Part shown: piece by piece, positions 1 through 61,925 of the stretch | How positions within the stretch are numbered: position 1 is the first letter of the stretch | How the letters are laid out: each line of letters opens with the position of its first letter | NCBI GenBank assembly: GCA_017473165.1 | Contig: JAFUNA010000009.1 | Span: forward strand, 1 to 61,925 | Reading direction: 5' to 3' | Origin: Clostridia bacterium | GTDB lineage: Bacteria > Bacillota > Clostridia > Oscillospirales > Acutalibacteraceae | Length of the DNA: 61,925 nt | Translations under genes and position numbers: made by a program | The notes under the pieces: generated by a model | The model's database searches: none | What the model was told of the DNA's origin: nothing | What the model saw: only the letters and a program-made list of their open reading frames with translations

Positions 1-74
1 CGTATGCCTGCATCGAAGAAATGCCCGACTGCACGCAACCTATTGCATTTCAGATGCGAAGCAGTTTTGAAAGA

Positions 75-107
75 GCAGATTTTCGTCACAGCAAGGCGAA
101 AATCTGC
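75..107. repeat. Perfect 11-bp inverted repeat
   Basis: GCAGATTTTCG (75-85) is repeated in inverse at 97-107 around an 11-nt loop. No T-tract follows, so it is not an intrinsic terminator. It may belong to a dispersed intergenic element. Confidence 0.5.
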
Positions 108-231
108 AGGAATACGAGGCTATTTCAAAGATTTTTAACGAAGCTGTGGCGGAAATATGCCTTTCAAAACCATATTAATTACTGTTACAAAAAGTATAAT
201 ATAGTAAACGGCGATATCGTAAGGGCGGAAA

Positions 232-275
232 AGCCTCCCTTTTAAGGGAGGGGGACCGCTTGCGGTGGAGGGATT
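232..275. repeat. Intergenic GGAGGG palindromic element, copy 1
   Basis: A palindrome CCTCCCTTTTAAGGGAGG (234-251) is followed by GGGACCGCTTGCGGTGGAGG. The same arrangement (CCTCCCC/GGGGAGG palindrome, then a GCGGAGGGG tail) recurs at 3111-3153, which suggests a dispersed non-coding repeat. Confidence 0.6.
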
Positions 276-314
276 TATTCTTCTGCTGAAATTTTTAAGG
301 AACGGTGATTTATA

Positions 315-2822
315 ATGAGAAAGGTGTGTATCTGTACCCTCAATGCCGAGCTGGCACAAGGGTCTGCAAACTATCTTAAACATAAGCTTTCGGCTTATTC
401 GGAAATTGCTGAAATCAATAATTTCAGCGATGCCGCATCCTTTGCCGAGGGTGCAAAAAGCTGTGCCGCAAACGGCGGTACGGTCATTGCCGCTGCTCCC
501 GTTTCCGTTTTTCTTAAAGCAAAGCTCCGTCTGATGAAAGCCCTTTCCTCAAAAATCGTCAGAAACAATTCAATCCTTGCTGCAATGGGTGCAAACGCTC
601 CCGCAGACCCAAGAGAAAAGGATTTGCAGGCGGCAATTCCCGAAAAAGCCGAGGTTGTTGTGTCGCCCGACGGAATTTTTTCCGGCTTTATCGCCGGCGG
701 CACGGAAAATCCCTTGATTTTTATTCCTCTTGAAGAAAATATTCTTCGCTTCATGTTTGCAAACGGTCTCGGAGCGGTTTTCGCAAAGCTCTTTGCAAGA
801 GCCGCCGCACCGCAGCCCGCCAAAGCTCCCGAAGCTCCCAAATCGGGAGTGAATAAGCTGAAATCCCATGTTGAAAAGGTTATTTCAAGCGGCAAAACCG
901 TTGCAATTTCTCCTGCGGGCTGTGCAAAGCCCCTCATTTCCGCAATTTCCACCGTCAACGGCTGCGAGGAAGCCTTTGTGGTTGACTCCGCTCTGCGTGA
1001 CAAGCTTCAGGGCGAATCAACAGAGGAATATGTTGCCCAATGTGCGAAGATTTCCAAGGAAAATTCGGGTGCGGATCTGGGCATAGGCATATCCAATATA
1101 TATAATGAAAACAACGGAAGCGGCGATTTTGTCATCGTCTGCGTAGCCGATTCCCAAAGAGCAAAGGCGGCAAAGGTTTATGCAAACCCCGGTGAGGACA
1201 AAAAGCATCTCATCGTTGCGGCGGTAATCAAGCTCTGCTCAATGCTGGACGAGCTCTCCGCAACGGGTCTTGTTAATCCCGATGCCTCTGCAAAGCAGCC
1301 AAAAAAATGGGGCAAGAACTCAAAAACGCCCATGATAATTGCGATTGCCGTGCTTGCGGCTGCGATTATTGCCTGCGTTGTTTTTGCCTTCGTTCTCGGC
1401 AGCAGGGATTCCGGCGGCACATCCGTCAATTATGAGGGCGGCAACGAATACGTTCAGGACATATATAATAATGAAACGGTAACGGAAAACGCCTTTGATG
1501 ACCGCTTCATAAATTACGGCGGCAGTCCTCTTGACCCCTTTGAGGGAATAGACAATGCACCCGTACAGATAACCGACCCGTCAACAATTTACGGCGGCTA
1601 CACAACAACCTCCTCAACCCGATTCACAACCCTTGCAACCACGGTGCAGAGAATAACAACCACCGCTACCAAGGCGTTGACAACTCTTGCAACAACCGTT
1701 GCAAAAATCACAACAACGATACAAACAACGGTAACCACCACTGCAAAACCAACAACTACAACTACAACTAAAGCTACTACTGTTACAACAACGACCACCA
1801 CCAAGCCTTCAACAACAAAAGCTCCCGCCGATGTTTCTCAAGGAACAACAGGCTCAACCGCCAAAAGCGATGCAACCTTCGGTGACGGCTCAAGCGGTAC
1901 ATTCATTTTCAGAGTTTACGGCTACGGCCACGGCGTAGGCATGAGCCAGGACGGTGCAATCAAGATGGCGAAAAACGGCAGCGGCTACGAGGAAATTCTG
2001 ACAAACTATTTCGTCGGCACAACCGTCAAAACCGATTCCGCAACTCCCGCAACCGTCAAATACGGCGGAAAGGATATTCCCCTTGTTGAGTATCTCTGCC
2101 GCACAACGAAGCCCGAAATCGGTGCGGGTGCTCCCACGGAGGCACTTAAGGCACAGATTGTCTGTGCTTATACATATGCAAAGTGGTATGATTTTGATGT
2201 TGCGAAGTCACGCCATGCATATGACCCCAACTACGAATATATCGGCACAAATATCCACAAGGCTTGTCTTGCTGTGCTCGGAATGGTGTCGGATACCGAT
2301 ACTCCCAAAGCACCCTATGTTGACTATAACGGCAAGGCGGCGTTCACCTGCTATTTCGCAAGTGCAGCGGGCAAAACCGCATCGGCATCCAGCGTTTGGG
2401 GCGGAGCGGATTCGCAGTATCCCTATCTTGTAGGCGGAGCGAAAAGCCCCGAAACCGTTGACACAACAACGGTTGAAATCAGTGCGGAGGATATGAAAAA
2501 GCTGATTGAGTCCTACGGAAAGGACAACGATGTTCAGATTACTCTTGACAGTGACCCTGCAAAGTGGCTCTCAATCAAGACCCACGACAAGGCGTATAAC
2601 GATAACATCGGCTACGTCACCACAATGAGGGTCGGCAACTATGAGGTGAGGGGCAATGCGTTCAGATGCTATGTTCTGGACTACAAGATTCGTTCCCATT
2701 GCTTCACCTTTGAGTATGTGCCCAACAAGTCGGCAGAAACAACCGCAAAATCTGAAACAACAACCTCAACAACTGCATCGACAACGGTTTCAACAACCGA
2801 GTCAACCGCAGCCGCATCATAA
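315..2822 (+). CDS. Membrane-anchored SpoIID/LytB-domain protein, circularly permuted, with CinA-like N-terminal half
   Basis: An 835-residue protein. Residues 1-165 look like a degenerate CinA/MoCF fold and 180-315 like a CinA C-terminal domain (GADLGIGISNIY, then a strand and helix). A single transmembrane segment lies at 339-362. A Thr-rich linker (about 429-505) leads to a SpoIID/LytB domain, and a second Thr-rich tail closes the protein. In SpoIID the GYGHGVGMSQ motif is normally C-terminal. Here it is first (536-545) and precedes the EALKAQ block (609-614). The Glu that aligns with the SpoIID lytic transglycosylase catalytic residue is kept at E601. The fold assignment and N-terminal similarity come from motif recognition. 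By topology the CinA-like half is cytoplasmic and the glycan-acting half external. It sits alone, with a terminator behind it. Function in peptidoglycan remodelling is inferred. Confidence 0.8.
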   Translation: MRKVCICTLNAELAQGSANYLKHKLSAYSEIAEINNFSDAASFAEGAKSCAANGGTVIAAAPVSVFLKAKLRLMKALSSKIVRNNSILAAMGANAPADPREKDLQAAIPEKAEVVVSPDGIFSGFIAGGTENPLIFIPLEENILRFMFANGLGAVFAKLFARAAAPQPAKAPEAPKSGVNKLKSHVEKVISSGKTVAISPAGCAKPLISAISTVNGCEEAFVVDSALRDKLQGESTEEYVAQCAKISKENSGADLGIGISNIYNENNGSGDFVIVCVADSQRAKAAKVYANPGEDKKHLIVAAVIKLCSMLDELSATGLVNPDASAKQPKKWGKNSKTPMIIAIAVLAAAIIACVVFAFVLGSRDSGGTSVNYEGGNEYVQDIYNNETVTENAFDDRFINYGGSPLDPFEGIDNAPVQITDPSTIYGGYTTTSSTRFTTLATTVQRITTTATKALTTLATTVAKITTTIQTTVTTTAKPTTTTTTKATTVTTTTTTKPSTTKAPADVSQGTTGSTAKSDATFGDGSSGTFIFRVYGYGHGVGMSQDGAIKMAKNGSGYEEILTNYFVGTTVKTDSATPATVKYGGKDIPLVEYLCRTTKPEIGAGAPTEALKAQIVCAYTYAKWYDFDVAKSRHAYDPNYEYIGTNIHKACLAVLGMVSDTDTPKAPYVDYNGKAAFTCYFASAAGKTASASSVWGGADSQYPYLVGGAKSPETVDTTTVEISAEDMKKLIESYGKDNDVQITLDSDPAKWLSIKTHDKAYNDNIGYVTTMRVGNYEVRGNAFRCYVLDYKIRSHCFTFEYVPNKSAETTAKSETTTSTTASTTVSTTESTAAAS

Positions 2823-2834
2823 AACAACCGAAGT

Positions 2835-2864
2835 AAGGACAGCCAGCAAAGGCTGTCCTTTTTT
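2835..2864 (+). terminator. Intrinsic terminator of the SpoIID-like gene
   Basis: A 10-bp perfect stem AAGGACAGCC / GGCTGTCCTT with a 6-nt loop is followed by T residues, 13 nt after the stop codon. Confidence 0.88.
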
Positions 2865-2945
2865 AGTGCAAAGAGCAAAGTTCAAAGTGCAAAGTTAATA
2901 GTGAATAGTTAAGGGTCTGCGACGCAATTATATTTAATTGAGCGT

Positions 2946-2972
2946 GTAGGGGTTGGCGACTCGACAACCCGG
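2946..2972 (+). repeat. GTAGGG dispersed hairpin, copy
   Basis: Begins GTAGGGGTTG and ends CAACCCGG, forming a hairpin. It belongs to a family of intergenic hairpins that share a 5' GTAGGG edge while the stem sequence changes with pairing kept (see also 3014, 18793, 18833, 18880, 58398, 58444, 58592, 58633, 61584). Confidence 0.65.
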
Positions 2973-3013
2973 ATGCACCGCAGGTGAATAAAAATATTTC
3001 ACACAAAAAATGC

Positions 3014-3064
3014 GTAGGGCGGGATGACCTCATCCCGCCGAAAAACAATCGTAATCCACGGCGG
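3014..3064 (+). repeat. GTAGGG dispersed hairpin with 3' extension, copy
   Basis: Stem GGCGGGATG / CATCCCGCC, then a tail ending in TAATCCACGGCGG. Almost the same ~50 bases recur at 58398-58447, differing by about one base in the aligned part, which shows recent duplication of a non-coding unit. Confidence 0.75.
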
Positions 3065-3071
3065 ATTGGAA

Positions 3072-3155
3072 ACTCCCTCCGTCTTTTGCTTTGCAAAACC
3101 CGCCAATTTGCCTCCCCTTCAGGGGAGGTGCTGAACATAGTGAAGCGGAGGGGTT
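3072..3155. repeat. Intergenic GGAGGG palindromic element, copy 2
   Basis: Starts ACTCCCTCCGTC, contains the palindrome CCTCCCCTTCAGGGGAGG (3111-3128) and ends GCGGAGGGG. The right half is laid out like the element at 232-275. From here to 3435 I see only AT-rich sequence without a gene. Confidence 0.55.
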
Positions 3156-3435
3156 TTAAAGAGGGAAGCAAATCGCCGCACTGCGTTTGAAATATAAGTG
3201 AGATTGCAGATGAATTTTCGGGGTCAATGTGGGCATTGAAATCTGCAATATCTGATGTGAATTGTGTCTGATTTATTGTCCGACCACATTATATAGTAGG
3301 TATTAAATATTATTATATATACATTTAATATATGTACTTTTGCGGCGGATTTCGGTTCACCGCGTTAAAGTGCCAAAACCGTTGATATCATTGGATTTCA
3401 GCTCAAAAAATTTTTAAAAAACTTGAAAAAAACTA

Positions 3436-3465
3436 TTGACATTATTGTATTGCCTGTGGTATTAT
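3436..3465 (+). promoter_or_regulatory. Sigma-A promoter of the S10-spc-alpha cluster
   Basis: TTGACA at 3436-3441 and TATTAT at 3460-3465 with an 18-bp spacer. It is the only strong promoter seen before rpsJ, placing the transcript start near 3472 and leaving a leader of about 320 nt. Confidence 0.8.
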
Positions 3466-3498
3466 ACATAAGCACGAGTTTCTGAAGAAGGGGTAAGT

Positions 3499-3597
3499 AT
3501 GCCCGAAAGCATCAGAAAATTCTTGCAGATATGCGTTGATGCAGGAGGTGGCCGCTCGTTGAAGCGGGAAATTTCTGCGGAGTATGTCCGATTTTAA
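3499..3597 (+). CDS. Possible 32-residue leader peptide upstream of rpsJ
   Basis: ATG at 3499 is preceded by AAGGGG at a workable distance and opens a 32-codon frame (MPESIRKFLQICVDAGG...) that ends at 3597, inside the S10 leader and before the terminator-like hairpin at 3686. No stretch of one regulatory amino acid is visible, so a classic amino-acid attenuation peptide is unlikely. It could be spurious. Confidence 0.25.
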   Translation: MPESIRKFLQICVDAGGGRSLKREISAEYVRF

Positions 3598-3685
3598 ACC
3601 GGGCGAATTGTGTCCTTGCGTAAGGTCTGCCGTTCCCGGGCAGCCTTGTTGCGGGATACCTATGTGCAAATGAGCGAAAGCTTTC

Positions 3686-3710
3686 CCGGAAATATGTTTT
3701 TCCGGTTTTT
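3686..3710 (+). terminator. Terminator-like hairpin in the rpsJ leader
   Basis: CCGGAAA (3686-3692) pairs with TTTCCGG (3699-3705) and is followed directly by TTTTT, 83 nt before the rpsJ start. Placed inside the leader it would work as an attenuator rather than an end of transcription. Confidence 0.5.
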
Positions 3711-3792
3711 AAATCGGACGGGTTGAAACACCCGGGTCGGTTTTCACGAATTTGCATTTCACAGCCCGCCAATTCTTTAAGGAGGCGTTCAC

Positions 3793-4104
3793 ATGGCAGT
3801 TAAGGGAAAAATCAGAATCAGACTTAAGGGCTACGATCACAGCCTTGTTGACAAGGCAGCAGAGAAGATTGTAGAAACAGCTAAGAGAACAGGCGCTCAG
3901 GTTTCGGGTCCCGTTCCCCTTCCCACAGAAAAGGAAGTTGTTACAATCCTTCGTGCTGTTCACAAGTACAAGGACAGCCGCGAACAGTTTGAACAGAGAA
4001 CACACAAAAGGCTTATCGACATTATCAGACCCTCAGCTAAAACAGTTGAAGCTCTGACAGGTCTTGAGCTTCCCGCAGGCGTTGAAATCGAAATCAAGCT
4101 TTGA
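3793..4104 (+). CDS. rpsJ: 30S ribosomal protein S10
   Basis: A 103-residue uS10 protein with the family's [11 protein letters not shown] opening and RLIDIIRP near the C-terminus. It sits in the 30S head, and as NusE also joins transcription antitermination complexes. It is the first gene of the cluster, with AAGGAGG ahead of the ATG. The usual upstream str genes (rpsL, rpsG, fusA, tuf) are absent, so the cluster starts from its own promoter at 3436. Confidence 0.97.
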
Positions 4105-4170
4105 TTTTGACCCATGCAGGTCATGTTGGCTTGAAAGAGTCAACCAATAACCTAACAGGAGGAAAGCAAT

Positions 4171-4797
4171 ATGCAGAAAGCACTCATCGGCAAGAAGATC
4201 GGTATGACACAGATCTTCGACAAAAAGGGAAATGTAGTTCCCGTAACAGTTGTTGAAGCAGGCCCCTGCACAGTCGTTATGAAGAAGACAATCGAAAATG
4301 ACGGCTACGAAGCAGTTCAGCTTGGTTTCGGCGACGTAAAGGTTCAGCGTGTGAATAAGCCCATGATGGGCCATTTCAAGAAGGCTGACGTTGCTCCCAA
4401 AAAGACTCTCAAGGAGTTCAAGCTCGAAGGCGAGCTTAATGTGGGCGACATTCTCAAGGCAGACGTCTTTGCAGCAGGCGACAAGGTTGACGTTGCAGGC
4501 ACAAGCAAAGGTAAGGGTACTGCCGGCGCAATCAAGAGATGGAACTTCTCCAGACTCAAGGAATCCCACGGTACAGGTCCTGTTGCAAGACATGCAGGTT
4601 CACTGGGCGCTTGCTCCGATCCCTCAAGAGTATATAAGGGAAAGAAGCTTGCAGGTCACCTTGGCTGCGAAAAGGTTACAATCCAGAATCTTGATGTAGT
4701 TAAAGTAGACGTAGAAAACAACCTTATCGCAATCAAGGGTGCCATCCCCGGCCCCAAGGGCGGAATCGTTGTTATCCGCAACTCGGTTAAAGCATAA
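4171..4797 (+). CDS. rplC: 50S ribosomal protein L3
   Basis: A 208-residue uL3 protein. It opens [12 protein letters not shown] and carries the conserved GHTGP-type loop as [15 protein letters not shown], the finger that reaches toward the peptidyl-transferase centre. The AGGAGG Shine-Dalgarno lies in a 66-nt gap after rpsJ. It binds 23S rRNA early in 50S assembly and its order before rplD is standard. Confidence 0.97.
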
Positions 4798-4815
4798 GGA
4801 AAGGAGTAGAAAATA

Positions 4816-5439
4816 ATGGCTAAAGTATCAGTTTTTGACATGGCTGGTAAGAAGCTCTCCGATATGGATCTTGCAGACAGCATCTTCGGTATCGAGCCCA
4901 GCATTCCTGCTATGCACCTCTGCGTAGTCAGCTACCTGGCAAATCAGCGTCAGGGCACACAGTCTACTCTTACCAGAGCAGAAGTCAGCGGCGGCGGAAA
5001 GAAGCCCTGGAGACAGAAGGGCACAGGCCGCGCAAGACAGGGCTCAACAAGAGCTCCCCAGTGGTATCACGGCGGTATCGCTCACGGTCCCAAGCCCCGC
5101 GATTATCACAAGGATGTTAACAAGAAAGTCAGAAGACTTGCTATGAAGTCCGCACTCTCTGCAAAGGTTGCAGACAATGAGCTTATCGTTCTTGACTCCC
5201 TTACTCTTGACGCAATCAAGACAAAGGAAATGGTTAAGGTTGTTAACGCTCTTGAAACAGGCAAGAAGGTTCTCTTCGTTCTTCCCGAGAAGAACGACAT
5301 CATCTACCGCTCGGCTCGCAACATTGCCGGCGTTAAGACAACTCTTGTCGGAACACTTAACGTTTACGATATCCTCAACTGTGACACAGTTGTAGTTCTC
5401 AAGGATGCCGTAAGCAAGATTGAGGAGGTTTACGCATGA
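4816..5439 (+). CDS. rplD: 50S ribosomal protein L4
   Basis: A 207-residue uL4 protein. The basic extended loop ([18 protein letters not shown], about residues 56-73) lines the nascent-chain exit tunnel. In E. coli L4 represses its own S10 operon, and the long leader at 3470 makes a comparable role conceivable here but unproven. Its stop overlaps the rplW start by four bases (ATGA), indicating translational coupling. Confidence 0.97.
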
Positions 5440-5732
5440 GCAGATTAGCACAGGATATCATCCTCCGCCCCATCATCACCGAAAACAGCATGGACGGCAT
5501 TGCAGACCGCAAGTACACCTTTGAAGTAGCTAAAGACGCAAACAAGATCGAAATTGCAAAGGCAGTTGAAGAGCTTTTTGAAGTTAAGGTTGCAAAGGTA
5601 AACACCATCAACGTTGACGGTAAATTCAGAAGATACGGCCGCTTCGAGGGCTTCACAGCTTCAAAGAAGAAGGCAATCGTAACTCTTACAGAAGATTCAA
5701 AAACAATTGAATTCTTCGACGGTATGATGTAA
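5436..5732 (+). CDS. rplW: 50S ribosomal protein L23
   Basis: A 98-residue uL23 protein with the family pattern RPIITENS...[26 protein letters not shown]. It forms the rim of the exit tunnel, where trigger factor and SRP dock. It starts inside the last codons of rplD. A 91-nt spacer follows, before rplB, with no recognised structure. Confidence 0.97.
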
Positions 5733-5823
5733 TCATCTGAAATAAAGAACAACCCAAAATCCGGCGGTAAGGTATGGAGTATGACATTGCTCCGCAAAGC
5801 CGCTATAAGGAGAGTGTAGAAAA

Positions 5824-6657
5824 ATGTCTATCAAGATTTACAAGTCGACAACAAACGCAAGACGTAATATGTCGACTACAGATTATTCCGAGCTCTCAAA
5901 GGTTGCTCCCGAAAGAAGCCTTCTTGTTTCACTCAAGAAGAACAGCGGACGTAACAGCTACGGAAGAATTACCGTTCGTCATCGCGGCGGCGGTCAGAGA
6001 AGAAAGTATCGTATCATCGACTTCAAGAGAGATAAGTTCGATATTCCCGCAACAGTTGCTTCAATCGAATACGATCCCAACCGTTCGGCTTTCATCGCTC
6101 TTCTCCAGTATGAAGACGGCGAAAAGAGATACATCCTTCAGCCCGCAGGTCTGAAGGTTGGCGATACCGTTGTTGCCGGCGCATCAGCTGACATCAAGTC
6201 AGGTAACGCACTGCCCCTCACCAACATCCCCGTTGGTACAATCGTTCACAACGTTGAGCTTTATCCCGGCAGAGGCGGCCAGCTCGCAAGAGCAGCAGGC
6301 AACTCCGCACAGCTCATGGCTAAGGAAGGCGCTTACGCACTCCTCAGACTTCCCTCAGGCGAACTTCGTAACGTTCCCGCAAACTGCATGGCTACAGTTG
6401 GCCAGGTAGGCAACACAGACCACGAAAACGTTAAGGTTGGTAAGGCCGGCCGTAAGCGTCACATGGGCTGGAGACCTACAGTACGCGGTTCGGTTATGAA
6501 CCCCTGCGATCACCCCCACGGCGGTGGTGAAGGTAAGTCACCCATCGGTAGACCCGGTCCTGTTACTCCCTGGGGCAAGCCCGCTCTCGGTTACAAGACC
6601 AGAAATACCAAGAAGGCATCAGACAAGCTTATCATAAAGCGTCATAACGACAAATAA
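5824..6657 (+). CDS. rplB: 50S ribosomal protein L2
   Basis: A 277-residue uL2 protein of usual length. It has the RNA-binding [12 protein letters not shown] block and the conserved C-terminal [19 protein letters not shown] segment whose histidine lies near the peptidyl-transferase centre. It is needed for subunit joining. The start follows AAGGAGAGTG. Confidence 0.98.
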
Positions 6658-6676
6658 GTGAAAGGAGCAGATAATA

Positions 6677-6958
6677 ATGGGCAGAAGCATTAAAAAAGGA
6701 CCCTTTGTGCAGCCTAAACTGCTCGAAAGAGTTCAGAAGATGAATGCAAACGGTGAAAAGCAGGTTCTCAAGACCTGGAGCCGTTCCTCAACAATCTTCC
6801 CCGACTTTGTAGGCCATACATTTGCCGTTCACGACGGACGCAAGCATGTTCCTGTTTATGTAACAGAAGATATGGTAGGCCACAAGCTCGGTGAATTTGC
6901 ACCTACAAGAACCTTCAAAGGTCATGCAGGTTCAAAAACATCAAATAACGGTAAATAA
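6677..6958 (+). CDS. rpsS: 30S ribosomal protein S19
   Basis: A 93-residue uS19 protein opening with [16 protein letters not shown]. It contains the [22 protein letters not shown] core, and its tail reaches the decoding region and A-site tRNA. It pairs with S13 in the 30S head. Spacing to rplB is 19 nt with an AAAGGAG site. Confidence 0.97.
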
Positions 6959-6981
6959 TCGGCGAAAGGAGTGTATTAACA

Positions 6982-7329
6982 ATGTCAGATATGGCAGTTG
7001 CAACAGCAAAAGCAACTTATATCCGTATTGCGCCTCGTAAGGTTCAGATTGTGCTTGATCTCATCCGCAATCAGCCCGCAGACAAGGCAATGGCTATTCT
7101 CAAGTACACGCCCAAGGCCGCGTGTGAACCCTTGATGAAGCTTTTAAAGTCAGCAATCGCAAATGCTGAAAACAATAATAATATGGACGTTTCAAAGCTC
7201 TATGTTGCAGAATGCAGCGTAAGCCAGGGCCCCACTCTTAAGAGAATCAGACCCCGTGCACAGGGCAGAGCATTCCGTATTAACAAGAAAACATCTCATA
7301 TCACCCTTGTGCTCAAGGAAATGGAATAA
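6982..7329 (+). CDS. rplV: 50S ribosomal protein L22
   Basis: A 115-residue uL22 protein with [16 protein letters not shown] and the beta-hairpin [15 protein letters not shown] (about residues 86-100), which lines the exit tunnel and is a known macrolide-resistance hotspot. The first ATG (6982) has AAAGGAG at good distance. A second in-frame ATG at codon 4 is an alternative start. Confidence 0.97.
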
Positions 7330-7349
7330 GCAAAGGAGGAGGTTAAACA

Positions 7350-8033
7350 ATGGGACAGAAAATTAATCCTACCGGTTTAAGAATCGGTGTTATTAAGAAC
7401 TGGGAATCTCGCTGGTATGCAGCTCCCAACAAGTTCGCTGATACTCTTGTTGAGGATTACGAACTCCGTGAGTACCTTCTCGAGAAGCTTGCTCCTGCAG
7501 GCGTTCCCAAGGTTGAAATCGAGAGAGATGCAAAGCGTGTTTACGTTAACATCCACTGTGCAAAGCCCGGTATGGTTATCGGCAGACAGGGCGCTGAAAT
7601 CGAAAAGCTCAAGAGCCTTTGCGAAAAGAAGCTCGGCGGCAAAGAGGTTTCCCTCAACATCATCGAAATCAAGCAGCCCGACCTTAACGCACAGCTTGTT
7701 GCTGAAAGCATCGCTTCCCAGCTCGAAAGACGTGTTTCATACCGTCGTGCACTTAAGCAGGCTATCGGCCGTGCAATGAAGTTCGGCGCAAAGGGTATCA
7801 AGATTCAGGCTTCAGGCCGTCTTGCCGGCGCAGAAATCGCACGTTCCGAAACCTACAAGGAAGGTACAATTCCCCTTCAGACAATCAGAGCCGACATCGA
7901 CTACGGCTTTGCTGAAGCAAAAACAACCTACGGCCGAATCGGTGTTAAGGTTTGGCTTTACAGAGGCGAGGTTCTCCACGAAAGCAGAAACACTTCTCGC
8001 CCCAGAAGACGCAGAGAAGGAGGTAATAAGTAA
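7350..8033 (+). CDS. rpsC: 30S ribosomal protein S3
   Basis: A 227-residue uS3 protein with a KH domain ([15 protein letters not shown], about residues 71-85) and the C-terminal RPRRRREGG basic tail. It lies at the mRNA entry channel and contributes to helicase activity there. The stop overlaps the rplP ATG by one base (TAATG), so the two are coupled. Confidence 0.97.
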
Positions 8034-8458
8034 TGCTTTTACCTAAGCGCGTGAAGTACCGCAGAGTACAGAGAGGCAGACTTAAGGGTAAGGCTACCAG
8101 AGGCAATACCGTTACTTACGGTGATTTCGGTCTTGTAGCAACAGAACCCGCATGGATTACCTCAAACCAGATCGAAGCAGCCCGTATCGCTATGACAAGA
8201 TACATCAAGAGAGGCGGTCAGGTTTGGATCAAGATTTTCCCCGATAAGCCCATCACAGAGAAGCCCGCTGAAACTCGAATGGGTTCAGGTAAAGGTTCTC
8301 CCGAGTACTGGGTTGCAGTAGTTAAGCCCGGCAGAGTAATGTTCGAAATCGCCGGCGTTGACAGAGAGCTTGCACAGGAAGCTATGCGTCTTGCAGCTAT
8401 GAAGCTTCCCATCAAGTGCAAATTTGTTACTAAAGAAGAAATGGGTGGTGAGCAGTAA
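8033..8458 (+). CDS. rplP: 50S ribosomal protein L16
   Basis: A 141-residue uL16 protein opening [16 protein letters not shown], with [18 protein letters not shown] and [16 protein letters not shown], the loop near the A-site tRNA. Its stop overlaps the rpmC start as TAATG. S3, L16 and L29 thus form a tightly coupled trio. Confidence 0.98.
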
Positions 8459-8661
8459 TGAAGGCCAGTGAAATCAGAAAACTTTCCGCCGCAGAGATGG
8501 ATGCTAAGCTTGTTGAGCTGAAAGATGAGCTGTTCAAACTTCGCTTTCAGCAGGCTGTAAACCAGCTCGATAACCCCATGCGAATCAGTGCCGTTAAAAA
8601 GGATATCGCTCGTATCAAGACAGTTCAGAGAGATATCGAACTTCACGGCACCAAGGCGTAA
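8458..8661 (+). CDS. rpmC: 50S ribosomal protein L29
   Basis: A 67-residue uL29 protein, a two-helix hairpin with [17 protein letters not shown]. It sits by L23 at the tunnel exit and contacts SRP. The start codon shares one base with the rplP stop. Confidence 0.96.
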
Positions 8662-8682
8662 GGAAAGGGAGGTTAAAGTTCA

Positions 8683-8937
8683 ATGGAAAGAAACCTCAGA
8701 AAGACTCGCGTTGGTATTGTTACCAGCGATAAGATGGATAAGACCGTAGTTGTTTCCGTTAAGGACAAGGTCAGACATCCTCTTTATAAGAAAATCATCA
8801 ACAACACATACAAGCTTAAGGCACACGATGAAAACAACGAGTGCGGCATGGGCGACCGTGTCCTTGTTATGGAAACCCGTCCCCTGTCAAAGGACAAGAG
8901 ATGGCGTGTAGTAGAAATCATTGAGAAGGCTAAATAA
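8683..8937 (+). CDS. rpsQ: 30S ribosomal protein S17
   Basis: An 84-residue uS17 protein, an OB fold with [19 protein letters not shown] and the [19 protein letters not shown] pattern. It binds the 5' domain of 16S rRNA early in assembly. AAAGGGAGG precedes the ATG. Confidence 0.97.
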
Positions 8938-8966
8938 TTTAGCCGTAGTGTAAGGAGGAAAACACT

Positions 8967-9335
8967 GTGATACAGCAGCAGAGTTACCTCAAGGTTGCCG
9001 ACAACACCGGCGCGAAGGAAATTATGTGCATTCGCGTTCTCGGCGGTTCCGGCAGGAGGTATGCCAATATTGGCGACGTCGTTGTTGCTTCTGTTAAAAA
9101 GGCAACACCCGGTGGCGTAGTAAAAAAAGGCGATGTTGTAAAAGCGGTAGTAGTACGCACCGCAAGCGGCCTTCGCCGTGAGGACGGAACTTACATTCGC
9201 TTCGATGAGAATGCAGCCGTCATCATTAAGGAAGACAAGAACCCCAGAGGTACACGTATCTTTGGACCAGTAGCAAGAGAGCTTCGTGAAAAGGATTACA
9301 CAAAGATTCTTTCACTTGCTCCTGAAGTACTTTAA
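8967..9335 (+). CDS. rplN: 50S ribosomal protein L14
   Basis: A 122-residue uL14 protein opening [20 protein letters not shown]. The start is GTG at 8967, set by TAAGGAGG just upstream and by the normal family length. It forms an intersubunit bridge to 16S rRNA and is the docking site of the silencing factor RsfS. Confidence 0.97.
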
Positions 9336-9346
9336 TCGGAGGTGCT

Positions 9347-9670
9347 ATGAAGATGCATGTTAAAAAAGGCGATGAAGTAGTAGTAATCAACGGTAAGTAC
9401 AGAGGCAAGAGAGGCAAGGTTATGGAAGTAAGCCCTTCAGAAGGTAAGGTTATCGTTGAAGGCGTTAACATCGTAACCAAGCACGTTAAGCCCCGCAAGA
9501 TGGGTGAGCCCGGCGGCCTTATCAAGGCTGAAAGTGCTCTTTACGCTGACAAGGTTCAGCTCATCTGCCCCAAGTGCGGTCAGCCCACAAGAGTTGGCCA
9601 CAAGATCAACGCAAAAGGCAAGAAGGTTCGCACTTGCAAGAAGAGCGGCTGCCTTGCAGAGTTTGAATAA
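9347..9670 (+). CDS. rplX: 50S ribosomal protein L24 with cysteine-pair C-terminus
   Basis: A 107-residue uL24 protein with a KOW motif ([21 protein letters not shown], in part). The C-terminal half has CPKCG (about residues 76-80) and, further on, C...C within RTCKKSGC, a layout that could bind zinc. L24 starts 50S assembly at the 5' end of 23S rRNA. The possible zinc site is my reading and E. coli L24 lacks it. Confidence 0.96.
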
Positions 9671-9688
9671 TAAGGGAGGACATAACAA

Positions 9689-10231
9689 ATGGCAGCAAGA
9701 TTAAAAGAAATGTATGTCAATGATGTTGCACCTGCTCTTATGAAGAAGTTTGAATATAAGAGTGTTATGCAGATCCCGAAGCTCGAGAAGATTGTTATCA
9801 ACGTTGGCTGCGGCGAAGCAATTACCAACTCAAAGGCAATTGACGCTGTTGTTTCAGACCTTAAGCAGATTACAGGTCAGACTCCTGTAAAGTGCAAGGC
9901 AAAGAAGTCAGTTGCTAACTTCAAGCTCCGTGAAGGCATGATTATCGGTGCAAAGGTTACACTCAGAGGCGACAGAATGTATGAGTTTATCGACAGACTC
10001 TTCAACCTCGCTCTCCCCAGAGTTCGTGACTTCAGAGGCATTAACCCCAACTCATTCGACGGAAGAGGCAACTATTCCATGGGTATCAAGGAACAGCTCA
10101 TCTTCCCCGAAATCGATTACGATAAGATTGACAAAGTAAGAGGTATGGACATCTGCTTTGTTACAACAGCTAATACTGACGAAGAAGCTCGTGAACTTCT
10201 CACTCTCATGGGCGCTCCGTTCTCAAGATAA
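9689..10231 (+). CDS. rplE: 50S ribosomal protein L5
   Basis: A 180-residue uL5 protein with [19 protein letters not shown] and [20 protein letters not shown]. It binds 5S rRNA with L18 and forms the central protuberance. The start follows AAGGGAGG. Confidence 0.97.
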
Positions 10232-10243
10232 GGAGGGATTACC

Positions 10244-10429
10244 GTGGCAAAGACATCAATGAAGGTTAAGCAGGCTCGCCCTGCAAAGTACAGCACAAGA
10301 GCGTACAACAGATGTAAGATCTGCGGAAGACCCCATGCTTATCTTCGCAAGTACGGCGTTTGCCGTATCTGCTTCAGAGAGCTGGCACACGCAGGTCAGA
10401 TTCCCGGCGTTAAGAAAGCAAGTTGGTAA
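10244..10429 (+). CDS. rpsN: 30S ribosomal protein S14 type Z
   Basis: A 61-residue uS14 of the short zinc-binding type. CKICG and CRIC form a four-cysteine zinc site, as in B. subtilis RpsN and unlike the long, zinc-free E. coli form. The start is GTG (10244) after AAGGAGGG. It belongs to the 30S head. Confidence 0.96.
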
Positions 10430-10457
10430 TTGAGCAATTGCAAAGGAGGTAAACAGT

Positions 10458-10856
10458 ATGCAGATTACTGATTCCATCGCTGATATGCTCACCCGTATCC
10501 GCAATGCGAATGCGGCTAAGCACGACACAGTGAAGGTTCCCGCATCTAACATGAAGAAAGCGATTGCTCAGATTCTTCTTGATGAGGGATATATTAAAAG
10601 CTTTAAAGTTGAGGACGACGGTAAGCAGGGCATGATTGAAATTGCTCTCAAGTACGGTCCCAACAAGTCTCAGGTAATCACCGGTCTTCGCAGAGTTTCA
10701 AAGCCCGGTCTGAGAATTTACACAAATTGTGAGGATATGCCCAGAGTTATGAAGGGCATCGGCATTGCCATCCTCTCAACATCAAAAGGCGTTATGACTG
10801 ACAAGGACGCACGCAAGGCCAACGTTGGCGGCGAAGTTCTTGCATTTATCTGGTAA
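10458..10856 (+). CDS. rpsH: 30S ribosomal protein S8
   Basis: A 132-residue uS8 protein opening [17 protein letters not shown] and ending GEVLAFIW, the conserved tail. It organises the 16S central domain. In E. coli it represses the spc operon by binding mRNA near rplE. I did not find a clear copy of that site by eye. Confidence 0.97.
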
Positions 10857-10869
10857 GGAGGTGCCGTAA

Positions 10870-11415
10870 ATGTCACGTATAGGTAAGAAACCTATTGTTA
10901 TCCCCGCAGGCGTGGATGTGAAGCTTGACGGCACAAAAATTACCGTTAAAGGCCCCAAGGGCACTCTCGAAAGAGAGCTTCATCCCAGCATGATCGTTGA
11001 AATGGAAGGCAACGAAATCAACGTTAGCCGTCCCAACGACAACAAAGAAAACAGATCGCTCCACGGTCTTACAAGAACACTCATCAACAACATGGTAACA
11101 GGCGTTAACGAAACCTTCAAGAAGGAACTCGAAGTTAACGGTATCGGTTACCGTTGCGAAGTTAAGGGTCAGGTACTTACCCTCAAGATCGGTTATTCAC
11201 ACGACGTTGTTATGACCGCTCCCGAAGGCGTAACAGTTGAAGTTCCCAACCCCAACAAGATCATCATTTCAGGTCCCGACAAGCAGAAGGTCGGACAGTT
11301 TGCCGCAAACGTTCGTGAGAAGAGACCTCCCGAACCCTACAAGGGCAAGGGCATCAAGTATGCTGACGAACACATCCGCCGCAAGGAAGGTAAAGCCGGT
11401 AAGGGCGGCAAATAA
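10870..11415 (+). CDS. rplF: 50S ribosomal protein L6
   Basis: A 181-residue uL6 protein with [16 protein letters not shown] and the conserved [24 protein letters not shown]-terminal stretch (given in part). It lies near the GTPase centre where EF-Tu and EF-G act. It is followed by a 54-nt gap with a perfect 16-bp palindrome. Confidence 0.97.
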
Positions 11416-11420
11416 GCATC

Positions 11421-11436
11421 TGCAGTTTAAACTGCA
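11421..11436. repeat. Perfect 16-bp palindrome between rplF and rplR
   Basis: TGCAGTTTAAACTGCA is fully self-complementary and lies in the only unusually long gap of this part of the cluster. No T-tract follows, so it is not a terminator. It could be an RNA processing hairpin or a protein site. Confidence 0.55.
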
Positions 11437-11469
11437 AGCTGCTTAAGTCTTATTAAGGAGTGAAAAATT

Positions 11470-11829
11470 ATGGTTAACAGACCGGACAGCAATAAGGCCA
11501 GACAGACTCGCCATAAGAGAGTCCGTGCCAAGATTTCCGGCACAGCTGAATGTCCTCGCCTTAATGTATTCCGCTCCCTCCAGAATATCTACGCTCAGTT
11601 AATAGACGACGTTAAGGGTGAAACCCTTGTGTCCGCATCAACTGTAGAGAAGGATTTCGTGGAATACGGCGGAAACAAGTCCGCTGCTCACAAAGTGGGC
11701 GAATTATTGGCAAAACGTGCCGCTGAAAAAGGCATCGAAAACTGCGTTTTCGACCGTGGCGGCTATATCTATCACGGCCGTGTTAAAGAGCTGGCCGACG
11801 GCGCCCGTGAGGGTGGCCTCAAGTTCTAA
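11470..11829 (+). CDS. rplR: 50S ribosomal protein L18
   Basis: A 119-residue uL18 protein with [20 protein letters not shown] and the C-terminal [24 protein letters not shown] (in part). It binds 5S rRNA with L5. The ATG follows TAAGGAG. Confidence 0.97.
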
Positions 11830-11846
11830 GAAGGGGAGGAATACTT

Positions 11847-12347
11847 TTGGCTAAGATTGATGCATCGGCATATGAGCTCACAGAGCGCGTAGTAGCCATT
11901 AACCGTGTTTCCAAAACCGTAAAGGGCGGTCGTATCTTTAAGTTTGCGGCTATCGTCGTAGTCGGTGACGGCAACGGCATTATCGGTTTCGGACTTGGCA
12001 AGTCGGGCGAAGTTCCCGACGCTATCCGCAAGGGTATCGAAGATGCTAAAAAGAACCTCATGAAGGTTTCACTTAAGGGAACAACAATTCCCCACGAAAT
12101 TCAGGGCAAGTTCGGCGCAGGCGTAGTTCTTCTTAAGCCCGCCGCACCCGGTACCGGCGTTATCGCAGGCGGCCCCGTTCGTGCTGTTGTTGAAACAGTA
12201 GGTATCAAGGATATCCGTGCAAAGGCTCTTCGTTCAAACAATCCCTGCAACGTAGTAAGAGCTACTATCGACGGACTTTCAAAGCTTCGTAACGTAGAAG
12301 AAGTTGCTGCTATCCGCGGCAAGTCTGCAAAAGAAATTTTAGGTTAA
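11847..12347 (+). CDS. rpsE: 30S ribosomal protein S5
   Basis: A 166-residue uS5 protein with [20 protein letters not shown] and the later [16 protein letters not shown] motif. The start is TTG at 11847, placed by AAGGGGAGGA eight bases ahead. No in-frame ATG fits the N-terminus. S5 works in translational accuracy at the mRNA entry site. Confidence 0.96.
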
Positions 12348-12361
12348 GGAGGGCGGAAAAA

Positions 12362-12559
12362 ATGGCAGATATTCAGGTAAAGCTCGTTAAGAGCCTTATT
12401 GGAAGCACCAAGCCCCAGATTGCTACCGCCCGTGCTCTTGGTCTTCATAAAATCGGCGACGTAACAGTTCAGCCCGACAACGCTGCAACACAGGGTAAGG
12501 TAAGAAAGCTTGCTCACCTTGTAGAAGTCAGCGAAGCCAAGCAAGGAGGTGCAAACTAA
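12362..12559 (+). CDS. rpmD: 50S ribosomal protein L30
   Basis: A 65-residue uL30 protein of the short bacterial type ([30 protein letters not shown]). It binds 23S rRNA on the 50S surface. Its stop shares a base with the rplO start (TAATG). Confidence 0.95.
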
Positions 12560-13002
12560 TGAAGTTGCACGATCTCTCACCCGCTGCAGGCTCAACTAAA
12601 GAGCGCAAGCGTATCGGCCGCGGCCCCGCATCAGGTCAGGGCAAAACAGCCGGTAAGGGTCATAAAGGTCAGAAGGCACGTGCAGGCAGAGGTATGCGTG
12701 CCGGCTTTGAAGGCGGTCAGATGCCCCTTCAGAGAAGAATCCCCAAGAGAGGATTCAACAACATCTTTGCAACAGAGATGGCAATTACAAACATTGCTAC
12801 TCTTGATAAGTATTTCGAAGACGGTGCAACCGTAACAATCGATGCTCTTATTGAGAAAGGCATTATTAAAAAGACTTTGGACGGCGTCAAGATTTTGGGT
12901 AATGGCGAAATTTCGAAGAAGCTCACCGTTCAGGCAAATGCTTTTTCAGATAGCGCAAAATCAAAGATCGAAGCTGCCGGAGGAAAGGCAGAGGTGATCT
13001 AA
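12559..13002 (+). CDS. rplO: 50S ribosomal protein L15
   Basis: A 147-residue uL15 protein with a basic glycine-rich N-terminus ([20 protein letters not shown]) and [12 protein letters not shown]. It is a late 50S assembly protein. It ends one base before the secY GTG, linking ribosome and translocon synthesis. Confidence 0.96.
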
Positions 13003-13003
13003 C

Positions 13004-14362
13004 GTGCTCCAAACAATCGTTAATGCTTGGAAAATCGCCGACCTGAGAAAAAAGATGATCTTCACAGCTCTCATCGTTCTGATTTTCAGAATCGGTTCGG
13101 CAATCCCCGTTCCTTTCACAAACATTGGCGCTGAAGGCATTATCGCTGACCCCAATGCAGGAACATTTATGAACTACTTGAGCATGATGACAGGTGATGC
13201 GTTCAACTACGGAACAATTTTCGCAATGTCCATCACCCCCTACATCAACAGCTCAATTATCATGCAGCTGCTCGCAGTTGCAATTCCCGCCCTTGAAAGA
13301 CTTCAGAAGGAAGGCGAAGAAGGACGCAAGAAGATTGCTTCCATCACTCGTTTCGTAACCATCGCTCTCGGTCTTCTCCAGAGTACTGCTTACTACTTCT
13401 ATCTCAGAAGCCAGGGCTACATTGTCAAGGATGCTTCCGGCGCAAACTTCACAGGTTTCGCTGCAGTATTCCAGGCACTCGTTATCATTCTCTGCTTCAC
13501 AGCCGGTACAGCCCTTATCATGTGGCTCGGCGAGAGAATTAACGAAAAGGGTATCGGCAACGGTATTTCAATTATCCTCTTCGCCGGTATCGTTTCAAGA
13601 ATTCCCACTCTCTTTGCAACACTTTTCGGCAAGGATGCAGGCGGCTACTTCTGGAGAGGCGGCCCCTACTACTTCCTTTCACCCCTCGTTGCAATTATCC
13701 TCATCCTCATGATTGCTTTCATCGTATGGATGGATAACGCAGAGAGAAGAATTCCCGTGCAGTATGCCAAGAGAGTTGTCGGCAGAAAGATGTACGGCGG
13801 TCAGAGCACTCATATTCCCATCAAGGTTAATATGTCAGGCGTTATGCCCGTTATCTTCGCTTCCTCAATTCTTTCACTGCCTCCCACAATCAGAATGTTC
13901 ATCGATTCAAAGATTAAGGAAGACAGCGGCTGGGATAAATTCTTCGATATTTTCACAGCTGAACATTGGGTATACAGCATCATTTACTTTGTAATGATCA
14001 TTGCTTTTGCATATTTCTATGCAAGCATTCAGTACAACCCCATCGAGATGTCAAAGAACATCCGTGACAACGGTGGTTCAATCCCCGGCATCCGTCCCGG
14101 TGAACCTACCTCAAGATACATCGGCAAGATCCTCAACAGAATCACCCTTCTCGGTGCTCTTCTTCTCAGCGTTGTTGCTCTTTTCCCGATTATCTTCTCA
14201 CAGGTTACAACCTTCTTCCTCGATATGTGGCAGGAAGGTGCTTCAATGAACGTATCGCTCGGCGGTACATCAATCATCATTCTTGTCGGTGTTGCTCTTG
14301 AAACAGTCAAGCAGCTTGAAAGCCAGATGATGATGAGACACTACAAGGGCTTCCTTGATTAA
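13004..14362 (+). CDS. secY: Protein translocase subunit SecY
   Basis: A 452-residue, ten-helix membrane protein, the channel of the Sec translocon. It has FRIGSAIPVPF in helix 1, SSIIMQLLAVAIPALERLQKEGEEG, the cytoplasmic loop RRIPVQYAKRVVGRKMYGGQ, and RPGEPTSRYI near helix 10. The start is GTG at 13004, one base after rplO. The usual next gene, adk, is missing and map follows after 46 nt. Confidence 0.97.
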   Translation: MLQTIVNAWKIADLRKKMIFTALIVLIFRIGSAIPVPFTNIGAEGIIADPNAGTFMNYLSMMTGDAFNYGTIFAMSITPYINSSIIMQLLAVAIPALERLQKEGEEGRKKIASITRFVTIALGLLQSTAYYFYLRSQGYIVKDASGANFTGFAAVFQALVIILCFTAGTALIMWLGERINEKGIGNGISIILFAGIVSRIPTLFATLFGKDAGGYFWRGGPYYFLSPLVAIILILMIAFIVWMDNAERRIPVQYAKRVVGRKMYGGQSTHIPIKVNMSGVMPVIFASSILSLPPTIRMFIDSKIKEDSGWDKFFDIFTAEHWVYSIIYFVMIIAFAYFYASIQYNPIEMSKNIRDNGGSIPGIRPGEPTSRYIGKILNRITLLGALLLSVVALFPIIFSQVTTFFLDMWQEGASMNVSLGGTSIIILVGVALETVKQLESQMMMRHYKGFLD

Positions 14363-14408
14363 TAGGACCCTTAAGTAAGCAAAAGCTTACATTCTACGGA
14401 GGATTAGC

Positions 14409-15158
14409 ATGATAGTGCTCAAAACTACAAGAGAACTCAGCCTTATGAAAGAGGCGTGCGTTATCGCTGCAGGAGCATTAAAGGCAGCAGGTGAGGCGGT
14501 TGAGCCGGGAGTTTCCACGGCAGAGATAGACCGCATTGCCCTCGACTTCATCAAGAAGAGCGGAGCAATTCCGACCTTCAAGGGTTATAACGGTTATCCT
14601 GCTGCTGCATGCGTTTCCATAAACGATGAGGTCATTCACGGCATTCCGAACAAAAAGCGCATCATCAGAGCCGGCGATATCGTCAGCATCGATGTCGGCG
14701 CAACCTTCAACGGCTATGTCGGCGATAATGCCGCCACTTTTGCGGCGGGGGATATCTCTCCCGAAGCACAGCGGCTGTGCGACGTTACCAGAGAGAGCCT
14801 CTATGAAGGCATCAAGGCAGCTGTCGCAGGCGGCAGAATCGGTGATATCGGCTCAACAATCCAAAGGTATTGTGAGGAAAGAGGCTTTTCGGTGGTTCGC
14901 GATTTCACGGGCCACGGAGTCGGAAAGCAGATGCACGAAGACCCCAGCGTACCGAATTTCGGCACACCCGGACGAGGTGTGCGCCTGCTCCCCGGCATGA
15001 CAATTGCCATTGAGCCCATGATAAATCAGGGCGGTGCAGGCATCAGGCAGTTGCCTGACGGTTGGACTATCAAAACAAGGGACGGTTCGCTCTCTGCCCA
15101 CTTTGAGCATACGGTGGCCATAACAACAAACGGCCCCGTGATTCTCACGAAGATTTAA
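14409..15158 (+). CDS. map: Methionine aminopeptidase, type I
   Basis: A 249-residue MetAP type Ia that removes the initiator methionine from nascent chains. Metal ligands are visible: D in VSIDVGATFNGYVGDNA (both Asp), H in GHGVGKQMHEDP, E in AIEPM and E in HFEHTVAIT. It lies after secY as in other Bacillota, but without adk. AGGAGG-like CGGAGG precedes the ATG. Confidence 0.96.
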   Translation: MIVLKTTRELSLMKEACVIAAGALKAAGEAVEPGVSTAEIDRIALDFIKKSGAIPTFKGYNGYPAAACVSINDEVIHGIPNKKRIIRAGDIVSIDVGATFNGYVGDNAATFAAGDISPEAQRLCDVTRESLYEGIKAAVAGGRIGDIGSTIQRYCEERGFSVVRDFTGHGVGKQMHEDPSVPNFGTPGRGVRLLPGMTIAIEPMINQGGAGIRQLPDGWTIKTRDGSLSAHFEHTVAITTNGPVILTKI

Positions 15159-15168
15159 GGTGAGGAAA

Positions 15169-15423
15169 ATGCTTGAAAAAGGAACGGTAGTCAGGTCACT
15201 TGCGGGAAGAGATAAAGACAAGCTTCTGGCGGTTGTCGGAGGCAGCGAAAAGTCGGTTCTTCTCTGCGACGGAAAAGAGCGTCCCATTGACAGACCAAAA
15301 AGCAAAAATATTCGCCACGTTGAACCCCTCGGCTCATCCGTCACGGAAGCCGAAATGTCAACAAACAGGGCGTTAAAGAAAGCCCTCGGGCGATTAAATG
15401 CAGAAATAAACGGCAACACTTAG
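15169..15423 (+). CDS. KOW-domain RNA-binding protein (L14e-like)
   Basis: An 84-residue protein opening MLEKGTVVRSLAGRDKDKLL, a KOW/SH3-like fold of the group annotated as L14E/L6E/L27E-like in Bacillota, where it lies between map and infA as here. I chose ATG at 15169 because AAGGTGAGG sits at proper distance. An upstream GTG at 15160 would overlap that Shine-Dalgarno. Its exact role is unknown and a ribosome-associated function is inferred from fold and place. Confidence 0.85.
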   Translation: MLEKGTVVRSLAGRDKDKLLAVVGGSEKSVLLCDGKERPIDRPKSKNIRHVEPLGSSVTEAEMSTNRALKKALGRLNAEINGNT

Positions 15424-15432
15424 GAGGTTACT

Positions 15433-15785
<353 letters not shown>

Positions 15786-15828
15786 TCCCGACGTAAAACC
15801 AATGTTAATTTGGAGGTGCAACTGACAA

Positions 15829-16197
15829 ATGGCGCGTATATCAGGTGTTGACCTGCCCAGAGATAAGAGAGTAGAAATCGCTCTTACTTACATCTACGGC
15901 ATCGGTCCCAAAACTGCCAGCGACATTATCGCAGCAACCGGCGTTGATCCCGACCTTAGAGTTAAGGACATGACCGAAGACGACGTTTCAAAACTTCGTG
16001 AATATATCGAGCACAACCTTACTGTAGAAGGCGATCTTCGCAGAGAAACCGCATTCGACATCAAAAGACTTATCGAAATTGGATGCTACCGTGGCGTTCG
16101 TCACAGAAAGGGTCTCCCCGTAAGAGGTCAGAGATCAAAGACAAACGCTCGTACACGCAAGGGTCCCAAGAAGACCATTGCAAACAAGAAGAAGTAA
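15829..16197 (+). CDS. rpsM: 30S ribosomal protein S13
   Basis: A 122-residue uS13 protein with [20 protein letters not shown] and the [20 protein letters not shown] tail that contacts P-site tRNA. It bridges to the 50S via L5. TGGAGG precedes the ATG. Confidence 0.97.
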
Positions 16198-16213
16198 GAT
16201 TAGGAGGGATATC

Positions 16214-16615
16214 ATGGCTAAAGCAGCAAAAAAGACAACAGGTACCCGCAGACGCCGCGAGCGCAAGAATATTGAGCGCGGTGCAGCCCATATCCAATCC
16301 ACCTTTAACAACACTATCGTTACAATCACCGATACCCAGGGTAATGCTGTTTCATGGGCAAGTGCCGGTGAAATGGGCTTCCGCGGCTCCAAGAAATCAA
16401 CTCCCTTCGCAGCTCAGACTGCAGCTGAAACAGCAGCAAAGGCAGCTATCGAGCACGGCATGAAGACAGTTGAAGTTTACGTTAAGGGCCCCGGCCAGGG
16501 ACGTGAAGCGGCTATCAGAGCTTTACAGACAGCAGGTCTGGAAGTTAACATGATTAAGGATGTTACTCCCATTCCTCACAACGGATGCCGCCCGCCCAAG
16601 AGAAGGCGCGTGTAA
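16214..16615 (+). CDS. rpsK: 30S ribosomal protein S11
   Basis: A 133-residue uS11 protein with [20 protein letters not shown] and the C-terminal [15 protein letters not shown]. It lines the E-site mRNA path. An upstream in-frame ATG at 16178 lies inside rpsM. I chose 16214 because TAGGAGGG is correctly spaced and the protein then has family length. Confidence 0.96.
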
Positions 16616-16643
16616 CCAGAATTATTTGGAGGTGTAACACAAT

Positions 16644-17270
16644 ATGGCAAGATATACCGGTGCGGTATGTAAACTGTGCCGCCGTGAAGGCAAGAAGCTT
16701 TACCTCAAGGGTGAGCGTTGCTACACCGGCAAGTGTGCTGTAGAGCGTAGAGCATATGCTCCCGGCCAGCACGGTCAGAGCCGCAAGAAGGCAACTGAAT
16801 ACGGTCTTCAGCTTCGCGCAAAGCAGCAGGCTAAGCGTTACTACGGTATTCAGGAAGGCCAGTTCTATAAGTATTTCCTTATGGCTGAACGCAAGCAGGG
16901 CGTAACAGGTGAAAACCTGCTCCGTATCTGCGAAAGCAGACTTGACAACGTTGTTTATCTTCTCGGCTGGGCTAACTCCAGAGCAGAAGCAAGACAGCTT
17001 GTTACTCACGGCCATTACAAAGTAAACGGTAAGAAGGTTAACATTCCTTCATACCTCATCAAAGCAGGCGACGAAATCGCTATCAAGGATAAGAGCAAGG
17101 AAAGCGACAAGATCAAGGCAACAGTTGAAGCAAATGCTTCCCGCCCTGTTCCCCAGTGGCTTGACCTCAATGCAGAAGCTCTCACAGCAAAGGTTCTTGC
17201 ACTGCCCACTCGTGAGCAGATCATGGTTCCCGTTGAAGAGCATCTCATCGTTGAGCTTTATTCTAAGTAA
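16644..17270 (+). CDS. rpsD: 30S ribosomal protein S4
   Basis: A 208-residue uS4 protein with N-terminal CKLCRREG and CYTGKC, the zinc-binding form, and the S4 RNA-binding domain ([20 protein letters not shown]). It starts 30S assembly and affects accuracy. In E. coli S4 represses the alpha operon; in B. subtilis its gene stands apart, while here it is inside the cluster. Confidence 0.97.
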
Positions 17271-17283
17271 TGCCTGCCTGATT

Positions 17284-17397
17284 TGCCTTGTTTTAAGGCA
17301 TTTCAGCAGCGGCGTTCGCCCGCAAAATTCGCTGTCAACAGCGTTATTGAATGCAATTTGAGCAGGATATTCCTGCCTGTTTTAAGGAGGGTTTTGA
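17284..17397 (+). promoter_or_regulatory. Hairpin-bearing spacer ahead of rpoA
   Basis: The 127-nt gap between rpsD and rpoA is long for this cluster. It has TGCCTT/AAGGCA (17284-17300) and GCAGGA/TCCTGC (17362-17376), the second close to the rpoA Shine-Dalgarno TTAAGGAGG. Neither has a U-tract. They could tune rpoA translation or mark an RNA processing point. Confidence 0.35.
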
Positions 17398-18348
17398 ATG
17401 ATTGGTATCGAAAAGCCCAGAATTGATACTGCCGAAATTTCCGAAGACGGAAAATACGGAAGATTTGTTGTTGAACCCCTCGAAAGAGGCTACGGAACAA
17501 CTTTGGGCAACAGCCTGAGAAGAGTTCTTCTTTCTTCTCTTCCCGGCTACGCGATAACCTCCGTTAAGATTGACGGAATTCTTCATGAATTCAGCACCAT
17601 CCCCGGAGTTAAGGAAGATGTAACCGAGATTGTTCTCAATCTCAAGAACGTTATCCTCAAAATTCACGGTGACGGTCCCAAAACAATCTATATCGACGCT
17701 AACGGTGATGATGAAATCACCGCCGGCAGCATCAAGACCGATTCAGAGGTTGAAATTCTCAACCCCGAGCTTCACATCGCAACTCTCAACTCCGACGCAC
17801 ACGTCAGCATGGAGCTGACCTGTGACAAGGGCAGAGGTTATGTTTCTGCAGACAGAAACAAGCAGATGATGCAGCCCATTATCGGCGTTATTGCAATTGA
17901 CTCAATCTATACACCCGTATTAAAGGTTAACTACACAGTCGAAAATACCCGTGTAGGCCAGATTACCGACTACGATAAGCTGACTCTCGAGGTATGGACA
18001 AACGGAACCATCAACGCTATGGAAGCCGTTTCTCTCGGCGCCAAGATCCTCAACGAGCACCTCAACCTCTTCGGTGACCTCTCAGGCGAGGCATATGACA
18101 CAGAGGTTATGGTCGTAAAGAGCGACAATGGCAAAGAAAAAGTCCTTGAGATGACCATTGAGGAACTTGACCTTTCTGTTCGTTCCTTTAACTGCTTGAA
18201 GAGAGCACAGATCAATACGGTTGAAGATTTGACCAACAGAACCGAGGAAGACATGATGAAAGTCCGCAACCTCGGCAGAAAGTCCCTTGACGAAGTTGTT
18301 GCAAAGCTCAATTCGCTTGGCTTTGACCTTCGCAGGGATGAGGAATAA
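17398..18348 (+). CDS. rpoA: DNA-directed RNA polymerase subunit alpha
   Basis: A 316-residue protein. The N-terminal dimerisation domain has the typical [23 protein letters not shown] (in part). The C-terminal domain (about 245-310) with [17 protein letters not shown] and [15 protein letters not shown] contacts UP elements and activators. It is the scaffold for polymerase assembly. Overlapping the ribosomal genes is its standard place. Confidence 0.98.
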
Positions 18349-18362
18349 GGAGTGTGAACTAA

Positions 18363-18704
18363 ATGCCCGGTACCAGAAAGCTTGGCAGAGCAAGTGACCA
18401 TCGTAAGTCAATGCTCAGAGGCCTTGTTACCTATCTGCTTGAAAACGGCAGAATCGAAACAACCGTTACAAGGGCTCAGGAAGTTCGCGCAATGGCTGAA
18501 AAAATGATCACCATTGCTAAGGACGACTCTCTCCACTCAAAGCGCAAGGTTCTTGCTTACGTTACAAAAGAAGACGTAGTTAAGAAGCTCTTTGACGAGA
18601 TTGCCCCCAAATATAAGGAAGTTAACGGCGGTTACTGCCGCATAATCAAGACAGGTCCCCGTAGAGGCGATGCTGCAGAAATGTGCATCATCGAGCTTGT
18701 CTGA
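18363..18704 (+). CDS. rplQ: 50S ribosomal protein L17
   Basis: A 113-residue bL17 protein opening [20 protein letters not shown], with [14 protein letters not shown]. It is the last gene of the cluster and is closed by a strong terminator. The ecfA1/ecfA2/ecfT and truA genes that often follow in Bacillota are not present. Confidence 0.97.
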
Positions 18705-18728
18705 TTATAAGATAGCTTTATAAAAACG

Positions 18729-18766
18729 AACACCCTGCTCAAACCGAGCAGGGTGTTATTGTTTTA
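18729..18766 (+). terminator. Intrinsic terminator of the ribosomal protein cluster
   Basis: AACACCCTGCTC pairs with GAGCAGGGTGTT over a 5-nt loop, followed by ATTGTTTT, 25 nt after rplQ. Confidence 0.9.
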
Positions 18767-18792
18767 TGTAATTTAAAAATTTTTGTTTTGAT

Positions 18793-18909
18793 GTAGGGGA
18801 CGGTTTCCCGTCCCGCAAATTAACGGTTTTTCGGGCGACCACACAGGGTCGCCCCTACGGCATAAACGTACATTTGCGTGTAGGGCGGCTTGACCCAAGC
18901 CGCCGCAAC
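18793..18909. repeat. Three adjacent GTAGGG-family hairpins
   Basis: Three units lie in tandem: 18793-18815 (stem GGGACGG/CCGTCCC), 18833-18858 in opposite orientation (GGGCGACC/GGTCGCCC, ending CCTAC) and 18880-18909 (GGGCGGCTT/AAGCCGCC). All share the GTAGGG edge while stem sequences differ and remain paired. Confidence 0.7.
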
Positions 18910-18952
18910 AAATATAAAAGTAAGTAAGGTTCGATGCCTGTGTTGACTCATA

Positions 18953-18988
18953 TTAATTCCGAATTACGCATTCCGAATTCCGAATTAT
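18953..18988. repeat. AATTCGGAAT-type terminal repeat at the 3' end of the RsiV-like gene
   Basis: Three near-copies of AATTCCGAATT lie head to tail here. Relatives occur at 51883-51975, 54508-54620 and 61487-61515. The stop codon of the neighbouring gene lies at the edge of this repeat. Confidence 0.5.
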
Positions 18989-19791
18989 CAATAGTCAATC
19001 GCCTGAATATCTGCGGGGGAGAAGAAAACGCTGCTTAAATTTGCCCATTCGAATTCGCATACATAAACTCCCGTAAGCTCGGGATCGATTTCGGTTTTGT
19101 CAAAATAAAAAGCCATTCCCGATTCGGTGAGATAGAAGTTTTCAAGGGTAAAGCATCTGCTGAAGGCTTCAAGATTTTTCTCCGAAAGTGCTTCGGGATT
19201 GTTGGGATAGAAATTTTGCATTGCCATTGGCTTTATAAGACTGTCAACAAGCATAGCCTCGTAGTCATCCCTTGAAAACTCATCAATCGCAAACGCCTTC
19301 GCCGTGCAGGGCTCACCCTTTTTGAGATCGAAGCATTTTGTGATGTATGCAGGCTCGCCCTTTCCGTCCGAAAAGGAAAACGCATCCTTAATCAGAAAGC
19401 AGGTGAAACGGCCGTCACTGTAGGTTGTTTCAAACTTGATTTCATTAACCCAGGGCTTTTCCGTGTCCAGACTGTCCATGGAAACGGCGGCGTTTTCAAC
19501 GTTACTTTCCGCCTTTTCGCAGGCATCCTCAAAGATTTCAAGCGAAACCTTGTTAACATAATCCTTTACGGCATTGTCGGCATATTCCGAAACCTCGGGC
19601 AGCACAACGTCAACAACATAAACGATTCTTCCGTTTTTGTCGGTGAAATCCTTGTGGTGACTCTGCTCCTTTATAACAGGCGGAGCAACGGTGGTTGTTG
19701 TGAAATCGGAGTTTTTGTCCTCTGCTTTTCTGCAGGAGGCAAAAGAGAAAATGAGAACGAACACAATAAAAATGCTCAAGAATCTTTTCAT
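18988..19791 (-). CDS. Lipoprotein with RsiV-like DUF3298 domain
   Basis: A 267-residue protein with a lipoprotein signal (FIVFVLIFSFASC, acylated Cys at residue 20) and a short TTTT spacer. A DUF4163/DUF3298-like body ends in the typical pattern FYLTESGMAFYFDKTEIDP followed by a strand and loop. Related domains in RsiV bind lysozyme or sense envelope stress, but no sigma factor or RsiV N-terminal anti-sigma domain is present here. GAAAGGAAT precedes the ATG. It faces rplQ convergently and the rhamnosidase divergently. Its function is not known. Confidence 0.75.
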   Translation of the reverse strand: MKRFLSIFIVFVLIFSFASCRKAEDKNSDFTTTTVAPPVIKEQSHHKDFTDKNGRIVYVVDVVLPEVSEYADNAVKDYVNKVSLEIFEDACEKAESNVENAAVSMDSLDTEKPWVNEIKFETTYSDGRFTCFLIKDAFSFSDGKGEPAYITKCFDLKKGEPCTAKAFAIDEFSRDDYEAMLVDSLIKPMAMQNFYPNNPEALSEKNLEAFSRCFTLENFYLTESGMAFYFDKTEIDPELTGVYVCEFEWANLSSVFFSPADIQAIDY

Positions 19792-19915
19792 AAAATCATT
19801 CCTTTCAAATTACATTATATATATAACGTGCGGTGCAATCAAGATGGAAAATATTAATTTTTTCGTTGCAATTTCCGACGGGATAATATAGAATAAACCT
19901 GAAAGGAGCGATAAC

Positions 19916-22093
19916 ATGAAAAATATTCTCAATGCTCAATGGATAAAATTCCCCAAGGTGGCACTTGAAAAAGAAATTTACTTCACAAGAAAGTTTGATA
20001 TTAATAAAGAATTGGTGTCCGCAAGCCTTGAAATCACGGCACTCGGCGTATACTTTGCCGAAATCAACGGCGAAAGAGTCGGCAACTGTATTTTTGCACC
20101 CGGCTGGACATCATACCACAAGCGTCTGCAGGTTGAAACCTATGACGTAACGGATTTCATCAAGAAAAACAACGAAATCAAGGTTGCCGTTGCACCGGGC
20201 TGGAAGGGATATAACCATTTCAGCAGAAACGGCAGCGACTGCTATCTCGGTCAGAACGAAATGGCAATGCTTTGTGCTCTCACAATGGAGTTTGCCGACG
20301 GTGAAAAGAGAATAATCACAAGCGGCGGCGACTGGAAATGCGAATTCGGCAAGAATGTTTACACTCAATTCTATAACGGCTATGTCTATAACCCTGCATA
20401 TGTTGACATCAGCCCCGAAAAGGCGGTTATTTTCCCCCATAACAACAAAATTCTTCTTGACCGTCAGGGCGAAAGAATTATTGAGCAGGAACGCCTTGCC
20501 GCAAAGGAAATCATCATAACTCCCAAGGGCGAAACCGTTATCGACTTCGGTCAGAACATGACGGGCTATGTTGAGTTCAGAATCAAGGGCAACAAGGGTG
20601 AAAGAGCCGTTATCAGCCACGCAGAGGTGCTTGACGCAGAGGGCAATTTCTACACCGATAACCTCCGCAGTGCAAAAGCACAGGCGATTTTTGTCTGCGA
20701 CGGCAAGGAGCATATCCACAAGTCGCAGCATAATTTCTTCGGCTTCCGCTATATAAGACTTGAAAACTGGAGCGATGAGGTCAAAAAAGAAAATTTCACC
20801 GCCGTTGTTGTTCATTCCGAGCTGAAGCGTACGGGATATTTTGAGTGCTCCGACCCGAGAGTCAACAAGCTGTTTTCAAATATAATCTGGGGTCAGAAGG
20901 GAAACTTCCTTGACGTTCCCACAGACTGCCCCCAGCGTGACGAGCGTCTTGGCTGGACAGGTGACGCACAGGTTTTTGTCAAGACCGCATCATATAACTT
21001 TGACGTTGAAAGATTTTTCACAAAGTGGCTTGCCGATTTGAGAGCCGACCAGACAGACTGGGGCTCAATTCCTTCGGTTATTCCCGATGTTTTTTCACAG
21101 GATGACAGCTGCTCTGCCGCATGGGCGGATGCCTCAACAATTTGTCCCTGGCAGATTTATCAGACCTATAACAACAGGAAAATCCTTGAGGATTCCGTTG
21201 AGTCCATGGAGAATTACATAGAATTCATCGAAGGCAAAAGCGAAAACGGAATCTGGAGCAGAAGCTGGCATTTCGGCGACTGGCTCAATCTTGACGGCAG
21301 CAGCCCCGAGGACTGCTCAAAGGGCACGGAAAAGAATCTGATTGCAACCGCTTACTACATTTATTCAAGCAATATTCTCATCAAAACAAAAGAGCTTCTG
21401 GGCAAGGATGCCTCGGAGCATAAGGCAAAGAGAGAAGCTTCAATTGCCGCCTTCCGCCGTGAATTCATGGAAAACGGCAGAATCAAGCCCGAATTTGCAA
21501 CCCAGACCGCCTGCGTGCTTGCGGTTTATTTCGGAATAAGCGATAACATTGCCGAAACCGCAAAGCAGCTCAACGAGCTTGTTACCGAATGCGGACACCT
21601 CAAGACGGGCTTTGTCGGCACTCCTTATCTGCTTCACGCATTGAGCGAAAACGGCTACGCCGAAACCGCCTACGGCCTTCTTCTCCGTGAGGAATATCCC
21701 TCATGGCTCTTCTCTGTCAAGATGGGTGCAACAACAATCTGGGAGCATTGGGACAGTATGCGTGAGGACGGCTCAATGTGGGATACCTCGATGAATTCCT
21801 TTAACCACTATGCTTACGGCAGCGTTGCCGACTGGCTTTACGGCGTTGCGGCGGGCATCAACATTGACGAAACCAAGCCCGGATTTGAGCATATCATCAT
21901 AAAGCCCGTAACCGATTCAAGGCTCACCTTCGTCAACGCAACCATTGACACCCGCAAGGGCGTTGTCAAGTCGGGCTGGAAAACCGAAAACGGCAAAACA
22001 ACCTACAGCGTTGAAATTCCCGAGGGTGCAACCGCAACGGTTATCATCGGCGGCGAAACAACCGAAATCGGTGCGGGAAAATACGAGTTTTAA
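19916..22093 (+). CDS. Alpha-L-rhamnosidase, glycoside hydrolase family 78
   Basis: A 725-residue protein without a signal peptide, so cytoplasmic. N-terminal beta domains (TALGVYFAEINGERVG, DVTDFIKKNNEIKVAVAPGW) precede the (alpha/alpha)6 barrel with the family-typical DVPTDCPQRDERLGWTGDAQ (about residues 340-359) and WEHWDS near 620, then a C-terminal beta sandwich. It would release L-rhamnose from rhamnosides. AAAGGAG stands before the ATG. The sugar symporter downstream supports a joint uptake-and-cleavage role. The exact substrate cannot be read from sequence. Confidence 0.88.
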   Translation: MKNILNAQWIKFPKVALEKEIYFTRKFDINKELVSASLEITALGVYFAEINGERVGNCIFAPGWTSYHKRLQVETYDVTDFIKKNNEIKVAVAPGWKGYNHFSRNGSDCYLGQNEMAMLCALTMEFADGEKRIITSGGDWKCEFGKNVYTQFYNGYVYNPAYVDISPEKAVIFPHNNKILLDRQGERIIEQERLAAKEIIITPKGETVIDFGQNMTGYVEFRIKGNKGERAVISHAEVLDAEGNFYTDNLRSAKAQAIFVCDGKEHIHKSQHNFFGFRYIRLENWSDEVKKENFTAVVVHSELKRTGYFECSDPRVNKLFSNIIWGQKGNFLDVPTDCPQRDERLGWTGDAQVFVKTASYNFDVERFFTKWLADLRADQTDWGSIPSVIPDVFSQDDSCSAAWADASTICPWQIYQTYNNRKILEDSVESMENYIEFIEGKSENGIWSRSWHFGDWLNLDGSSPEDCSKGTEKNLIATAYYIYSSNILIKTKELLGKDASEHKAKREASIAAFRREFMENGRIKPEFATQTACVLAVYFGISDNIAETAKQLNELVTECGHLKTGFVGTPYLLHALSENGYAETAYGLLLREEYPSWLFSVKMGATTIWEHWDSMREDGSMWDTSMNSFNHYAYGSVADWLYGVAAGINIDETKPGFEHIIIKPVTDSRLTFVNATIDTRKGVVKSGWKTENGKTTYSVEIPEGATATVIIGGETTEIGAGKYEF

Positions 22094-22186
22094 CTTAAAT
22101 TTGGCAAATCAAACAAAAAACAGACGGCTTTTTAGTTGGTTTTGTTGTCTTTAAAAAAGTTTATATTAGTGCTATAATGTATATCA

Positions 22187-22207
22187 GCCCGAAGTGTCTT
22201 CTTCGGG
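22187..22207 (+). promoter_or_regulatory. Promoter and leader hairpin of the sugar symporter gene
   Basis: TATAAT at 22173-22178 with TTTAAA 17 bp upstream gives a plausible promoter, so the symporter may be expressed apart from the rhamnosidase. The CCCGAAG/CTTCGGG hairpin at 22188-22207 lies in the short leader before AAGGAG. Confidence 0.45.
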
Positions 22208-22234
22208 CGGATTAGCAATAAGGAGAAATTTTCT

Positions 22235-23731
22235 ATGGCAGACACATATTTCTGTGCGAGGGAAAACGGCAAGCTCCACCGCCCCAGAACAATTCTGACG
22301 GGCTTTGGCTTCATGGCTTCCTCAATCGCATGGGCAATCTATGACCCCTACATCACAAAAATCCTTGAAAGACTGCTTAACGCTTCAACAATGGTTACGG
22401 AGTGGAGCGCAAAGCTTAACGAAATGTTCCCCGTGCTTGCAAAGTTTGCGGAGTCACAGGGCGAAAACGTTGTTACCGAAGCAGGCGGAATAACTCTTGT
22501 TCCCCTTTTCATCGGTATAATCATGACCTTCGATAACATTTTCGGCGTTATCTTCCAGCCGACCTTCGGCAAGCTTTCAGACCGCTGCCATTCAAAGCTC
22601 GGCAAACGCCGTCCCTTCATTGTTTTCGGTGCACCCGCATCCGCATTCCTCTTTGCGGTTATCCCCTGGGTTGCACTTTCGGGCTCTCTGCCCTTAACAA
22701 TGCTCTTCATAATTCTCTTTGTTTTCTCAATGTCACTCTGGAGAGCACCTGTTGTTGCCCTTATGCCTGCACTGACACCTCCCGCACTCCGCAGTGAAGG
22801 CAACGCAATCATCAACCTCATGGGCGGCGTCGGCTCGGCAATCGGTATGTTTGCGGGTACGGTTGTAGGCATATTCTATAAGCTTGCAACAGGCGTTAAG
22901 ATTACAACCGAAAACGAGCAGCTTGCATTCCCCTATGTTTTCCTTACCGGTGCCGTTGTTATGGTAATCGGTATGCTTGTAATTCTTTTCTTCGTAAAAG
23001 AACCCTCAAGCAAGCTTGAAGCAGTTGCAGAGCACAATAAGGCTCTCGACGCAGCTGCAAGAGCAAAGGCAGAAAAAGAAGCAAAGAAAGCCGAAAAGGA
23101 AGCAAGAAAAGCAATGAAGCTTTCATCCGGCGAAAGAAGAAGCCTTGTTTTCATGCTCGGCGGACTGTTCTTCCTTTTCTGCGGCACAAACGCAATCACA
23201 ACCTTCTTTGCACTTTTTGCAGCTGAAGTTCTCGGCAAAACAACCGCAGAAGCAACAATCATGACAACTCTCTTTGCTGTTTGCTCGGCAGTTGCTGCAA
23301 TCCCTGCAGGCTACATGGGCAAAAAAATCGGCAGAAAGAAGACAATCCTTCTTGGTCTTGCCGTATTCATGGCAGCATTTGTTCTCTATATCCTCACAAA
23401 GAGCACCGCAATTATCTGGGTTGTTCTTGTTCTCGGCGGATTTGCAAATATGTTCATCACCGTTAACACCCTTCCCCTTGTTCTTGAAATCGGCGGCGTT
23501 GATAAGGTTGGCACATTCACAGGCTATTACTACACCGCAACCTTCTCCGCACAGATTGCATCCCCCATCATCTACGGTATCGTTCGTATGCTTTCGGGCA
23601 CATACATGTCGCTGTTTGTATACAGCCCCGTTATGTTTGTTCTGAGTATGCTCTGCATCTTCTTTGTTAAGCACGGCGAAGCCGTTCCCGAAGAAGTTGT
23701 GAAGGCTGCAAAGGAAGCAAACGAGGACTAA
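22235..23731 (+). CDS. MFS sugar transporter, GPH/SLC45-like
   Basis: A 498-residue, twelve-helix transporter. The cytoplasmic motif SDRCHSKLGKRRPFIVFGAP (about 112-131) is of the kind seen in glycoside-pentoside-hexuronide cation symporters. The central cytoplasmic loop is a highly charged Ala/Lys/Glu helix (about 270-300). It likely imports a sugar or glycoside by cation symport, and its place after a GH78 enzyme makes a rhamnoside or flavonoid-type glycoside likely, though this is inferred. Confidence 0.85.
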   Translation: MADTYFCARENGKLHRPRTILTGFGFMASSIAWAIYDPYITKILERLLNASTMVTEWSAKLNEMFPVLAKFAESQGENVVTEAGGITLVPLFIGIIMTFDNIFGVIFQPTFGKLSDRCHSKLGKRRPFIVFGAPASAFLFAVIPWVALSGSLPLTMLFIILFVFSMSLWRAPVVALMPALTPPALRSEGNAIINLMGGVGSAIGMFAGTVVGIFYKLATGVKITTENEQLAFPYVFLTGAVVMVIGMLVILFFVKEPSSKLEAVAEHNKALDAAARAKAEKEAKKAEKEARKAMKLSSGERRSLVFMLGGLFFLFCGTNAITTFFALFAAEVLGKTTAEATIMTTLFAVCSAVAAIPAGYMGKKIGRKKTILLGLAVFMAAFVLYILTKSTAIIWVVLVLGGFANMFITVNTLPLVLEIGGVDKVGTFTGYYYTATFSAQIASPIIYGIVRMLSGTYMSLFVYSPVMFVLSMLCIFFVKHGEAVPEEVVKAAKEANED

Positions 23732-23820
23732 TCAGGATCTCTTCCGCCGATTTCTGAAACCGCACGGCATTCCGCAGCCTGCGGCGGATTAGTCGGCAAA
23801 AACATACATCCTTCTATAAA

Positions 23821-23858
23821 AGCTAAAGGCATCGGTTTACCGGTGCCTTTAGCTTTTG
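23821..23858 (+). terminator. Intrinsic terminator after the symporter gene
   Basis: AGCTAAAGGCATCGG pairs with CCGGTGCCTTTAGCT (one G-T pair) over a TTTA loop, then TTTTGC. Confidence 0.82.
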
Positions 23859-23975
23859 CTGCGAGAAAGCCGTAAAACAGCGTCGCAGACGACTGATTCA
23901 TAATTCATGGTTTATATATTGTTTTTTATTGCAAAATATGCTATTATAATCTAAAATCCGCAAAGGAGTGATTGA

Positions 23976-25505
23976 ATGTTTGCCCGAATCAACAGCATGG
24001 GTCTTTCCGGCATCGAGAGCTACATGGTCGGTGTTGAAGTTGACTACGGACAGGGCTTGCCCAGAATTGATCTGGTCGGTCTGCCCGACACGGCTGTTAA
24101 CGAATCGAGAAACAGAGTTCGCTCCGCAATCAAAAACAGCGGATTTTCATTCCCCCAGAGCAGGCTGACAATCAATCTTTCCCCTGCCGATACACGCAAG
24201 GAGGGTCCCGTTTACGATTTGCCCATTCTCATGGCAATTCTCGTTGCGGGTCAGCAGCTTCGGTGCAATATCGATGACTGTGCCTTTGTCGGAGAGCTGT
24301 CGCTTGACGGACTTGTCCGCCACGTAAACGGTGTTCTGCCCATGGTAATCCGAGCACGGAAAAGCGGAATCAAGCGGGTTTTTGTGCCTGCGGATAACGC
24401 CCGTGAGAGCTCGGTTGTTGAGGGGATTGACGTCTATGCCGTTGAAACCGTTAAGCAGGTTGTTGATTTTTTAAGAGGTGAAATTCACCTTGAGCCCGTG
24501 AAATTCGACCCCGCACTTGACGAAATTTACAAGACCCCCATGCCCGATTTCCGTGACGTAATGGGTCAGCAGGAAGCACGCTATGCCCTTGAAATTGCGG
24601 CGGCGGGCGGGCATAATATATTGATGATAGGGCCTCCGGGCTCGGGCAAAAGTATGCTCGCAAAGCGGCTGCCCTCAATCCTGCCCGACATGACATTTGA
24701 AGAAAGCCTTCGCACAACGGAGCTTTATTCAATTGCAGGCGTATTGCCGAAAGAAGTTTCGCTTATCCGTGAAAGACCCTTCCGTGCGCCCCACCACAGC
24801 GTATCCCCTGCGGGGCTTTCGGGCGGAGGAGCAATTCCCCGACCGGGCGAAATTTCGCTTTCACATAACGGAGTTCTTTTCCTTGACGAGCTGCCCGAAT
24901 TCTCAAAGCAGGCAATGGAGGTTTTGCGTCAGCCAATCGAGGACAGCAAAATAACCATTTCCCGTGCGAGTGCGTCATACACCTATCCTTGCTCTGCAAT
25001 GGTTGTTGCGGCAATGAATCCCTGCCCCTGCGGATATTACGGTCATCCCCAAAGAAAATGCACCTGCCCGAGCGGTGCGGCAAAGCGTTATCTTTCAAGG
25101 ATTTCGGGGCCTATGCTCGACAGAATGGACATTCACATCGAGGTGCCGCCCGTTGATTTCGAAAAGCTTTCAAGCAAGGTGCCTTCCGAATGCTCGGCAG
25201 ACATCAGAAAAAGGGTCAACGCCGCAAGAAAAATTCAGCAGGAGCGGCTAAAGGGCACGGGCGTCAGCTGCAACGCAAAAATGACTCCCGCACAGACCCG
25301 TGAATTTTGTCAGCCGTCACATGACGGAATGATTATGCTTGAAAGAGTGTTCAATTCGCTTGATTTTTCGGCAAGAGCCTATGACAAAATCCTGCGTGTT
25401 TCACGCACAATCGCCGACCTTCAGGGCTGCCCCACAATCGAAGCGGAGCACGTTTTGCAGGCGGTGCAGTATCGCAGCCTTGACAGAAAGCTGTGGCAGA
25501 AGTAA
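23976..25505 (+). CDS. YifB/ComM family Mg-chelatase-like AAA+ ATPase
   Basis: A 509-residue protein. An N-terminal Lon-like ChlI fold (LVGLPDTAVNESRNRVRSAI) leads to an AAA+ core with Walker A GPPGSGKSMLAKRLPS (about 218-233) and Walker B LFLDELPEF. A cysteine cluster CPCGYYGHPQRKCTC lies near 350. A C-terminal Mg_chelatase_C domain follows. ComM in Vibrio is a hexameric helicase that aids branch migration in natural transformation. AAAGGAG precedes the ATG. It stands between an MFS gene and sufC, unlike the common place next to dprA. Confidence 0.93.
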   Translation: MFARINSMGLSGIESYMVGVEVDYGQGLPRIDLVGLPDTAVNESRNRVRSAIKNSGFSFPQSRLTINLSPADTRKEGPVYDLPILMAILVAGQQLRCNIDDCAFVGELSLDGLVRHVNGVLPMVIRARKSGIKRVFVPADNARESSVVEGIDVYAVETVKQVVDFLRGEIHLEPVKFDPALDEIYKTPMPDFRDVMGQQEARYALEIAAAGGHNILMIGPPGSGKSMLAKRLPSILPDMTFEESLRTTELYSIAGVLPKEVSLIRERPFRAPHHSVSPAGLSGGGAIPRPGEISLSHNGVLFLDELPEFSKQAMEVLRQPIEDSKITISRASASYTYPCSAMVVAAMNPCPCGYYGHPQRKCTCPSGAAKRYLSRISGPMLDRMDIHIEVPPVDFEKLSSKVPSECSADIRKRVNAARKIQQERLKGTGVSCNAKMTPAQTREFCQPSHDGMIMLERVFNSLDFSARAYDKILRVSRTIADLQGCPTIEAEHVLQAVQYRSLDRKLWQK

Positions 25506-25580
25506 TTTTCGTGCGGAATATTGATAATATCGCACGGATGGTATATAATAAACCGATAAAAACTTTTATGGAGAAAATGT

Positions 25581-26309
25581 ATGTTAAAGCTTGAAAATGT
25601 TTCATTCAAAGTGGATGTTGACGGCGAGGTGCTCGAAATTGTTGACAACGTCAGCATCGAAGTGCCCGACGGAGCATTTACCGTTATAACAGGCCCTAAC
25701 GGCGGCGGAAAATCAACTCTTGCCCGCCTTATTATGGGCATCGAAAAGCCCACGAGCGGCAGAATTTTATATAATGACATCGACATCACCAATATGTCCG
25801 TGACCGAAAGAGCAAAGCTCGGCATCGGCTACGCATTCCAGCAGCCTCCCAGATTCAAGGGGCTGACGGTCCGCCGTCTGCTCTCACTTGCGGCAGGCAG
25901 CGAGTTGCCCGTTGACGAATGCTGCGGCTATCTCACAAGCGTTGGTCTTTGCTCAAAGGATTACCTCAACCGTGAAATGGATAACTCTCTTTCGGGCGGC
26001 GAGGCAAAGAGAATCGAAATCGCAACCCTCATGGCACGCAAGCTCGGTCTTGCAATTTTTGACGAGCCAGAGGCAGGCATTGACCTCTGGAGCTTCTCGA
26101 TGCTTGTTGAAAGCTTCAAGGCAATGAGCAAGGGCAGCCATCAGAGCGTTATCGTTATTTCCCACCAGGAAAGAATCATGCAGCTTGCCGACGAAATGGT
26201 TGTTATTGCAGGCGGCAAAATCCGTGAAACCGGTCCCAAGGACAAGATTTTCCCCAAGCTTATGGGCGAATTCAACGAAAACTGCGGCTTCAGAGGAAAG
26301 GAGGAATAA
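25581..26309 (+). CDS. sufC: Fe-S cluster assembly ATPase SufC
   Basis: A 242-residue ABC ATPase with Walker A GPNGGGKSTLAR (about 39-50), signature LSGGEAKRIEIA, Walker B LAIFDEPEAGID and the switch His in IVISHQERI. It is soluble, with no membrane partner. It lies 3 nt before a single SufB/D-like gene, which it would drive. No sufS, sufU or sufD follows. Confidence 0.93.
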   Translation: MLKLENVSFKVDVDGEVLEIVDNVSIEVPDGAFTVITGPNGGGKSTLARLIMGIEKPTSGRILYNDIDITNMSVTERAKLGIGYAFQQPPRFKGLTVRRLLSLAAGSELPVDECCGYLTSVGLCSKDYLNREMDNSLSGGEAKRIEIATLMARKLGLAIFDEPEAGIDLWSFSMLVESFKAMSKGSHQSVIVISHQERIMQLADEMVVIAGGKIRETGPKDKIFPKLMGEFNENCGFRGKEE

Positions 26310-26312
26310 ACA

Positions 26313-27230
26313 ATGGAGAAAATCGACAGCAATTTACTTGAATCCATTGCGGATCTTCATGAAATTCCCGCAGGAGCTTATAATATCAGAAAAAACGGTG
26401 AGGGCTTCTCAAGACGCTCAACCGCAAACATCGAAATTGTTACAAAAACCGACAAGCCGGGCATTGATATCATCGTTGCACCCTTTACAAAGAACGAAAG
26501 TGTGCACATTCCCGTTATCATAACCGAAACGGGTGTTGACGACCTTGTTTATAACGATTTTTATATCGGCGAGGGTGCAGAGGTGCTGATTGTTGCGGGC
26601 TGCGGAATTCACAACAGCGGCGACGAAAAATCGCAGCATGACGGCATTCACACCTTCCATATCGGCAAGAATGCCAAGATAAAATATGTTGAAAAGCATT
26701 ACGGCGAGGGTGACGGCAAGGGCGAAAGAGTGCTCAATCCCGTGACTGTTGTTGAGCAGGAGGAAGGCTCGGTCTGCGAAATGGAAATGGTGCAGATTAA
26801 GGGCGTTGACTCAACCGTTCGTGACACAAAGGCACATCTTGCGGCGGGTGCAAGGCTCATCATGACCGAAAGACTGCTGACCCACGGCAACCAGTATGCA
26901 CGCTCTGACATGGAGGTCTATCTTGACGGCGAGGACGCATCGTCGCAGATTATTTCACGCTCTGTTGCAAAGGATAATTCAAAGCAGATTTTCCATCCCA
27001 ACGCAATCGGCAACGCAAAGTGCAGGGCACACGTTACCTGCGACTCCATTATTATGGACGATGCAACTGTCAGCTCAATTCCCGCAATCACCGCAAATTC
27101 CGCCGACGCACAGATTGTTCACGAGGCGGCAATCGGCAGAATCAATAATGACCAGCTCATCAAGCTCATGACTTTCGGCATGAATGAAGAAGAAGCCGAA
27201 GAAGTCATCATTCAAGGATTTCTTAAATAA
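26313..27230 (+). CDS. sufB: SufB/SufD-family scaffold of a minimal SUF system
   Basis: A 305-residue beta-helix protein with the SufBD core (GAEVLIVAGCGIHNSG, MTERLLTHGNQYARSDMEVY, EAAIGRINNDQLIKLMTFGM). It is shorter than the about 470-residue canonical SufB because the N-terminal part is missing. With SufC alone next to it, it matches the two-gene SMS-type system reported from archaea and some Clostridia. It would assemble Fe-S clusters in the cytoplasm. Terminator just behind. Confidence 0.9.
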   Translation: MEKIDSNLLESIADLHEIPAGAYNIRKNGEGFSRRSTANIEIVTKTDKPGIDIIVAPFTKNESVHIPVIITETGVDDLVYNDFYIGEGAEVLIVAGCGIHNSGDEKSQHDGIHTFHIGKNAKIKYVEKHYGEGDGKGERVLNPVTVVEQEEGSVCEMEMVQIKGVDSTVRDTKAHLAAGARLIMTERLLTHGNQYARSDMEVYLDGEDASSQIISRSVAKDNSKQIFHPNAIGNAKCRAHVTCDSIIMDDATVSSIPAITANSADAQIVHEAAIGRINNDQLIKLMTFGMNEEEAEEVIIQGFLK

Positions 27231-27234
27231 AAAC

Positions 27235-27268
27235 CAACGGAGATACCTCTTGCAGGCATCTCCGTTTT
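27235..27268. terminator. Bidirectional terminator between sufB and the RHH gene
   Basis: AACGGAGAT...CC pairs with GG..ATCTCCGTT and is followed by TTTTTGTTTT on the + strand. On the minus strand it also ends in a T-rich run, serving the convergent RHH gene. Confidence 0.8.
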
Positions 27269-27282
27269 TGTTTTATATCTGA

Positions 27283-27465
27283 TTATTCTTCGGGTTCTAA
27301 TTTTATCTCGCCGTTTTCCTCTTCAAATTCACGAATGCATTGGCGAATCAAATAGATAATTTGTCCGTTTGAGGAACGACCCTCGTATTTTGCAATATAA
27401 CGGAGTTTTCCGTGAAGTTCGGGGTCAACCTCTATTCCCAAATGTTTATTATTTTTATTTCTCAT
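27283..27465 (-). CDS. Ribbon-helix-helix (Arc/CopG-like) DNA-binding protein
   Basis: A 60-residue protein with a basic N-terminus, one strand (HLGIEVDPELHGKLRYIAKY) and two helices (NGQIIYLIRQCIREFEEENG), the RHH fold. Such proteins bind palindromic DNA as dimers and often repress their own operon. It is divergent from the SLOG-like gene at 27581, and the 115-bp region between them has repeated AAGTATA sites over the core promoter. Both genes have GGTGAT-type leaders and are AT-rich beside their neighbours, suggesting they arrived together. Confidence 0.8.
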   Translation of the reverse strand: MRNKNNKHLGIEVDPELHGKLRYIAKYEGRSSNGQIIYLIRQCIREFEEENGEIKLEPEE

Positions 27466-27494
27466 AAAACATCACCAATAAAAAATCTTAATTT

Positions 27495-27555
27495 AAGTAT
27501 ATTTTAAGATTGTTTTATGGTATAATGTTGAAAGTATACTTATTTTAAGTATACT
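27495..27555. promoter_or_regulatory. Operator-like AAGTATA repeats around a divergent promoter
   Basis: AAGTATATT (27495-27503), AAGTATACTT (27532-27541, itself a perfect palindrome) and AAGTATACT (27547-27555) flank TATAAT at 27521-27526. AATCTTAA/TTAAGATT (27484-27511) forms an outer inverted repeat. Such an array suits an RHH repressor acting on the SLOG gene and perhaps on itself. Binding is inferred. Confidence 0.6.
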
Positions 27556-27580
27556 AAATTATTTAACTGTTGGTGATTTT

Positions 27581-28015
27581 ATGACTTGCACGTTTTTCGG
27601 ACACAAAAACATTACACATGATATAGAACCTGTCTTAAATTCAGTTTTAGTGGATTTGATTGAAAACGAAAATGTTAACTTGTTTTATGTAGGTAATAGC
27701 GGAGTTTTTGATGCAATGGTTCAAAATAAATTGAAACATTTAAAAAGTTTATATCCTCATATCAAGTGTTTTACGGTTATTGCATATATGCCAACAAAGC
27801 AAAACAAAACAGAAACTGATTTAGATACAATTTATCCTGACGGTCTGGAAAATACGCCGCCTAAATTTGCAATAAACAAACGCAATAAATGGATGATAGA
27901 TAAATCGGATTATGTTGTAACTTATGTGAAACATACAACGGGCGGTGCGGTAAAATTCAAAGAATTTGCGGAAAAAGAGGAAAAGAAAGTTATAAATATT
28001 GCGGATATGGAATAA
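27581..28015 (+). CDS. SLOG/DUF1273-like Rossmann-fold protein
   Basis: A 144-residue protein opening MTCTFFGHKNI, with LFYVGNSGVFDAMVQNKLK (about 35-53) and a C-terminal strand-turn IDKSDYVVTYVKHTTGGAVK. This is the pattern of small SLOG/YpsA-like nucleotide-binding proteins. Some SLOG proteins bind cyclic nucleotides or ADP-ribose derivatives in defence systems, others are of unknown role. It is AT-rich and likely transferred. No toxin, effector or transmembrane partner lies beside it, so a defence role is only a possibility. Confidence 0.7.
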   Translation: MTCTFFGHKNITHDIEPVLNSVLVDLIENENVNLFYVGNSGVFDAMVQNKLKHLKSLYPHIKCFTVIAYMPTKQNKTETDLDTIYPDGLENTPPKFAINKRNKWMIDKSDYVVTYVKHTTGGAVKFKEFAEKEEKKVINIADME

Positions 28016-28072
28016 TAAACAGTTGGTTTGTGCGAAATTTTTCAAAACGTCAGGAACGCCGTACCGAGCTTT

Positions 28073-28879
28073 TTATTGATTTCTTCTCCAATGGAACAAA
28101 TATTGCTGGGCGATGCCCCTCACGCCGTTTGTGCATTCGGGCAGACCGTCTGGATACATTTCCGCCATAATCCGCTTCACCCAGACGTCAACGGGGAAAG
28201 CGTCAACCTTGCCGAAGCCGTAGAGAAGGGCACATTGTGCAACCTTTTCGCCAACACCTTTGATTTTTATGAGCTCATCTCCGCCCTCGTCGAGGGGAGA
28301 CGAATAAATTTTTTCAAAATCGATTTCGCCTTTTGAAATTTTTTCCGCCGCATCAATGATATATTTCGCACGAAAGCCCGCCCTTATCGGTGCAAGCCCG
28401 TCAATTCCCGCAGCAGCAACCCTTTCGGGGGTCGGAAATGCGTAGTCATCGCCGCCGAGATGCTCGCCGAGCAGTCGGCAGAGGCGGTCAATTATGCCCT
28501 TGATGCGGGGAATGTTGTTGTTTGCGGAAATAATAAAAGAGCAGATTGCCTCCCACGGCTCTTGTTTCAGAATCCGTATGCCGCTGCATTCCGTAACCGC
28601 TTTTTCAAGGTGACTGTCCGCCTTAAGTCTGTCGCAGACTGCGGAATAGTCACGGTCAAGGTCAAAATAGGGTTTCCAGATGCTTTCAAAATCCTCGTCG
28701 GATGTGCCGATAAACTCAATTTCGTTTCCGTTTTGCCTCAAGGTCAGAGCACGGGAAAACGCAACGCCGTGCCACTCGTTTTCGCCCGTCTGTGCCCAGC
28801 GGAATGCCTGACCGCAGTCGAGAGTGCGTGCCAGATCAAAGCAGCCGCATTCAATTTTAACCGTATTTTTTACCGTCAT
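28073..28879 (-). CDS. ogg: 8-oxoguanine DNA glycosylase, OGG1-type
   Basis: A 268-residue protein if started at ATG 28879, where GGAG is well placed. A longer frame from 28975 has no Shine-Dalgarno. An N-terminal OGG_N domain (DLARTLDCGQAFRW) leads to a helix-hairpin-helix GPD domain with IKGVGEKVAQCALLYGFGK, whose Lys aligns with hOGG1 Lys249, and DAFPVDVWV with the catalytic Asp. It excises 8-oxoguanine and nicks the strand. It is followed by a convergent SLOG gene and sits close to nth. Confidence 0.9.
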   Translation of the reverse strand: MTVKNTVKIECGCFDLARTLDCGQAFRWAQTGENEWHGVAFSRALTLRQNGNEIEFIGTSDEDFESIWKPYFDLDRDYSAVCDRLKADSHLEKAVTECSGIRILKQEPWEAICSFIISANNNIPRIKGIIDRLCRLLGEHLGGDDYAFPTPERVAAAGIDGLAPIRAGFRAKYIIDAAEKISKGEIDFEKIYSSPLDEGGDELIKIKGVGEKVAQCALLYGFGKVDAFPVDVWVKRIMAEMYPDGLPECTNGVRGIAQQYLFHWRRNQ

Positions 28880-29007
28880 TTTACAATTCTCCAAAATGTA
28901 ATAATATTTTCGAAGTGAGAAAAATATAGCCATAATTTTCTCGACAAATACCAACAATTTGTAAAGATTACACAACCCTTTGTATATTCCAAAAAAGCAA
29001 AATAAAG

Positions 29008-29111
29008 TTATCCACGCGGGAAAACCTTTAAAAATCGGGCTTTTTGAGGTGAGTTATACACGTTTTCCACACGGTTTTCCACATTTTTGGTGGAAAAGGT
29101 GGGTATACACG
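29008..29111. promoter_or_regulatory. Cluster of DnaA-box-like 9-mers
   Basis: TTATCCACG (29008), TTATACACG (29054), TTTTCCACA (29063 and 29075), TTTTCCACC on the minus strand (29089-29097) and GTATACACG (29103) are all one or two bases from the DnaA consensus TTATNCACA. Five of them fall within 58 bp. No dnaA or dnaN is near, so this is more likely a DnaA-binding regulatory or titration cluster than oriC. Confidence 0.5.
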
Positions 29112-29170
29112 GAGTATATTTATCTTTCAAAATTGAGGGAATAATTGATGCTTCATCTGCCAAAAATAAC

Positions 29171-29473
29171 ATGGAAACAAGCGTGAAAGGGGAGCTTTTT
29201 CTGATAAAAGGAGTCAACAGACAGGTTGTTGAAATAACCCAGACCCAATGCGAATATTTTGAGAGGGTGCTGTTTTTTATAAAGCCCGAATATTCCGCCG
29301 TCAGCGAGGGAGATTTGCGAGAAAGGGCAACGATTATTGCCCAGAGTGCGGGAATGCCGCCCGCAACAAGGCTCAAGAAAAACAGACTCCGCTTTATTTT
29401 AAGCATGAGTGCCGCAGCGTGCGGAGGTGCGGCGGTCAGCGGCATTATTTTTTTGCTGACCTCATTTTTTTGA
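29171..29473 (+). CDS. Small membrane-tailed protein of unknown function
   Basis: About 100 residues from ATG 29171 (METSVKGELFLIKGVNRQVV). GTG/TTG starts near 29087-29099 would extend it by up to 28 residues but would overlap the DnaA-box cluster, and no start has a clear Shine-Dalgarno. A soluble N-terminal part (about 70 residues) is followed by a basic turn (RLKKNRLRF) and one C-terminal membrane segment. I do not recognise a family. Its 3' end overlaps nth, which runs the other way, by 12 bases. Confidence 0.5.
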   Translation: METSVKGELFLIKGVNRQVVEITQTQCEYFERVLFFIKPEYSAVSEGDLRERATIIAQSAGMPPATRLKKNRLRFILSMSAAACGGAAVSGIIFLLTSFF

Positions 29474-30097
29474 CTTTGCGAATGAGCAGAAATCCTTCAT
29501 TTCGCATTCGCCGCATTTCGGTCTGCCCGAAACGCAGGTATCCCTGCCGTGAAGCACGCAGCGGTGGCAGAAATCGTTGCTTTCCTCGGGCGGAAGAATT
29601 TCACGCAGCTGCATTTCAACCTTAAGCGGGTCTTTTGTTGCAACAAGCCCGAGAAGGTTGGAAATCCGTATCAGATGGGTGTCCGCAACAACGGCAGGCT
29701 TGCCGTAAACGTCGCCCATAATGAGGTTTGCGGTTTTTCTTCCGACTCCGGGCAGACTTGTCAGGTCATCGAGATTATCGGGCACTCTGCCTCCGAAATC
29801 GGCTATCATTTTTTGGCTCATGCCCACAATATCCTTTGCCTTTTGTCTGAAAAAGCCGCAGGAATGAACAATTTCCGCAAACTCGTCAATATCTGCCGCT
29901 GCAAAATCCTCAACGGTTTTGTATTTCTCAAACAGGGCAGGAGTAACAAGATTAACCCTTGCATCCGTGCATTGCGCCGAAAGTCTGGTGGCAATAATCA
30001 GCTGCAGGGGATTTTCTGCGTTAAGCGAGCAAAGACTGTCGGGATATTTTTTCTTAAGTGCCTCAACCGCAAGAAGGGCACGCTGTTTTTTTGTCAA
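29462..30097 (-). CDS. nth: Endonuclease III
   Basis: A 211-residue DNA glycosylase/AP lyase for oxidised pyrimidines, the same length as E. coli Nth. LPGVGRKTANLIM holds the helix-hairpin-helix with the catalytic Lys and VADTHL holds the catalytic Asp. A C-x6-C-x2-C-x5-C run (CVSGRPKCGECEMKDFC) binds a 4Fe-4S cluster. I place the start at TTG 30097, with GAGGTG seven bases ahead. The longer frame to 30136 lacks a Shine-Dalgarno. Confidence 0.93.
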   Translation of the reverse strand: MTKKQRALLAVEALKKKYPDSLCSLNAENPLQLIIATRLSAQCTDARVNLVTPALFEKYKTVEDFAAADIDEFAEIVHSCGFFRQKAKDIVGMSQKMIADFGGRVPDNLDDLTSLPGVGRKTANLIMGDVYGKPAVVADTHLIRISNLLGLVATKDPLKVEMQLREILPPEESNDFCHRCVLHGRDTCVSGRPKCGECEMKDFCSFAKSKK

Positions 30098-30261
30098 ACG
30101 AATCACCTCATTTAAAAACATTATAATATAATTCACGCAGATTTTGAAGATGTAATTTTAAACTTACTATGAATTTTTGACACTTGCGTGCAAAAACAGT
30201 TGATTTTAACTTGTATTTATGATAATATAGCTATACTTAAATAAAATAGGAGGAGTATCCT

Positions 30262-32310
30262 ATGAAAAACAAATTTACATCCGGATTGTGTGTTATGATG
30301 TGTCTGGTGCTTGTGCTTTCAATGTTTGCAGCCTGCAGCATTAAAGACAAGAATACAGATAACACCACAACAACACTTTCTCCCGATAATCAGTGGTATG
30401 TCGGAAACGGTACATATGAACCCGTAACTCTCACAAACATCGAGCTTGTTGAGCTTGTTAATCAGGCTCTCGGCGAGGAAGCCAAGGACTTCACCGGCGA
30501 TTTGAGCACCCTTACACCCGAGCAGATTCAGAAGGTTGAAGACCTTGCTGCCGACAAGGGTCTTATCATCGAGAAGGATGAAGGCGGAAACACGGTTATC
30601 AAGGAGTTCGAGGTTCCCACAACCCAGGCAACTCCCGAAGAATTCAGCAACATCATGAATCAGGCTTCGGTTGTTAACCCCAGCAACGTTACACCCTCTG
30701 AATACGAAGAAATTTCAAAGGTTGCAAGCGATAACGGCATGGTTGCGGTAACAAAGCCCTCAACAGGTGAGGTTCAGGTTATCAAGCCCGTTCCCCCCTC
30801 AACAACGGCTCCCGCAGGCAACAACGCTGTTCCTTCAAGCAACATCGTAATCACTCCCACGGGCACTTCGGTGGTTAACCCTGCTCTTACCTCAACAACA
30901 AGACAGACTCCCACAGACCCCGTTTCAACAAAGCCCACACAGACTGCTCCCAGACCCTCAATTGCACCTCCCACTTATACTGCGGGCAGCACAATGGCAA
31001 CAACAAAGGAAATGCCCATCGCAGCCTCACAGTGGGTTAACACCTACGGCGGCTCGGGTAACGATTTGTTTGCAGACGTAGCCGCAACCTCAAACGATGA
31101 CATCGTTGCCGTTGGCATCACCTTCTCCCCCGAGGGCAGAAGACCCGAAGCAGACCAGAAAGCAGCGGCAGGTATCGTTACAAAATATAATGAAAAGGGC
31201 AAGCTTCAGTGGAGCAAGCTTTATGACGGCAATGCTTCCGTAACATTTGAGGATGTTGCAATTCTCAGCGACGGCAGCATGATTGTTGTCGGCTATACAT
31301 CCGCAACAGATTTCTTTGCACCCGCAGAGTATAAGTGCGCTGACACAACCGAAGGCATTATCCTTAAGCTCAACGCAAAGGGTGAAGAGGTTTGGAGAAA
31401 GGCAGTCGGCGGCAGTGCAACAGACCTTATCTATTCCGTTTATCCCACAAATGACGGCGGTTTTGTTATCGGCGGCAAGTCCGATTCAACAGACAGCGAT
31501 TTCAAGAATATCGGTACACAGCTTCGTAAAGCATTTGTTTTCAAATATGATGCAAGCGGTAATCTTGCATGGAAGCAGGCCCTTTCAGGCTCAAAGCATT
31601 GCAGCGTTGACGACCTTGTTGTAAGCCCCGCAGGCGAGGTTTATGCAGCAATCTCAAACGCATCTGCCGACGGCGAATTTGCAGGTCTTGAGGGCGCAAA
31701 GACAGGCCGCAGAACAGCGGTTGTAATGAAGCTCGGCAGCGGCGGTAACATTCTCTGGAAGAAGCTCTTCTATGATACAGGCGTAACAAACCTTCAGAGC
31801 ATTGAGCTTTCACCCGAAGGCGGCTGCGTAATCGCAGGCAACTATTCATCGGGCACGGGCGGAAACGAATATTCCTTTAAGGGATTCTATAACGGCGGTG
31901 CCGCAGGCACACAGGACGGTATGGTCATCAAGCTTGACGCAGCAGGCGTTACAAGATGGATGCTTCCCCTTATCGGATTTGAAAACGATTTTGTTACAGG
32001 CATAACAAAGATTGACGGCGGCTACGCAGTTTCGGGCTACACCGCATCCTCAAACCGTGACTTCGCAGTTCCCGGCAACGGTAACTATGACTCATTTATT
32101 TACACAATCACAGAGCACGGCAGAGCAAAGAATTATTATTCATTCGGCGGCAGCCAGAGTGATACCGCAAGAGCAATCACCTCAAACGGCTCAAACATCT
32201 TTGTTGCGGGTTCAACAAATTCATCTGACGTATACTTTGCAAACTGTGATAAAAAGGCGGGCGAAAAAGCCGCAATGGCATATATCTGCCGCTACGAGTT
32301 TAAAGATTAA
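30262..32310 (+). CDS. Large secreted lipoprotein with beta-propeller-like repeats
   Basis: A 682-residue protein with a lipoprotein signal ending SMFAAC (Cys at residue 25). A Thr/Pro-rich linker runs at about 180-250. From about 255 it has six or more repeats of the type ...GGSGNDLF.DVA...DDIVAVG and ...DGGFVIGGKSDS, each ending in KLNAKGE-x-W, as in propeller repeats of outer-surface proteins. It has its own promoter (TTGATT 30200-30205, TAATAT 30223-30228) and AGGAGG. Ligand and role are unknown. Confidence 0.75.
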   Translation: MKNKFTSGLCVMMCLVLVLSMFAACSIKDKNTDNTTTTLSPDNQWYVGNGTYEPVTLTNIELVELVNQALGEEAKDFTGDLSTLTPEQIQKVEDLAADKGLIIEKDEGGNTVIKEFEVPTTQATPEEFSNIMNQASVVNPSNVTPSEYEEISKVASDNGMVAVTKPSTGEVQVIKPVPPSTTAPAGNNAVPSSNIVITPTGTSVVNPALTSTTRQTPTDPVSTKPTQTAPRPSIAPPTYTAGSTMATTKEMPIAASQWVNTYGGSGNDLFADVAATSNDDIVAVGITFSPEGRRPEADQKAAAGIVTKYNEKGKLQWSKLYDGNASVTFEDVAILSDGSMIVVGYTSATDFFAPAEYKCADTTEGIILKLNAKGEEVWRKAVGGSATDLIYSVYPTNDGGFVIGGKSDSTDSDFKNIGTQLRKAFVFKYDASGNLAWKQALSGSKHCSVDDLVVSPAGEVYAAISNASADGEFAGLEGAKTGRRTAVVMKLGSGGNILWKKLFYDTGVTNLQSIELSPEGGCVIAGNYSSGTGGNEYSFKGFYNGGAAGTQDGMVIKLDAAGVTRWMLPLIGFENDFVTGITKIDGGYAVSGYTASSNRDFAVPGNGNYDSFIYTITEHGRAKNYYSFGGSQSDTARAITSNGSNIFVAGSTNSSDVYFANCDKKAGEKAAMAYICRYEFKD

Positions 32311-32313
32311 GCA

Positions 32314-32350
32314 AAAAATCACGCAGCATTTCGGATGCTGCGTGATTTTT
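32314..32350. terminator. Bidirectional terminator between the lipoprotein and PHP genes
   Basis: AAAAATCACGCAGCAT and ATGCTGCGTGATTTTT form a perfect 16-bp stem with a TTCGG loop. T-runs on both sides serve both convergent genes. Confidence 0.92.
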
Positions 32351-33610
32351 TTATCTGTTTATAATTTTTCTGTCAAGGATAACGCCGAGACGGGTGTTGA
32401 AGAATTTGCTGATTTTCTTGGGCGGAGGAAGGGTCTTTTTAAATCTTTCAAGGTTGCCGTCGTCGCAGGTAAAGGGCTGGGTCAGGCAGATTCCGCCGTC
32501 GCCTTTGAGCTGGGCTCTGACGTAGCAGCCGATTTTGTCGCAGTGGTCGGCAAGACGGATGGTTGAAACGATTTCCCCGTCCTTTTCAAGGGTTTCGCTC
32601 TGAATGATTTCGCCGTTTGAAATCCATTCAAGAGCCTTGCAGTTAATGCCTCTGACGGTGATTGTGTCAGCGTCATCGTCAACGGAAAGCTCCGTAACCG
32701 AGGGCAAAGCACCCTTGCCGACAAAATTTTCACCGAGCTCGTTTTTGGCATAGCGTGCCTGCGAGAAAAAGCAGCCGTTTTCCATGGCAAAGCGAAGATT
32801 TTTTTCGGAATATTCGGGAAGAATGAAGTCCATGAAAGCGGTGTCGAGCTGGGTTGTTTCGTGGGCGTCGCTGTTGCTGAAGCCCCATACGGTACGCTCA
32901 CCCTCGGGAATGAGCACCTGAAGCAGCTCATCCCAGAGGATTCTGTCGCTGCGGTTTGGAATGTCATACATATTCAGCACTTCCATGCCCACGCAGGATT
33001 TATAGCGTCTGAAAAGGTCGGCAAAAAAGGCAATGTTTTCGGGAACCTTTGCACAGTCGGGGTCTTTTTTTGCACGAAGCCAGTCAGTTGGGTGGTTGAT
33101 GTGAGAAATACCGCCGCTTTTCTCGATTGTTCTGATAGGACCTTCGTAATCGTTTTCCTTGCCGAAAATACCCTCAAGCTTGTTGTCGGTGAAAAATCCG
33201 TTAACGTGGTTAAGCACAAGCACAAACATATTTGCCTCAATGCAGTTCGGAACGCATTGAATTCCTCTTTTCTTTGTGCGTTTGCCTTCAGCGGTTTTGT
33301 ATGTGCCGTCAAGCAGGGCTCTGTAATGCTCCGTTGTCGGGTGGCAGCGTTTGCCGTGCCAGAGATTCTGGAAAAGGAAAAGAGGAACTATTTTGGGTTC
33401 TTTGTCCCATTCCTTGCCGTGCACTCCGTGTTCCGTCATTGCAAGAATATCAAAGTCAAGGTCATAAGCGGTGTTTATTATGTCGGTCATGGTGCTGTTT
33501 GCGTCGCTGTAGGTGGAATGGGTGTGGAGATTGGTTTTGTAGTGGTTTTCGTTGTTCGGGATGAGATGTGCAACGCTCTCATAGGGGTTGCTGATACGGA
33601 ATTTTCTCAT
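32351..33610 (-). CDS. PHP-domain metal-dependent hydrolase
   Basis: A 419-residue protein. An N-terminal PHP fold has the metal motifs NLHTHSTYSD (about 26-35), AMTEHGVHG, SHINHP and NSDAHE. The C-terminal beta region is of the kind seen on phosphoesterase PHP proteins. Substrates of this group include phosphorylated nucleotides and histidinol phosphate. The exact one is not readable here. It starts two bases after truB stops, so it belongs to that transcript. Confidence 0.8.
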   Translation of the reverse strand: MRKFRISNPYESVAHLIPNNENHYKTNLHTHSTYSDANSTMTDIINTAYDLDFDILAMTEHGVHGKEWDKEPKIVPLFLFQNLWHGKRCHPTTEHYRALLDGTYKTAEGKRTKKRGIQCVPNCIEANMFVLVLNHVNGFFTDNKLEGIFGKENDYEGPIRTIEKSGGISHINHPTDWLRAKKDPDCAKVPENIAFFADLFRRYKSCVGMEVLNMYDIPNRSDRILWDELLQVLIPEGERTVWGFSNSDAHETTQLDTAFMDFILPEYSEKNLRFAMENGCFFSQARYAKNELGENFVGKGALPSVTELSVDDDADTITVRGINCKALEWISNGEIIQSETLEKDGEIVSTIRLADHCDKIGCYVRAQLKGDGGICLTQPFTCDDGNLERFKKTLPPPKKISKFFNTRLGVILDRKIINR

Positions 33611-33612
33611 TT

Positions 33613-34506
33613 TTATTCACCTTTGTATACTCTTTTTACGCCCAGGCTGTCGCCCGTGCCGATTTCGCCGAGTCCTATAAAATTATTTTCGGGGTCATAG
33701 ATTCTGAAAAGTCCGAGCATTCGGGGATATTTCAGCCTTTGCAGGTCAAGCTCGCCGCCGTTTGAAAATCTTTTTGCCTGTGCGGCAGAAACTCTGATAA
33801 CGGGGTAGCCCTCAAGTGCACGGTCAATGGGCGTGACAATCGAATCAAGCGTGCCGTCATTCGCAGCAGCCTCAAGCTGCTCAAGGGTGACGGCATTTTC
33901 AATTGAAAAACCGTTTGCTTTTGTGCGGCGGAGCTCTGTCAGCACCGCACCGCATCCAAGCTTTTCGCCCAAATCCGCAATAAGAGTTCTGATATATGTT
34001 CCCGACGAGCATTCAACGGCAATTTCATATTCGCCGCTTTCCTCGCTGCGGGAGAGCATTTCGATTGAATAAACGGTTACGCTGCGGGGCTTTCGTTCAA
34101 CCTCAATTCCCTTTCGGGCAAGCTCATAAAGCCGCTGACCGTTAACGGAAACCGCCGAATACATTGGCGGAAGCTGGCTGATTTCGCCCTCAAAGCATTT
34201 GAGAGCTGCCTCAACATCGTCTGCCGTTGAATTGACCTGACGGGTTTCAAGCACCGTGCCCGTAATGTCGAGCGTGTCGGTTATTGTTCCCAGACGGAAT
34301 GAAGCAACATAAGCCTTGTCGTGGCTTGGCAGAAGCTCGGTGAATCGTGTTGTGTTTCCGAGCATAACGGTCATAACTCCCGTTGCCATGGGGTCAAGTG
34401 TGCCTGTGTGGCCGCATTTTTTCTCGCTGCAGATACGGCGGACTCTTGCCACCGCACCGAAGGAGGTTATGTTTTTTGGTTTGTCTAAAATAATTATACC
34501 GGTCAT
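33613..34506 (-). CDS. truB: tRNA pseudouridine-55 synthase TruB
   Basis: A 297-residue protein with IILDKPKNITSF, HTGTLDPMATGVM (catalytic Asp in LDP) and YVASFRLG, and a C-terminal PUA-like domain. It makes pseudouridine 55 in the T-loop of tRNAs. It starts 5 nt after the CAP-domain gene and is followed by the PHP gene. The usual partners rbfA, infB and ribF are absent. Confidence 0.95.
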   Translation of the reverse strand: MTGIIILDKPKNITSFGAVARVRRICSEKKCGHTGTLDPMATGVMTVMLGNTTRFTELLPSHDKAYVASFRLGTITDTLDITGTVLETRQVNSTADDVEAALKCFEGEISQLPPMYSAVSVNGQRLYELARKGIEVERKPRSVTVYSIEMLSRSEESGEYEIAVECSSGTYIRTLIADLGEKLGCGAVLTELRRTKANGFSIENAVTLEQLEAAANDGTLDSIVTPIDRALEGYPVIRVSAAQAKRFSNGGELDLQRLKYPRMLGLFRIYDPENNFIGLGEIGTGDSLGVKRVYKGE

Positions 34507-34511
34507 GTGAA

Positions 34512-35450
34512 TTATCCTTTAGGCTTCAAGAAATGCTGTGCCCAGCAGAGCTTTGCGGCTGGATCGGGGTCAGCGGCAACGCCGATTCCCGTTTCGGTGA
34601 ATTCGGGGTTCATAAGGTTTTCATAGTGAGTGGTGGAATTTTTCCATGCCTCGCATACGGCTTCGGCGGTGTCATAGCCCCAGCCGATGTTTTCGCCTGC
34701 CTGACCCGAGGTTATTCCGCCGTCTTTGAGTATTGACGACCAGTTTTTGGGTCCGGGACGGGTGTGGGAATGAAGCCCCGACCAGGCAATTTCTTCGGCT
34801 CTCGCACCCGAAATTTCCATGAGCTTTTCGTTGATTTTAAGCGGAGCAATTCCCTTTTCGGCACGGTAGCCGTTAATGATTTCAAACACCTTGTCAATCA
34901 TTTCGGAATATTTTTCCCTGTTTTCCTTTACGGCGGGAAGCAGGTCGGCATATGCCGCATAGTAGCCCAGACGGTTATAAACCTCGGAAACCTTTTCGTT
35001 GACAACAATCTCGCTGCCGTCCTCAAGGAGCTTATAATAGGTTGTGACGGCTTTGCTGACCCAGACGCCGTATTTGAGCTCAACGGTGTCGGAATGGTCC
35101 TCTTTTCTGTCATAGTCGATAACCGAAACGCTTGTTGAGGGGGCATTTGTTGCGGCAGTTGTTTCGATTTTTTTGGTTGTAGTCGGTTTTTTTGCGGTTG
35201 TGGGCTTGGTGGTTGTAATCTTTGTTGTTGTCGGTTTTGTGGTGGTTGAAGCGGTTGTAACGGGCAGCGTTGTTGCTGCGGTTGTTGTGACGGTTGTTTC
35301 TTCTTCGTGTGTTGTTGATTCCGCAGGGGCAGAGGTTTCCGACTCCTGTGCCGCAGTTGTTGTGAAATCGGTTTTGCCGACGTTGTGACACGCCGACAGT
35401 CCGAAAACAAAGGACAACGCAATTGCTGCGGAAATTATTTTTTTAAGCAT
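34512..35450 (-). CDS. CAP/SCP-domain lipoprotein with Thr-rich linker
   Basis: About 312 residues from ATG 35450, where CAGGAG is well placed. A longer frame begins inside the kinase gene. The lipoprotein signal ends LSAC. A Thr/Lys/Pro-rich linker precedes a CAP domain (VFEIINGYRAEKGIAPLKIN, GLHSHTRPG, AGENIGWG, WKNSTTHYENLMNPEFTETG). CAP proteins act on cell-surface or extracellular ligands. It is transcribed with the two-component pair upstream and may be its target or envelope partner. Confidence 0.85.
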   Translation of the reverse strand: MLKKIISAAIALSFVFGLSACHNVGKTDFTTTAAQESETSAPAESTTHEEETTVTTTAATTLPVTTASTTTKPTTTKITTTKPTTAKKPTTTKKIETTAATNAPSTSVSVIDYDRKEDHSDTVELKYGVWVSKAVTTYYKLLEDGSEIVVNEKVSEVYNRLGYYAAYADLLPAVKENREKYSEMIDKVFEIINGYRAEKGIAPLKINEKLMEISGARAEEIAWSGLHSHTRPGPKNWSSILKDGGITSGQAGENIGWGYDTAEAVCEAWKNSTTHYENLMNPEFTETGIGVAADPDPAAKLCWAQHFLKPKG

Positions 35451-35481
35451 AAAAAACTCCTGAATTTGCTGAAATTTTCCG

Positions 35482-37461
35482 TTATTTAACGGCATCAAAT
35501 ATAATTGAAACGGCAAATCTTTCTCCCGAAACGGAGATGTTCATTGTGCCGCCCTGAAGCTCGACAAGGCTCTTGGCAATTGAAAGTCCGAGACCGTTGC
35601 CCTCGGTATGTCTTGAGCTGTCGCCTCTTACGAAGCGTTCAAACAGCTCTTCGCCCTCAATGTTGAGCTCGGTACCCGAAATGTTTGCGATTTCAACGGT
35701 TGCCTTGCCGTCACGGTTTTCGAGAGTTATTTCAACATCGGTGTCGGCAGCGGCATATTTGCAGGCGTTGTTGAGAAGGTTTGAGAAAATTCTCCAGAGC
35801 CATTGACCGTCGCCCATGATATAAATATCGTCTTCGGGCATATTGACTCTGGGCAGCAGGTCGCTCTGCATGAATTTGATTGAGAATTCCTCGATTGACT
35901 GCTCGAGCATGATGTTGAGGCTTGTTTTTTCAAGGTTAACCTCAATGTTGCCCGATGAAATCTGCGAAGCTTCAAGCAGATTGCTTAAAAGCATGGAGAG
36001 CTTGTCGGTATGCTTTGCGATGGTTTTTGTGTAATTTTTGCGGTCCTCGTCGCTCAAATCCTCACGCTGAAGCAGGTCAACATAGTTCTTTATTGAGGTC
36101 AGAGGGGTTTTGAGGTCATGGGAAACGTTTGTTATCAGCTCGCTCTTGAGCTTTTCGCTCTTGAGCTCCTGCTCCATGGCACGGTTGATTTCCTTTTTAA
36201 TCATGTCAAGGTTTTTGCCGTGGGAGCGGATGCTTGAAATCGTGAGCTTGTCGGTAATGCTGCTGTCACCCATAATTCCCTCGGCGATTCGCTCGCCCTC
36301 CTCCTTAACATAGTGGAGGTTAATGGCAATCATGGCGAAAATGGGGATGATAACAAGCCTTGTTATTGCCCAGATGGTTATGAAGGTGAGAAGAACGTTA
36401 TCGGCAGACACGGGCTCGGGCTTGAGAATTCCGTGATATGCAATGCCGATGAGAATTGCCGCCTCAACAAGGAAGAAAACAACAATTCCGATGATGAGTT
36501 TCTTGAAAGCGGACATATCATAGAAAATTCTTCTGACCTTGCGGGGTGTTTTGCGTTTGAAATTGCGGTAAATCATGTAAATTACGGTGTTTTTGTAGAA
36601 CTTACCCATTTTGACACGCACGGAAAGCGAGGTGAGGTAGGTCATGACAACAAAAACCGCAGCAACGCAGGTGATCATGACAACAAAGTTGTTGAGAACC
36701 ATTTCAACGTCTGCCGCCGAGGTCAGACCTATAATCATCCACGCCACGATGAACAGCGAAACCAGGCACAGAGTAAGCACGTCGAGGGGAACTTTTTCAA
36801 CAGCACCGGGAATAATTTCGCCGGTTTCCTCGTCGGTGTTGCCTGCGTTGATGGTTATGAGCGACAAAAGGATAATAACAATAAGAACCGCAATAAAAAG
36901 AACAACGAAAACAAAGAATTTCAGCGTATCCGCAATATCAATCCAGCGGAAAGCCTGAGTGTATTTGTCGTTGGCAATCATATCCTCTCCGGATGAAACT
37001 GCATAGTTGAGCACAAGAAGCTCGGGCTCACTCTTTTCGTTGTAGGCATAAAAAAGCTGTTTTCCCGTATAATCCGAGCTGTTTGCGATTGTTTCGTAGG
37101 AATGCCCCGATGCCTGCGGGCTGGAAAGCCGCACGGCTCCGTTTACGTCGGTAATCGAAAAGGCATAGCTTGAATTTTCGGGGCTGAATTTTTCGTGATA
37201 CCAGTTCATGAGAGGCTCGTCGGATTTTTCGTATATGCAGTTATAATAGTCTTTTGCCATTTCCGAGTCGTCGATTGAGTAAATCTGAACGGCAACGCTT
37301 TTTGCGGTTTGACCGTTGTCGCCCTCGGTGTAGAAACCGTATTCAACAAGATAGGTTATGCCGAGAATACAGCCCACGGCAACGATGGTCATGCAGAAAA
37401 GAAGAACAATCATTGCGGTGGCATCGTTTGCGGAGGAAAAACGGTTGCGTTTTTTCATCAT
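35482..37461 (-). CDS. Membrane sensor histidine kinase
   Basis: A 659-residue protein. N-terminal helix at 15-38, extracytoplasmic domain (about 40-175), then further membrane segments at 180-205, 226-250, 258-280, 320-342 and 357-382. The phospho-acceptor is His448 in NVSHDLKTPLTS. The ATPase region has WLWRIFSNLLNNACKYA (N box) and GNGLGLSIAKS (G box). It partners the response regulator 10 nt upstream. The outer signal is unknown. Confidence 0.9.
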   Translation of the reverse strand: MMKKRNRFSSANDATAMIVLLFCMTIVAVGCILGITYLVEYGFYTEGDNGQTAKSVAVQIYSIDDSEMAKDYYNCIYEKSDEPLMNWYHEKFSPENSSYAFSITDVNGAVRLSSPQASGHSYETIANSSDYTGKQLFYAYNEKSEPELLVLNYAVSSGEDMIANDKYTQAFRWIDIADTLKFFVFVVLFIAVLIVIILLSLITINAGNTDEETGEIIPGAVEKVPLDVLTLCLVSLFIVAWMIIGLTSAADVEMVLNNFVVMITCVAAVFVVMTYLTSLSVRVKMGKFYKNTVIYMIYRNFKRKTPRKVRRIFYDMSAFKKLIIGIVVFFLVEAAILIGIAYHGILKPEPVSADNVLLTFITIWAITRLVIIPIFAMIAINLHYVKEEGERIAEGIMGDSSITDKLTISSIRSHGKNLDMIKKEINRAMEQELKSEKLKSELITNVSHDLKTPLTSIKNYVDLLQREDLSDEDRKNYTKTIAKHTDKLSMLLSNLLEASQISSGNIEVNLEKTSLNIMLEQSIEEFSIKFMQSDLLPRVNMPEDDIYIMGDGQWLWRIFSNLLNNACKYAAADTDVEITLENRDGKATVEIANISGTELNIEGEELFERFVRGDSSRHTEGNGLGLSIAKSLVELQGGTMNISVSGERFAVSIIFDAVK

Positions 37462-37471
37462 AAATCATTCC

Positions 37472-38191
37472 TTAAAGAGATTCGGGAGCATTTTTCTTTT
37501 CCATTTTGTAGCCGTGACCCCAGATTACCTTAAGATAATCGGGACGGGCAGGGTTGATTTCGATTTTTTCTCGAAGGTGGCGGATATGAACCGTGACGGT
37601 ATTTTCTGCACCGAGGGGGTCATCGCCCCAGACCTTGCGGTAAATTTCTTTGGGAGAGAAAACCTTGTCCAGATTTTCCATAAAGAATTTGAGAAGCTGC
37701 ATTTCCGTTGGCGTAAGGTTGATTGTTTCGCCGTCACGGGAAAAGGTTTTTGAGCTGTCGTCAAGCTCCAGACCGCCGTTGCGGAGAACGGAGGACTTTT
37801 CTGCCGTGTCATTGTTGCCGCCGAAACGCATATATCTGCGAAGCTGTGACTTGACCCTCGCAATAACTTCAATGGGATTGAAGGGCTTTGTTATGTAATC
37901 GTCTGCGCCCGCATTAAGACCGAGAATTTTGTCGGTATCCTGGCTTTTTGCGGTCAGAAGGATGACGGGGATGTTGTTATTCTGCTCACGCAGCTTTGCA
38001 AGGGCACGGATGCCGTCCATAACGGGCATCATGATGTCCATGAGAAGCAGGTGGATGTTTTCGCTCTCAATGATTTCAAGAGCCTGTCTGCCGTTTTCCG
38101 CTTCAAAAATCGAATAATCCTCGCTTGAAAGATAGATACGCAGAGCCGAGCGGATATCGGCCTCGTCATCGCAAATAAGAATATTATACAT
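37472..38191 (-). CDS. OmpR/PhoB-family response regulator
   Basis: A 239-residue protein. The receiver domain has acidic DDE (9-11), phospho-acceptor Asp52 in LLLMDIMMPVMDG and Lys in YITKPFNP. The winged-helix DNA-binding domain ends GHGYKMEK. It is the first gene of a minus-strand run (regulator, kinase, CAP lipoprotein, truB, PHP). GAGGAG precedes the ATG. Confidence 0.93.
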   Translation of the reverse strand: MYNILICDDEADIRSALRIYLSSEDYSIFEAENGRQALEIIESENIHLLLMDIMMPVMDGIRALAKLREQNNNIPVILLTAKSQDTDKILGLNAGADDYITKPFNPIEVIARVKSQLRRYMRFGGNNDTAEKSSVLRNGGLELDDSSKTFSRDGETINLTPTEMQLLKFFMENLDKVFSPKEIYRKVWGDDPLGAENTVTVHIRHLREKIEINPARPDYLKVIWGHGYKMEKKNAPESL

Positions 38192-38328
38192 TGTTATCTC
38201 CTCATTTTTTGGGAAGTAAAAGCTTTCAACAACCCATATTTAGATTATTATAACAGTTTCTTTAAAACAAATAAATAGTTTTTTGAATTTTTTTGTGAAA
38301 ACAGGGCAAAAAAATATTGAAATACCTA

Positions 38329-38357
38329 TTGACAAAACCAAAACAATTTGATATAAT
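38329..38357 (+). promoter_or_regulatory. Consensus promoter of tRNA-Gly
   Basis: TTGACA (38329-38334), a 17-bp spacer and TATAAT (38352-38357), a full-consensus sigma-A promoter 13 bp before the tRNA. Confidence 0.92.
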
Positions 38358-38370
38358 CCCTCTTGCAGTT

Positions 38371-38446
38371 GCGGATGTAGCTCATCTGGTAGAGCGCCAC
38401 CTTGCCAAGGTGGAGGTAGCGAGTTCGAGCCTCGTCATCCGCTCCA
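38371..38446 (+). tRNA. tRNA-Gly (GCC)
   Basis: A cloverleaf can be drawn by eye: acceptor GCGGATG/CATCCGC, D-arm GCTC/GAGC, anticodon stem CCACC/GGTGG with loop TTGCCAA (anticodon GCC), T-arm with GTTCGAGC, and an encoded CCA end. It has its own promoter and terminator and is a single-gene unit. Confidence 0.96.
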
Positions 38447-38447
38447 G

Positions 38448-38488
38448 AAAACCCTATCTTGTCTTTGACAAGGTAGGGTTTTAATTAT
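38448..38488 (+). terminator. Intrinsic terminator of tRNA-Gly
   Basis: AAAACCCTATCTTGTC pairs with GACAAGGTAGGGTTTT over a TTT loop, one nucleotide after the CCA end, then TTAATTAT. Confidence 0.9.
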
Positions 38489-38635
38489 ATTCGTTCCTTT
38501 CGGAACGAGTGATATACCTTCGGTATGATATTTCCGACGTAAATGATATACACCTTTGGTGTATGACGGAACGAATATAATATCATTTATCATACGAAAA
38601 ATTCGTATATCATATCGAGCAAAGCGAGATATATC
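38485..38635. repeat. Array of nested short hairpins between tRNA-Gly and the S23-like gene
   Basis: Hairpins: TCGTTCC/GGAACGA (38491-38508), ATATACC/GGTAT (38512-38526), ATACACC/GGTGTAT (38548-38564), ATACGAA/TTCGTAT (38592-38608), and an imperfect ATATCG/CGAGATAT (38612-38632). TTATATTCGTTCC (38485-38497) pairs with GGAACGAATATAA (38568-38580), enclosing the first three. Loops are mostly 3-4 nt (TTTC, TTC, TTT, AAA). Confidence 0.8.
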
Positions 38636-38659
38636 ATTAAATATTAAGGGAGTGACGGA

Positions 38660-39016
38660 ATGTCGGAAAACAAATTAGTTGACTTATCGATAGAATTTGC
38701 GGTTTCAATCGTTAATTTAACAGATAATATAAAATCTCCCAAAAGCTCATATATGATTAATCAGCTTGCCCGAGCCGGAACGTCAATAGGTGCAAATATA
38801 AATGAAGCACAATATGCACATAGTAAGGCAGATTTTGTTGCGAAGCTTGAAATTGCCTTGAAAGAATGCAGTGAAACAAGCTATTGGTTGAAATTAATGT
38901 ATATGACAGGAAGAATTAATGAAAATCAATACAGGGAAAATGAAAGATTATGCGGAACAATACGCAGAATCTTGATTGCTTCTTGCAAAACAGTTAAAGA
39001 AAATAACCATTCATAA
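38660..39016 (+). CDS. Four-helix-bundle protein of the S23/IVP family
   Basis: A 118-residue, mostly helical protein with the family pattern SYMINQLARAGTSIGANINE (residues 31-50) and KLEIALKECSETSYWLKLM. Homologues were first seen in 23S rRNA intervening sequences and resemble the Avd protein of diversity-generating retroelements. Their cell role is not settled. AAGGGAG precedes the ATG. It lies behind a hairpin array and tRNA-Gly and is AT-rich, all consistent with an acquired unit. Confidence 0.88.
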   Translation: MSENKLVDLSIEFAVSIVNLTDNIKSPKSSYMINQLARAGTSIGANINEAQYAHSKADFVAKLEIALKECSETSYWLKLMYMTGRINENQYRENERLCGTIRRILIASCKTVKENNHS

Positions 39017-39032
39017 ATCAACGGAGTAAGCC

Positions 39033-39740
39033 ATGAAGCGAAGATATATAACCGAAAATATAGTGAATTGCCGTGACCTTGGCGGATACCCCGCCGCTGA
39101 CGGCGGAGTGACCGCATTCGGCAGGGTGCTGCGATGCGGAATTCTTAAAGACCCGACGGAAAGCGACATGAAAATCCTTGAAGAATTCGGAATAAAAACC
39201 GTCATTGACCTTCGTGGCAACAGCGAAAAAGCGGATATGCCCGATGTGTTTGAGCGTATGCCCGAATATGACTATCACCACATTTCGCTGCTGGAAACAA
39301 ACCCGATTTTCTCAAAGAAATGCACCGATATCGGTGCTATGTATATCATGAGTCTGACGGAATACAGAGAAAATTATGCGGCGGTGCTGCGGCTTATCTC
39401 AAATCTCAACGAGCCGTTTCTTTTCCATTGCTTTGCAGGCAAGGACAGAACGGGACTGCTTGCGGCGATGCTGCTTGGTGCGGCGGGGGTGAGCCGTGAG
39501 GACATTGTTGCGGATTATCAGGTTTCGTTCACCTATTTCAAGCCTGCGTATGAGCGGGAAATCGCAGCGGACACGGGAATTATCTGGGAGAAAAATCCCG
39601 CAAAGTTTTATTCCGACCCCGAGGTTATGGAACGGATTCTGGACTATTTTGACACAGAATTCGGCGGGATAAAAGGGTATTTTGGTTTTATCGGATTGAG
39701 TGAGGATGAAATCAATCGGATTTCGAAGATTCTGAAATAA
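39033..39740 (+). CDS. Tyrosine/serine phosphatase (Y_phosphatase3 type)
   Basis: A 235-residue phosphatase with the P-loop HCFAGKDRTGLLAAM (about 131-145), Cys as the nucleophile and Arg in the phosphate loop. The N-terminal NCRDLGGYPAADGG motif is typical of this group. It would remove phosphate from tyrosine or serine of proteins, or from phosphoinositides in some homologues. It starts 16 nt after the S23-like gene with CGGAG, so they may share a transcript, although their compositions differ. Confidence 0.85.
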   Translation: MKRRYITENIVNCRDLGGYPAADGGVTAFGRVLRCGILKDPTESDMKILEEFGIKTVIDLRGNSEKADMPDVFERMPEYDYHHISLLETNPIFSKKCTDIGAMYIMSLTEYRENYAAVLRLISNLNEPFLFHCFAGKDRTGLLAAMLLGAAGVSREDIVADYQVSFTYFKPAYEREIAADTGIIWEKNPAKFYSDPEVMERILDYFDTEFGGIKGYFGFIGLSEDEINRISKILK

Positions 39741-39742
39741 AA

Positions 39743-39773
39743 AAGCAGGAGCCGAAGCTCCTGCTTAATTTTT
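39743..39773. terminator. Bidirectional terminator
   Basis: AAGCAGGAGC and GCTCCTGCTT form a perfect 10-bp stem with a CGAA loop, and T-rich ends on both strands serve the phosphatase and the metallophosphoesterase. Confidence 0.85.
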
Positions 39774-41401
39774 TAGAATGTGCCTTCGTTGATAACAACG
39801 CTCAAAAGGTCGGGAACCATGAAGAGGAACTTGGGAAGCCATTCGCCGAGTGCGTATGCTGCAAGTCCGAGGAAGCTGGGAACAACACCGAGGTAGTATT
39901 CAGCTTCGCTTGTTGTGTTATCGCCTGTGAAGGTGATTTTGTTCTGACCTGTTGCCTTTTCAAGGGTGAAGGAGTCGGACTTTGTGATGATGCGTTCTGC
40001 ATCTGCGGGAGCGTCCTCTGCAAGGTCAGCGAGAATGTAGGAATCAAATGTAAGCTTGCCGCCGTCGATTGAAATTGTGTTGAAGCAGCCGCCGATATAT
40101 GCCTGATTGGTCTGATCCCAGTCCTGACCGTCCCAGTAGTTTGCATAGCCGTGCTTCTGGATAACGAGAGCATCGATGAGGTCTGTGTCAAGGAAATGGT
40201 TTGCAAGGAAGGAACGAACCTCATATCTCTTTGTGCCTGCAGTACCAGCAAGAACATAAACCGTGCCGTCTTCGTTAGCTCTGCCGTTCTTGATTGCCTT
40301 TGTGCGGAGATACTGATGGTCGTGACCGCTCATAACGAGGTCAACGCCGCAGCTGTCGAGAACGCTTGTGAGTGATCTCTGAAGATAGAGAGCATCGGGC
40401 CACTTTGCATCCTTACCGAGTGAGTAGGGTGACTTGTGCATGAGAACGATTTTCCAGTCCTTATCTGTGCCGTTCATGTCATTCTTGAGCCATGTGAGCT
40501 GTGCGAATGAAACGGAAAGAAGGTCATTTGTGTTGAGAACTGCGAAGTGAGCGTTGCCGTAATCGAAGGAATAGTTAACGCCGTTGAGATTCTGAACGCT
40601 TTCGCTTGTGTCGAGGTTGAACATATTGTTGAACCAATCCCAGACGCCGAGACCGTCATGGTTGCCTGAAATGGGAACGAGGGTTGAGTTGAGGTTGATT
40701 TCCTTCATTGCTTCATCATAGTAGTCCCATTCTTCGTTGGTGCTGTCGTTTGTGAAGTCGCCGAGGTTAACCATGAACTCTGCGGTGGGCATTGTTGCGT
40801 AAGCGGCTTTGATTGTTTCTGCACCTTTTGTGAAGTTTTCGAGGTTGCTTGCCTGGATGTCTGCTATTGCGATGAAGTTAACCTTATCGTCGCCGTTATC
40901 GGTTACGAATGTTCCCCAATCGCTGAAAAGAGTGCCGTTGCCGACACGGTATTTATAAACCGAGCCTGCAGCAAGACCTGTTACGGTTGCCTTGTGAATG
41001 AGGTTGCCTTCGAACTCAATAACGTCTGCATAGGTGATTGTTGCGTTAACGCTTTCGCCGAGGATTGTTTTGATTTCAACAACGCTTGAGGTGTCGGCGG
41101 TTGTGAACCATGTGATACCCTTTGAGGATTTTGCGTCGCCGTTAACAACAACCGAAATTCTTCTGGGAGCAATGTCCGAGGGGGTTGCTGCGGGAGCATC
41201 GGTTGATTCCTCTGCTTCGGGAAGGGTTGATGATTCGGTTGAGGGTTCGTCTGCAGCAATTGCTTCTGCTTCAAGAGCTTCTGCCGATACTTCGTCGGAA
41301 ATGAGCATAACGCCTTCGTCAGCCGATGCCGATGTTGCGGCGATGCCGAGAAGAAGCGAAACGCTGAGAACGAGAGCGATAAGCTTTTTGATGTTGAGCA
41401 T
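39773..41401 (-). CDS. Secreted metallophosphoesterase with purple-acid-phosphatase-like N-domain
   Basis: About 542 residues. I chose the second ATG (41401), where AAAGGA is 8 nt away; the first (41407) is too close. A signal peptide (LVLSVSLLLGIAATSASA) is followed by an acidic low-complexity part and an FN3-like domain (ISVVVNGDAKSSKGITWFTT). The catalytic fold has metal motifs IADIQ, NLGDFTND, SGNHDG, MHKSP and SGHDHQY. It ends in an aromatic-rich hydrophobic tail. It likely hydrolyses phosphoesters outside the cell. It lies 14-20 nt after a second metallophosphoesterase. Confidence 0.87.
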   Translation of the reverse strand: MLNIKKLIALVLSVSLLLGIAATSASADEGVMLISDEVSAEALEAEAIAADEPSTESSTLPEAEESTDAPAATPSDIAPRRISVVVNGDAKSSKGITWFTTADTSSVVEIKTILGESVNATITYADVIEFEGNLIHKATVTGLAAGSVYKYRVGNGTLFSDWGTFVTDNGDDKVNFIAIADIQASNLENFTKGAETIKAAYATMPTAEFMVNLGDFTNDSTNEEWDYYDEAMKEINLNSTLVPISGNHDGLGVWDWFNNMFNLDTSESVQNLNGVNYSFDYGNAHFAVLNTNDLLSVSFAQLTWLKNDMNGTDKDWKIVLMHKSPYSLGKDAKWPDALYLQRSLTSVLDSCGVDLVMSGHDHQYLRTKAIKNGRANEDGTVYVLAGTAGTKRYEVRSFLANHFLDTDLIDALVIQKHGYANYWDGQDWDQTNQAYIGGCFNTISIDGGKLTFDSYILADLAEDAPADAERIITKSDSFTLEKATGQNKITFTGDNTTSEAEYYLGVVPSFLGLAAYALGEWLPKFLFMVPDLLSVVINEGTF

Positions 41402-41421
41402 TTTCATGTTCCTTTCGTTAC

Positions 41422-42414
41422 TTATTTAAGTGTAATCTTTGTGTCCCACTTGGGAAGCCATTCGCCTGTGCGGCAGTTTCTTGCTCTGAAAAGGATTTCG
41501 TTTTCGTAAACCTCAACAATGTATGTAAGACCGGAGCCGTTGCCGCCGTCTTCACCGTCTTTGTTTTCGATTGAAAGTGCGGGAGCGTTGAAGGAATGGA
41601 AGCCTTCAATCTGTTCATAGCTGTACTGGCTGAAGCCTGCGTGGAGATGTCCGTTGATAAGAACAACGGTGCTGTCCTTTGCGTGCTTTGCAAGGATAGC
41701 CTTGATTTCGTCATTCTGTGCACCGATGGAGCCTGCTTCCTTGTTTGTGCCGTTACCCCATGTTGTGGGAAGATTGTGAGTGAGCTTGAGAGGCTGATGA
41801 ACAACAACAAATACGGGCTTGCCCTTTTCGGTTGCAAGCTCCGCGTCAAGCCATTCAAGCTGTTCGGGGCTGATATAAGCCTCTTCGAATACCATTTTGT
41901 CAGAGCCCATAACGATGAATTTATAGCCGTTTACATATTCGGAATATGCAAGCTTTCCTTCGGCATAGGGCTTTACGGGTTCACCGTCAGCGTTGAGAGC
42001 ATTTGTGAATTTTGTGAAACGGTCAACCGACTGGCTGTAAAGGCGGAGTCTGATATCGTGGTTGCCGGATGCCATGATGAAACGTGCATCGATATCCTTC
42101 AGCTCGTCATAAACAAGCTGATATTCCTCTGCAAGACCGTTTTCGGCAATGTCGCCTACGCCTACGATTGCGTCAAGTCTTTCTGCGTTGCGAAGGTCGA
42201 TGCAGGCCTCCTGATATGACTGATATCTGTCAAACATATAGTTTGAAACCTGGGGGTCTGCAACGGTTGCAAAAACAAGCTTTGCATCGGGGTTTGCAGC
42301 CTTGATAACGTCTTTATCCGAAGGAGCAACAACGCCGCCGTTAACGGAATAAATCACGGACATGATGAATGCGAAAAGTTTGAAGAAAATTTGCTGAATG
42401 GAATTGAGTGCCAT
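41422..42414 (-). CDS. Metallophosphoesterase with N-terminal hydrophobic segment
   Basis: A 330-residue protein. A hydrophobic N-terminus (IFFKLFAFIMSVIYSV) would anchor or export it. The calcineurin-like fold has VADPQV, GVGDIAENG, SGNHDIR, VVHQPL and NGHLHAG. The C-terminal strand region ends TGEWLPKWD. It is the first gene of a two-gene minus-strand unit with the larger esterase. GGAGG stands ahead of the ATG. The two may act in sequence on phosphate-bearing substrates in the envelope, by inference. Confidence 0.85.
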   Translation of the reverse strand: MALNSIQQIFFKLFAFIMSVIYSVNGGVVAPSDKDVIKAANPDAKLVFATVADPQVSNYMFDRYQSYQEACIDLRNAERLDAIVGVGDIAENGLAEEYQLVYDELKDIDARFIMASGNHDIRLRLYSQSVDRFTKFTNALNADGEPVKPYAEGKLAYSEYVNGYKFIVMGSDKMVFEEAYISPEQLEWLDAELATEKGKPVFVVVHQPLKLTHNLPTTWGNGTNKEAGSIGAQNDEIKAILAKHAKDSTVVLINGHLHAGFSQYSYEQIEGFHSFNAPALSIENKDGEDGGNGSGLTYIVEVYENEILFRARNCRTGEWLPKWDTKITLK

Positions 42415-42650
42415 AAGTTAACCTCCATTTTAAATATATACAGTAGATTACCACTAAATCGCAAAAAAGTCAATAAACAAAACGGCAACATAATCCGCAA
42501 TTGAAATTTTATACAAATTAATCGGTAAAATTTTATTGATTTTGGATTAATTATAGGGTTTACAAACAAAAAGAAAAGTGTTAGTATAATCAATGGTGTA
42601 AATTATTTAACCAATCTTTATTTTTAACTATTTTTAGGAGGAAAAAGATT

Positions 42651-45600
42651 ATGGCCAGAAAAATGAAGACCATGGACGGTAACAACGCCGCTGCATGGGT
42701 GTCATATGCCTTCACAGAAGTTGCAGGCATCTACCCCATCACTCCGTCAAGCCCCATGGCAGACTATGTTGACCAGTGGTCAGCACAGGGTCAGAAGAAC
42801 ATCTTCGGCACAACCGTTAAGGTTGCCGAAATGCAGTCAGAAGCAGGTGCAGCAGGTACCGTTCACGGTTCACTTGCAGCAGGTGCTCTCACCACAACCT
42901 ACACTGCATCACAGGGTCTTCTTCTCATGATCCCCAACATGTATAAAATTGCAGGTGAGCTTCTTCCCTGCGTTTTCCACGTTTCGGCTCGCTGCGTAGC
43001 TTCACACGCACTTAACATTTTCGGCGACCATTCCGACGTTTATGCCTGCCGTCAGACAGGTTTCGCAATGCTTGCTGAAACAAATCCCCAGGAAGTTATG
43101 GACCTTGGTGCAGTTGCTCACCTTGCATCCATCAAGGGCAGAGTTCCCTTCATCAACTTCTTTGACGGTTTCCGTACTTCACACGAAATCCAGAAGATCG
43201 AGATCTGGGACTATGAAGACCTCAAGGAAATGTGCGACATGGACGCTGTTGAAGCTTTCAGAAAGAGAGCTCTCAACCCCGAAAGACCCGTTATGCGCGG
43301 TTCACACGAAAACGGCGACATCTTCTTCCAGCACAGAGAAGCTTGCAACTCCTACTATGATGCTCTTCCCGCTATCGTAGAAGAATACATGGATAAGGTT
43401 AACGCAAAGCTCGGCACAAACTATAAGCTCTTCAACTACTACGGCGCTCCCGATGCAGAAAAGGTTATCGTTGCTATGGGTTCAATCTGCGACGTAGCAG
43501 AAGAAGTTATCGATTATCTTACCGCAAAGGGTGAGAAGGTTGGTCTTGTTAAGGTTCGTCTTTACAGACCCTTCTCCGCAGAGAAGCTTGCAGAAGCTAT
43601 CCCCGCAACAGCAAAGAAGGTTGCTGTTCTTGACAGAACAAAGGAACCCGGTTCACTCGGCGAACCCCTCTTCCTTGACGTTGTTGCCGCTCTTGCAGCT
43701 ACAGGCAGAACAGGCATCCAGGTAATCGGCGGCCGTTACGGTCTCGGTTCAAAGGATACACCTCCCTCAAGCATCTTCGCAGTATACGATGAGCTTGCAA
43801 AGGATGCTCCCAAGGCACAGTTCACTCTCGGTATCACCGACGACGTAACCAACCTTTCACTTGAAGAAAAAGAAGCTCCCAACACCGCAGCAGAAGGCAC
43901 AATCGAGTGCAAGTTCTGGGGTCTCGGCGGCGACGGTACAGTTGGCGCAAACAAAGACTCAATCAAGATCATCGGCGACCATACCGACAAGTACGTTCAG
44001 GCTTACTTCCAGTATGACTCAAAGAAGACCGGCGGTATCACAATTTCTCACCTTCGTTTCGGCGACAGCCCCATCAAGTCCCCCTACTACATCAACAAGG
44101 CAGACTTCGTTGCTTGCCATAACCCCTCATATGTAGAAAAAGGCTACAAGATGGTTAACGATGTTAAGCCCGGCGGCGTTTACCTCATCAACTGCCAGTG
44201 GGATGAAGCAGAGCTTGCTGAAAAGCTTCCCGCAGAAGCAAAGAGATACATCGCTAACAACAACGTTCAGCTTTACACAGTTAACGCTATCGACCTTGCA
44301 GCCAAGATCGGTCTCGGTAAGAGAACAAACACCGTTCTTCAGTCAGCATTCTTTGCTCTTTCAAATGTTCTTCCCAAGGAAGAAGCTATCGGCTACATGA
44401 AAGAAAAAGCACAGAAGTTCATGAAGAAGGGTATCGAAATCGTTAAGATGAACGAAGATGCTATTGACGCAGGTGCAACAGCATTCGTTAAGATCGATGT
44501 TCCCGCAGAATGGGCAAATGCTGAAGACAACAAGACTGCTGAAGCTTCAAAGGGCGCAGCAAAGCTTGTTAAGATGGTTGACGGTATCATGAAGCCCGTT
44601 GCTCTCATGGACGGTGACTCACTTCCCGTTTCAGCATTCGTTGACCACGCTGACGGTACATTTGAGCAGGGCGCTTCCGCTTACGAAAAGAGAGGCGTTG
44701 CAGTTCTTGTTCCCGCATGGGACGGCTCAACCTGCGCACAGTGCAACAAGTGCTCCTATGTTTGCCCCCACGCAACAATCAGACCCTACTGCCTCACAGC
44801 TGAAGAAGCTGCTGCCGCTCCCGAAAACGCAATCATCGTTGACAAGAAGGCTGGCAAGGGCAAGGGCGTTTATAAGTATACACTCGCTGTTTCACCCCTC
44901 GATTGTATGGGATGCGGCGTTTGCGTAGGCGTATGTCCCACAAACTCACTCAAGATGGTTTCAAGAGAGAGCCAGGATGCTATGCAGCCCGTATTTGATT
45001 ACATGGTTGAAAACGTAACAGTCAAGGAAGATGTAGCTGACAACACCGTTATCGGCAGCCAGTACAAGACTCCTCTTCTTGAGTTCTCCGGCTCATGCGC
45101 AGGCTGTGCAGAAACAGCTTACGCTCGCCTCATCACTCAGATGTTCGGCGACAGAATGTACATCTCAAACGCAACAGGCTGTTCATCAATCTGGGGCGGT
45201 CCCGCAGCAACATCACCCTACACAGTTAACAAGAAGGGCTACGGTCCCGCATGGGCTAACTCCCTCTTCGAAGATAACGCAGAACACGGCTTCGGTATGT
45301 ACCTCGGTCAGAACGCTATCCGTAACAGCCTTATCGCAAAGGTTAAGGAAATGGCTGCTTCTGACAAGGCATCTGCAGAATTCAAGGCTGCTGCTGACGA
45401 ATATCTTGCAACAATCACAGACGGTGCAAAGAACGGCGCAGCAACAGAAGCTCTTGTTGCAGAGCTCGAAAAGGCAGCTGCAGCAGGCTGTCCCACAGCT
45501 CCCGAAGTTCTTGCAAGCAAGGAATATCTTGCCAAGAAGTCAGTTTGGATCTTCGGCGGCGACGGCTGGGCATACGATATCGGCTTCGGCGGCGTTGACC

Positions 45601-46202
45601 ACGTTCTTGCAGCAGGCGAAGATGTAAACATCATGGTATTCGATACCGAAGTTTACTCCAACACCGGCGGACAGGCTTCAAAGGCTTCCAACATCGGTCA
45701 GGTTGCACAGTTTGCAGCAGCAGGTAAGGGCATCGCAAAGAAGAGCCTTGCAGAAATCGCAATGAGCTACGGCTATGTTTACGTTGCACAGATTGCTATG
45801 GGTGCTGACCAGAATCAGACCATCAAGGCTATCGCAGAAGCAGAAGCTTACAACGGTCCTTCAATCATCATCGCATACGCACCCTGCGAAATGCACTCAA
45901 TCAAGGGCGGCATGGTTAACTGCCAGGCTGAAATGAAGAAGGCTGTTGACTGCGGCTACTGGAATATGTTCCGTTACAACCCCGCACTCAAGGCAGAAGG
46001 CAAGAATCCCTTCACCATCGACAGCAAGCCCGCAACAGGCAGCTACAGAGAATTCCTTCTCAACGAAGCTCGTTATTCATCACTCACACGTTCATTCCCC
46101 GAAAGAGCAGAAGAACTCTTCGCTCTTGCAGAGAAGACATCAGTTGAGAGATATGAACACCTCCTTCGTCTTAAGGACCTCTATGCTCCCAAGGCTGACT
46201 AA
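42651..46202 (+). CDS. nifJ: Pyruvate:ferredoxin (flavodoxin) oxidoreductase
   Basis: A 1183-residue, single-chain PFOR. Domain I has YPITPSSPMADYVDQW. Domain II follows, then the gamma-type domain (KFWGLGGDGTVGANK). Two ferredoxin-like clusters are CAQCNKCSYVCPHA (about 696-709) and CMGCGVCVGVCP. Further cysteines ligate the proximal cluster (SCAGCAET). The thiamine-PP domain has GGDGWAYDIGFGG and NTGGQ. It oxidises pyruvate to acetyl-CoA and reduces ferredoxin. AGGAGG precedes the ATG and two hairpins follow it. Its codons look highly optimised, as for abundant proteins. Confidence 0.97.
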   Translation: MARKMKTMDGNNAAAWVSYAFTEVAGIYPITPSSPMADYVDQWSAQGQKNIFGTTVKVAEMQSEAGAAGTVHGSLAAGALTTTYTASQGLLLMIPNMYKIAGELLPCVFHVSARCVASHALNIFGDHSDVYACRQTGFAMLAETNPQEVMDLGAVAHLASIKGRVPFINFFDGFRTSHEIQKIEIWDYEDLKEMCDMDAVEAFRKRALNPERPVMRGSHENGDIFFQHREACNSYYDALPAIVEEYMDKVNAKLGTNYKLFNYYGAPDAEKVIVAMGSICDVAEEVIDYLTAKGEKVGLVKVRLYRPFSAEKLAEAIPATAKKVAVLDRTKEPGSLGEPLFLDVVAALAATGRTGIQVIGGRYGLGSKDTPPSSIFAVYDELAKDAPKAQFTLGITDDVTNLSLEEKEAPNTAAEGTIECKFWGLGGDGTVGANKDSIKIIGDHTDKYVQAYFQYDSKKTGGITISHLRFGDSPIKSPYYINKADFVACHNPSYVEKGYKMVNDVKPGGVYLINCQWDEAELAEKLPAEAKRYIANNNVQLYTVNAIDLAAKIGLGKRTNTVLQSAFFALSNVLPKEEAIGYMKEKAQKFMKKGIEIVKMNEDAIDAGATAFVKIDVPAEWANAEDNKTAEASKGAAKLVKMVDGIMKPVALMDGDSLPVSAFVDHADGTFEQGASAYEKRGVAVLVPAWDGSTCAQCNKCSYVCPHATIRPYCLTAEEAAAAPENAIIVDKKAGKGKGVYKYTLAVSPLDCMGCGVCVGVCPTNSLKMVSRESQDAMQPVFDYMVENVTVKEDVADNTVIGSQYKTPLLEFSGSCAGCAETAYARLITQMFGDRMYISNATGCSSIWGGPAATSPYTVNKKGYGPAWANSLFEDNAEHGFGMYLGQNAIRNSLIAKVKEMAASDKASAEFKAAADEYLATITDGAKNGAATEALVAELEKAAAAGCPTAPEVLASKEYLAKKSVWIFGGDGWAYDIGFGGVDHVLAAGEDVNIMVFDTEVYSNTGGQASKASNIGQVAQFAAAGKGIAKKSLAEIAMSYGYVYVAQIAMGADQNQTIKAIAEAEAYNGPSIIIAYAPCEMHSIKGGMVNCQAEMKKAVDCGYWNMFRYNPALKAEGKNPFTIDSKPATGSYREFLLNEARYSSLTRSFPERAEELFALAEKTSVERYEHLLRLKDLYAPKAD

Positions 46203-46211
46203 TTAAATAAA

Positions 46212-46250
46212 AACTTTAAGCGGCGGATTCCTCGGAATCTGCCGCTTTTC
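46212..46250 (+). terminator. Terminator of nifJ
   Basis: AAGCGGCGGATTC and GAATCTGCCGCTT form a stem with one mismatch around CTCG, followed by TTCTTTT. Confidence 0.85.
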
Positions 46251-46261
46251 TTTTGCATAAC

Positions 46262-46297
46262 AAAAGGCACCATCCATTTCGGACGGTGCCTTTTTTA
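46262..46297. terminator. Terminator shared by nifJ and purL
   Basis: AAAAGGCACCATCC and GGACGGTGCCTTTT pair with one A-C mismatch and are followed by T residues on the + side. The minus side also ends T-rich, so it can stop the pur operon. Confidence 0.78.
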
Positions 46298-46314
46298 TTA
46301 TATTACATTATATA

Positions 46315-49300
46315 TTACTTGTAGTACTCAACAGCTGACTCGAAGAGCTTGAGGTCGAATTCGCCGGGAACGTTCTTGTAAAGACCGAAGCCGGTTCTTT
46401 CTGCGTGGCCCATCTTGCCCAGAACTCTGCCGTCGGGTGAAACGATGCCTTCAATTGCAAAGTCGGAGTTGTTGGGGTTGAAGGCGATGTCATTTGTTGC
46501 GTTGCCGTCAAAGTCAACATACTGTGTGATAATCTGACCGTTTGCGGCAAGCTTTCTGATGAGAGCCTCGTCAGCAATGAATCTGCCTTCGCCGTGTGAA
46601 ATGGGAACGCTGTAGATCTCGCCCTGCTTTGCCTTTGAGAGCCAGGGTGAATTGTTGGAAACAAGCTTTGTGCGGACAATCTTGGACTGGTGTCTGCTGA
46701 TTGTGTTGTAGGTGAGAGTGGGGCAGGTTTCATCGGTGTCGATAATCTTGCCGTAGGGAACAAGACCGAGCTTGATGAGTGCCTGGAAGCCGTTGCAGAT
46801 ACCGAGCATCAAGCCGTCACGCTTTTCAAGAAGCTCTGTTACAGCCTGCTTGATTTCTGCGTTGCGGAAGAATGCGGTAATGAACTTGCCCGAGCCGTCG
46901 GGTTCGTCGCCGCCCGAGAAGCCGCCGGGAACAAAGATAATCTGGCTTTCGCCGACCTTCTTTGCGAAGTCCTCAACGGATTTTGCAATGCTTGCTGCTG
47001 AAAGGTTGTTGATAACAAAGATTTCTGCCTCTGCGCCTGCTCTTTCGGCATATTTTGCGGAATCGTATTCGCAGTTTGTGCCGGGGAATACGGGAATAAG
47101 AACCTTGGGCTTTGCGGTTCTGATTGCAGGCTTTGCAAAGGTTGTTGCCTTATAATCGAAGGTTTCAATCTTCTTTTCGGGCATTGCAATGTTGCAGGAA
47201 TAGATTTCTTCAAGCTTATCCTCATAGATGGGAAGAAGCTTTGCAAAATCAACTGTTTCGCTGCCGTATGTGATTGCAGCCTTGTCGGTTGTGTAACCGA
47301 GAAGTGTGCCGCAGTCTGTATCGTCATTAAGCTCGATGATGAATGAGCCGTAGGAATAGCCGAAGATATCGTCAAGTGAAACGTCGGCAAAGTCAAAGCC
47401 GATGCCGTTACCCATAGCCATTTTGAGAACTGCTTCCGCTGCACCGCCCATGCCGGGAGTGTAGATTGCGGCAGCCTTGCCTGCGGTAACAAGAGCATAA
47501 ACCTCTTCGTAAACCTTAAGAAGTGATGCTGTTTCGGGAAGGTTGTCTGCTGTGTATTCGGGCTTGAGCATAACAACCTTGTGACCCGCAGCCTTGAATT
47601 CGGGAGAAACGATGTTCTTGATGTTTTCGGTTGTTACTGCGAATGATACGAGTGTGGGAGGTACGTCGATATCCTCAAATGAGCCGCTCATTGAGTCCTT
47701 GCCGCCGATAGCTGCAATTTTGAGGTCCATCTGTGCCTTGAATGCACCGAGAAGTGCTGCAAGAGGCTTGCCCCAACGCTTGCCGTCTTTGAGAGGCTTC
47801 TCAAAGTATTCCTGGAATGTTAGATAAACCTCGCTGAAGTCTGCGCCTGCGGCAATGAGCTTTGAAACGGACTCGATTACTGCAAGATATGCACCGTGAT
47901 AGGGGCTCTTTTCGGTGATGAAGGGGTTGTAGCCCCATGACATGAGCGAGCAGGTTTCGGTATCCTGCTTTTCAACGGCAATTTTATGTACCATTGCCTG
48001 GATGGGAGTCAGCTGATTTTTGCCGCCGAAGGGCATAAGAACGGTATTTGCACCGATTGTTGAGTCGAAACGCTCTGAAAGACCTCTCTTTGAGCAGATG
48101 TTGAGGTCGCCTGCAAGAGCGGTGTAGTTATCTGTGAATGAGCCGCTGATTTCCTTGCGGTAGTCCTCAAGCTTTGCGGGAGCGATGTCAATGTGCTTTT
48201 CCGCACCGTTGGAGTTAAGGAATTCACGACTGATGTTGCAGATTGCCTTGCCGTTCCAGTTCATAACAAGATAGGGCTTTTCCTTAACCTCGGCAACGAT
48301 TGTTGCTTCAAGGTTTTCGCTTGTTGCAAGCTCCATGAATCTTGCGGCATCCTTTGCTTCAACAACAACTGCCATTCTTTCCTGACTTTCGGAGATTGCA
48401 AGCTCTGTTCCGTCAAGACCTTCATACTTCTTGGGAACAGCGTTGAGGTTGATTTCAAGACCGTCGGCAAGCTCGCCGATAGCAACGGAAACACCGCCTG
48501 CACCGAAGTCGTTGCAGCGTTTGATGAGCTGTGATGCTTCTTTATTTCTGAACAGACGCTGAAGCTTTCTTTCTTCGGGAGCATTACCCTTCTGAACTTC
48601 AGCACCGCAGTTTTCGAGTGATTTGAGGTTATGTGATTTTGATGAGCCTGTTGCACCGCCGCAGCCGTCACGGCCTGTGCGTCCGCCGAGAAGGATAACA
48701 ACGTCACCGTCTTCGGGGCGTTCACGGCGAACATTCTCTTCGGGAGCAGCCGCAATAACAGCACCGATTTCCATTCTCTTTGCAACGTAGCCGGGATGAT
48801 AGAGCTCGTCAACGATGCCTGTTGCAAGACCTATCTGGTTACCGTAGGAGCTGTAGCCTGCTGCTGCGGTTGTAACAATCTTTCTCTGGGGAAGCTTGCC
48901 TTCGATTGTTTCGCTGACGGGAACTGTGGGGTCGCCCGCACCCGTTACACGCATAGCTGCGTAAACGTAGCTTCTGCCTGAAAGGGGGTCACGGATTGCA
49001 CCGCCAATGCAGGTTGCAGCACCGCCGAAGGGCTCGATTTCGGTGGGATGGTTATGTGTTTCGTTTTTGAAAAGGAGAAGCCATTTCTGGGTTTCGCCCT
49101 CGATTTCAACGTCAATCTTAACTGTGCAGGCGTTGATTTCTTCGCTTTCGTCAAGCTTGGGAAGAAGTCCCTGCTGCTTGAGATATCTTGCGGCAATTGT
49201 GCCGATATCCATAAGATTAACGGGCTTTGTTCTGTTGCAAGCCTTTCTTGCATCAATGTATTCGTCATATGCCTTCTGAAGAAGCTCGTCCTCAAACTTA

Positions 49301-50001
49301 ACGGAATCGATATTTGTCAGGAAGGTTGTGTGACGGCAATGGTCTGACCAGTAGGTGTCAATCATTCTGATTTCGGTGATTGTGGGGTCACGGTCCTCGC
49401 TGATGAAATATTTCTGGCAGAACTTGATATCGTCAAGGTCCATTGCAAGACCGTAATCGGCAACAAAAGCCTTAAGACCTGCTTCGTCAAGAGCGATAAA
49501 GCCGTCAAGAGTTCTGACTGTTTCGGGAATATCGTAGTCCGCTGCAAGAGTTTCATAGGTTTCAAGCGAAGCCTCTCTTGACTCAACGGGGTTGATTACA
49601 TACTTTTTAATCTGTGCAACGTCGTCAGCACCGATATTGCCGTAAAGGCAGTAAACCTTTGCGGTTTTAACAAGGGGACGCTCGCCCTTTGAGATAATCT
49701 GAATGCATTCTGCACATGAATTTGCTCTCTGGTCAAACTGACCGGGAAGGGGCTCAACCGCAAAAAGAACGTCGCATTCAAGGTTGGGTTCTTCGGTGAT
49801 GATATCGAGCTGGGGCTCGGAAAGAACTGTGCCCTTTGAATAGTCAAAAAGGTCTTTTTCGATGTTTTCGATGTCATAACGGTTGAGAACACGAACCTTT
49901 TCAAGTCCCTTTATGCCGAGAAGTGAAACAAGCTCGTTTTTGAGTGCACGGGCTTCGTTATCAAGTCCGTTTTTCTTTTCAACATACGCTCTGTATACCA
50001 T
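46315..50001 (-). CDS. purL: Phosphoribosylformylglycinamidine synthase, fused large type
   Basis: A 1228-residue protein of the Bacillota fused type. An N-terminal linker region leads to two AIRS-like halves (WSDHCRHTTF, the FGAR/ATP parts, and FGGKNQLTPIQAMV). The C-terminal glutaminase domain (about 970-1228) has PGTNCEYDSAKYAERAG, LGICNGFQAL with the catalytic Cys, and a late His-Glu (SHGEGRF). It converts FGAR to FGAM with glutamine and ATP. It is the last gene of the operon and starts 7 nt after purD ends. Confidence 0.96.
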   Translation of the reverse strand: MVYRAYVEKKNGLDNEARALKNELVSLLGIKGLEKVRVLNRYDIENIEKDLFDYSKGTVLSEPQLDIITEEPNLECDVLFAVEPLPGQFDQRANSCAECIQIISKGERPLVKTAKVYCLYGNIGADDVAQIKKYVINPVESREASLETYETLAADYDIPETVRTLDGFIALDEAGLKAFVADYGLAMDLDDIKFCQKYFISEDRDPTITEIRMIDTYWSDHCRHTTFLTNIDSVKFEDELLQKAYDEYIDARKACNRTKPVNLMDIGTIAARYLKQQGLLPKLDESEEINACTVKIDVEIEGETQKWLLLFKNETHNHPTEIEPFGGAATCIGGAIRDPLSGRSYVYAAMRVTGAGDPTVPVSETIEGKLPQRKIVTTAAAGYSSYGNQIGLATGIVDELYHPGYVAKRMEIGAVIAAAPEENVRRERPEDGDVVILLGGRTGRDGCGGATGSSKSHNLKSLENCGAEVQKGNAPEERKLQRLFRNKEASQLIKRCNDFGAGGVSVAIGELADGLEINLNAVPKKYEGLDGTELAISESQERMAVVVEAKDAARFMELATSENLEATIVAEVKEKPYLVMNWNGKAICNISREFLNSNGAEKHIDIAPAKLEDYRKEISGSFTDNYTALAGDLNICSKRGLSERFDSTIGANTVLMPFGGKNQLTPIQAMVHKIAVEKQDTETCSLMSWGYNPFITEKSPYHGAYLAVIESVSKLIAAGADFSEVYLTFQEYFEKPLKDGKRWGKPLAALLGAFKAQMDLKIAAIGGKDSMSGSFEDIDVPPTLVSFAVTTENIKNIVSPEFKAAGHKVVMLKPEYTADNLPETASLLKVYEEVYALVTAGKAAAIYTPGMGGAAEAVLKMAMGNGIGFDFADVSLDDIFGYSYGSFIIELNDDTDCGTLLGYTTDKAAITYGSETVDFAKLLPIYEDKLEEIYSCNIAMPEKKIETFDYKATTFAKPAIRTAKPKVLIPVFPGTNCEYDSAKYAERAGAEAEIFVINNLSAASIAKSVEDFAKKVGESQIIFVPGGFSGGDEPDGSGKFITAFFRNAEIKQAVTELLEKRDGLMLGICNGFQALIKLGLVPYGKIIDTDETCPTLTYNTISRHQSKIVRTKLVSNNSPWLSKAKQGEIYSVPISHGEGRFIADEALIRKLAANGQIITQYVDFDGNATNDIAFNPNNSDFAIEGIVSPDGRVLGKMGHAERTGFGLYKNVPGEFDLKLFESAVEYYK

Positions 50002-50007
50002 AGTATA

Positions 50008-51261
50008 TCAAACCTCCAATGCTTTTTTGCCGATGTCGTTTCTGTAGTAGGCATTTTCAAAATTAACGGTTTTAACGGTTTCGTAAGCCTTTGCAATTGC
50101 ATCGGCAAGGGTATCTGCGGTTTCTGTTACGCCAAGAACACGTCCGCCTGCGGTGAGGAGCTTACCGTCAGCAAGCTTTGCACCCGCAACATAGATGTTT
50201 TTGTCCTTGGGCATTGTGATTTCAAAGCCGCTCTGATATTTAACGGGATATCCGTCGGAAGCCATAACAACGCAGCAGGCTGATTTTTCGCTGAATTTAA
50301 CCTGCTCCTCGGAAAGAGTGCCGGCTGCAACGCTTTTCATGATTTCAAAAAGGTCGCTTTCAAGAAGGGGAAGCACAACCTGTGTTTCGGGGTCGCCGAA
50401 GCGGCAGTTATATTCGATAACCTTGGGACCGTTTTTGGTAATCATGAGTCCGAAGTAAAGGCAGCCCTTGAATGTTCTGCCCTCTGCGTTCATTGCGTTG
50501 ACGGTGGGAAGGAAGATTTCCTTCGTGCATCTCTCGGCAACCTCGGGAGTGTAGTAAGGGTTGGGAGCGATTGTTCCCATGCCGCCCGTGTTAAGACCCT
50601 CGTCGTTATCCTTTGCTCGTTTGTGGTCCATTGATGAAATCATGGGCACAACGGTTTTGCCGTCTGTGAATGAAAGCACGGAAACCTCGGGACCTTCAAG
50701 GAATTCTTCAATAACAATCTGATTGCCGCTTTCGCCGAAAGCCTTGTCCTGCATGATTGACTTAACCGCATCAAATGCTTCGTCACGGGTCATTGCGATG
50801 ATAACGCCCTTGCCCAGAGCAAGACCGTCAGCCTTGATAACGGTGGGGATGGGAGCGTCGGCAAGATATGCAAGAGCTTTTTCGGCATCGTCGAAAACCT
50901 CATATGCTGCGGTGGGAATGCCGTATTTTTTCATAAGGTTTTTGGAGAAAACCTTGCTGCCTTCGATGATAGCCGCCTTCTTTTCGGGTCCGAAGCAGGG
51001 AATGCCAAGCTTTGAAAGCTCGTCAACGGCACCGAGCACAAGGGGGTCATCGGGAGCAACAACCGCAAAGCCGATATCGTTTGACTTTGCGAATTCAACG
51101 ATTGCGGGAATATCCTTTGCACCGATTGCAACGCATTCCGCATCGTCAGCCATACCGCCGTTGCCGGGGAGTGCATAAATTTTTTCGATTTCTTTGTTTT
51201 CTTTAAGCTTTTTGATGATGGCGTGTTCACGTCCGCCGCCGCCGACTACCATAACTTTCAT
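50008..51261 (-). CDS. purD: Phosphoribosylamine-glycine ligase
   Basis: A 417-residue ATP-grasp enzyme with MKVMVVGGGGREHAII, the ATP lid IKADGLALGKGVII and NTGGMGTIAPNPYY, and metal-binding EYNCRFGDPETQ. It joins phosphoribosylamine and glycine to GAR. Its ATG overlaps the purN stop by four bases. Confidence 0.96.
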   Translation of the reverse strand: MKVMVVGGGGREHAIIKKLKENKEIEKIYALPGNGGMADDAECVAIGAKDIPAIVEFAKSNDIGFAVVAPDDPLVLGAVDELSKLGIPCFGPEKKAAIIEGSKVFSKNLMKKYGIPTAAYEVFDDAEKALAYLADAPIPTVIKADGLALGKGVIIAMTRDEAFDAVKSIMQDKAFGESGNQIVIEEFLEGPEVSVLSFTDGKTVVPMISSMDHKRAKDNDEGLNTGGMGTIAPNPYYTPEVAERCTKEIFLPTVNAMNAEGRTFKGCLYFGLMITKNGPKVIEYNCRFGDPETQVVLPLLESDLFEIMKSVAAGTLSEEQVKFSEKSACCVVMASDGYPVKYQSGFEITMPKDKNIYVAGAKLADGKLLTAGGRVLGVTETADTLADAIAKAYETVKTVNFENAYYRNDIGKKALEV

Positions 51262-51863
51262 GCGTTAGCCTCCGATATGATATTTTTGCAAACCTTTTCA
51301 GCCGACTGCGGAAGAATAATCCATTCCGCCTGCTCCATAACTCTTTTCTGGAGAGTTTCGGGGGTGTCATCGGGCTGAATTTCAACGGCTTTCTGCATGA
51401 TTATGCGACCGCCGTCGGGGATTTCGTTAACAAAATGAACCGTTGCACCCGTCACCTTGACTCCGTAGCCCAGAGCCGCCTCGTGCACACGCAGACCGTA
51501 GAAGCCTTCGCCGCAGAAGGAGGGAATGAGTGAGGGGTGAACGTTAATTATTCTGTCCTTGTAGTGATTTGTGAAACGCTCGGAGAGAATACTCATGAAG
51601 CCCGCAAGAACGATGAGGTCAATACCGTCGCCGTCGAGAATTTCGATAAGTCTGCCCTCAAAATCGGGAGTTTCCTTTTTGAGAACGGTTTCTGTACGGA
51701 TTCCCGCCTTTGCGGCTCTTTCAAGGGCATATGCACCCGCTTTGTTGGAAACAACAAGGGTGATTTCGCCGCTTTTGATAATTCCTGCCGCCTGTGCATC
51801 AATCAAAGCCTGCAGATTTGTTCCGCCGCCCGAAACAAGAACGGCAATACGAGCTTTTTTCAT
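51258..51863 (-). CDS. purN: Phosphoribosylglycinamide formyltransferase
   Basis: A 201-residue formyl-THF-dependent enzyme with IAVLVSGGGTNLQALIDA, LAGFMSILS, INVHPSLIPSF (catalytic His in the HPS motif) and GATVHFVNEIPDGG. It formylates GAR. The 123-nt gap to purM upstream contains an AATTCGGAAT-bounded element. Confidence 0.95.
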   Translation of the reverse strand: MKKARIAVLVSGGGTNLQALIDAQAAGIIKSGEITLVVSNKAGAYALERAAKAGIRTETVLKKETPDFEGRLIEILDGDGIDLIVLAGFMSILSERFTNHYKDRIINVHPSLIPSFCGEGFYGLRVHEAALGYGVKVTGATVHFVNEIPDGGRIIMQKAVEIQPDDTPETLQKRVMEQAEWIILPQSAEKVCKNIISEANA

Positions 51864-51882
51864 GTTTTCACTCCGTTCAAAT

Positions 51883-51977
51883 ATTCTAATTCGGAATTAA
51901 AAGATAGGTTTCGCCTATGAGCGGTTTAAAATGGGTGTGGGCAACGCCCGCCCTTCATTCCGCATTCCGAATTGTTG
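51883..51977. repeat. MITE-like element in the purM-purN gap
   Basis: AATTCGGAATT at one end and ATTCCGCATTCCGAATT at the other form inverted ends around about 65 bp holding two hairpins (GATAGG/CCTATG and GGGC/GCCC). A related unit lies in the purE-purF gap at 54508-54620. No coding potential, so mobilisation would need an outside enzyme. Confidence 0.55.
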
Positions 51978-51986
51978 TTATTTGCG

Positions 51987-53027
51987 TCAGCAAATAACAA
52001 CCTTATCCTCTGACTTGATAATTTCGCCGATGATGTAAGCATCTTCGCCGTTTGCCTTGAGAACTTCAAGAGCCTTTTCGGCATCTTCCTTGGTAACAAC
52101 AATGCTCATGCCGACACCCATGTTGAAGGTGTTGAACATATCTCTTTCGGGGATGTTGCCTGTCTTTGCGATGAGGTCAAAGATGGGAAGAATCTTAAGT
52201 GCGGATTTATCAATCTTTGCGCCAAAGCCGTCGGGAATGCTTCTGGGAATGTTTTCGTAGAAGCCGCCGCCTGTGATGTGGGAAACAGCCTTGACTGTTA
52301 CTTCCTCAAAGAGAGCGAGCATGGGCTTAACGTAAATCTTTGTGGGAGTGAGGAGAGTTTCGCCTACCGACTTGCCGCCGAGCTCTGCAACGGGAGTTTT
52401 GATGTCTGCGTTGTCAACATCGAAAACCTTTCTTACAAGCGAGAAGCCGTTGGAGTGAACGCCGCTGGAGGGAAGTGCGATAACAACGTCGCCCTCAACC
52501 ATCTTTGTGTTGTCAAGAACCTTATCCTTGTCAACAACGCCTACGCAGAAGCCTGCAAGGTCATATTCGTCAACGGGATAGAAGCCGGGCATTTCAGCGG
52601 TTTCGCCGCCGATGAGAGCGGCGTTTGACTGAACGCAGCCTTCAGCGATACCTGAAACGATTTCTGCAATTCTTTCGGGAACGTTTTTGCCGCAAGCAAT
52701 ATAGTCAAGGAAAAGCAGGGGCTTTGCACCGCAGCAGATGATGTCGTTTGCGCACATTGCAACGCAGTCGATACCTACTGTATCATGCTTGTCCATGATG
52801 AAAGCGAGCTTGAGCTTTGTGCCTACGCCGTCTGTGCCGCTTACGAGAACGGGCTTTGAGATACCTGTAAGGTCAAGCTCAAAAAGACCGCCGAAGCCGC
52901 CGATATCGGACATTGCACCTGCTGTGAGAGTTCTTTTGATGTGAGTTTTCATGAGTTCAACTGCTTTGTAGCCGGCGGTAATGTCAACGCCTGCTGCTGC
53001 GTAGCTTTCGCTGAAGCTTTTTTCCAT
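51987..53027 (-). CDS. purM: Phosphoribosylformylglycinamidine cyclo-ligase
   Basis: A 346-residue AIR synthetase with SYAAAGVDITAGYKAVELMK, VSGTDGVGTKLKLAF, CANDIICCGAKPLLFLDYI and GGETAEMPGFY. It makes AIR from FGAM. AGGAGG precedes the ATG. Confidence 0.96.
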   Translation of the reverse strand: MEKSFSESYAAAGVDITAGYKAVELMKTHIKRTLTAGAMSDIGGFGGLFELDLTGISKPVLVSGTDGVGTKLKLAFIMDKHDTVGIDCVAMCANDIICCGAKPLLFLDYIACGKNVPERIAEIVSGIAEGCVQSNAALIGGETAEMPGFYPVDEYDLAGFCVGVVDKDKVLDNTKMVEGDVVIALPSSGVHSNGFSLVRKVFDVDNADIKTPVAELGGKSVGETLLTPTKIYVKPMLALFEEVTVKAVSHITGGGFYENIPRSIPDGFGAKIDKSALKILPIFDLIAKTGNIPERDMFNTFNMGVGMSIVVTKEDAEKALEVLKANGEDAYIIGEIIKSEDKVVIC

Positions 53028-53065
53028 TATGTTAATCCTCCTAAGAATAATTTACTGATTTATTT

Positions 53066-54490
53066 TTATCCTTTGCCGTTCCAACAATATGTGCATACGC
53101 ACTCTGCGGGAAGTCCGATTGCCTCAAGAAGTCCTTCGATTGACTGATAGCCGAGAGTTGTGAGCTTGAGCTCCTTGCCGATGATTTCACGAAGCCTTTT
53201 GCCTCTTTCGGTTGAAGCGTCAAGGTATTCGTCGATGTGGTTGTCGCCCTCCTTGCCCTCGAGGTCATGGATAACACGGCGGGCAATGAGGTCATCGTCG
53301 GAAGTGTTGCGGGAGAAGTTAAGATATTTGCAGCCGAACATAATCGGGGGACAGGCTGAACGCATATGAACCTCTTTTGCACCGTGGCTGTAAAGGAAAT
53401 CAACGGTTTCACGAAGCTGTGTGCCCCTTACGATTGAATCGTCAACAAAAAGCAGGTTTTTGTTCTGAATAAGGTCGTGAACGGGAATCATTTTCATTTT
53501 CGCAACCTTGTTGCGTTCGCTCTGGCTTGTGGGCATGAAGCTTCTGGGCCAGGTTGGTGTATATTTGATGAAGGGTCTTGCAAAGGGAATGCCGCTTTCG
53601 TTTGCATAGCCTATTGCGTGGGGAGTGCCCGAATCGGGAACGCCGCTCACATAGTCAATTCCGTCGCAAAGACCGTTTGCCTTGTCCTCTCTTGCCATGA
53701 CCGCACCGTTTTTGGTTCTCATAACCTCAACGTTGATGCCCTCGTATCTTGCGGTCGGGTAGCCGTAATAGCTCCAGAGGAAGGCACAGATTTTCATTTT
53801 TTTCTGCGGCTCTGAAAGAACATGGACTCTGTCGGGATAAATCCTTACGATTTCGGCAGGGCCGAGCTCTTTTTCGAAAACATAGTCCAGCTTTTCGAAG
53901 GCATAGGATTCAAACGAAACGCATTTGCCCTCTGAATCGTTGCCGATAAGGATGGGCAGTCTGCCGACCTTATCTCTTGCGGCGATGATGCTGCCGTCAT
54001 CAAGAAGAATGAGAAGGGAAAGCGAGCCGTCGATTTTGTCCTGTGCAAAGCGGATGCCGTCAACGAAATTATCCTTTTGGTTGATGAGCGCGGCAACAAG
54101 CTCGGTTGAGTTGATTTTGCCCGAGGTCATTGTTGTGAAATGACCGCCGCCGACTGAAAGGAATTCGTCTATGAGCTCATCGGCGTTGTTTATGCAGCCG
54201 ATGGTTGTGATTGCGTAAACTCCGAGATTTGAACGGATAAGAATGGGCTGCGGGTCGCTGTCGCTGATGCAGCCGATGCAGGCATTGCCGTGCATTTCGT
54301 CAACCATGCCCGCAAACTTTGTGCGGAACGGTGAGTTTTCGATGTTGTGAATATCACGCTGAAAGCCTTTTTCATCGTTAACGGCTGCCATGCCTCCTCG
54401 GCGGGTACCGAGATGTGAGTGATAGTCAACACCGAAGAAAACGTCCAGAACAACATCCCTTGTCGATGTTGCGCCGAAAAATCCTCCCAT
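53066..54490 (-). CDS. PurF-like amidophosphoribosyltransferase lacking the N-terminal nucleophile cysteine
   Basis: A 474-residue protein from ATG 54490, fixed by GGAGG 8 nt ahead. A longer frame to 54544 lacks one. The glutaminase-like domain keeps LGTRRGGMAA and GCINNADEL, but the start is MGGFFGATS, with Gly where the mature enzyme has catalytic Cys. The PRTase domain keeps the PRPP loop NLLFVDDSIVRGTQLRE and SGVPDSGTPHAIGYA. The end CVCTYCWNG fits an Fe-S ligand pair like B. subtilis PurF. Placed in the purF slot, it is either ammonia-dependent or depends on another subunit. A second true PurF may exist elsewhere. Confidence 0.85.
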   Translation of the reverse strand: MGGFFGATSTRDVVLDVFFGVDYHSHLGTRRGGMAAVNDEKGFQRDIHNIENSPFRTKFAGMVDEMHGNACIGCISDSDPQPILIRSNLGVYAITTIGCINNADELIDEFLSVGGGHFTTMTSGKINSTELVAALINQKDNFVDGIRFAQDKIDGSLSLLILLDDGSIIAARDKVGRLPILIGNDSEGKCVSFESYAFEKLDYVFEKELGPAEIVRIYPDRVHVLSEPQKKMKICAFLWSYYGYPTARYEGINVEVMRTKNGAVMAREDKANGLCDGIDYVSGVPDSGTPHAIGYANESGIPFARPFIKYTPTWPRSFMPTSQSERNKVAKMKMIPVHDLIQNKNLLFVDDSIVRGTQLRETVDFLYSHGAKEVHMRSACPPIMFGCKYLNFSRNTSDDDLIARRVIHDLEGKEGDNHIDEYLDASTERGKRLREIIGKELKLTTLGYQSIEGLLEAIGLPAECVCTYCWNGKG

Positions 54491-54507
54491 AAATTTTACC
54501 TCCGGTA

Positions 54508-54620
54508 AATTAATTCGGAATGCGGAATTAACGACGGGTTTCACCCGTACCTATTTATATAAATCGGTCATAGGCGGAGCCTGCCGTTTAATTATGAATA
54601 CGCATTACGAAAAACGAATT
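54508..54620. repeat. MITE-like element in the purE-purF gap
   Basis: Starts AATTCGGAATGCGGAATT and ends with degenerate CGCATTACGAAAAACGAATT. Inner hairpins are ACGGG/CCCGT and CATAGGCGG-type. It resembles the 51883 element in layout and in the CATAGGCG / CGCCTATG words, in opposite sense. Confidence 0.55.
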
Positions 54621-55113
54621 ATTTATTAAACTTTTCTTCTATTTTCTCGTTTGCGGCAAGAACCTTTTCGGTTGCTGCTGCTCTTGCGGCGGCAAGCTTT
54701 TCGGCAAGCTCGGAGTCTGTTACCGCAAGAATCTGTATAGACAACAAAGCGGCATTGACTGCACCGTCGATTGCAACTGTTGCAACGGGAATGCCTGCGG
54801 GCATCTGAACAGTTGAAAGAAGTGCATCCATGCCGTCAAGAGTAGATGATTTTACGGGGATTCCGATAACGGGAAGGGTTGTGTTGGCTGCAATTGCACC
54901 TGCAAGGTGTGCAGCTTTGCCGGCAGCAGCAATGATTGCGCCGAAGCCGTTAAGGATTGCGTTCTGAGCAAATTCTTTTGAATGCTCGGGTGTTCTGTGT
55001 GCGGAAAAAACGTGAACCTCATAGGGCACACCGTATTCCTCAAGAGTATTTATGGCTTTTTCAACAACAGGCAAATCGCTGTCGCTGCCCATTACAATTC
55101 CGACTTTTTTCAT
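54619..55113 (-). CDS. purE: N5-carboxyaminoimidazole ribonucleotide mutase
   Basis: A 164-residue class I PurE with MGSDSDLPV, FSAHRTPEHSKEFA and GKAAHLAGAIAANTTLPVIG. It moves the carboxyl of N5-CAIR. It is the first gene of the operon, with AAGGAGG before ATG. purK, which makes its substrate, is not in the window. Confidence 0.95.
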   Translation of the reverse strand: MKKVGIVMGSDSDLPVVEKAINTLEEYGVPYEVHVFSAHRTPEHSKEFAQNAILNGFGAIIAAAGKAAHLAGAIAANTTLPVIGIPVKSSTLDGMDALLSTVQMPAGIPVATVAIDGAVNAALLSIQILAVTDSELAEKLAAARAAATEKVLAANEKIEEKFNK

Positions 55114-55142
55114 GGTAATCCTCCTTAAAAGATGCTGTTCTA

Positions 55143-55172
55143 ATTATACAATATTATATATATATAATGCAA
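55143..55172 (-). promoter_or_regulatory. Promoter of the purine operon
   Basis: On the minus strand TTGCAT (55172-55167), an 18-bp TATA-rich spacer and TATAAT (55148-55143). No purine (guanine) riboswitch core was recognised in the 30-nt leader. PurR-type control cannot be excluded. Confidence 0.7.
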
Positions 55173-55255
55173 GTGTTTCTTGGGTAAAAATTCAACGATA
55201 TTTGTCGCTTTATTTTGTTACTGTAACCAAAAGAAAAGAACTGTTGCAAACAGTA

Positions 55256-55285
55256 TTGACAAACGCCTTGAAATCGTGTTAGAAT
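55256..55285 (+). promoter_or_regulatory. Promoter of mntP
   Basis: TTGACA (55256-55261), 18-bp spacer, TAGAAT (55280-55285). It is divergent from the purE promoter. Confidence 0.75.
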
Positions 55286-55305
55286 ATTGAAAATCAAGCA
55301 TTCGG

Positions 55306-55333
55306 TCGGGTACAGCGGTATCCGATTTTTTAT
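55306..55333 (+). terminator. Terminator-like hairpin in the mntP leader
   Basis: TCGGGTAC pairs with GTATCCGA (with a G-T pair) around AGCG, followed by TTTTTT and then the AAAGGAG site of mntP. It lies between promoter and start codon, as an attenuator would. The leader is too short and lacks the usual conserved blocks of the yybP-ykoY manganese riboswitch. Confidence 0.5.
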
Positions 55334-55350
55334 TTACAAAGGAGAACAAA

Positions 55351-55929
55351 ATGTCACTTGCAACGCTTTTTATAACCGCTGTCGGGCTTTCGATGGACGC
55401 ATTTGCCGTTGCGGTCTGCAAGGGTCTTGCCGTTAAAAAGGCAGGCATAAAGCAGATGCTTCTTGCGGGTCTGTGGTTTGGCGGATTTCAGGCTCTTATG
55501 CCGACATTGGGCTATTTCTTCGGCTCAACCCTTAAATCCTATGTTGAAAAATATGACCATTGGATTGCGTTCATTCTTCTCGGAATAATCGGTGCAAACA
55601 TGATTAAAGAGGCACTTTCAAAGGAAGAATGCGACTGCGAAACCTCAAGTTCGTCAATGGGAATGAAGGAAATGTTCACCCTCGCCGTTGCAACAAGCAT
55701 AGATGCTCTGATTGTGGGCGTAGGCTATGCGTTTCTGCCCGATGTCAACATTGTTGCGGCGGTCGGATTTATCGGCGTTATAACTTTTATTCTTTCCGCA
55801 GTCGGCATCAAGGTCGGCAATGTTTTCGGAATGAAATTCAAGAAAAAAGCCGAGCTTACGGGCGGTATAATCCTTATTCTTATGGGACTCAAAATTCTGC
55901 TCGAACACCTTGGAGTTATCAATTTTTAA
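55351..55929 (+). CDS. mntP: Manganese efflux pump MntP
   Basis: A 192-residue, six-helix protein with two DUF204 repeats, each with the conserved Asp motif: GLSMDAFAVAVCKGL (about 13-27) and ATSIDALIVGVGYAF (about 112-126). It exports Mn2+ and so protects from manganese excess. Its leader hairpin suggests control after initiation. A TetR gene follows but is probably for itself or another target. Confidence 0.93.
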   Translation: MSLATLFITAVGLSMDAFAVAVCKGLAVKKAGIKQMLLAGLWFGGFQALMPTLGYFFGSTLKSYVEKYDHWIAFILLGIIGANMIKEALSKEECDCETSSSSMGMKEMFTLAVATSIDALIVGVGYAFLPDVNIVAAVGFIGVITFILSAVGIKVGNVFGMKFKKKAELTGGIILILMGLKILLEHLGVINF

Positions 55930-56004
55930 CGATGATATGTGCTCCGCCTATGACCGATTATATTAGGAAGTCGCAAAAAACCATATCAGAAAGCAGGCGA
56001 TCTG

Positions 56005-56592
56005 ATGCCCAGAAAAGATTCACGCAACACAAAAATGAAAATCGTCAATGCCGCATGGGAGCTGTTTTATGAAAACGGCTATGAAAACACAACCATTGAG
56101 GATATTGTTGAACGTTCCGAAACCTCAAAGGGCTCGTTTTATCACCATTTCAGCGGCAAGGATGCCCTTCTTTCGACGCTTTCGTATCTTTTTGACGATA
56201 AATATGAGGCTCTTGAGGGCGGAATTGACCTTGACGGTGACGCATTTCAGACCCTCGTTGACCTCAACAGAGAGCTGTTTTTCATGATTGAAAACCGTGT
56301 TTCTCTTGACTTGCTTGCAAGAATGTATTCAACCCAGCTCATAACCGCAGGCGAAAAGCATCTGCTTGACAATAACAGAACCTATTTTAAACTCCTGCGT
56401 AAAATCATATCCCACGGTCAGCAGAACGGCGTTCTCCGCAACGACGTTTCAACCAATGAAATTCTGAAGGCGTATGCACTTTTTGAGCGAGCACTTCTTT
56501 ATGACTGGTGTCTTTGCAACGGCAACTATTCACTCTGCAATTATTCGCAGACATTGCTGCCCATGTTTCTTGACGGATTCAGAGTTAAATAA
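56005..56592 (+). CDS. TetR/AcrR-family regulator
   Basis: A 195-residue protein. The N-terminal helix-turn-helix has TTIEDIVERSETSKGSFYHHF (in part, about 30-50), and the helical ligand-binding part is variable. It may control mntP upstream or putP downstream. No operator was identified. It has its own terminator and lies 75 nt after mntP. Confidence 0.88.
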   Translation: MPRKDSRNTKMKIVNAAWELFYENGYENTTIEDIVERSETSKGSFYHHFSGKDALLSTLSYLFDDKYEALEGGIDLDGDAFQTLVDLNRELFFMIENRVSLDLLARMYSTQLITAGEKHLLDNNRTYFKLLRKIISHGQQNGVLRNDVSTNEILKAYALFERALLYDWCLCNGNYSLCNYSQTLLPMFLDGFRVK

Positions 56593-56627
56593 TTTGTTTT
56601 TGGTTCGATATTAATTAAAGTCTGATT

Positions 56628-56660
56628 AAAACACCTTGATTTTCAAGGTGTTTTCTTTTT
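56628..56660 (+). terminator. Terminator after the TetR gene
   Basis: AAAACACCTTGA and TCAAGGTGTTTT pair over a TTT loop, followed by CTTTTT. Confidence 0.85.
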
Positions 56661-56770
56661 ATCAATAAAAACGGTACAAACTAAATTCTATAATGCAGTC
56701 TGTATTGCATATCCGTTCATTTTCTGTTAATATATCGGTTACAGTATTTTTTTGAAAGGTTTTTGATTTT

Positions 56771-58258
56771 ATGACTACACAACTTGCAGCATTTATTCTC
56801 TATTTTGTTGTGGTTCTCGGCATCGGTCTCTTTTTCTTCTTTAAGTCAAAGGGCTCGGGTGAAAAGGACTACTTCCTCGGCGGACGTTCAATGGGTCCTT
56901 GGGTAACAGCTTTAAGTGCACAGGCATCCGATATGAGCGGCTGGCTTCTTATGGGCTTCCCCGGCAGCATCCTTGCATTCGGCATGGGTCAGGTATGGAT
57001 CGGTATCGGTCTTGCACTCGGTACGGCAGCTAACTGGATTTTCGTTGCACGCAGACTCCGTAAATTTTCACAGGCTGCCAACGACTCAATAACAGTTCCC
57101 CAGTATCTTTCAAACCGCTTTTTAACAAAGAGCCCCGCACTCCAGATAATCTGTGCGATTGTTTTCCTTGTTTTCTTCACGATTTATGTTGCATCAAGCT
57201 TTGTTGCGGGTCAGAAGGTATTCATTCAGGTTGTTCCCCAGCTTGAAAGCAATCCCAACCTTGCACTCCTCATTTTTGCGGCTATTATTATTGTTTATAC
57301 CTTCCTCGGCGGCTTCAAGGCTGTTTGCTGGACAGACTTTTTCCAGGGTCTTATGATGCTCGCAGCTCTTCTTGCAGTTCCCTTCATGCTTGTTTTTGTT
57401 CAGGAGCTTGACTTCTCCGTATTTGAAGCTGCAGACGGCGGCGTTAATCCCCTTAACCCCTTCGCAGCAAGCTGGCAGGATATCGCATCGGGTCTTGCAT
57501 GGGGTCTCGGCTATTTCGGTATGCCCCACATCATCGTAAGATTCATGTCCACAAAGAACTCAAAGGTTCTCAAAAAATCCGCAACAATCGGTATTGTATG
57601 GGTTGTTCTTTCGCTCGGTGCGGCAATCGCAATGGCAATTCTCGGCAGAGCATTTGCTCCCACACAGGCACTCGTTGATGCAGGTCAGCAGGAGCTTATT
57701 TTCGTAACTCTTGCCCAGAAGCTCTTCCCCGGATTTGTTGCAGGTCTTCTTCTTTCCGCTATCGTTGCGGCTGCAATGAGCACGGCTGACTCACAGCTTC
57801 TTGTTGCTTCTTCATCCTTCACAAGCGATATTTACAAGCCCATCTTCAGAAAGAACGCTTCCGACAAGGAAATTCTCTGGGTTGGCAGAATTGTTGTTCT
57901 TATTATCGCTGTTATCGCATATTTCATCGCGAGCAGCAAGTCAGAGGGTGCGGCAAGCATCATGACTCTTGTTGACAACGCATGGGGCGGCTTCGGCTCC
58001 GCATTCGGACCCGTTATCATCCTTTCTCTTTTCTGGAAGAGATTCACTTACAAGGGTGCAATCGCAGGCGTTGTTGGCGGTGCGGTTGTTGACGTTCTCT
58101 GGATGAACTTCCTCACGGAATCAACAGGCGTTTACGAGCTTCTTCCCGGCTTTATCGCAGGTGCACTTTGTGCAGTCATCGTTTCACTTATCGACAAAAA
58201 GCCCTCCAAGGAAGTTGAAGAGCTTTTCGACCTTGCAGTAAGCTCTGAAATTGAATAA
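56771..58258 (+). CDS. putP: Sodium/proline symporter-type SSS transporter
   Basis: A 495-residue protein of about 13 helices, solute:sodium symporter family. It has the N-terminal DYFLGGRSMGPWVTALSAQA with SDMSGWLLMG and, further on, AAAMSTADSQLLVASSSFTSD, the sodium-binding part seen in PutP. It likely imports proline with Na+, but related transporters take other substrates. AAAGG precedes the ATG. Confidence 0.9.
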   Translation: MTTQLAAFILYFVVVLGIGLFFFFKSKGSGEKDYFLGGRSMGPWVTALSAQASDMSGWLLMGFPGSILAFGMGQVWIGIGLALGTAANWIFVARRLRKFSQAANDSITVPQYLSNRFLTKSPALQIICAIVFLVFFTIYVASSFVAGQKVFIQVVPQLESNPNLALLIFAAIIIVYTFLGGFKAVCWTDFFQGLMMLAALLAVPFMLVFVQELDFSVFEAADGGVNPLNPFAASWQDIASGLAWGLGYFGMPHIIVRFMSTKNSKVLKKSATIGIVWVVLSLGAAIAMAILGRAFAPTQALVDAGQQELIFVTLAQKLFPGFVAGLLLSAIVAAAMSTADSQLLVASSSFTSDIYKPIFRKNASDKEILWVGRIVVLIIAVIAYFIASSKSEGAASIMTLVDNAWGGFGSAFGPVIILSLFWKRFTYKGAIAGVVGGAVVDVLWMNFLTESTGVYELLPGFIAGALCAVIVSLIDKKPSKEVEELFDLAVSSEIE

Positions 58259-58273
58259 AAAATAATAAAAATC

Positions 58274-58323
58274 AAAGCACCGTCAGCAATGGCGGTACTT
58301 TTTTATTCCTTCGGAATGTGATA
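58274..58323 (+). repeat. Terminator-like repeat unit after putP, copy A
   Basis: GCACCGTC and GGCGGTAC pair around AGCAAT, then TTTTTT ends putP transcription. The sequence through TTCCTTCGGAAT recurs in inverse orientation at 61660-61704, so a terminator module has been copied. Confidence 0.75.
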
Positions 58324-58397
58324 TTCGCCTGCGGCGAGTTTCGGACGGGCTCTGCCCGTACCCGATTATATAATACAATGTGCTATCGAAATCAAGC

Positions 58398-58470
58398 GTA
58401 GGGCGGGATGACCTCATCCCGCCGAAAAACAACCGTAATCCACGGCGGCTAGGGGTCAAGCCGCCCTACG
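58398..58470. repeat. GTAGGG dispersed hairpins, two units in inverse orientation
   Basis: 58398-58424 (stem GGCGGGATG/CATCCCGCC with the tail also found at 3014-3064) is followed by 58444-58469, oriented in the other sense (GGCGGCT...AGCCGCC, ending CCTAC). Confidence 0.72.
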
Positions 58471-58591
58471 TTTAAGATTTAAGCGGAAATGCATATGAAC
58501 TTTCAAGGTCAATTCGGATATCGACCTTTTTGTTAAGTGCAAAGTAAAGGGTCTGCGACGCATTGTATATTGCTCTGCAAAAGCTGTATTC

Positions 58592-58659
58592 GGGCGGATA
58601 ATATCCGCCCCTACTGATACCTCTATTCGAGTGTAGGGGACGGTGACCTCAACGTCCCG
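58592..58659. repeat. GTAGGG dispersed hairpins, two more units
   Basis: 58592-58614 (GGGCGGATA/TATCCGCCCC, ending CTAC) and 58633-58659 (GTAGGGGACGGT...ACGTCCCG). The 524-bp region from 58259 to 58782 is otherwise without a gene and also holds AAAGTAAAGGGTCTGCGACGC, shared with 2918-2936. Confidence 0.68.
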
Positions 58660-58782
58660 AATGCACCGTCAGGTGCATAACAGAAATTTTAATTGTTTTG
58701 CACAAAAATACAAATTGTATATTGCAATTTGTTAAATATATGTTAAAATTTTAATATAACAATTCGAGGAAAGGTTGATAAT

Positions 58783-60705
58783 ATGAAAAAGATTATCGCT
58801 GTTTTACTTTCTCTTACAATCGTGTTCACTTCAATTGCCGCATCTGCTGCGGTTGTTGAAACGGGTCTTGTGACGGGTGACATCACCGAATATCCCGTTG
58901 TAATCGTGCCCGGCTACAGTGCCTGCTCTCTCATTTACGGCGAGGACCGTGAAACAGGCGAGCACGTCTGGGGCATCAACGTTGACCTCATCGTTGAGCG
59001 TCTGCTTGCAAACATTGCACAAATCGGCATAGGTCTTGGCATAATGAGCTTTGACAATGCGGAATATATTGCAAAGGTTGTCGGCGAAGAATTTATTATG
59101 ATGTTTGACAAAATCCGCTGCAATCCCGACGGCTCAAGCACCTATCCCCTCAAAAGAGAAATAACAACCGCCGAGCAGTCAAACAGCCTTCTTCTCATGG
59201 AAAGCAATCCCGACGGCGAGCATCAGCACGAGGTTGAAATTGCTGCCGAAATAGCACACTATGTGGGATATAAGAACATATATAATTTCCAGAGCGACTT
59301 CAGAATGGGTGCGGAAACCTGTGCAACCATGCTCGATGAATATATTCAGACCGTCAAAAAGCACAGCGGCAAGGATAAGGTAAACATTTTTGCTGTCAGC
59401 CACGGCGGTCAGGTAACCGCAACCTATCTCAACCTTTTCGGCTGGAAGGGCGACGTTGATAACGCCGTTTTAACTATTCCTGCAATCGGCGGTGCAGGCA
59501 TTGCGTATGATGCAATGGTTGAAAATATTGAGTTTGACGAAGAAAGCCTTTTCCGTTTCATCGAAAACGGCACGATGATGGAGGAAAACATGAACTGGCT
59601 TGTCAAGGCACAGCAGCTCGGCTTCCTCGACGATATTCTTAATTCGCTTGTTCCCTATCTCAAGGAGATTCTCGGCTACTGGGGAAGTATGTGGGACTTC
59701 ATGCCCATCGACAAGTACGAGGATGCAAAGGCAAAGGTGCTTGACCCCGTTGCAAGTGCGGAGCTTATCAAAAAGAGCGACCGTTTCCACTATGAAATTC
59801 TTGCAACAATGCCCGAAAAGTTTGCCGAATGTATTGAAAACGGTATGAATATCTCGATTATTTCGGGTACGGGCAACAGAATTGTTACGGGTATGAACGC
59901 AAATTCCGACGGTATTATCACAACCGCAGCTTCCTCGGGCGCAACCTGCGCTCCCTGCTATGAAAGATTTGCGGACGGCTATGTTCAGATTAATCCCTGC
60001 GGCGGCAAAAACAAGGTTTCGCCCGCAATGGATATCGACGCATCAACCGCTTATATGCCCGATAACACATGGTTTGTGGATAACCTCTATCACGGCATGA
60101 CCTATAAGGATGATTATGTCAGAGAGCTGATGATGAATCTGCTTCTGACCGATAACATCACCGATGTTTATTCAAACGCAAGATTCCCCCAGTTCAAGGA
60201 CAGCACAAATCCTTCGCTGACGGTTTATGCTGAATTTGACGGCTGCAAGCCCGGCTATATAGACGAAAACGCAAAGACCCTTGTTGTTACCAACACAAGC
60301 AAGGAAAGTAAGGTTAACATAACCGCAGTTGATGCAGACGGAATCAACCTCAAATTCAAGGTTTCACCCTTCAAGCAGCTTGCTCCGGGTGAGAGTATTG
60401 AAATTCCGTTCAGCGGAGATATTCCCGAGGTCAGCAGAAAGTCCGCAAGAATCACGGTTTACTATTCAATGAATACCGTAACTCCCGTGGGCTACAGAAC
60501 GCAGGGCTTCACAATTGATAACGGCGAAGCGGTTGAAAAAGAGGACGGCTTCAGAAGTGCGGAGGCGATTACTCCCTTTGATATTCTTATCGGCGACGGC
60601 TTTGACAAAATCCTCCGCCATATGGGGCTCAAGGAAGCTTTCTCCATGCTCTACACAATAATGTATTATTGGTTTGAAACTGTTTTCGGATTTATAATTC
60701 CGTAA
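58783..60705 (+). CDS. Secreted LCAT-like alpha/beta hydrolase
   Basis: A 640-residue protein with a signal peptide (LLSLTIVFTSIAASA). PVVIVPGYSACSLIY begins an alpha/beta hydrolase of the lecithin:cholesterol acyltransferase kind. The nucleophile elbow is AVSHGGQ (Ser206). A second domain (about 500-600) looks like a beta sandwich (LVVTNTSKESKVNITAV). It ends in an aromatic hydrophobic tail. Activity on lipids or esters outside the cell is inferred. It is monocistronic, with AGGAAAGG before ATG and a terminator behind. Confidence 0.78.
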   Translation: MKKIIAVLLSLTIVFTSIAASAAVVETGLVTGDITEYPVVIVPGYSACSLIYGEDRETGEHVWGINVDLIVERLLANIAQIGIGLGIMSFDNAEYIAKVVGEEFIMMFDKIRCNPDGSSTYPLKREITTAEQSNSLLLMESNPDGEHQHEVEIAAEIAHYVGYKNIYNFQSDFRMGAETCATMLDEYIQTVKKHSGKDKVNIFAVSHGGQVTATYLNLFGWKGDVDNAVLTIPAIGGAGIAYDAMVENIEFDEESLFRFIENGTMMEENMNWLVKAQQLGFLDDILNSLVPYLKEILGYWGSMWDFMPIDKYEDAKAKVLDPVASAELIKKSDRFHYEILATMPEKFAECIENGMNISIISGTGNRIVTGMNANSDGIITTAASSGATCAPCYERFADGYVQINPCGGKNKVSPAMDIDASTAYMPDNTWFVDNLYHGMTYKDDYVRELMMNLLLTDNITDVYSNARFPQFKDSTNPSLTVYAEFDGCKPGYIDENAKTLVVTNTSKESKVNITAVDADGINLKFKVSPFKQLAPGESIEIPFSGDIPEVSRKSARITVYYSMNTVTPVGYRTQGFTIDNGEAVEKEDGFRSAEAITPFDILIGDGFDKILRHMGLKEAFSMLYTIMYYWFETVFGFIIP

Positions 60706-60712
60706 AAAATGA

Positions 60713-60746
60713 ACAGGTACGGTTTGCACCGTACCTGTAATTTTTT
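60713..60746. terminator. Bidirectional terminator between the hydrolase and thiT
   Basis: ACAGGTACGG and CCGTACCTGT form a perfect 10-bp stem (TTTGCA loop), followed by TAATTTTTT. Confidence 0.87.
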
Positions 60747-61326
60747 ATGCGAGATTATTCTTTTTAAGATTAAACAGCTTACCGACCGCCATTGAGCCTA
60801 TGACCGTCAGAATGAGCTCAATGAGCATATATGAGCCGTTATAAAAGAAGGAATAAAGCCCCACAGCCATTCCTTCGGGGCAGTAGCCCGTCCAGATTGT
60901 GACGCCGCTGATGTAGTGGCAGATAAATCTGATAACGCAGACAACCCCGCCGCCAAGAGCCATTTCGAGGCTCTGTTTTCCGCCGAGCTTATCTCTGAAC
61001 ATTCCGCCCAGACCAAGGCAGCCGAATGCGACAATATAATCGGCAAAGGCAACGATGAGATAAGCGGCAAGACCTGTTACATAGGTGAAGTTTTTGTAGC
61101 CCATCATCATTTCAAAAAGAGCAAGCACCAGCGCGGCAGGCAAGCCGTTTTTGATGCCGTGGCGGTAAGAAATGAGGATAATGGGAACCTGTCCGAAGAT
61201 GCTGAAGCCGCCGCCGTAAAGAAACGGCCACGGAAGCATATCCGAAACGGCAAAAATTGCGATTGAAAGGGCAACCATTATTGCACTTTCGGCAAGAACC
61301 TGTGTTTTTGTGATTTTCTTTGTCAT
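60745..61326 (-). CDS. thiT: Thiamine ECF transporter S component ThiT
   Basis: A 193-residue, six-helix protein from ATG 61326, with GAAAGGA ahead. A longer frame would start inside the riboswitch and is rejected. It has the family segment WTGYCPEGMAVGLYSFFYNG (residues about 144-163), in which aromatic and Glu residues bind thiamine. It works with shared EcfA/A'/T, not present here. A TPP riboswitch controls it. Confidence 0.93.
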   Translation of the reverse strand: MTKKITKTQVLAESAIMVALSIAIFAVSDMLPWPFLYGGGFSIFGQVPIILISYRHGIKNGLPAALVLALFEMMMGYKNFTYVTGLAAYLIVAFADYIVAFGCLGLGGMFRDKLGGKQSLEMALGGGVVCVIRFICHYISGVTIWTGYCPEGMAVGLYSFFYNGSYMLIELILTVIGSMAVGKLFNLKKNNLA

Positions 61327-61357
61327 AATAAAGTCCTTTCTTTTGAAAGGGGAGCAA

Positions 61358-61387
61358 ACAAAAAACCCGATGTAAAAATACATCGGG
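61358..61387 (-). terminator. TPP riboswitch expression-platform terminator
   Basis: On the minus strand CCCGATGTA and TACATCGGG pair around TTTT, followed by TTTTTTG. It lies between the aptamer and thiT, fitting transcription termination when TPP is bound. Confidence 0.85.
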
Positions 61388-61480
61388 CATAGAGTCTGCA
61401 TTGAGCCTTTTCCTACGCCCGCATTACCGGGATCAGGTTTGAGGGTATAATCTCAGCCGCCGAAGGCAGCACCCCTTTAT
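61388..61480 (-). promoter_or_regulatory. TPP riboswitch (THI element)
   Basis: On the minus strand GGGGTGC, CTGAGA, ACCCTC, AACCTGATC and GGTAATGC(G)GGCGTAGG appear in the canonical order of the TPP aptamer. It stands ahead of thiT with a terminator behind it. Confidence 0.95.
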
Positions 61481-61583
61481 TATTTTCGGAATTCCGAATG
61501 CGCATTCAATTCCAATCGCATTATATCCCTGTTTTTCGCCGTTGTCAAGAAAAAAATTTATCATTAACAAATTGAATTCAGCA

Positions 61584-61611
61584 GTAGGGGACGGCGTCCT
61601 CGACGTCCCGC
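61584..61611 (+). repeat. GTAGGG dispersed hairpin, copy
   Basis: GTAGGGGACGGCG...CGACGTCCCGC, with a stem related to that at 58633. Confidence 0.65.
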
Positions 61612-61659
61612 AAATCACCGAAGTTTTTCGGAATCGGGTGCGAACAGAGCCAATTCATC

Positions 61660-61704
61660 ATATTCCGAAGGAATATAAAAAGTACCGCCATTGCTGACGG
61701 CACT
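61660..61704 (-). repeat. Terminator-like repeat unit, copy B (inverse of 58274)
   Basis: Reading the minus strand gives GTCAGCAATGGCGGTACTT and then TTCCTTCGGAAT, matching the unit after putP with a few differences. It faces the hydrolase-thiT block from the other side. Confidence 0.7.
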
Positions 61705-61750
61705 CCAATTGTTTATTTTTGCTCTGCTTTTCCCCAAAATTTGCAAAAGC

Positions 61751-61779
61751 TTGACAAAATTTATCATAAACCCTATAAT
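61751..61779 (+). promoter_or_regulatory. Consensus promoter of the holin-like toxin candidate
   Basis: TTGACA (61751-61756), a 17-bp spacer and TATAAT (61774-61779). Full consensus, as for the tRNA at 38329. Confidence 0.9.
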
Positions 61780-61848
61780 TCTTCCCGTAAGGCATAGCCT
61801 GAACGGTAGGCGGTTACAATCTCGCCCTCTGAAAAGGGGGTGATGCGG

Positions 61849-61925
61849 ATGCAGTATGTAACATATTCGGATTTGTTTCAATTCGCACTTGTTATTGTCG
61901 GCATAATCGGACTTGTTATATCAGC
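61849..61925 (+). CDS. Putative holin-like small toxin, cut by the window end
   Basis: From ATG 61849 (AAGGGGGTG stands ahead; ATG 61843 is too close) the frame reads MQYVTYSDLFQFALVIVGII and runs off the end. A short polar start followed by one hydrophobic helix fits the small 'putative holin-like toxin' peptides of Bacillota, which are type I toxin candidates. A strong promoter and a 65-nt G/C-rich leader precede it. Product name is by pattern; the antisense RNA partner, if any, is not shown. Confidence 0.6.
   Translation, partial: MQYVTYSDLFQFALVIVGIIGLVIS

Follow-up and report, generated by a model that had tools for sequence, protein, structure and literature searches.

Architecture of the gene and its product

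Close to the start of the window, by which we mean the whole stretch of 61,925 nucleotides that was analysed, lies a gene for a protein with a CinA-like N-terminal half, a predicted membrane segment, a linker and a SpoIID/LytB domain (Table 1). The hydropathy profile peaked over the predicted membrane segment and the linker was rich in threonine over its second part, in agreement with the sequence-only reading, which had placed a membrane segment ahead of a Thr-rich linker. Basic residues were found directly ahead of the membrane segment, and an orientation with the N-terminal side in and the C-terminal side out is expected.

Pfam searches with the 835-aa product recognized the SpoIID core alone (PF08486 at residues 587-630, 30.6 bits with a cut-off of 23). 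The NCBIfam model for SpoIID/LytB, TIGR02669, matched in two stretches with 100.6 bits (cut-off 83.3), and the best of these, residues 443-572, covered the last part of the model (positions 143-269 of 270). Because this model scores the permuted form described below over its cut-off, the permutation is easily missed.

Table 1. Features of the gene and of the encoded protein (window coordinates)
Feature	Position	Strand	Basis or remark
Whole gene	315..2822	+	835 aa + stop
MoCF (COG1058)-like half of degenerate CinA, residues 1-160, without the Asp pair	315..794	+	hhalign to intact CinA, residue counts
CinA (NMN deamidase)-like half, residues 178-316, without the Lys	846..1262	+	hhalign, residue counts
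Predicted membrane segment, residues 341-359 (hydrophobic peak)	1335..1391	+	Hydropathy
Linker, residues 360-525, Thr-rich from about residue 425	1392..1889	+	Sequence
Segment B, residues 526-573, the usual C-terminal end of SpoIID	1890..2033	+	phmmer, alignment
GYGHGVGMSQ, residues 536-545, inside segment B	1920-1949	+	Sequence
New joint of the permutation, residues 574-588	2034..2078	+	Cut-point scan: optimal cut behind domain residue 56 (near residue 579)
Segment A, residues 589-804, the usual N-terminal part of SpoIID	2079..2726	+	phmmer, alignment
Catalytic Glu601	2115-2117	+	Within segment A
EALKAQ, residues 609-614	2139-2156	+	Within segment A
Thr/Ser-rich C-terminal tail, residues 806-835	2730..2819	+	Sequence

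Circular permutation of the SpoIID/LytB domain

When the protein was compared with PDB sequences by phmmer, two pieces of it matched Clostridioides difficile SpoIID (5i1t) in exchanged order: residues 512-572 aligned with positions 270-327 and residues 589-785 with positions 65-267. The three solved SpoIID sequences matched in this search all have the canonical order. Rechecking the positions of the motifs showed that GYGHGVGMSQ does precede both Glu601 and EALKAQ, as had been stated from the sequence.

Each of 104 permuted domains was scored in every rotation, in 4-residue steps, against a canonical profile made from 19 SpoIIDs (18 of other families, taken from the phylum search, and the one of the window's own genome). 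The 104 rows consist of the window's domain and 103 of 109 representatives; L003, which duplicates the window, was left out, as were L041, L054, L181, L182 and L187. Rotation raised the score of every one of the 104 domains by more than 20 bits. The mean score rose from 68.6 to 138.9 bits and that of the window's own domain from 62.9 to 136.7 bits, with the median best cut at domain residue 56 (range 40-112). Canonical-order controls gained at most 2.4 bits in 14 of 15 cases; the remaining control, L221, gained 18.3 bits at a shift of 4 residues, which is taken as a slice-edge effect. The per-domain median over all rotations had a mean of 100.6 bits, so that many cuts help, as expected for a permutation; since many cuts give part of the gain, it is the peak near residue 56 that counts.

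Separate profiles for the two segments, applied to the fetched loci, detected the swapped order in 111 distinct genes and the canonical order in 35, genes being counted as distinct if they had no 60-residue word in common. Recurrence of the swapped order in 111 distinct genes rules out a misassembly or a chance motif. The order was also swapped in all 80 named loci, which are the best 80 of at least 527 relatives. A search of the fetched loci with the same segment profiles for a doubled intermediate (ABA or BAB) gave no gene with three segments.

Judged by the exchanged phmmer pieces and the gain on rotation in 104 of 104 cases, the domain is a real circular permutation of SpoIID/LytB, a permuted variant and no plain member of the family. 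The permutation proposed by the sequence-only reading is thus borne out, and homologues with the same motif order are numerous. A peptidoglycan-cutting fold that occurs circularly permuted in nature shows where such a fold tolerates new ends. In the open-licence literature, no paper on a permuted SpoIID was found by listing, and none on SpoIID by title for circular permutation of a lytic transglycosylase.

Conservation of the catalytic residues

Ten columns were invariant in the 104 aligned permuted domains, the column of the catalytic glutamate (Glu601 in the window's protein) among them; the motif residues G13, G15, H16, G19 and S21 were invariant in 104 of 104 domains. In the phmmer alignment Glu601 pairs with the glutamate of the AGEMSS stretch in C. 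difficile SpoIID, and we take it for the counterpart of Glu101. According to PMC6221140, exchange of Glu101 for Ala abolishes the activity of C. difficile SpoIID. From these conserved residues we infer that the outer domain is a putative lytic transglycosylase. With the known SpoIID/LytB lytic transglycosylases, such as C. difficile SpoIID (5i1t/5txu), it has both segments, the catalytic glutamate and GHGVGMSQ in common, but the present protein differs in its swapped segments, its Thr-rich linker and its CinA-like half.

The same conservation bears on an alternative in which the permuted domain would be an idle wall-binding module gripping the glycan, with the CinA-like half acting otherwise in the cytoplasm. 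PMC6635528 describes a SpoIID homologue that binds peptidoglycan besides cutting it, and the fusion of permuted domains to dockerin (see below) would fit a binding module. A pure binder, however, would have no need of a glutamate that is invariant in all 104 aligned domains, nor of a motif that is mostly so, and we consider this alternative unlikely.

The N-terminal half is derived from CinA

An alignment of 62 relatives of residues 1-346 was compared by hhalign with an alignment of nine hand-chosen intact CinA sequences, which gave a probability of 99.1 and an E value of 9e-19 over 323 colinear columns (1-325 to 1-411). A smaller alignment of the N-terminal half gave a probability of 94.7 (E 6e-8), and the control comparison with the alignment of permuted SpoIID domains a probability of 0.1. 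The top match of a PDB profile search with the N-terminal half was also a CinA (6mr3, E 5e-4). In Pfam, the N-terminal half of the window's protein matched no family at E 1, and 7 of the 62 members matched CinA weakly (best E 0.0051), none of them over the cut-off. Profile comparison and PDB profile search together rule out that the N-terminal half is unrelated to CinA.

The 62 rows comprise the window's sequence and 61 of 76 representatives. Besides L036, which duplicates the window, 14 representatives were omitted; many of these are divergent and have no membrane segment, and the following counts therefore lean to the closer relatives. At CinA positions 75 and 76, which are Asp in 9 of 9 CinA sequences, Asp was present in none of the 62 rows, position 75 being F or Y in all of them. 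At position 309, where all nine CinA sequences have Lys, none of the 62 rows has it; two runs of the count gave 60 and 57 rows with a gap there. S or T was kept at position 351 (Thr in CinA) in 62 of 62 rows, and an acidic residue at positions 12 and 45 in 25 and 19 rows, respectively. A short linker between the two halves takes the place of the CinA KH domain, which was unmatched in hhalign; a median of 13 of the 73 KH positions was occupied (no more than 20 in 40 of 62 rows, up to 54 with the linker).

For the CinA of Thermus thermophilus, PMC4246079 describes binding of Mg2+ by Asp76 with Asp45 and Glu12, and proposes Lys301 as general base with Thr340 as its partner. Read from the motifs rather than from the alignment, the lost Asp and Lys positions would be those of Asp76 and Lys301, and positions 12, 45 and 351 those of Glu12, Asp45 and Thr340. 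By its profile match and colinearity the N-terminal half is a CinA derivative, and it probably has neither CinA activity. Residues 1-315 had earlier been read as a degenerate MoCF-CinA pair, a description that fits both the hhalign result and the loss of the Asp pair and the Lys in all 62 rows. Compared with CinA proper (COG1058, KH and NMN deamidase, as in T. thermophilus CinA), the half is colinear over the 323 columns but has a mostly empty KH region, lacks the Asp pair and the Lys, and is joined to a membrane segment.

Each of 25 genus genomes searched contained a separate CinA match, which passed the curated cut-off in 22. Among all fetched loci, some of which are cut, distinct CinA-like halves were joined to a permuted domain in 55 cases and to a canonical SpoIID in two, and stood alone in 24. 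Nine of these 24 stand-alone proteins have no membrane segment, which argues against transmembrane signalling as a universal feature. Given this and the lost CinA catalytic residues, the sensor-like nature named in the sequence-only reading is putative.

A recurrent cluster with cinA and sortase genes

In two genomes of relatives, G021 (L195) and G022 (L198), two sortase-profile genes lie between cinA and the permuted gene, all on one strand. The same gene order was seen in G006 (L197), whose contig (L124) gives two sortase matches, and in G018 (L196), where the middle genes are named by their position only. Upstream in this cluster are genes which, by eye from their sequence features, we take to be of iscS and thiI type.

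In the genome of the window, contig C17 ends in the same gene series. Two sortase genes (Pfam Sortase), both with TLSTC, lie downstream of cinA, and the contig ends 209 bases beyond the second of them; the contig of the window, C3, begins 314 bases ahead of the permuted gene. Given these two ends, the contigs are probably adjacent, and the permuted gene and the cinA-sortase series of this genome would then be neighbours. Ahead of the permuted gene, at window positions 252-272 (+), lies a short element, GGGACCGC, 4 bases and GGTGGAGGG, of which six copies with at most one mismatch were found in the genome (reversed control, 0). As a guess, this element might explain the contig break.

On the other side of the gene, an S10-Clostridia ribosomal protein leader was detected at 3528-3606 (+) (RF03136, 40.5 bits, gathering threshold 35.1), followed by open reading frames, the first of which lies at 3793, that by eye resemble ribosomal proteins. 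A fixed link to the S10 operon was ruled out, as other genes follow, by eye, in the four relatives L195-L198.

For a count of neighbours we used the 57 loci of at least 12 kb among the 80 named loci (the best 80 of at least 527 relatives) and considered the match strand. On the same strand, a sortase gene was present in 43 of the 57 loci and a CinA-profile gene in 38; a CinA-like half was fused in 29 and encoded by a separate gene in six, and 14 loci had no sortase, CinA or CinA-like half. From the same best 80, the loci L185-L192 have no CinA-like half, with sortases in 8 of 8 and CinA in 7 of 8; the Ruminococcus sp. loci among them (L185 and L187-L190) have a sortase in 5 of 5 cases and CinA in 4 of 5. 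By these counts permuted genes of relatives usually stand in a recurrent cluster that also contains cinA and sortase genes, a link that is new here. For a CinA-sortase-SpoIID link, as neighbours or as fusions, no paper was found in the open-licence literature.

These figures also concern the possibility that the two segments are exchanged between chains in a segment-swapped dimer, with the help of the CinA-like half. The joint between the segments is short, about 15 residues, and true CinA is a dimer according to PMC4246079. A fused CinA-like half is nevertheless missing from 28 of the 57 loci of at least 12 kb from the best 80 of at least 527 relatives, and such an exchange appears highly improbable.

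Distribution of the permuted domain and of SpoIIP

Within the genus, 34 of 36 other genomes searched gave a match to the permuted domain; the exceptions were G005, which is without a match, and G032. Twenty-eight permuted domains from the genus were aligned with that of the window. In the family, matches spanning the joint were found in at least 44 of 250 genomes, the window's genome included, and these 44 come from 21 genera; the other family rows among the matches listed covered the GHGVG half only, as with canonical SpoIID. Among the matches listed, a search of 197 genomes of the order with a limit of E 1e-17 gave a spanning match in the window's genome only, and so did a search of 398 genomes of the phylum for stop-free spanning matches, so that rare cases elsewhere may exist; the row of G617 in the phylum search runs to position 89 of 115 with two stop codons inside. 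Many genomes in the survey are metagenome-assembled. A scan of named genomes, from which the best 80 of at least 527 relatives were taken, returned mostly metagenome-assembled rumen and gut Clostridia, and among these best 80 also Candidatus Onthovicinus excrementipullorum and Ruminococcus sp.

The genome of the window also carries a canonical SpoIID. A third, weak SpoIID-like match in this genome (L004, G000:C18, a frame of 461 aa) shows, behind a very short SpoIID-like stretch, repeats which by eye resemble peptidoglycan-binding domains. SpoIIP was found in 13 of 24 genus genomes searched, including the window's own. Six genomes of at least 90% completeness (G007, G012, G015, G017, G018 and G020) have the permuted domain and no SpoIIP, from which it follows that an engulfment role is not required.

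Origin of the permutation

A quick tree was calculated from 126 rows, comprising 92 permuted domains, 15 cluster-linked canonical SpoIIDs and 19 other canonical SpoIIDs. All 92 permuted domains fell on one side of one branch (SH-aLRT 79), near the 15 cluster-linked canonical domains and away from 18 of the 19 others; the canonical SpoIID of the window's genome stands between the groups. A careful tree with trimmed ends had 57 rows, among them 27 of the 92 permuted domains; L108, L199, L201 and L220 were left out. Here 39 permuted and cluster-linked rows were separated from 18 other canonical SpoIIDs with a support of 99/87. The permuted group needs two changes in this tree and formed one clade in 8% of 200 bootstrap trees; a topology in which the permuted rows form one group was not rejected (p-AU 0.19). 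The longest branch of this tree is that of L202, the position of which is uncertain. A single origin of the permutation is therefore possible, and the groupings suggest that it probably arose within the SpoIID lineage linked to cinA and sortase genes, perhaps through a tandem duplication after which the ends were lost.

The tree and the distribution of SpoIIP both bear on the possibility that the gene is a sporulation gene, a second SpoIID for engulfment or cortex, with an incidental cinA-sortase neighbourhood. Canonical SpoIID and SpoIIP are indeed both encoded in the window's genome. Against this stand the separation from the 18 other canonical SpoIIDs in the careful tree, the six near-complete genus genomes without SpoIIP and the recurrence of the sortase and CinA link in the Ruminococcus sp. 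loci from the best 80 of at least 527 relatives, which make a sporulation gene very unlikely. Unlike the engulfment SpoIID, the permuted protein neither groups with ordinary canonical SpoIIDs nor goes with SpoIIP, and it also occurs in genomes where SpoIIP was not found.

Sister forms and fusions

In four loci from other genera of the family (L203, L215, L225 and L228), CinA and sortase are joined in one chain, and the adjoining chain contains a weak remnant that resembles CinA, a weaker domain of sortase type and a canonical SpoIID. L199 (G081) and L220 (G119) unite CinA, a sortase-like domain and a canonical SpoIID in single chains, in frames of 1159 and 1229 aa; for L199, Pfam gave the CinA parts and a weak SpoIID, with sortase not among them. 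L200, from another family of the order, is a CinA-sortase fusion. These seven fusions contain the same domain set, and their SpoIID part is of the same lineage; in contrast to the permuted protein, L199, L203, L215, L220, L225 and L228 have the canonical SpoIID order and a sortase domain within the chain.

L202 (G156) combines a CinA-like half, a membrane segment and Thr-rich parts with a canonical SpoIID whose motif is GSGSGVG. Split pairs occur in L204, L205 and L206, where a CinA-like gene without a membrane segment is followed by a gene for the permuted domain; these pairs adjoin a galE-like gene (by eye), and Pfam found a dockerin with the permuted domain in L204 and L206.

A possible role in the opening of the cell wall

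The link to sortases suggests that the wall is opened at anchoring sites, and gene order and fusions together may point to wall cutting tied to sortase anchoring. We regard it as having somewhat better than an even chance that the protein is a membrane-anchored permuted SpoIID/LytB lytic transglycosylase that cuts near sortase sites and is held or regulated by a pseudo-CinA. The outer domain would cut glycan strands near the attachment sites of the neighbouring sortases, so that protein anchoring and local wall opening would go together. The inner pseudo-CinA would hold or regulate the enzyme at the membrane and might form a pair with the intact CinA that the cluster encodes. Against this reading stand the 14 of 57 loci, from the best 80 of at least 527 relatives, that have none of the partner genes nearby.

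The link to CinA, for its part, suggests a tie to pyridine-nucleotide recycling, perhaps through pairing of a dead with a live CinA. The dead CinA could pair with the live one or sense its ligand, and NAD recycling would then set the wall opening for the sortases. The permutation would put the tether beside the GHGVG segment, which would allow control from inside. Such control of the wall by NAD recycling seems quite unlikely. With the CinA-sortase-SpoIID link one can test if wall cutting, protein anchoring and NAD recycling form a single process in gut Clostridia.

During engulfment, SpoIIQ (LytM, peptidase M23) and SpoIID are separate proteins. The paralogue L031 (G007:C1), by contrast, is according to Pfam a single chain in which a peptidase M23 is joined to a permuted SpoIID. 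L134 has a similar M23-permuted SpoIID architecture by eye, with an extra C-terminal part that presumably resembles peptidase C39.
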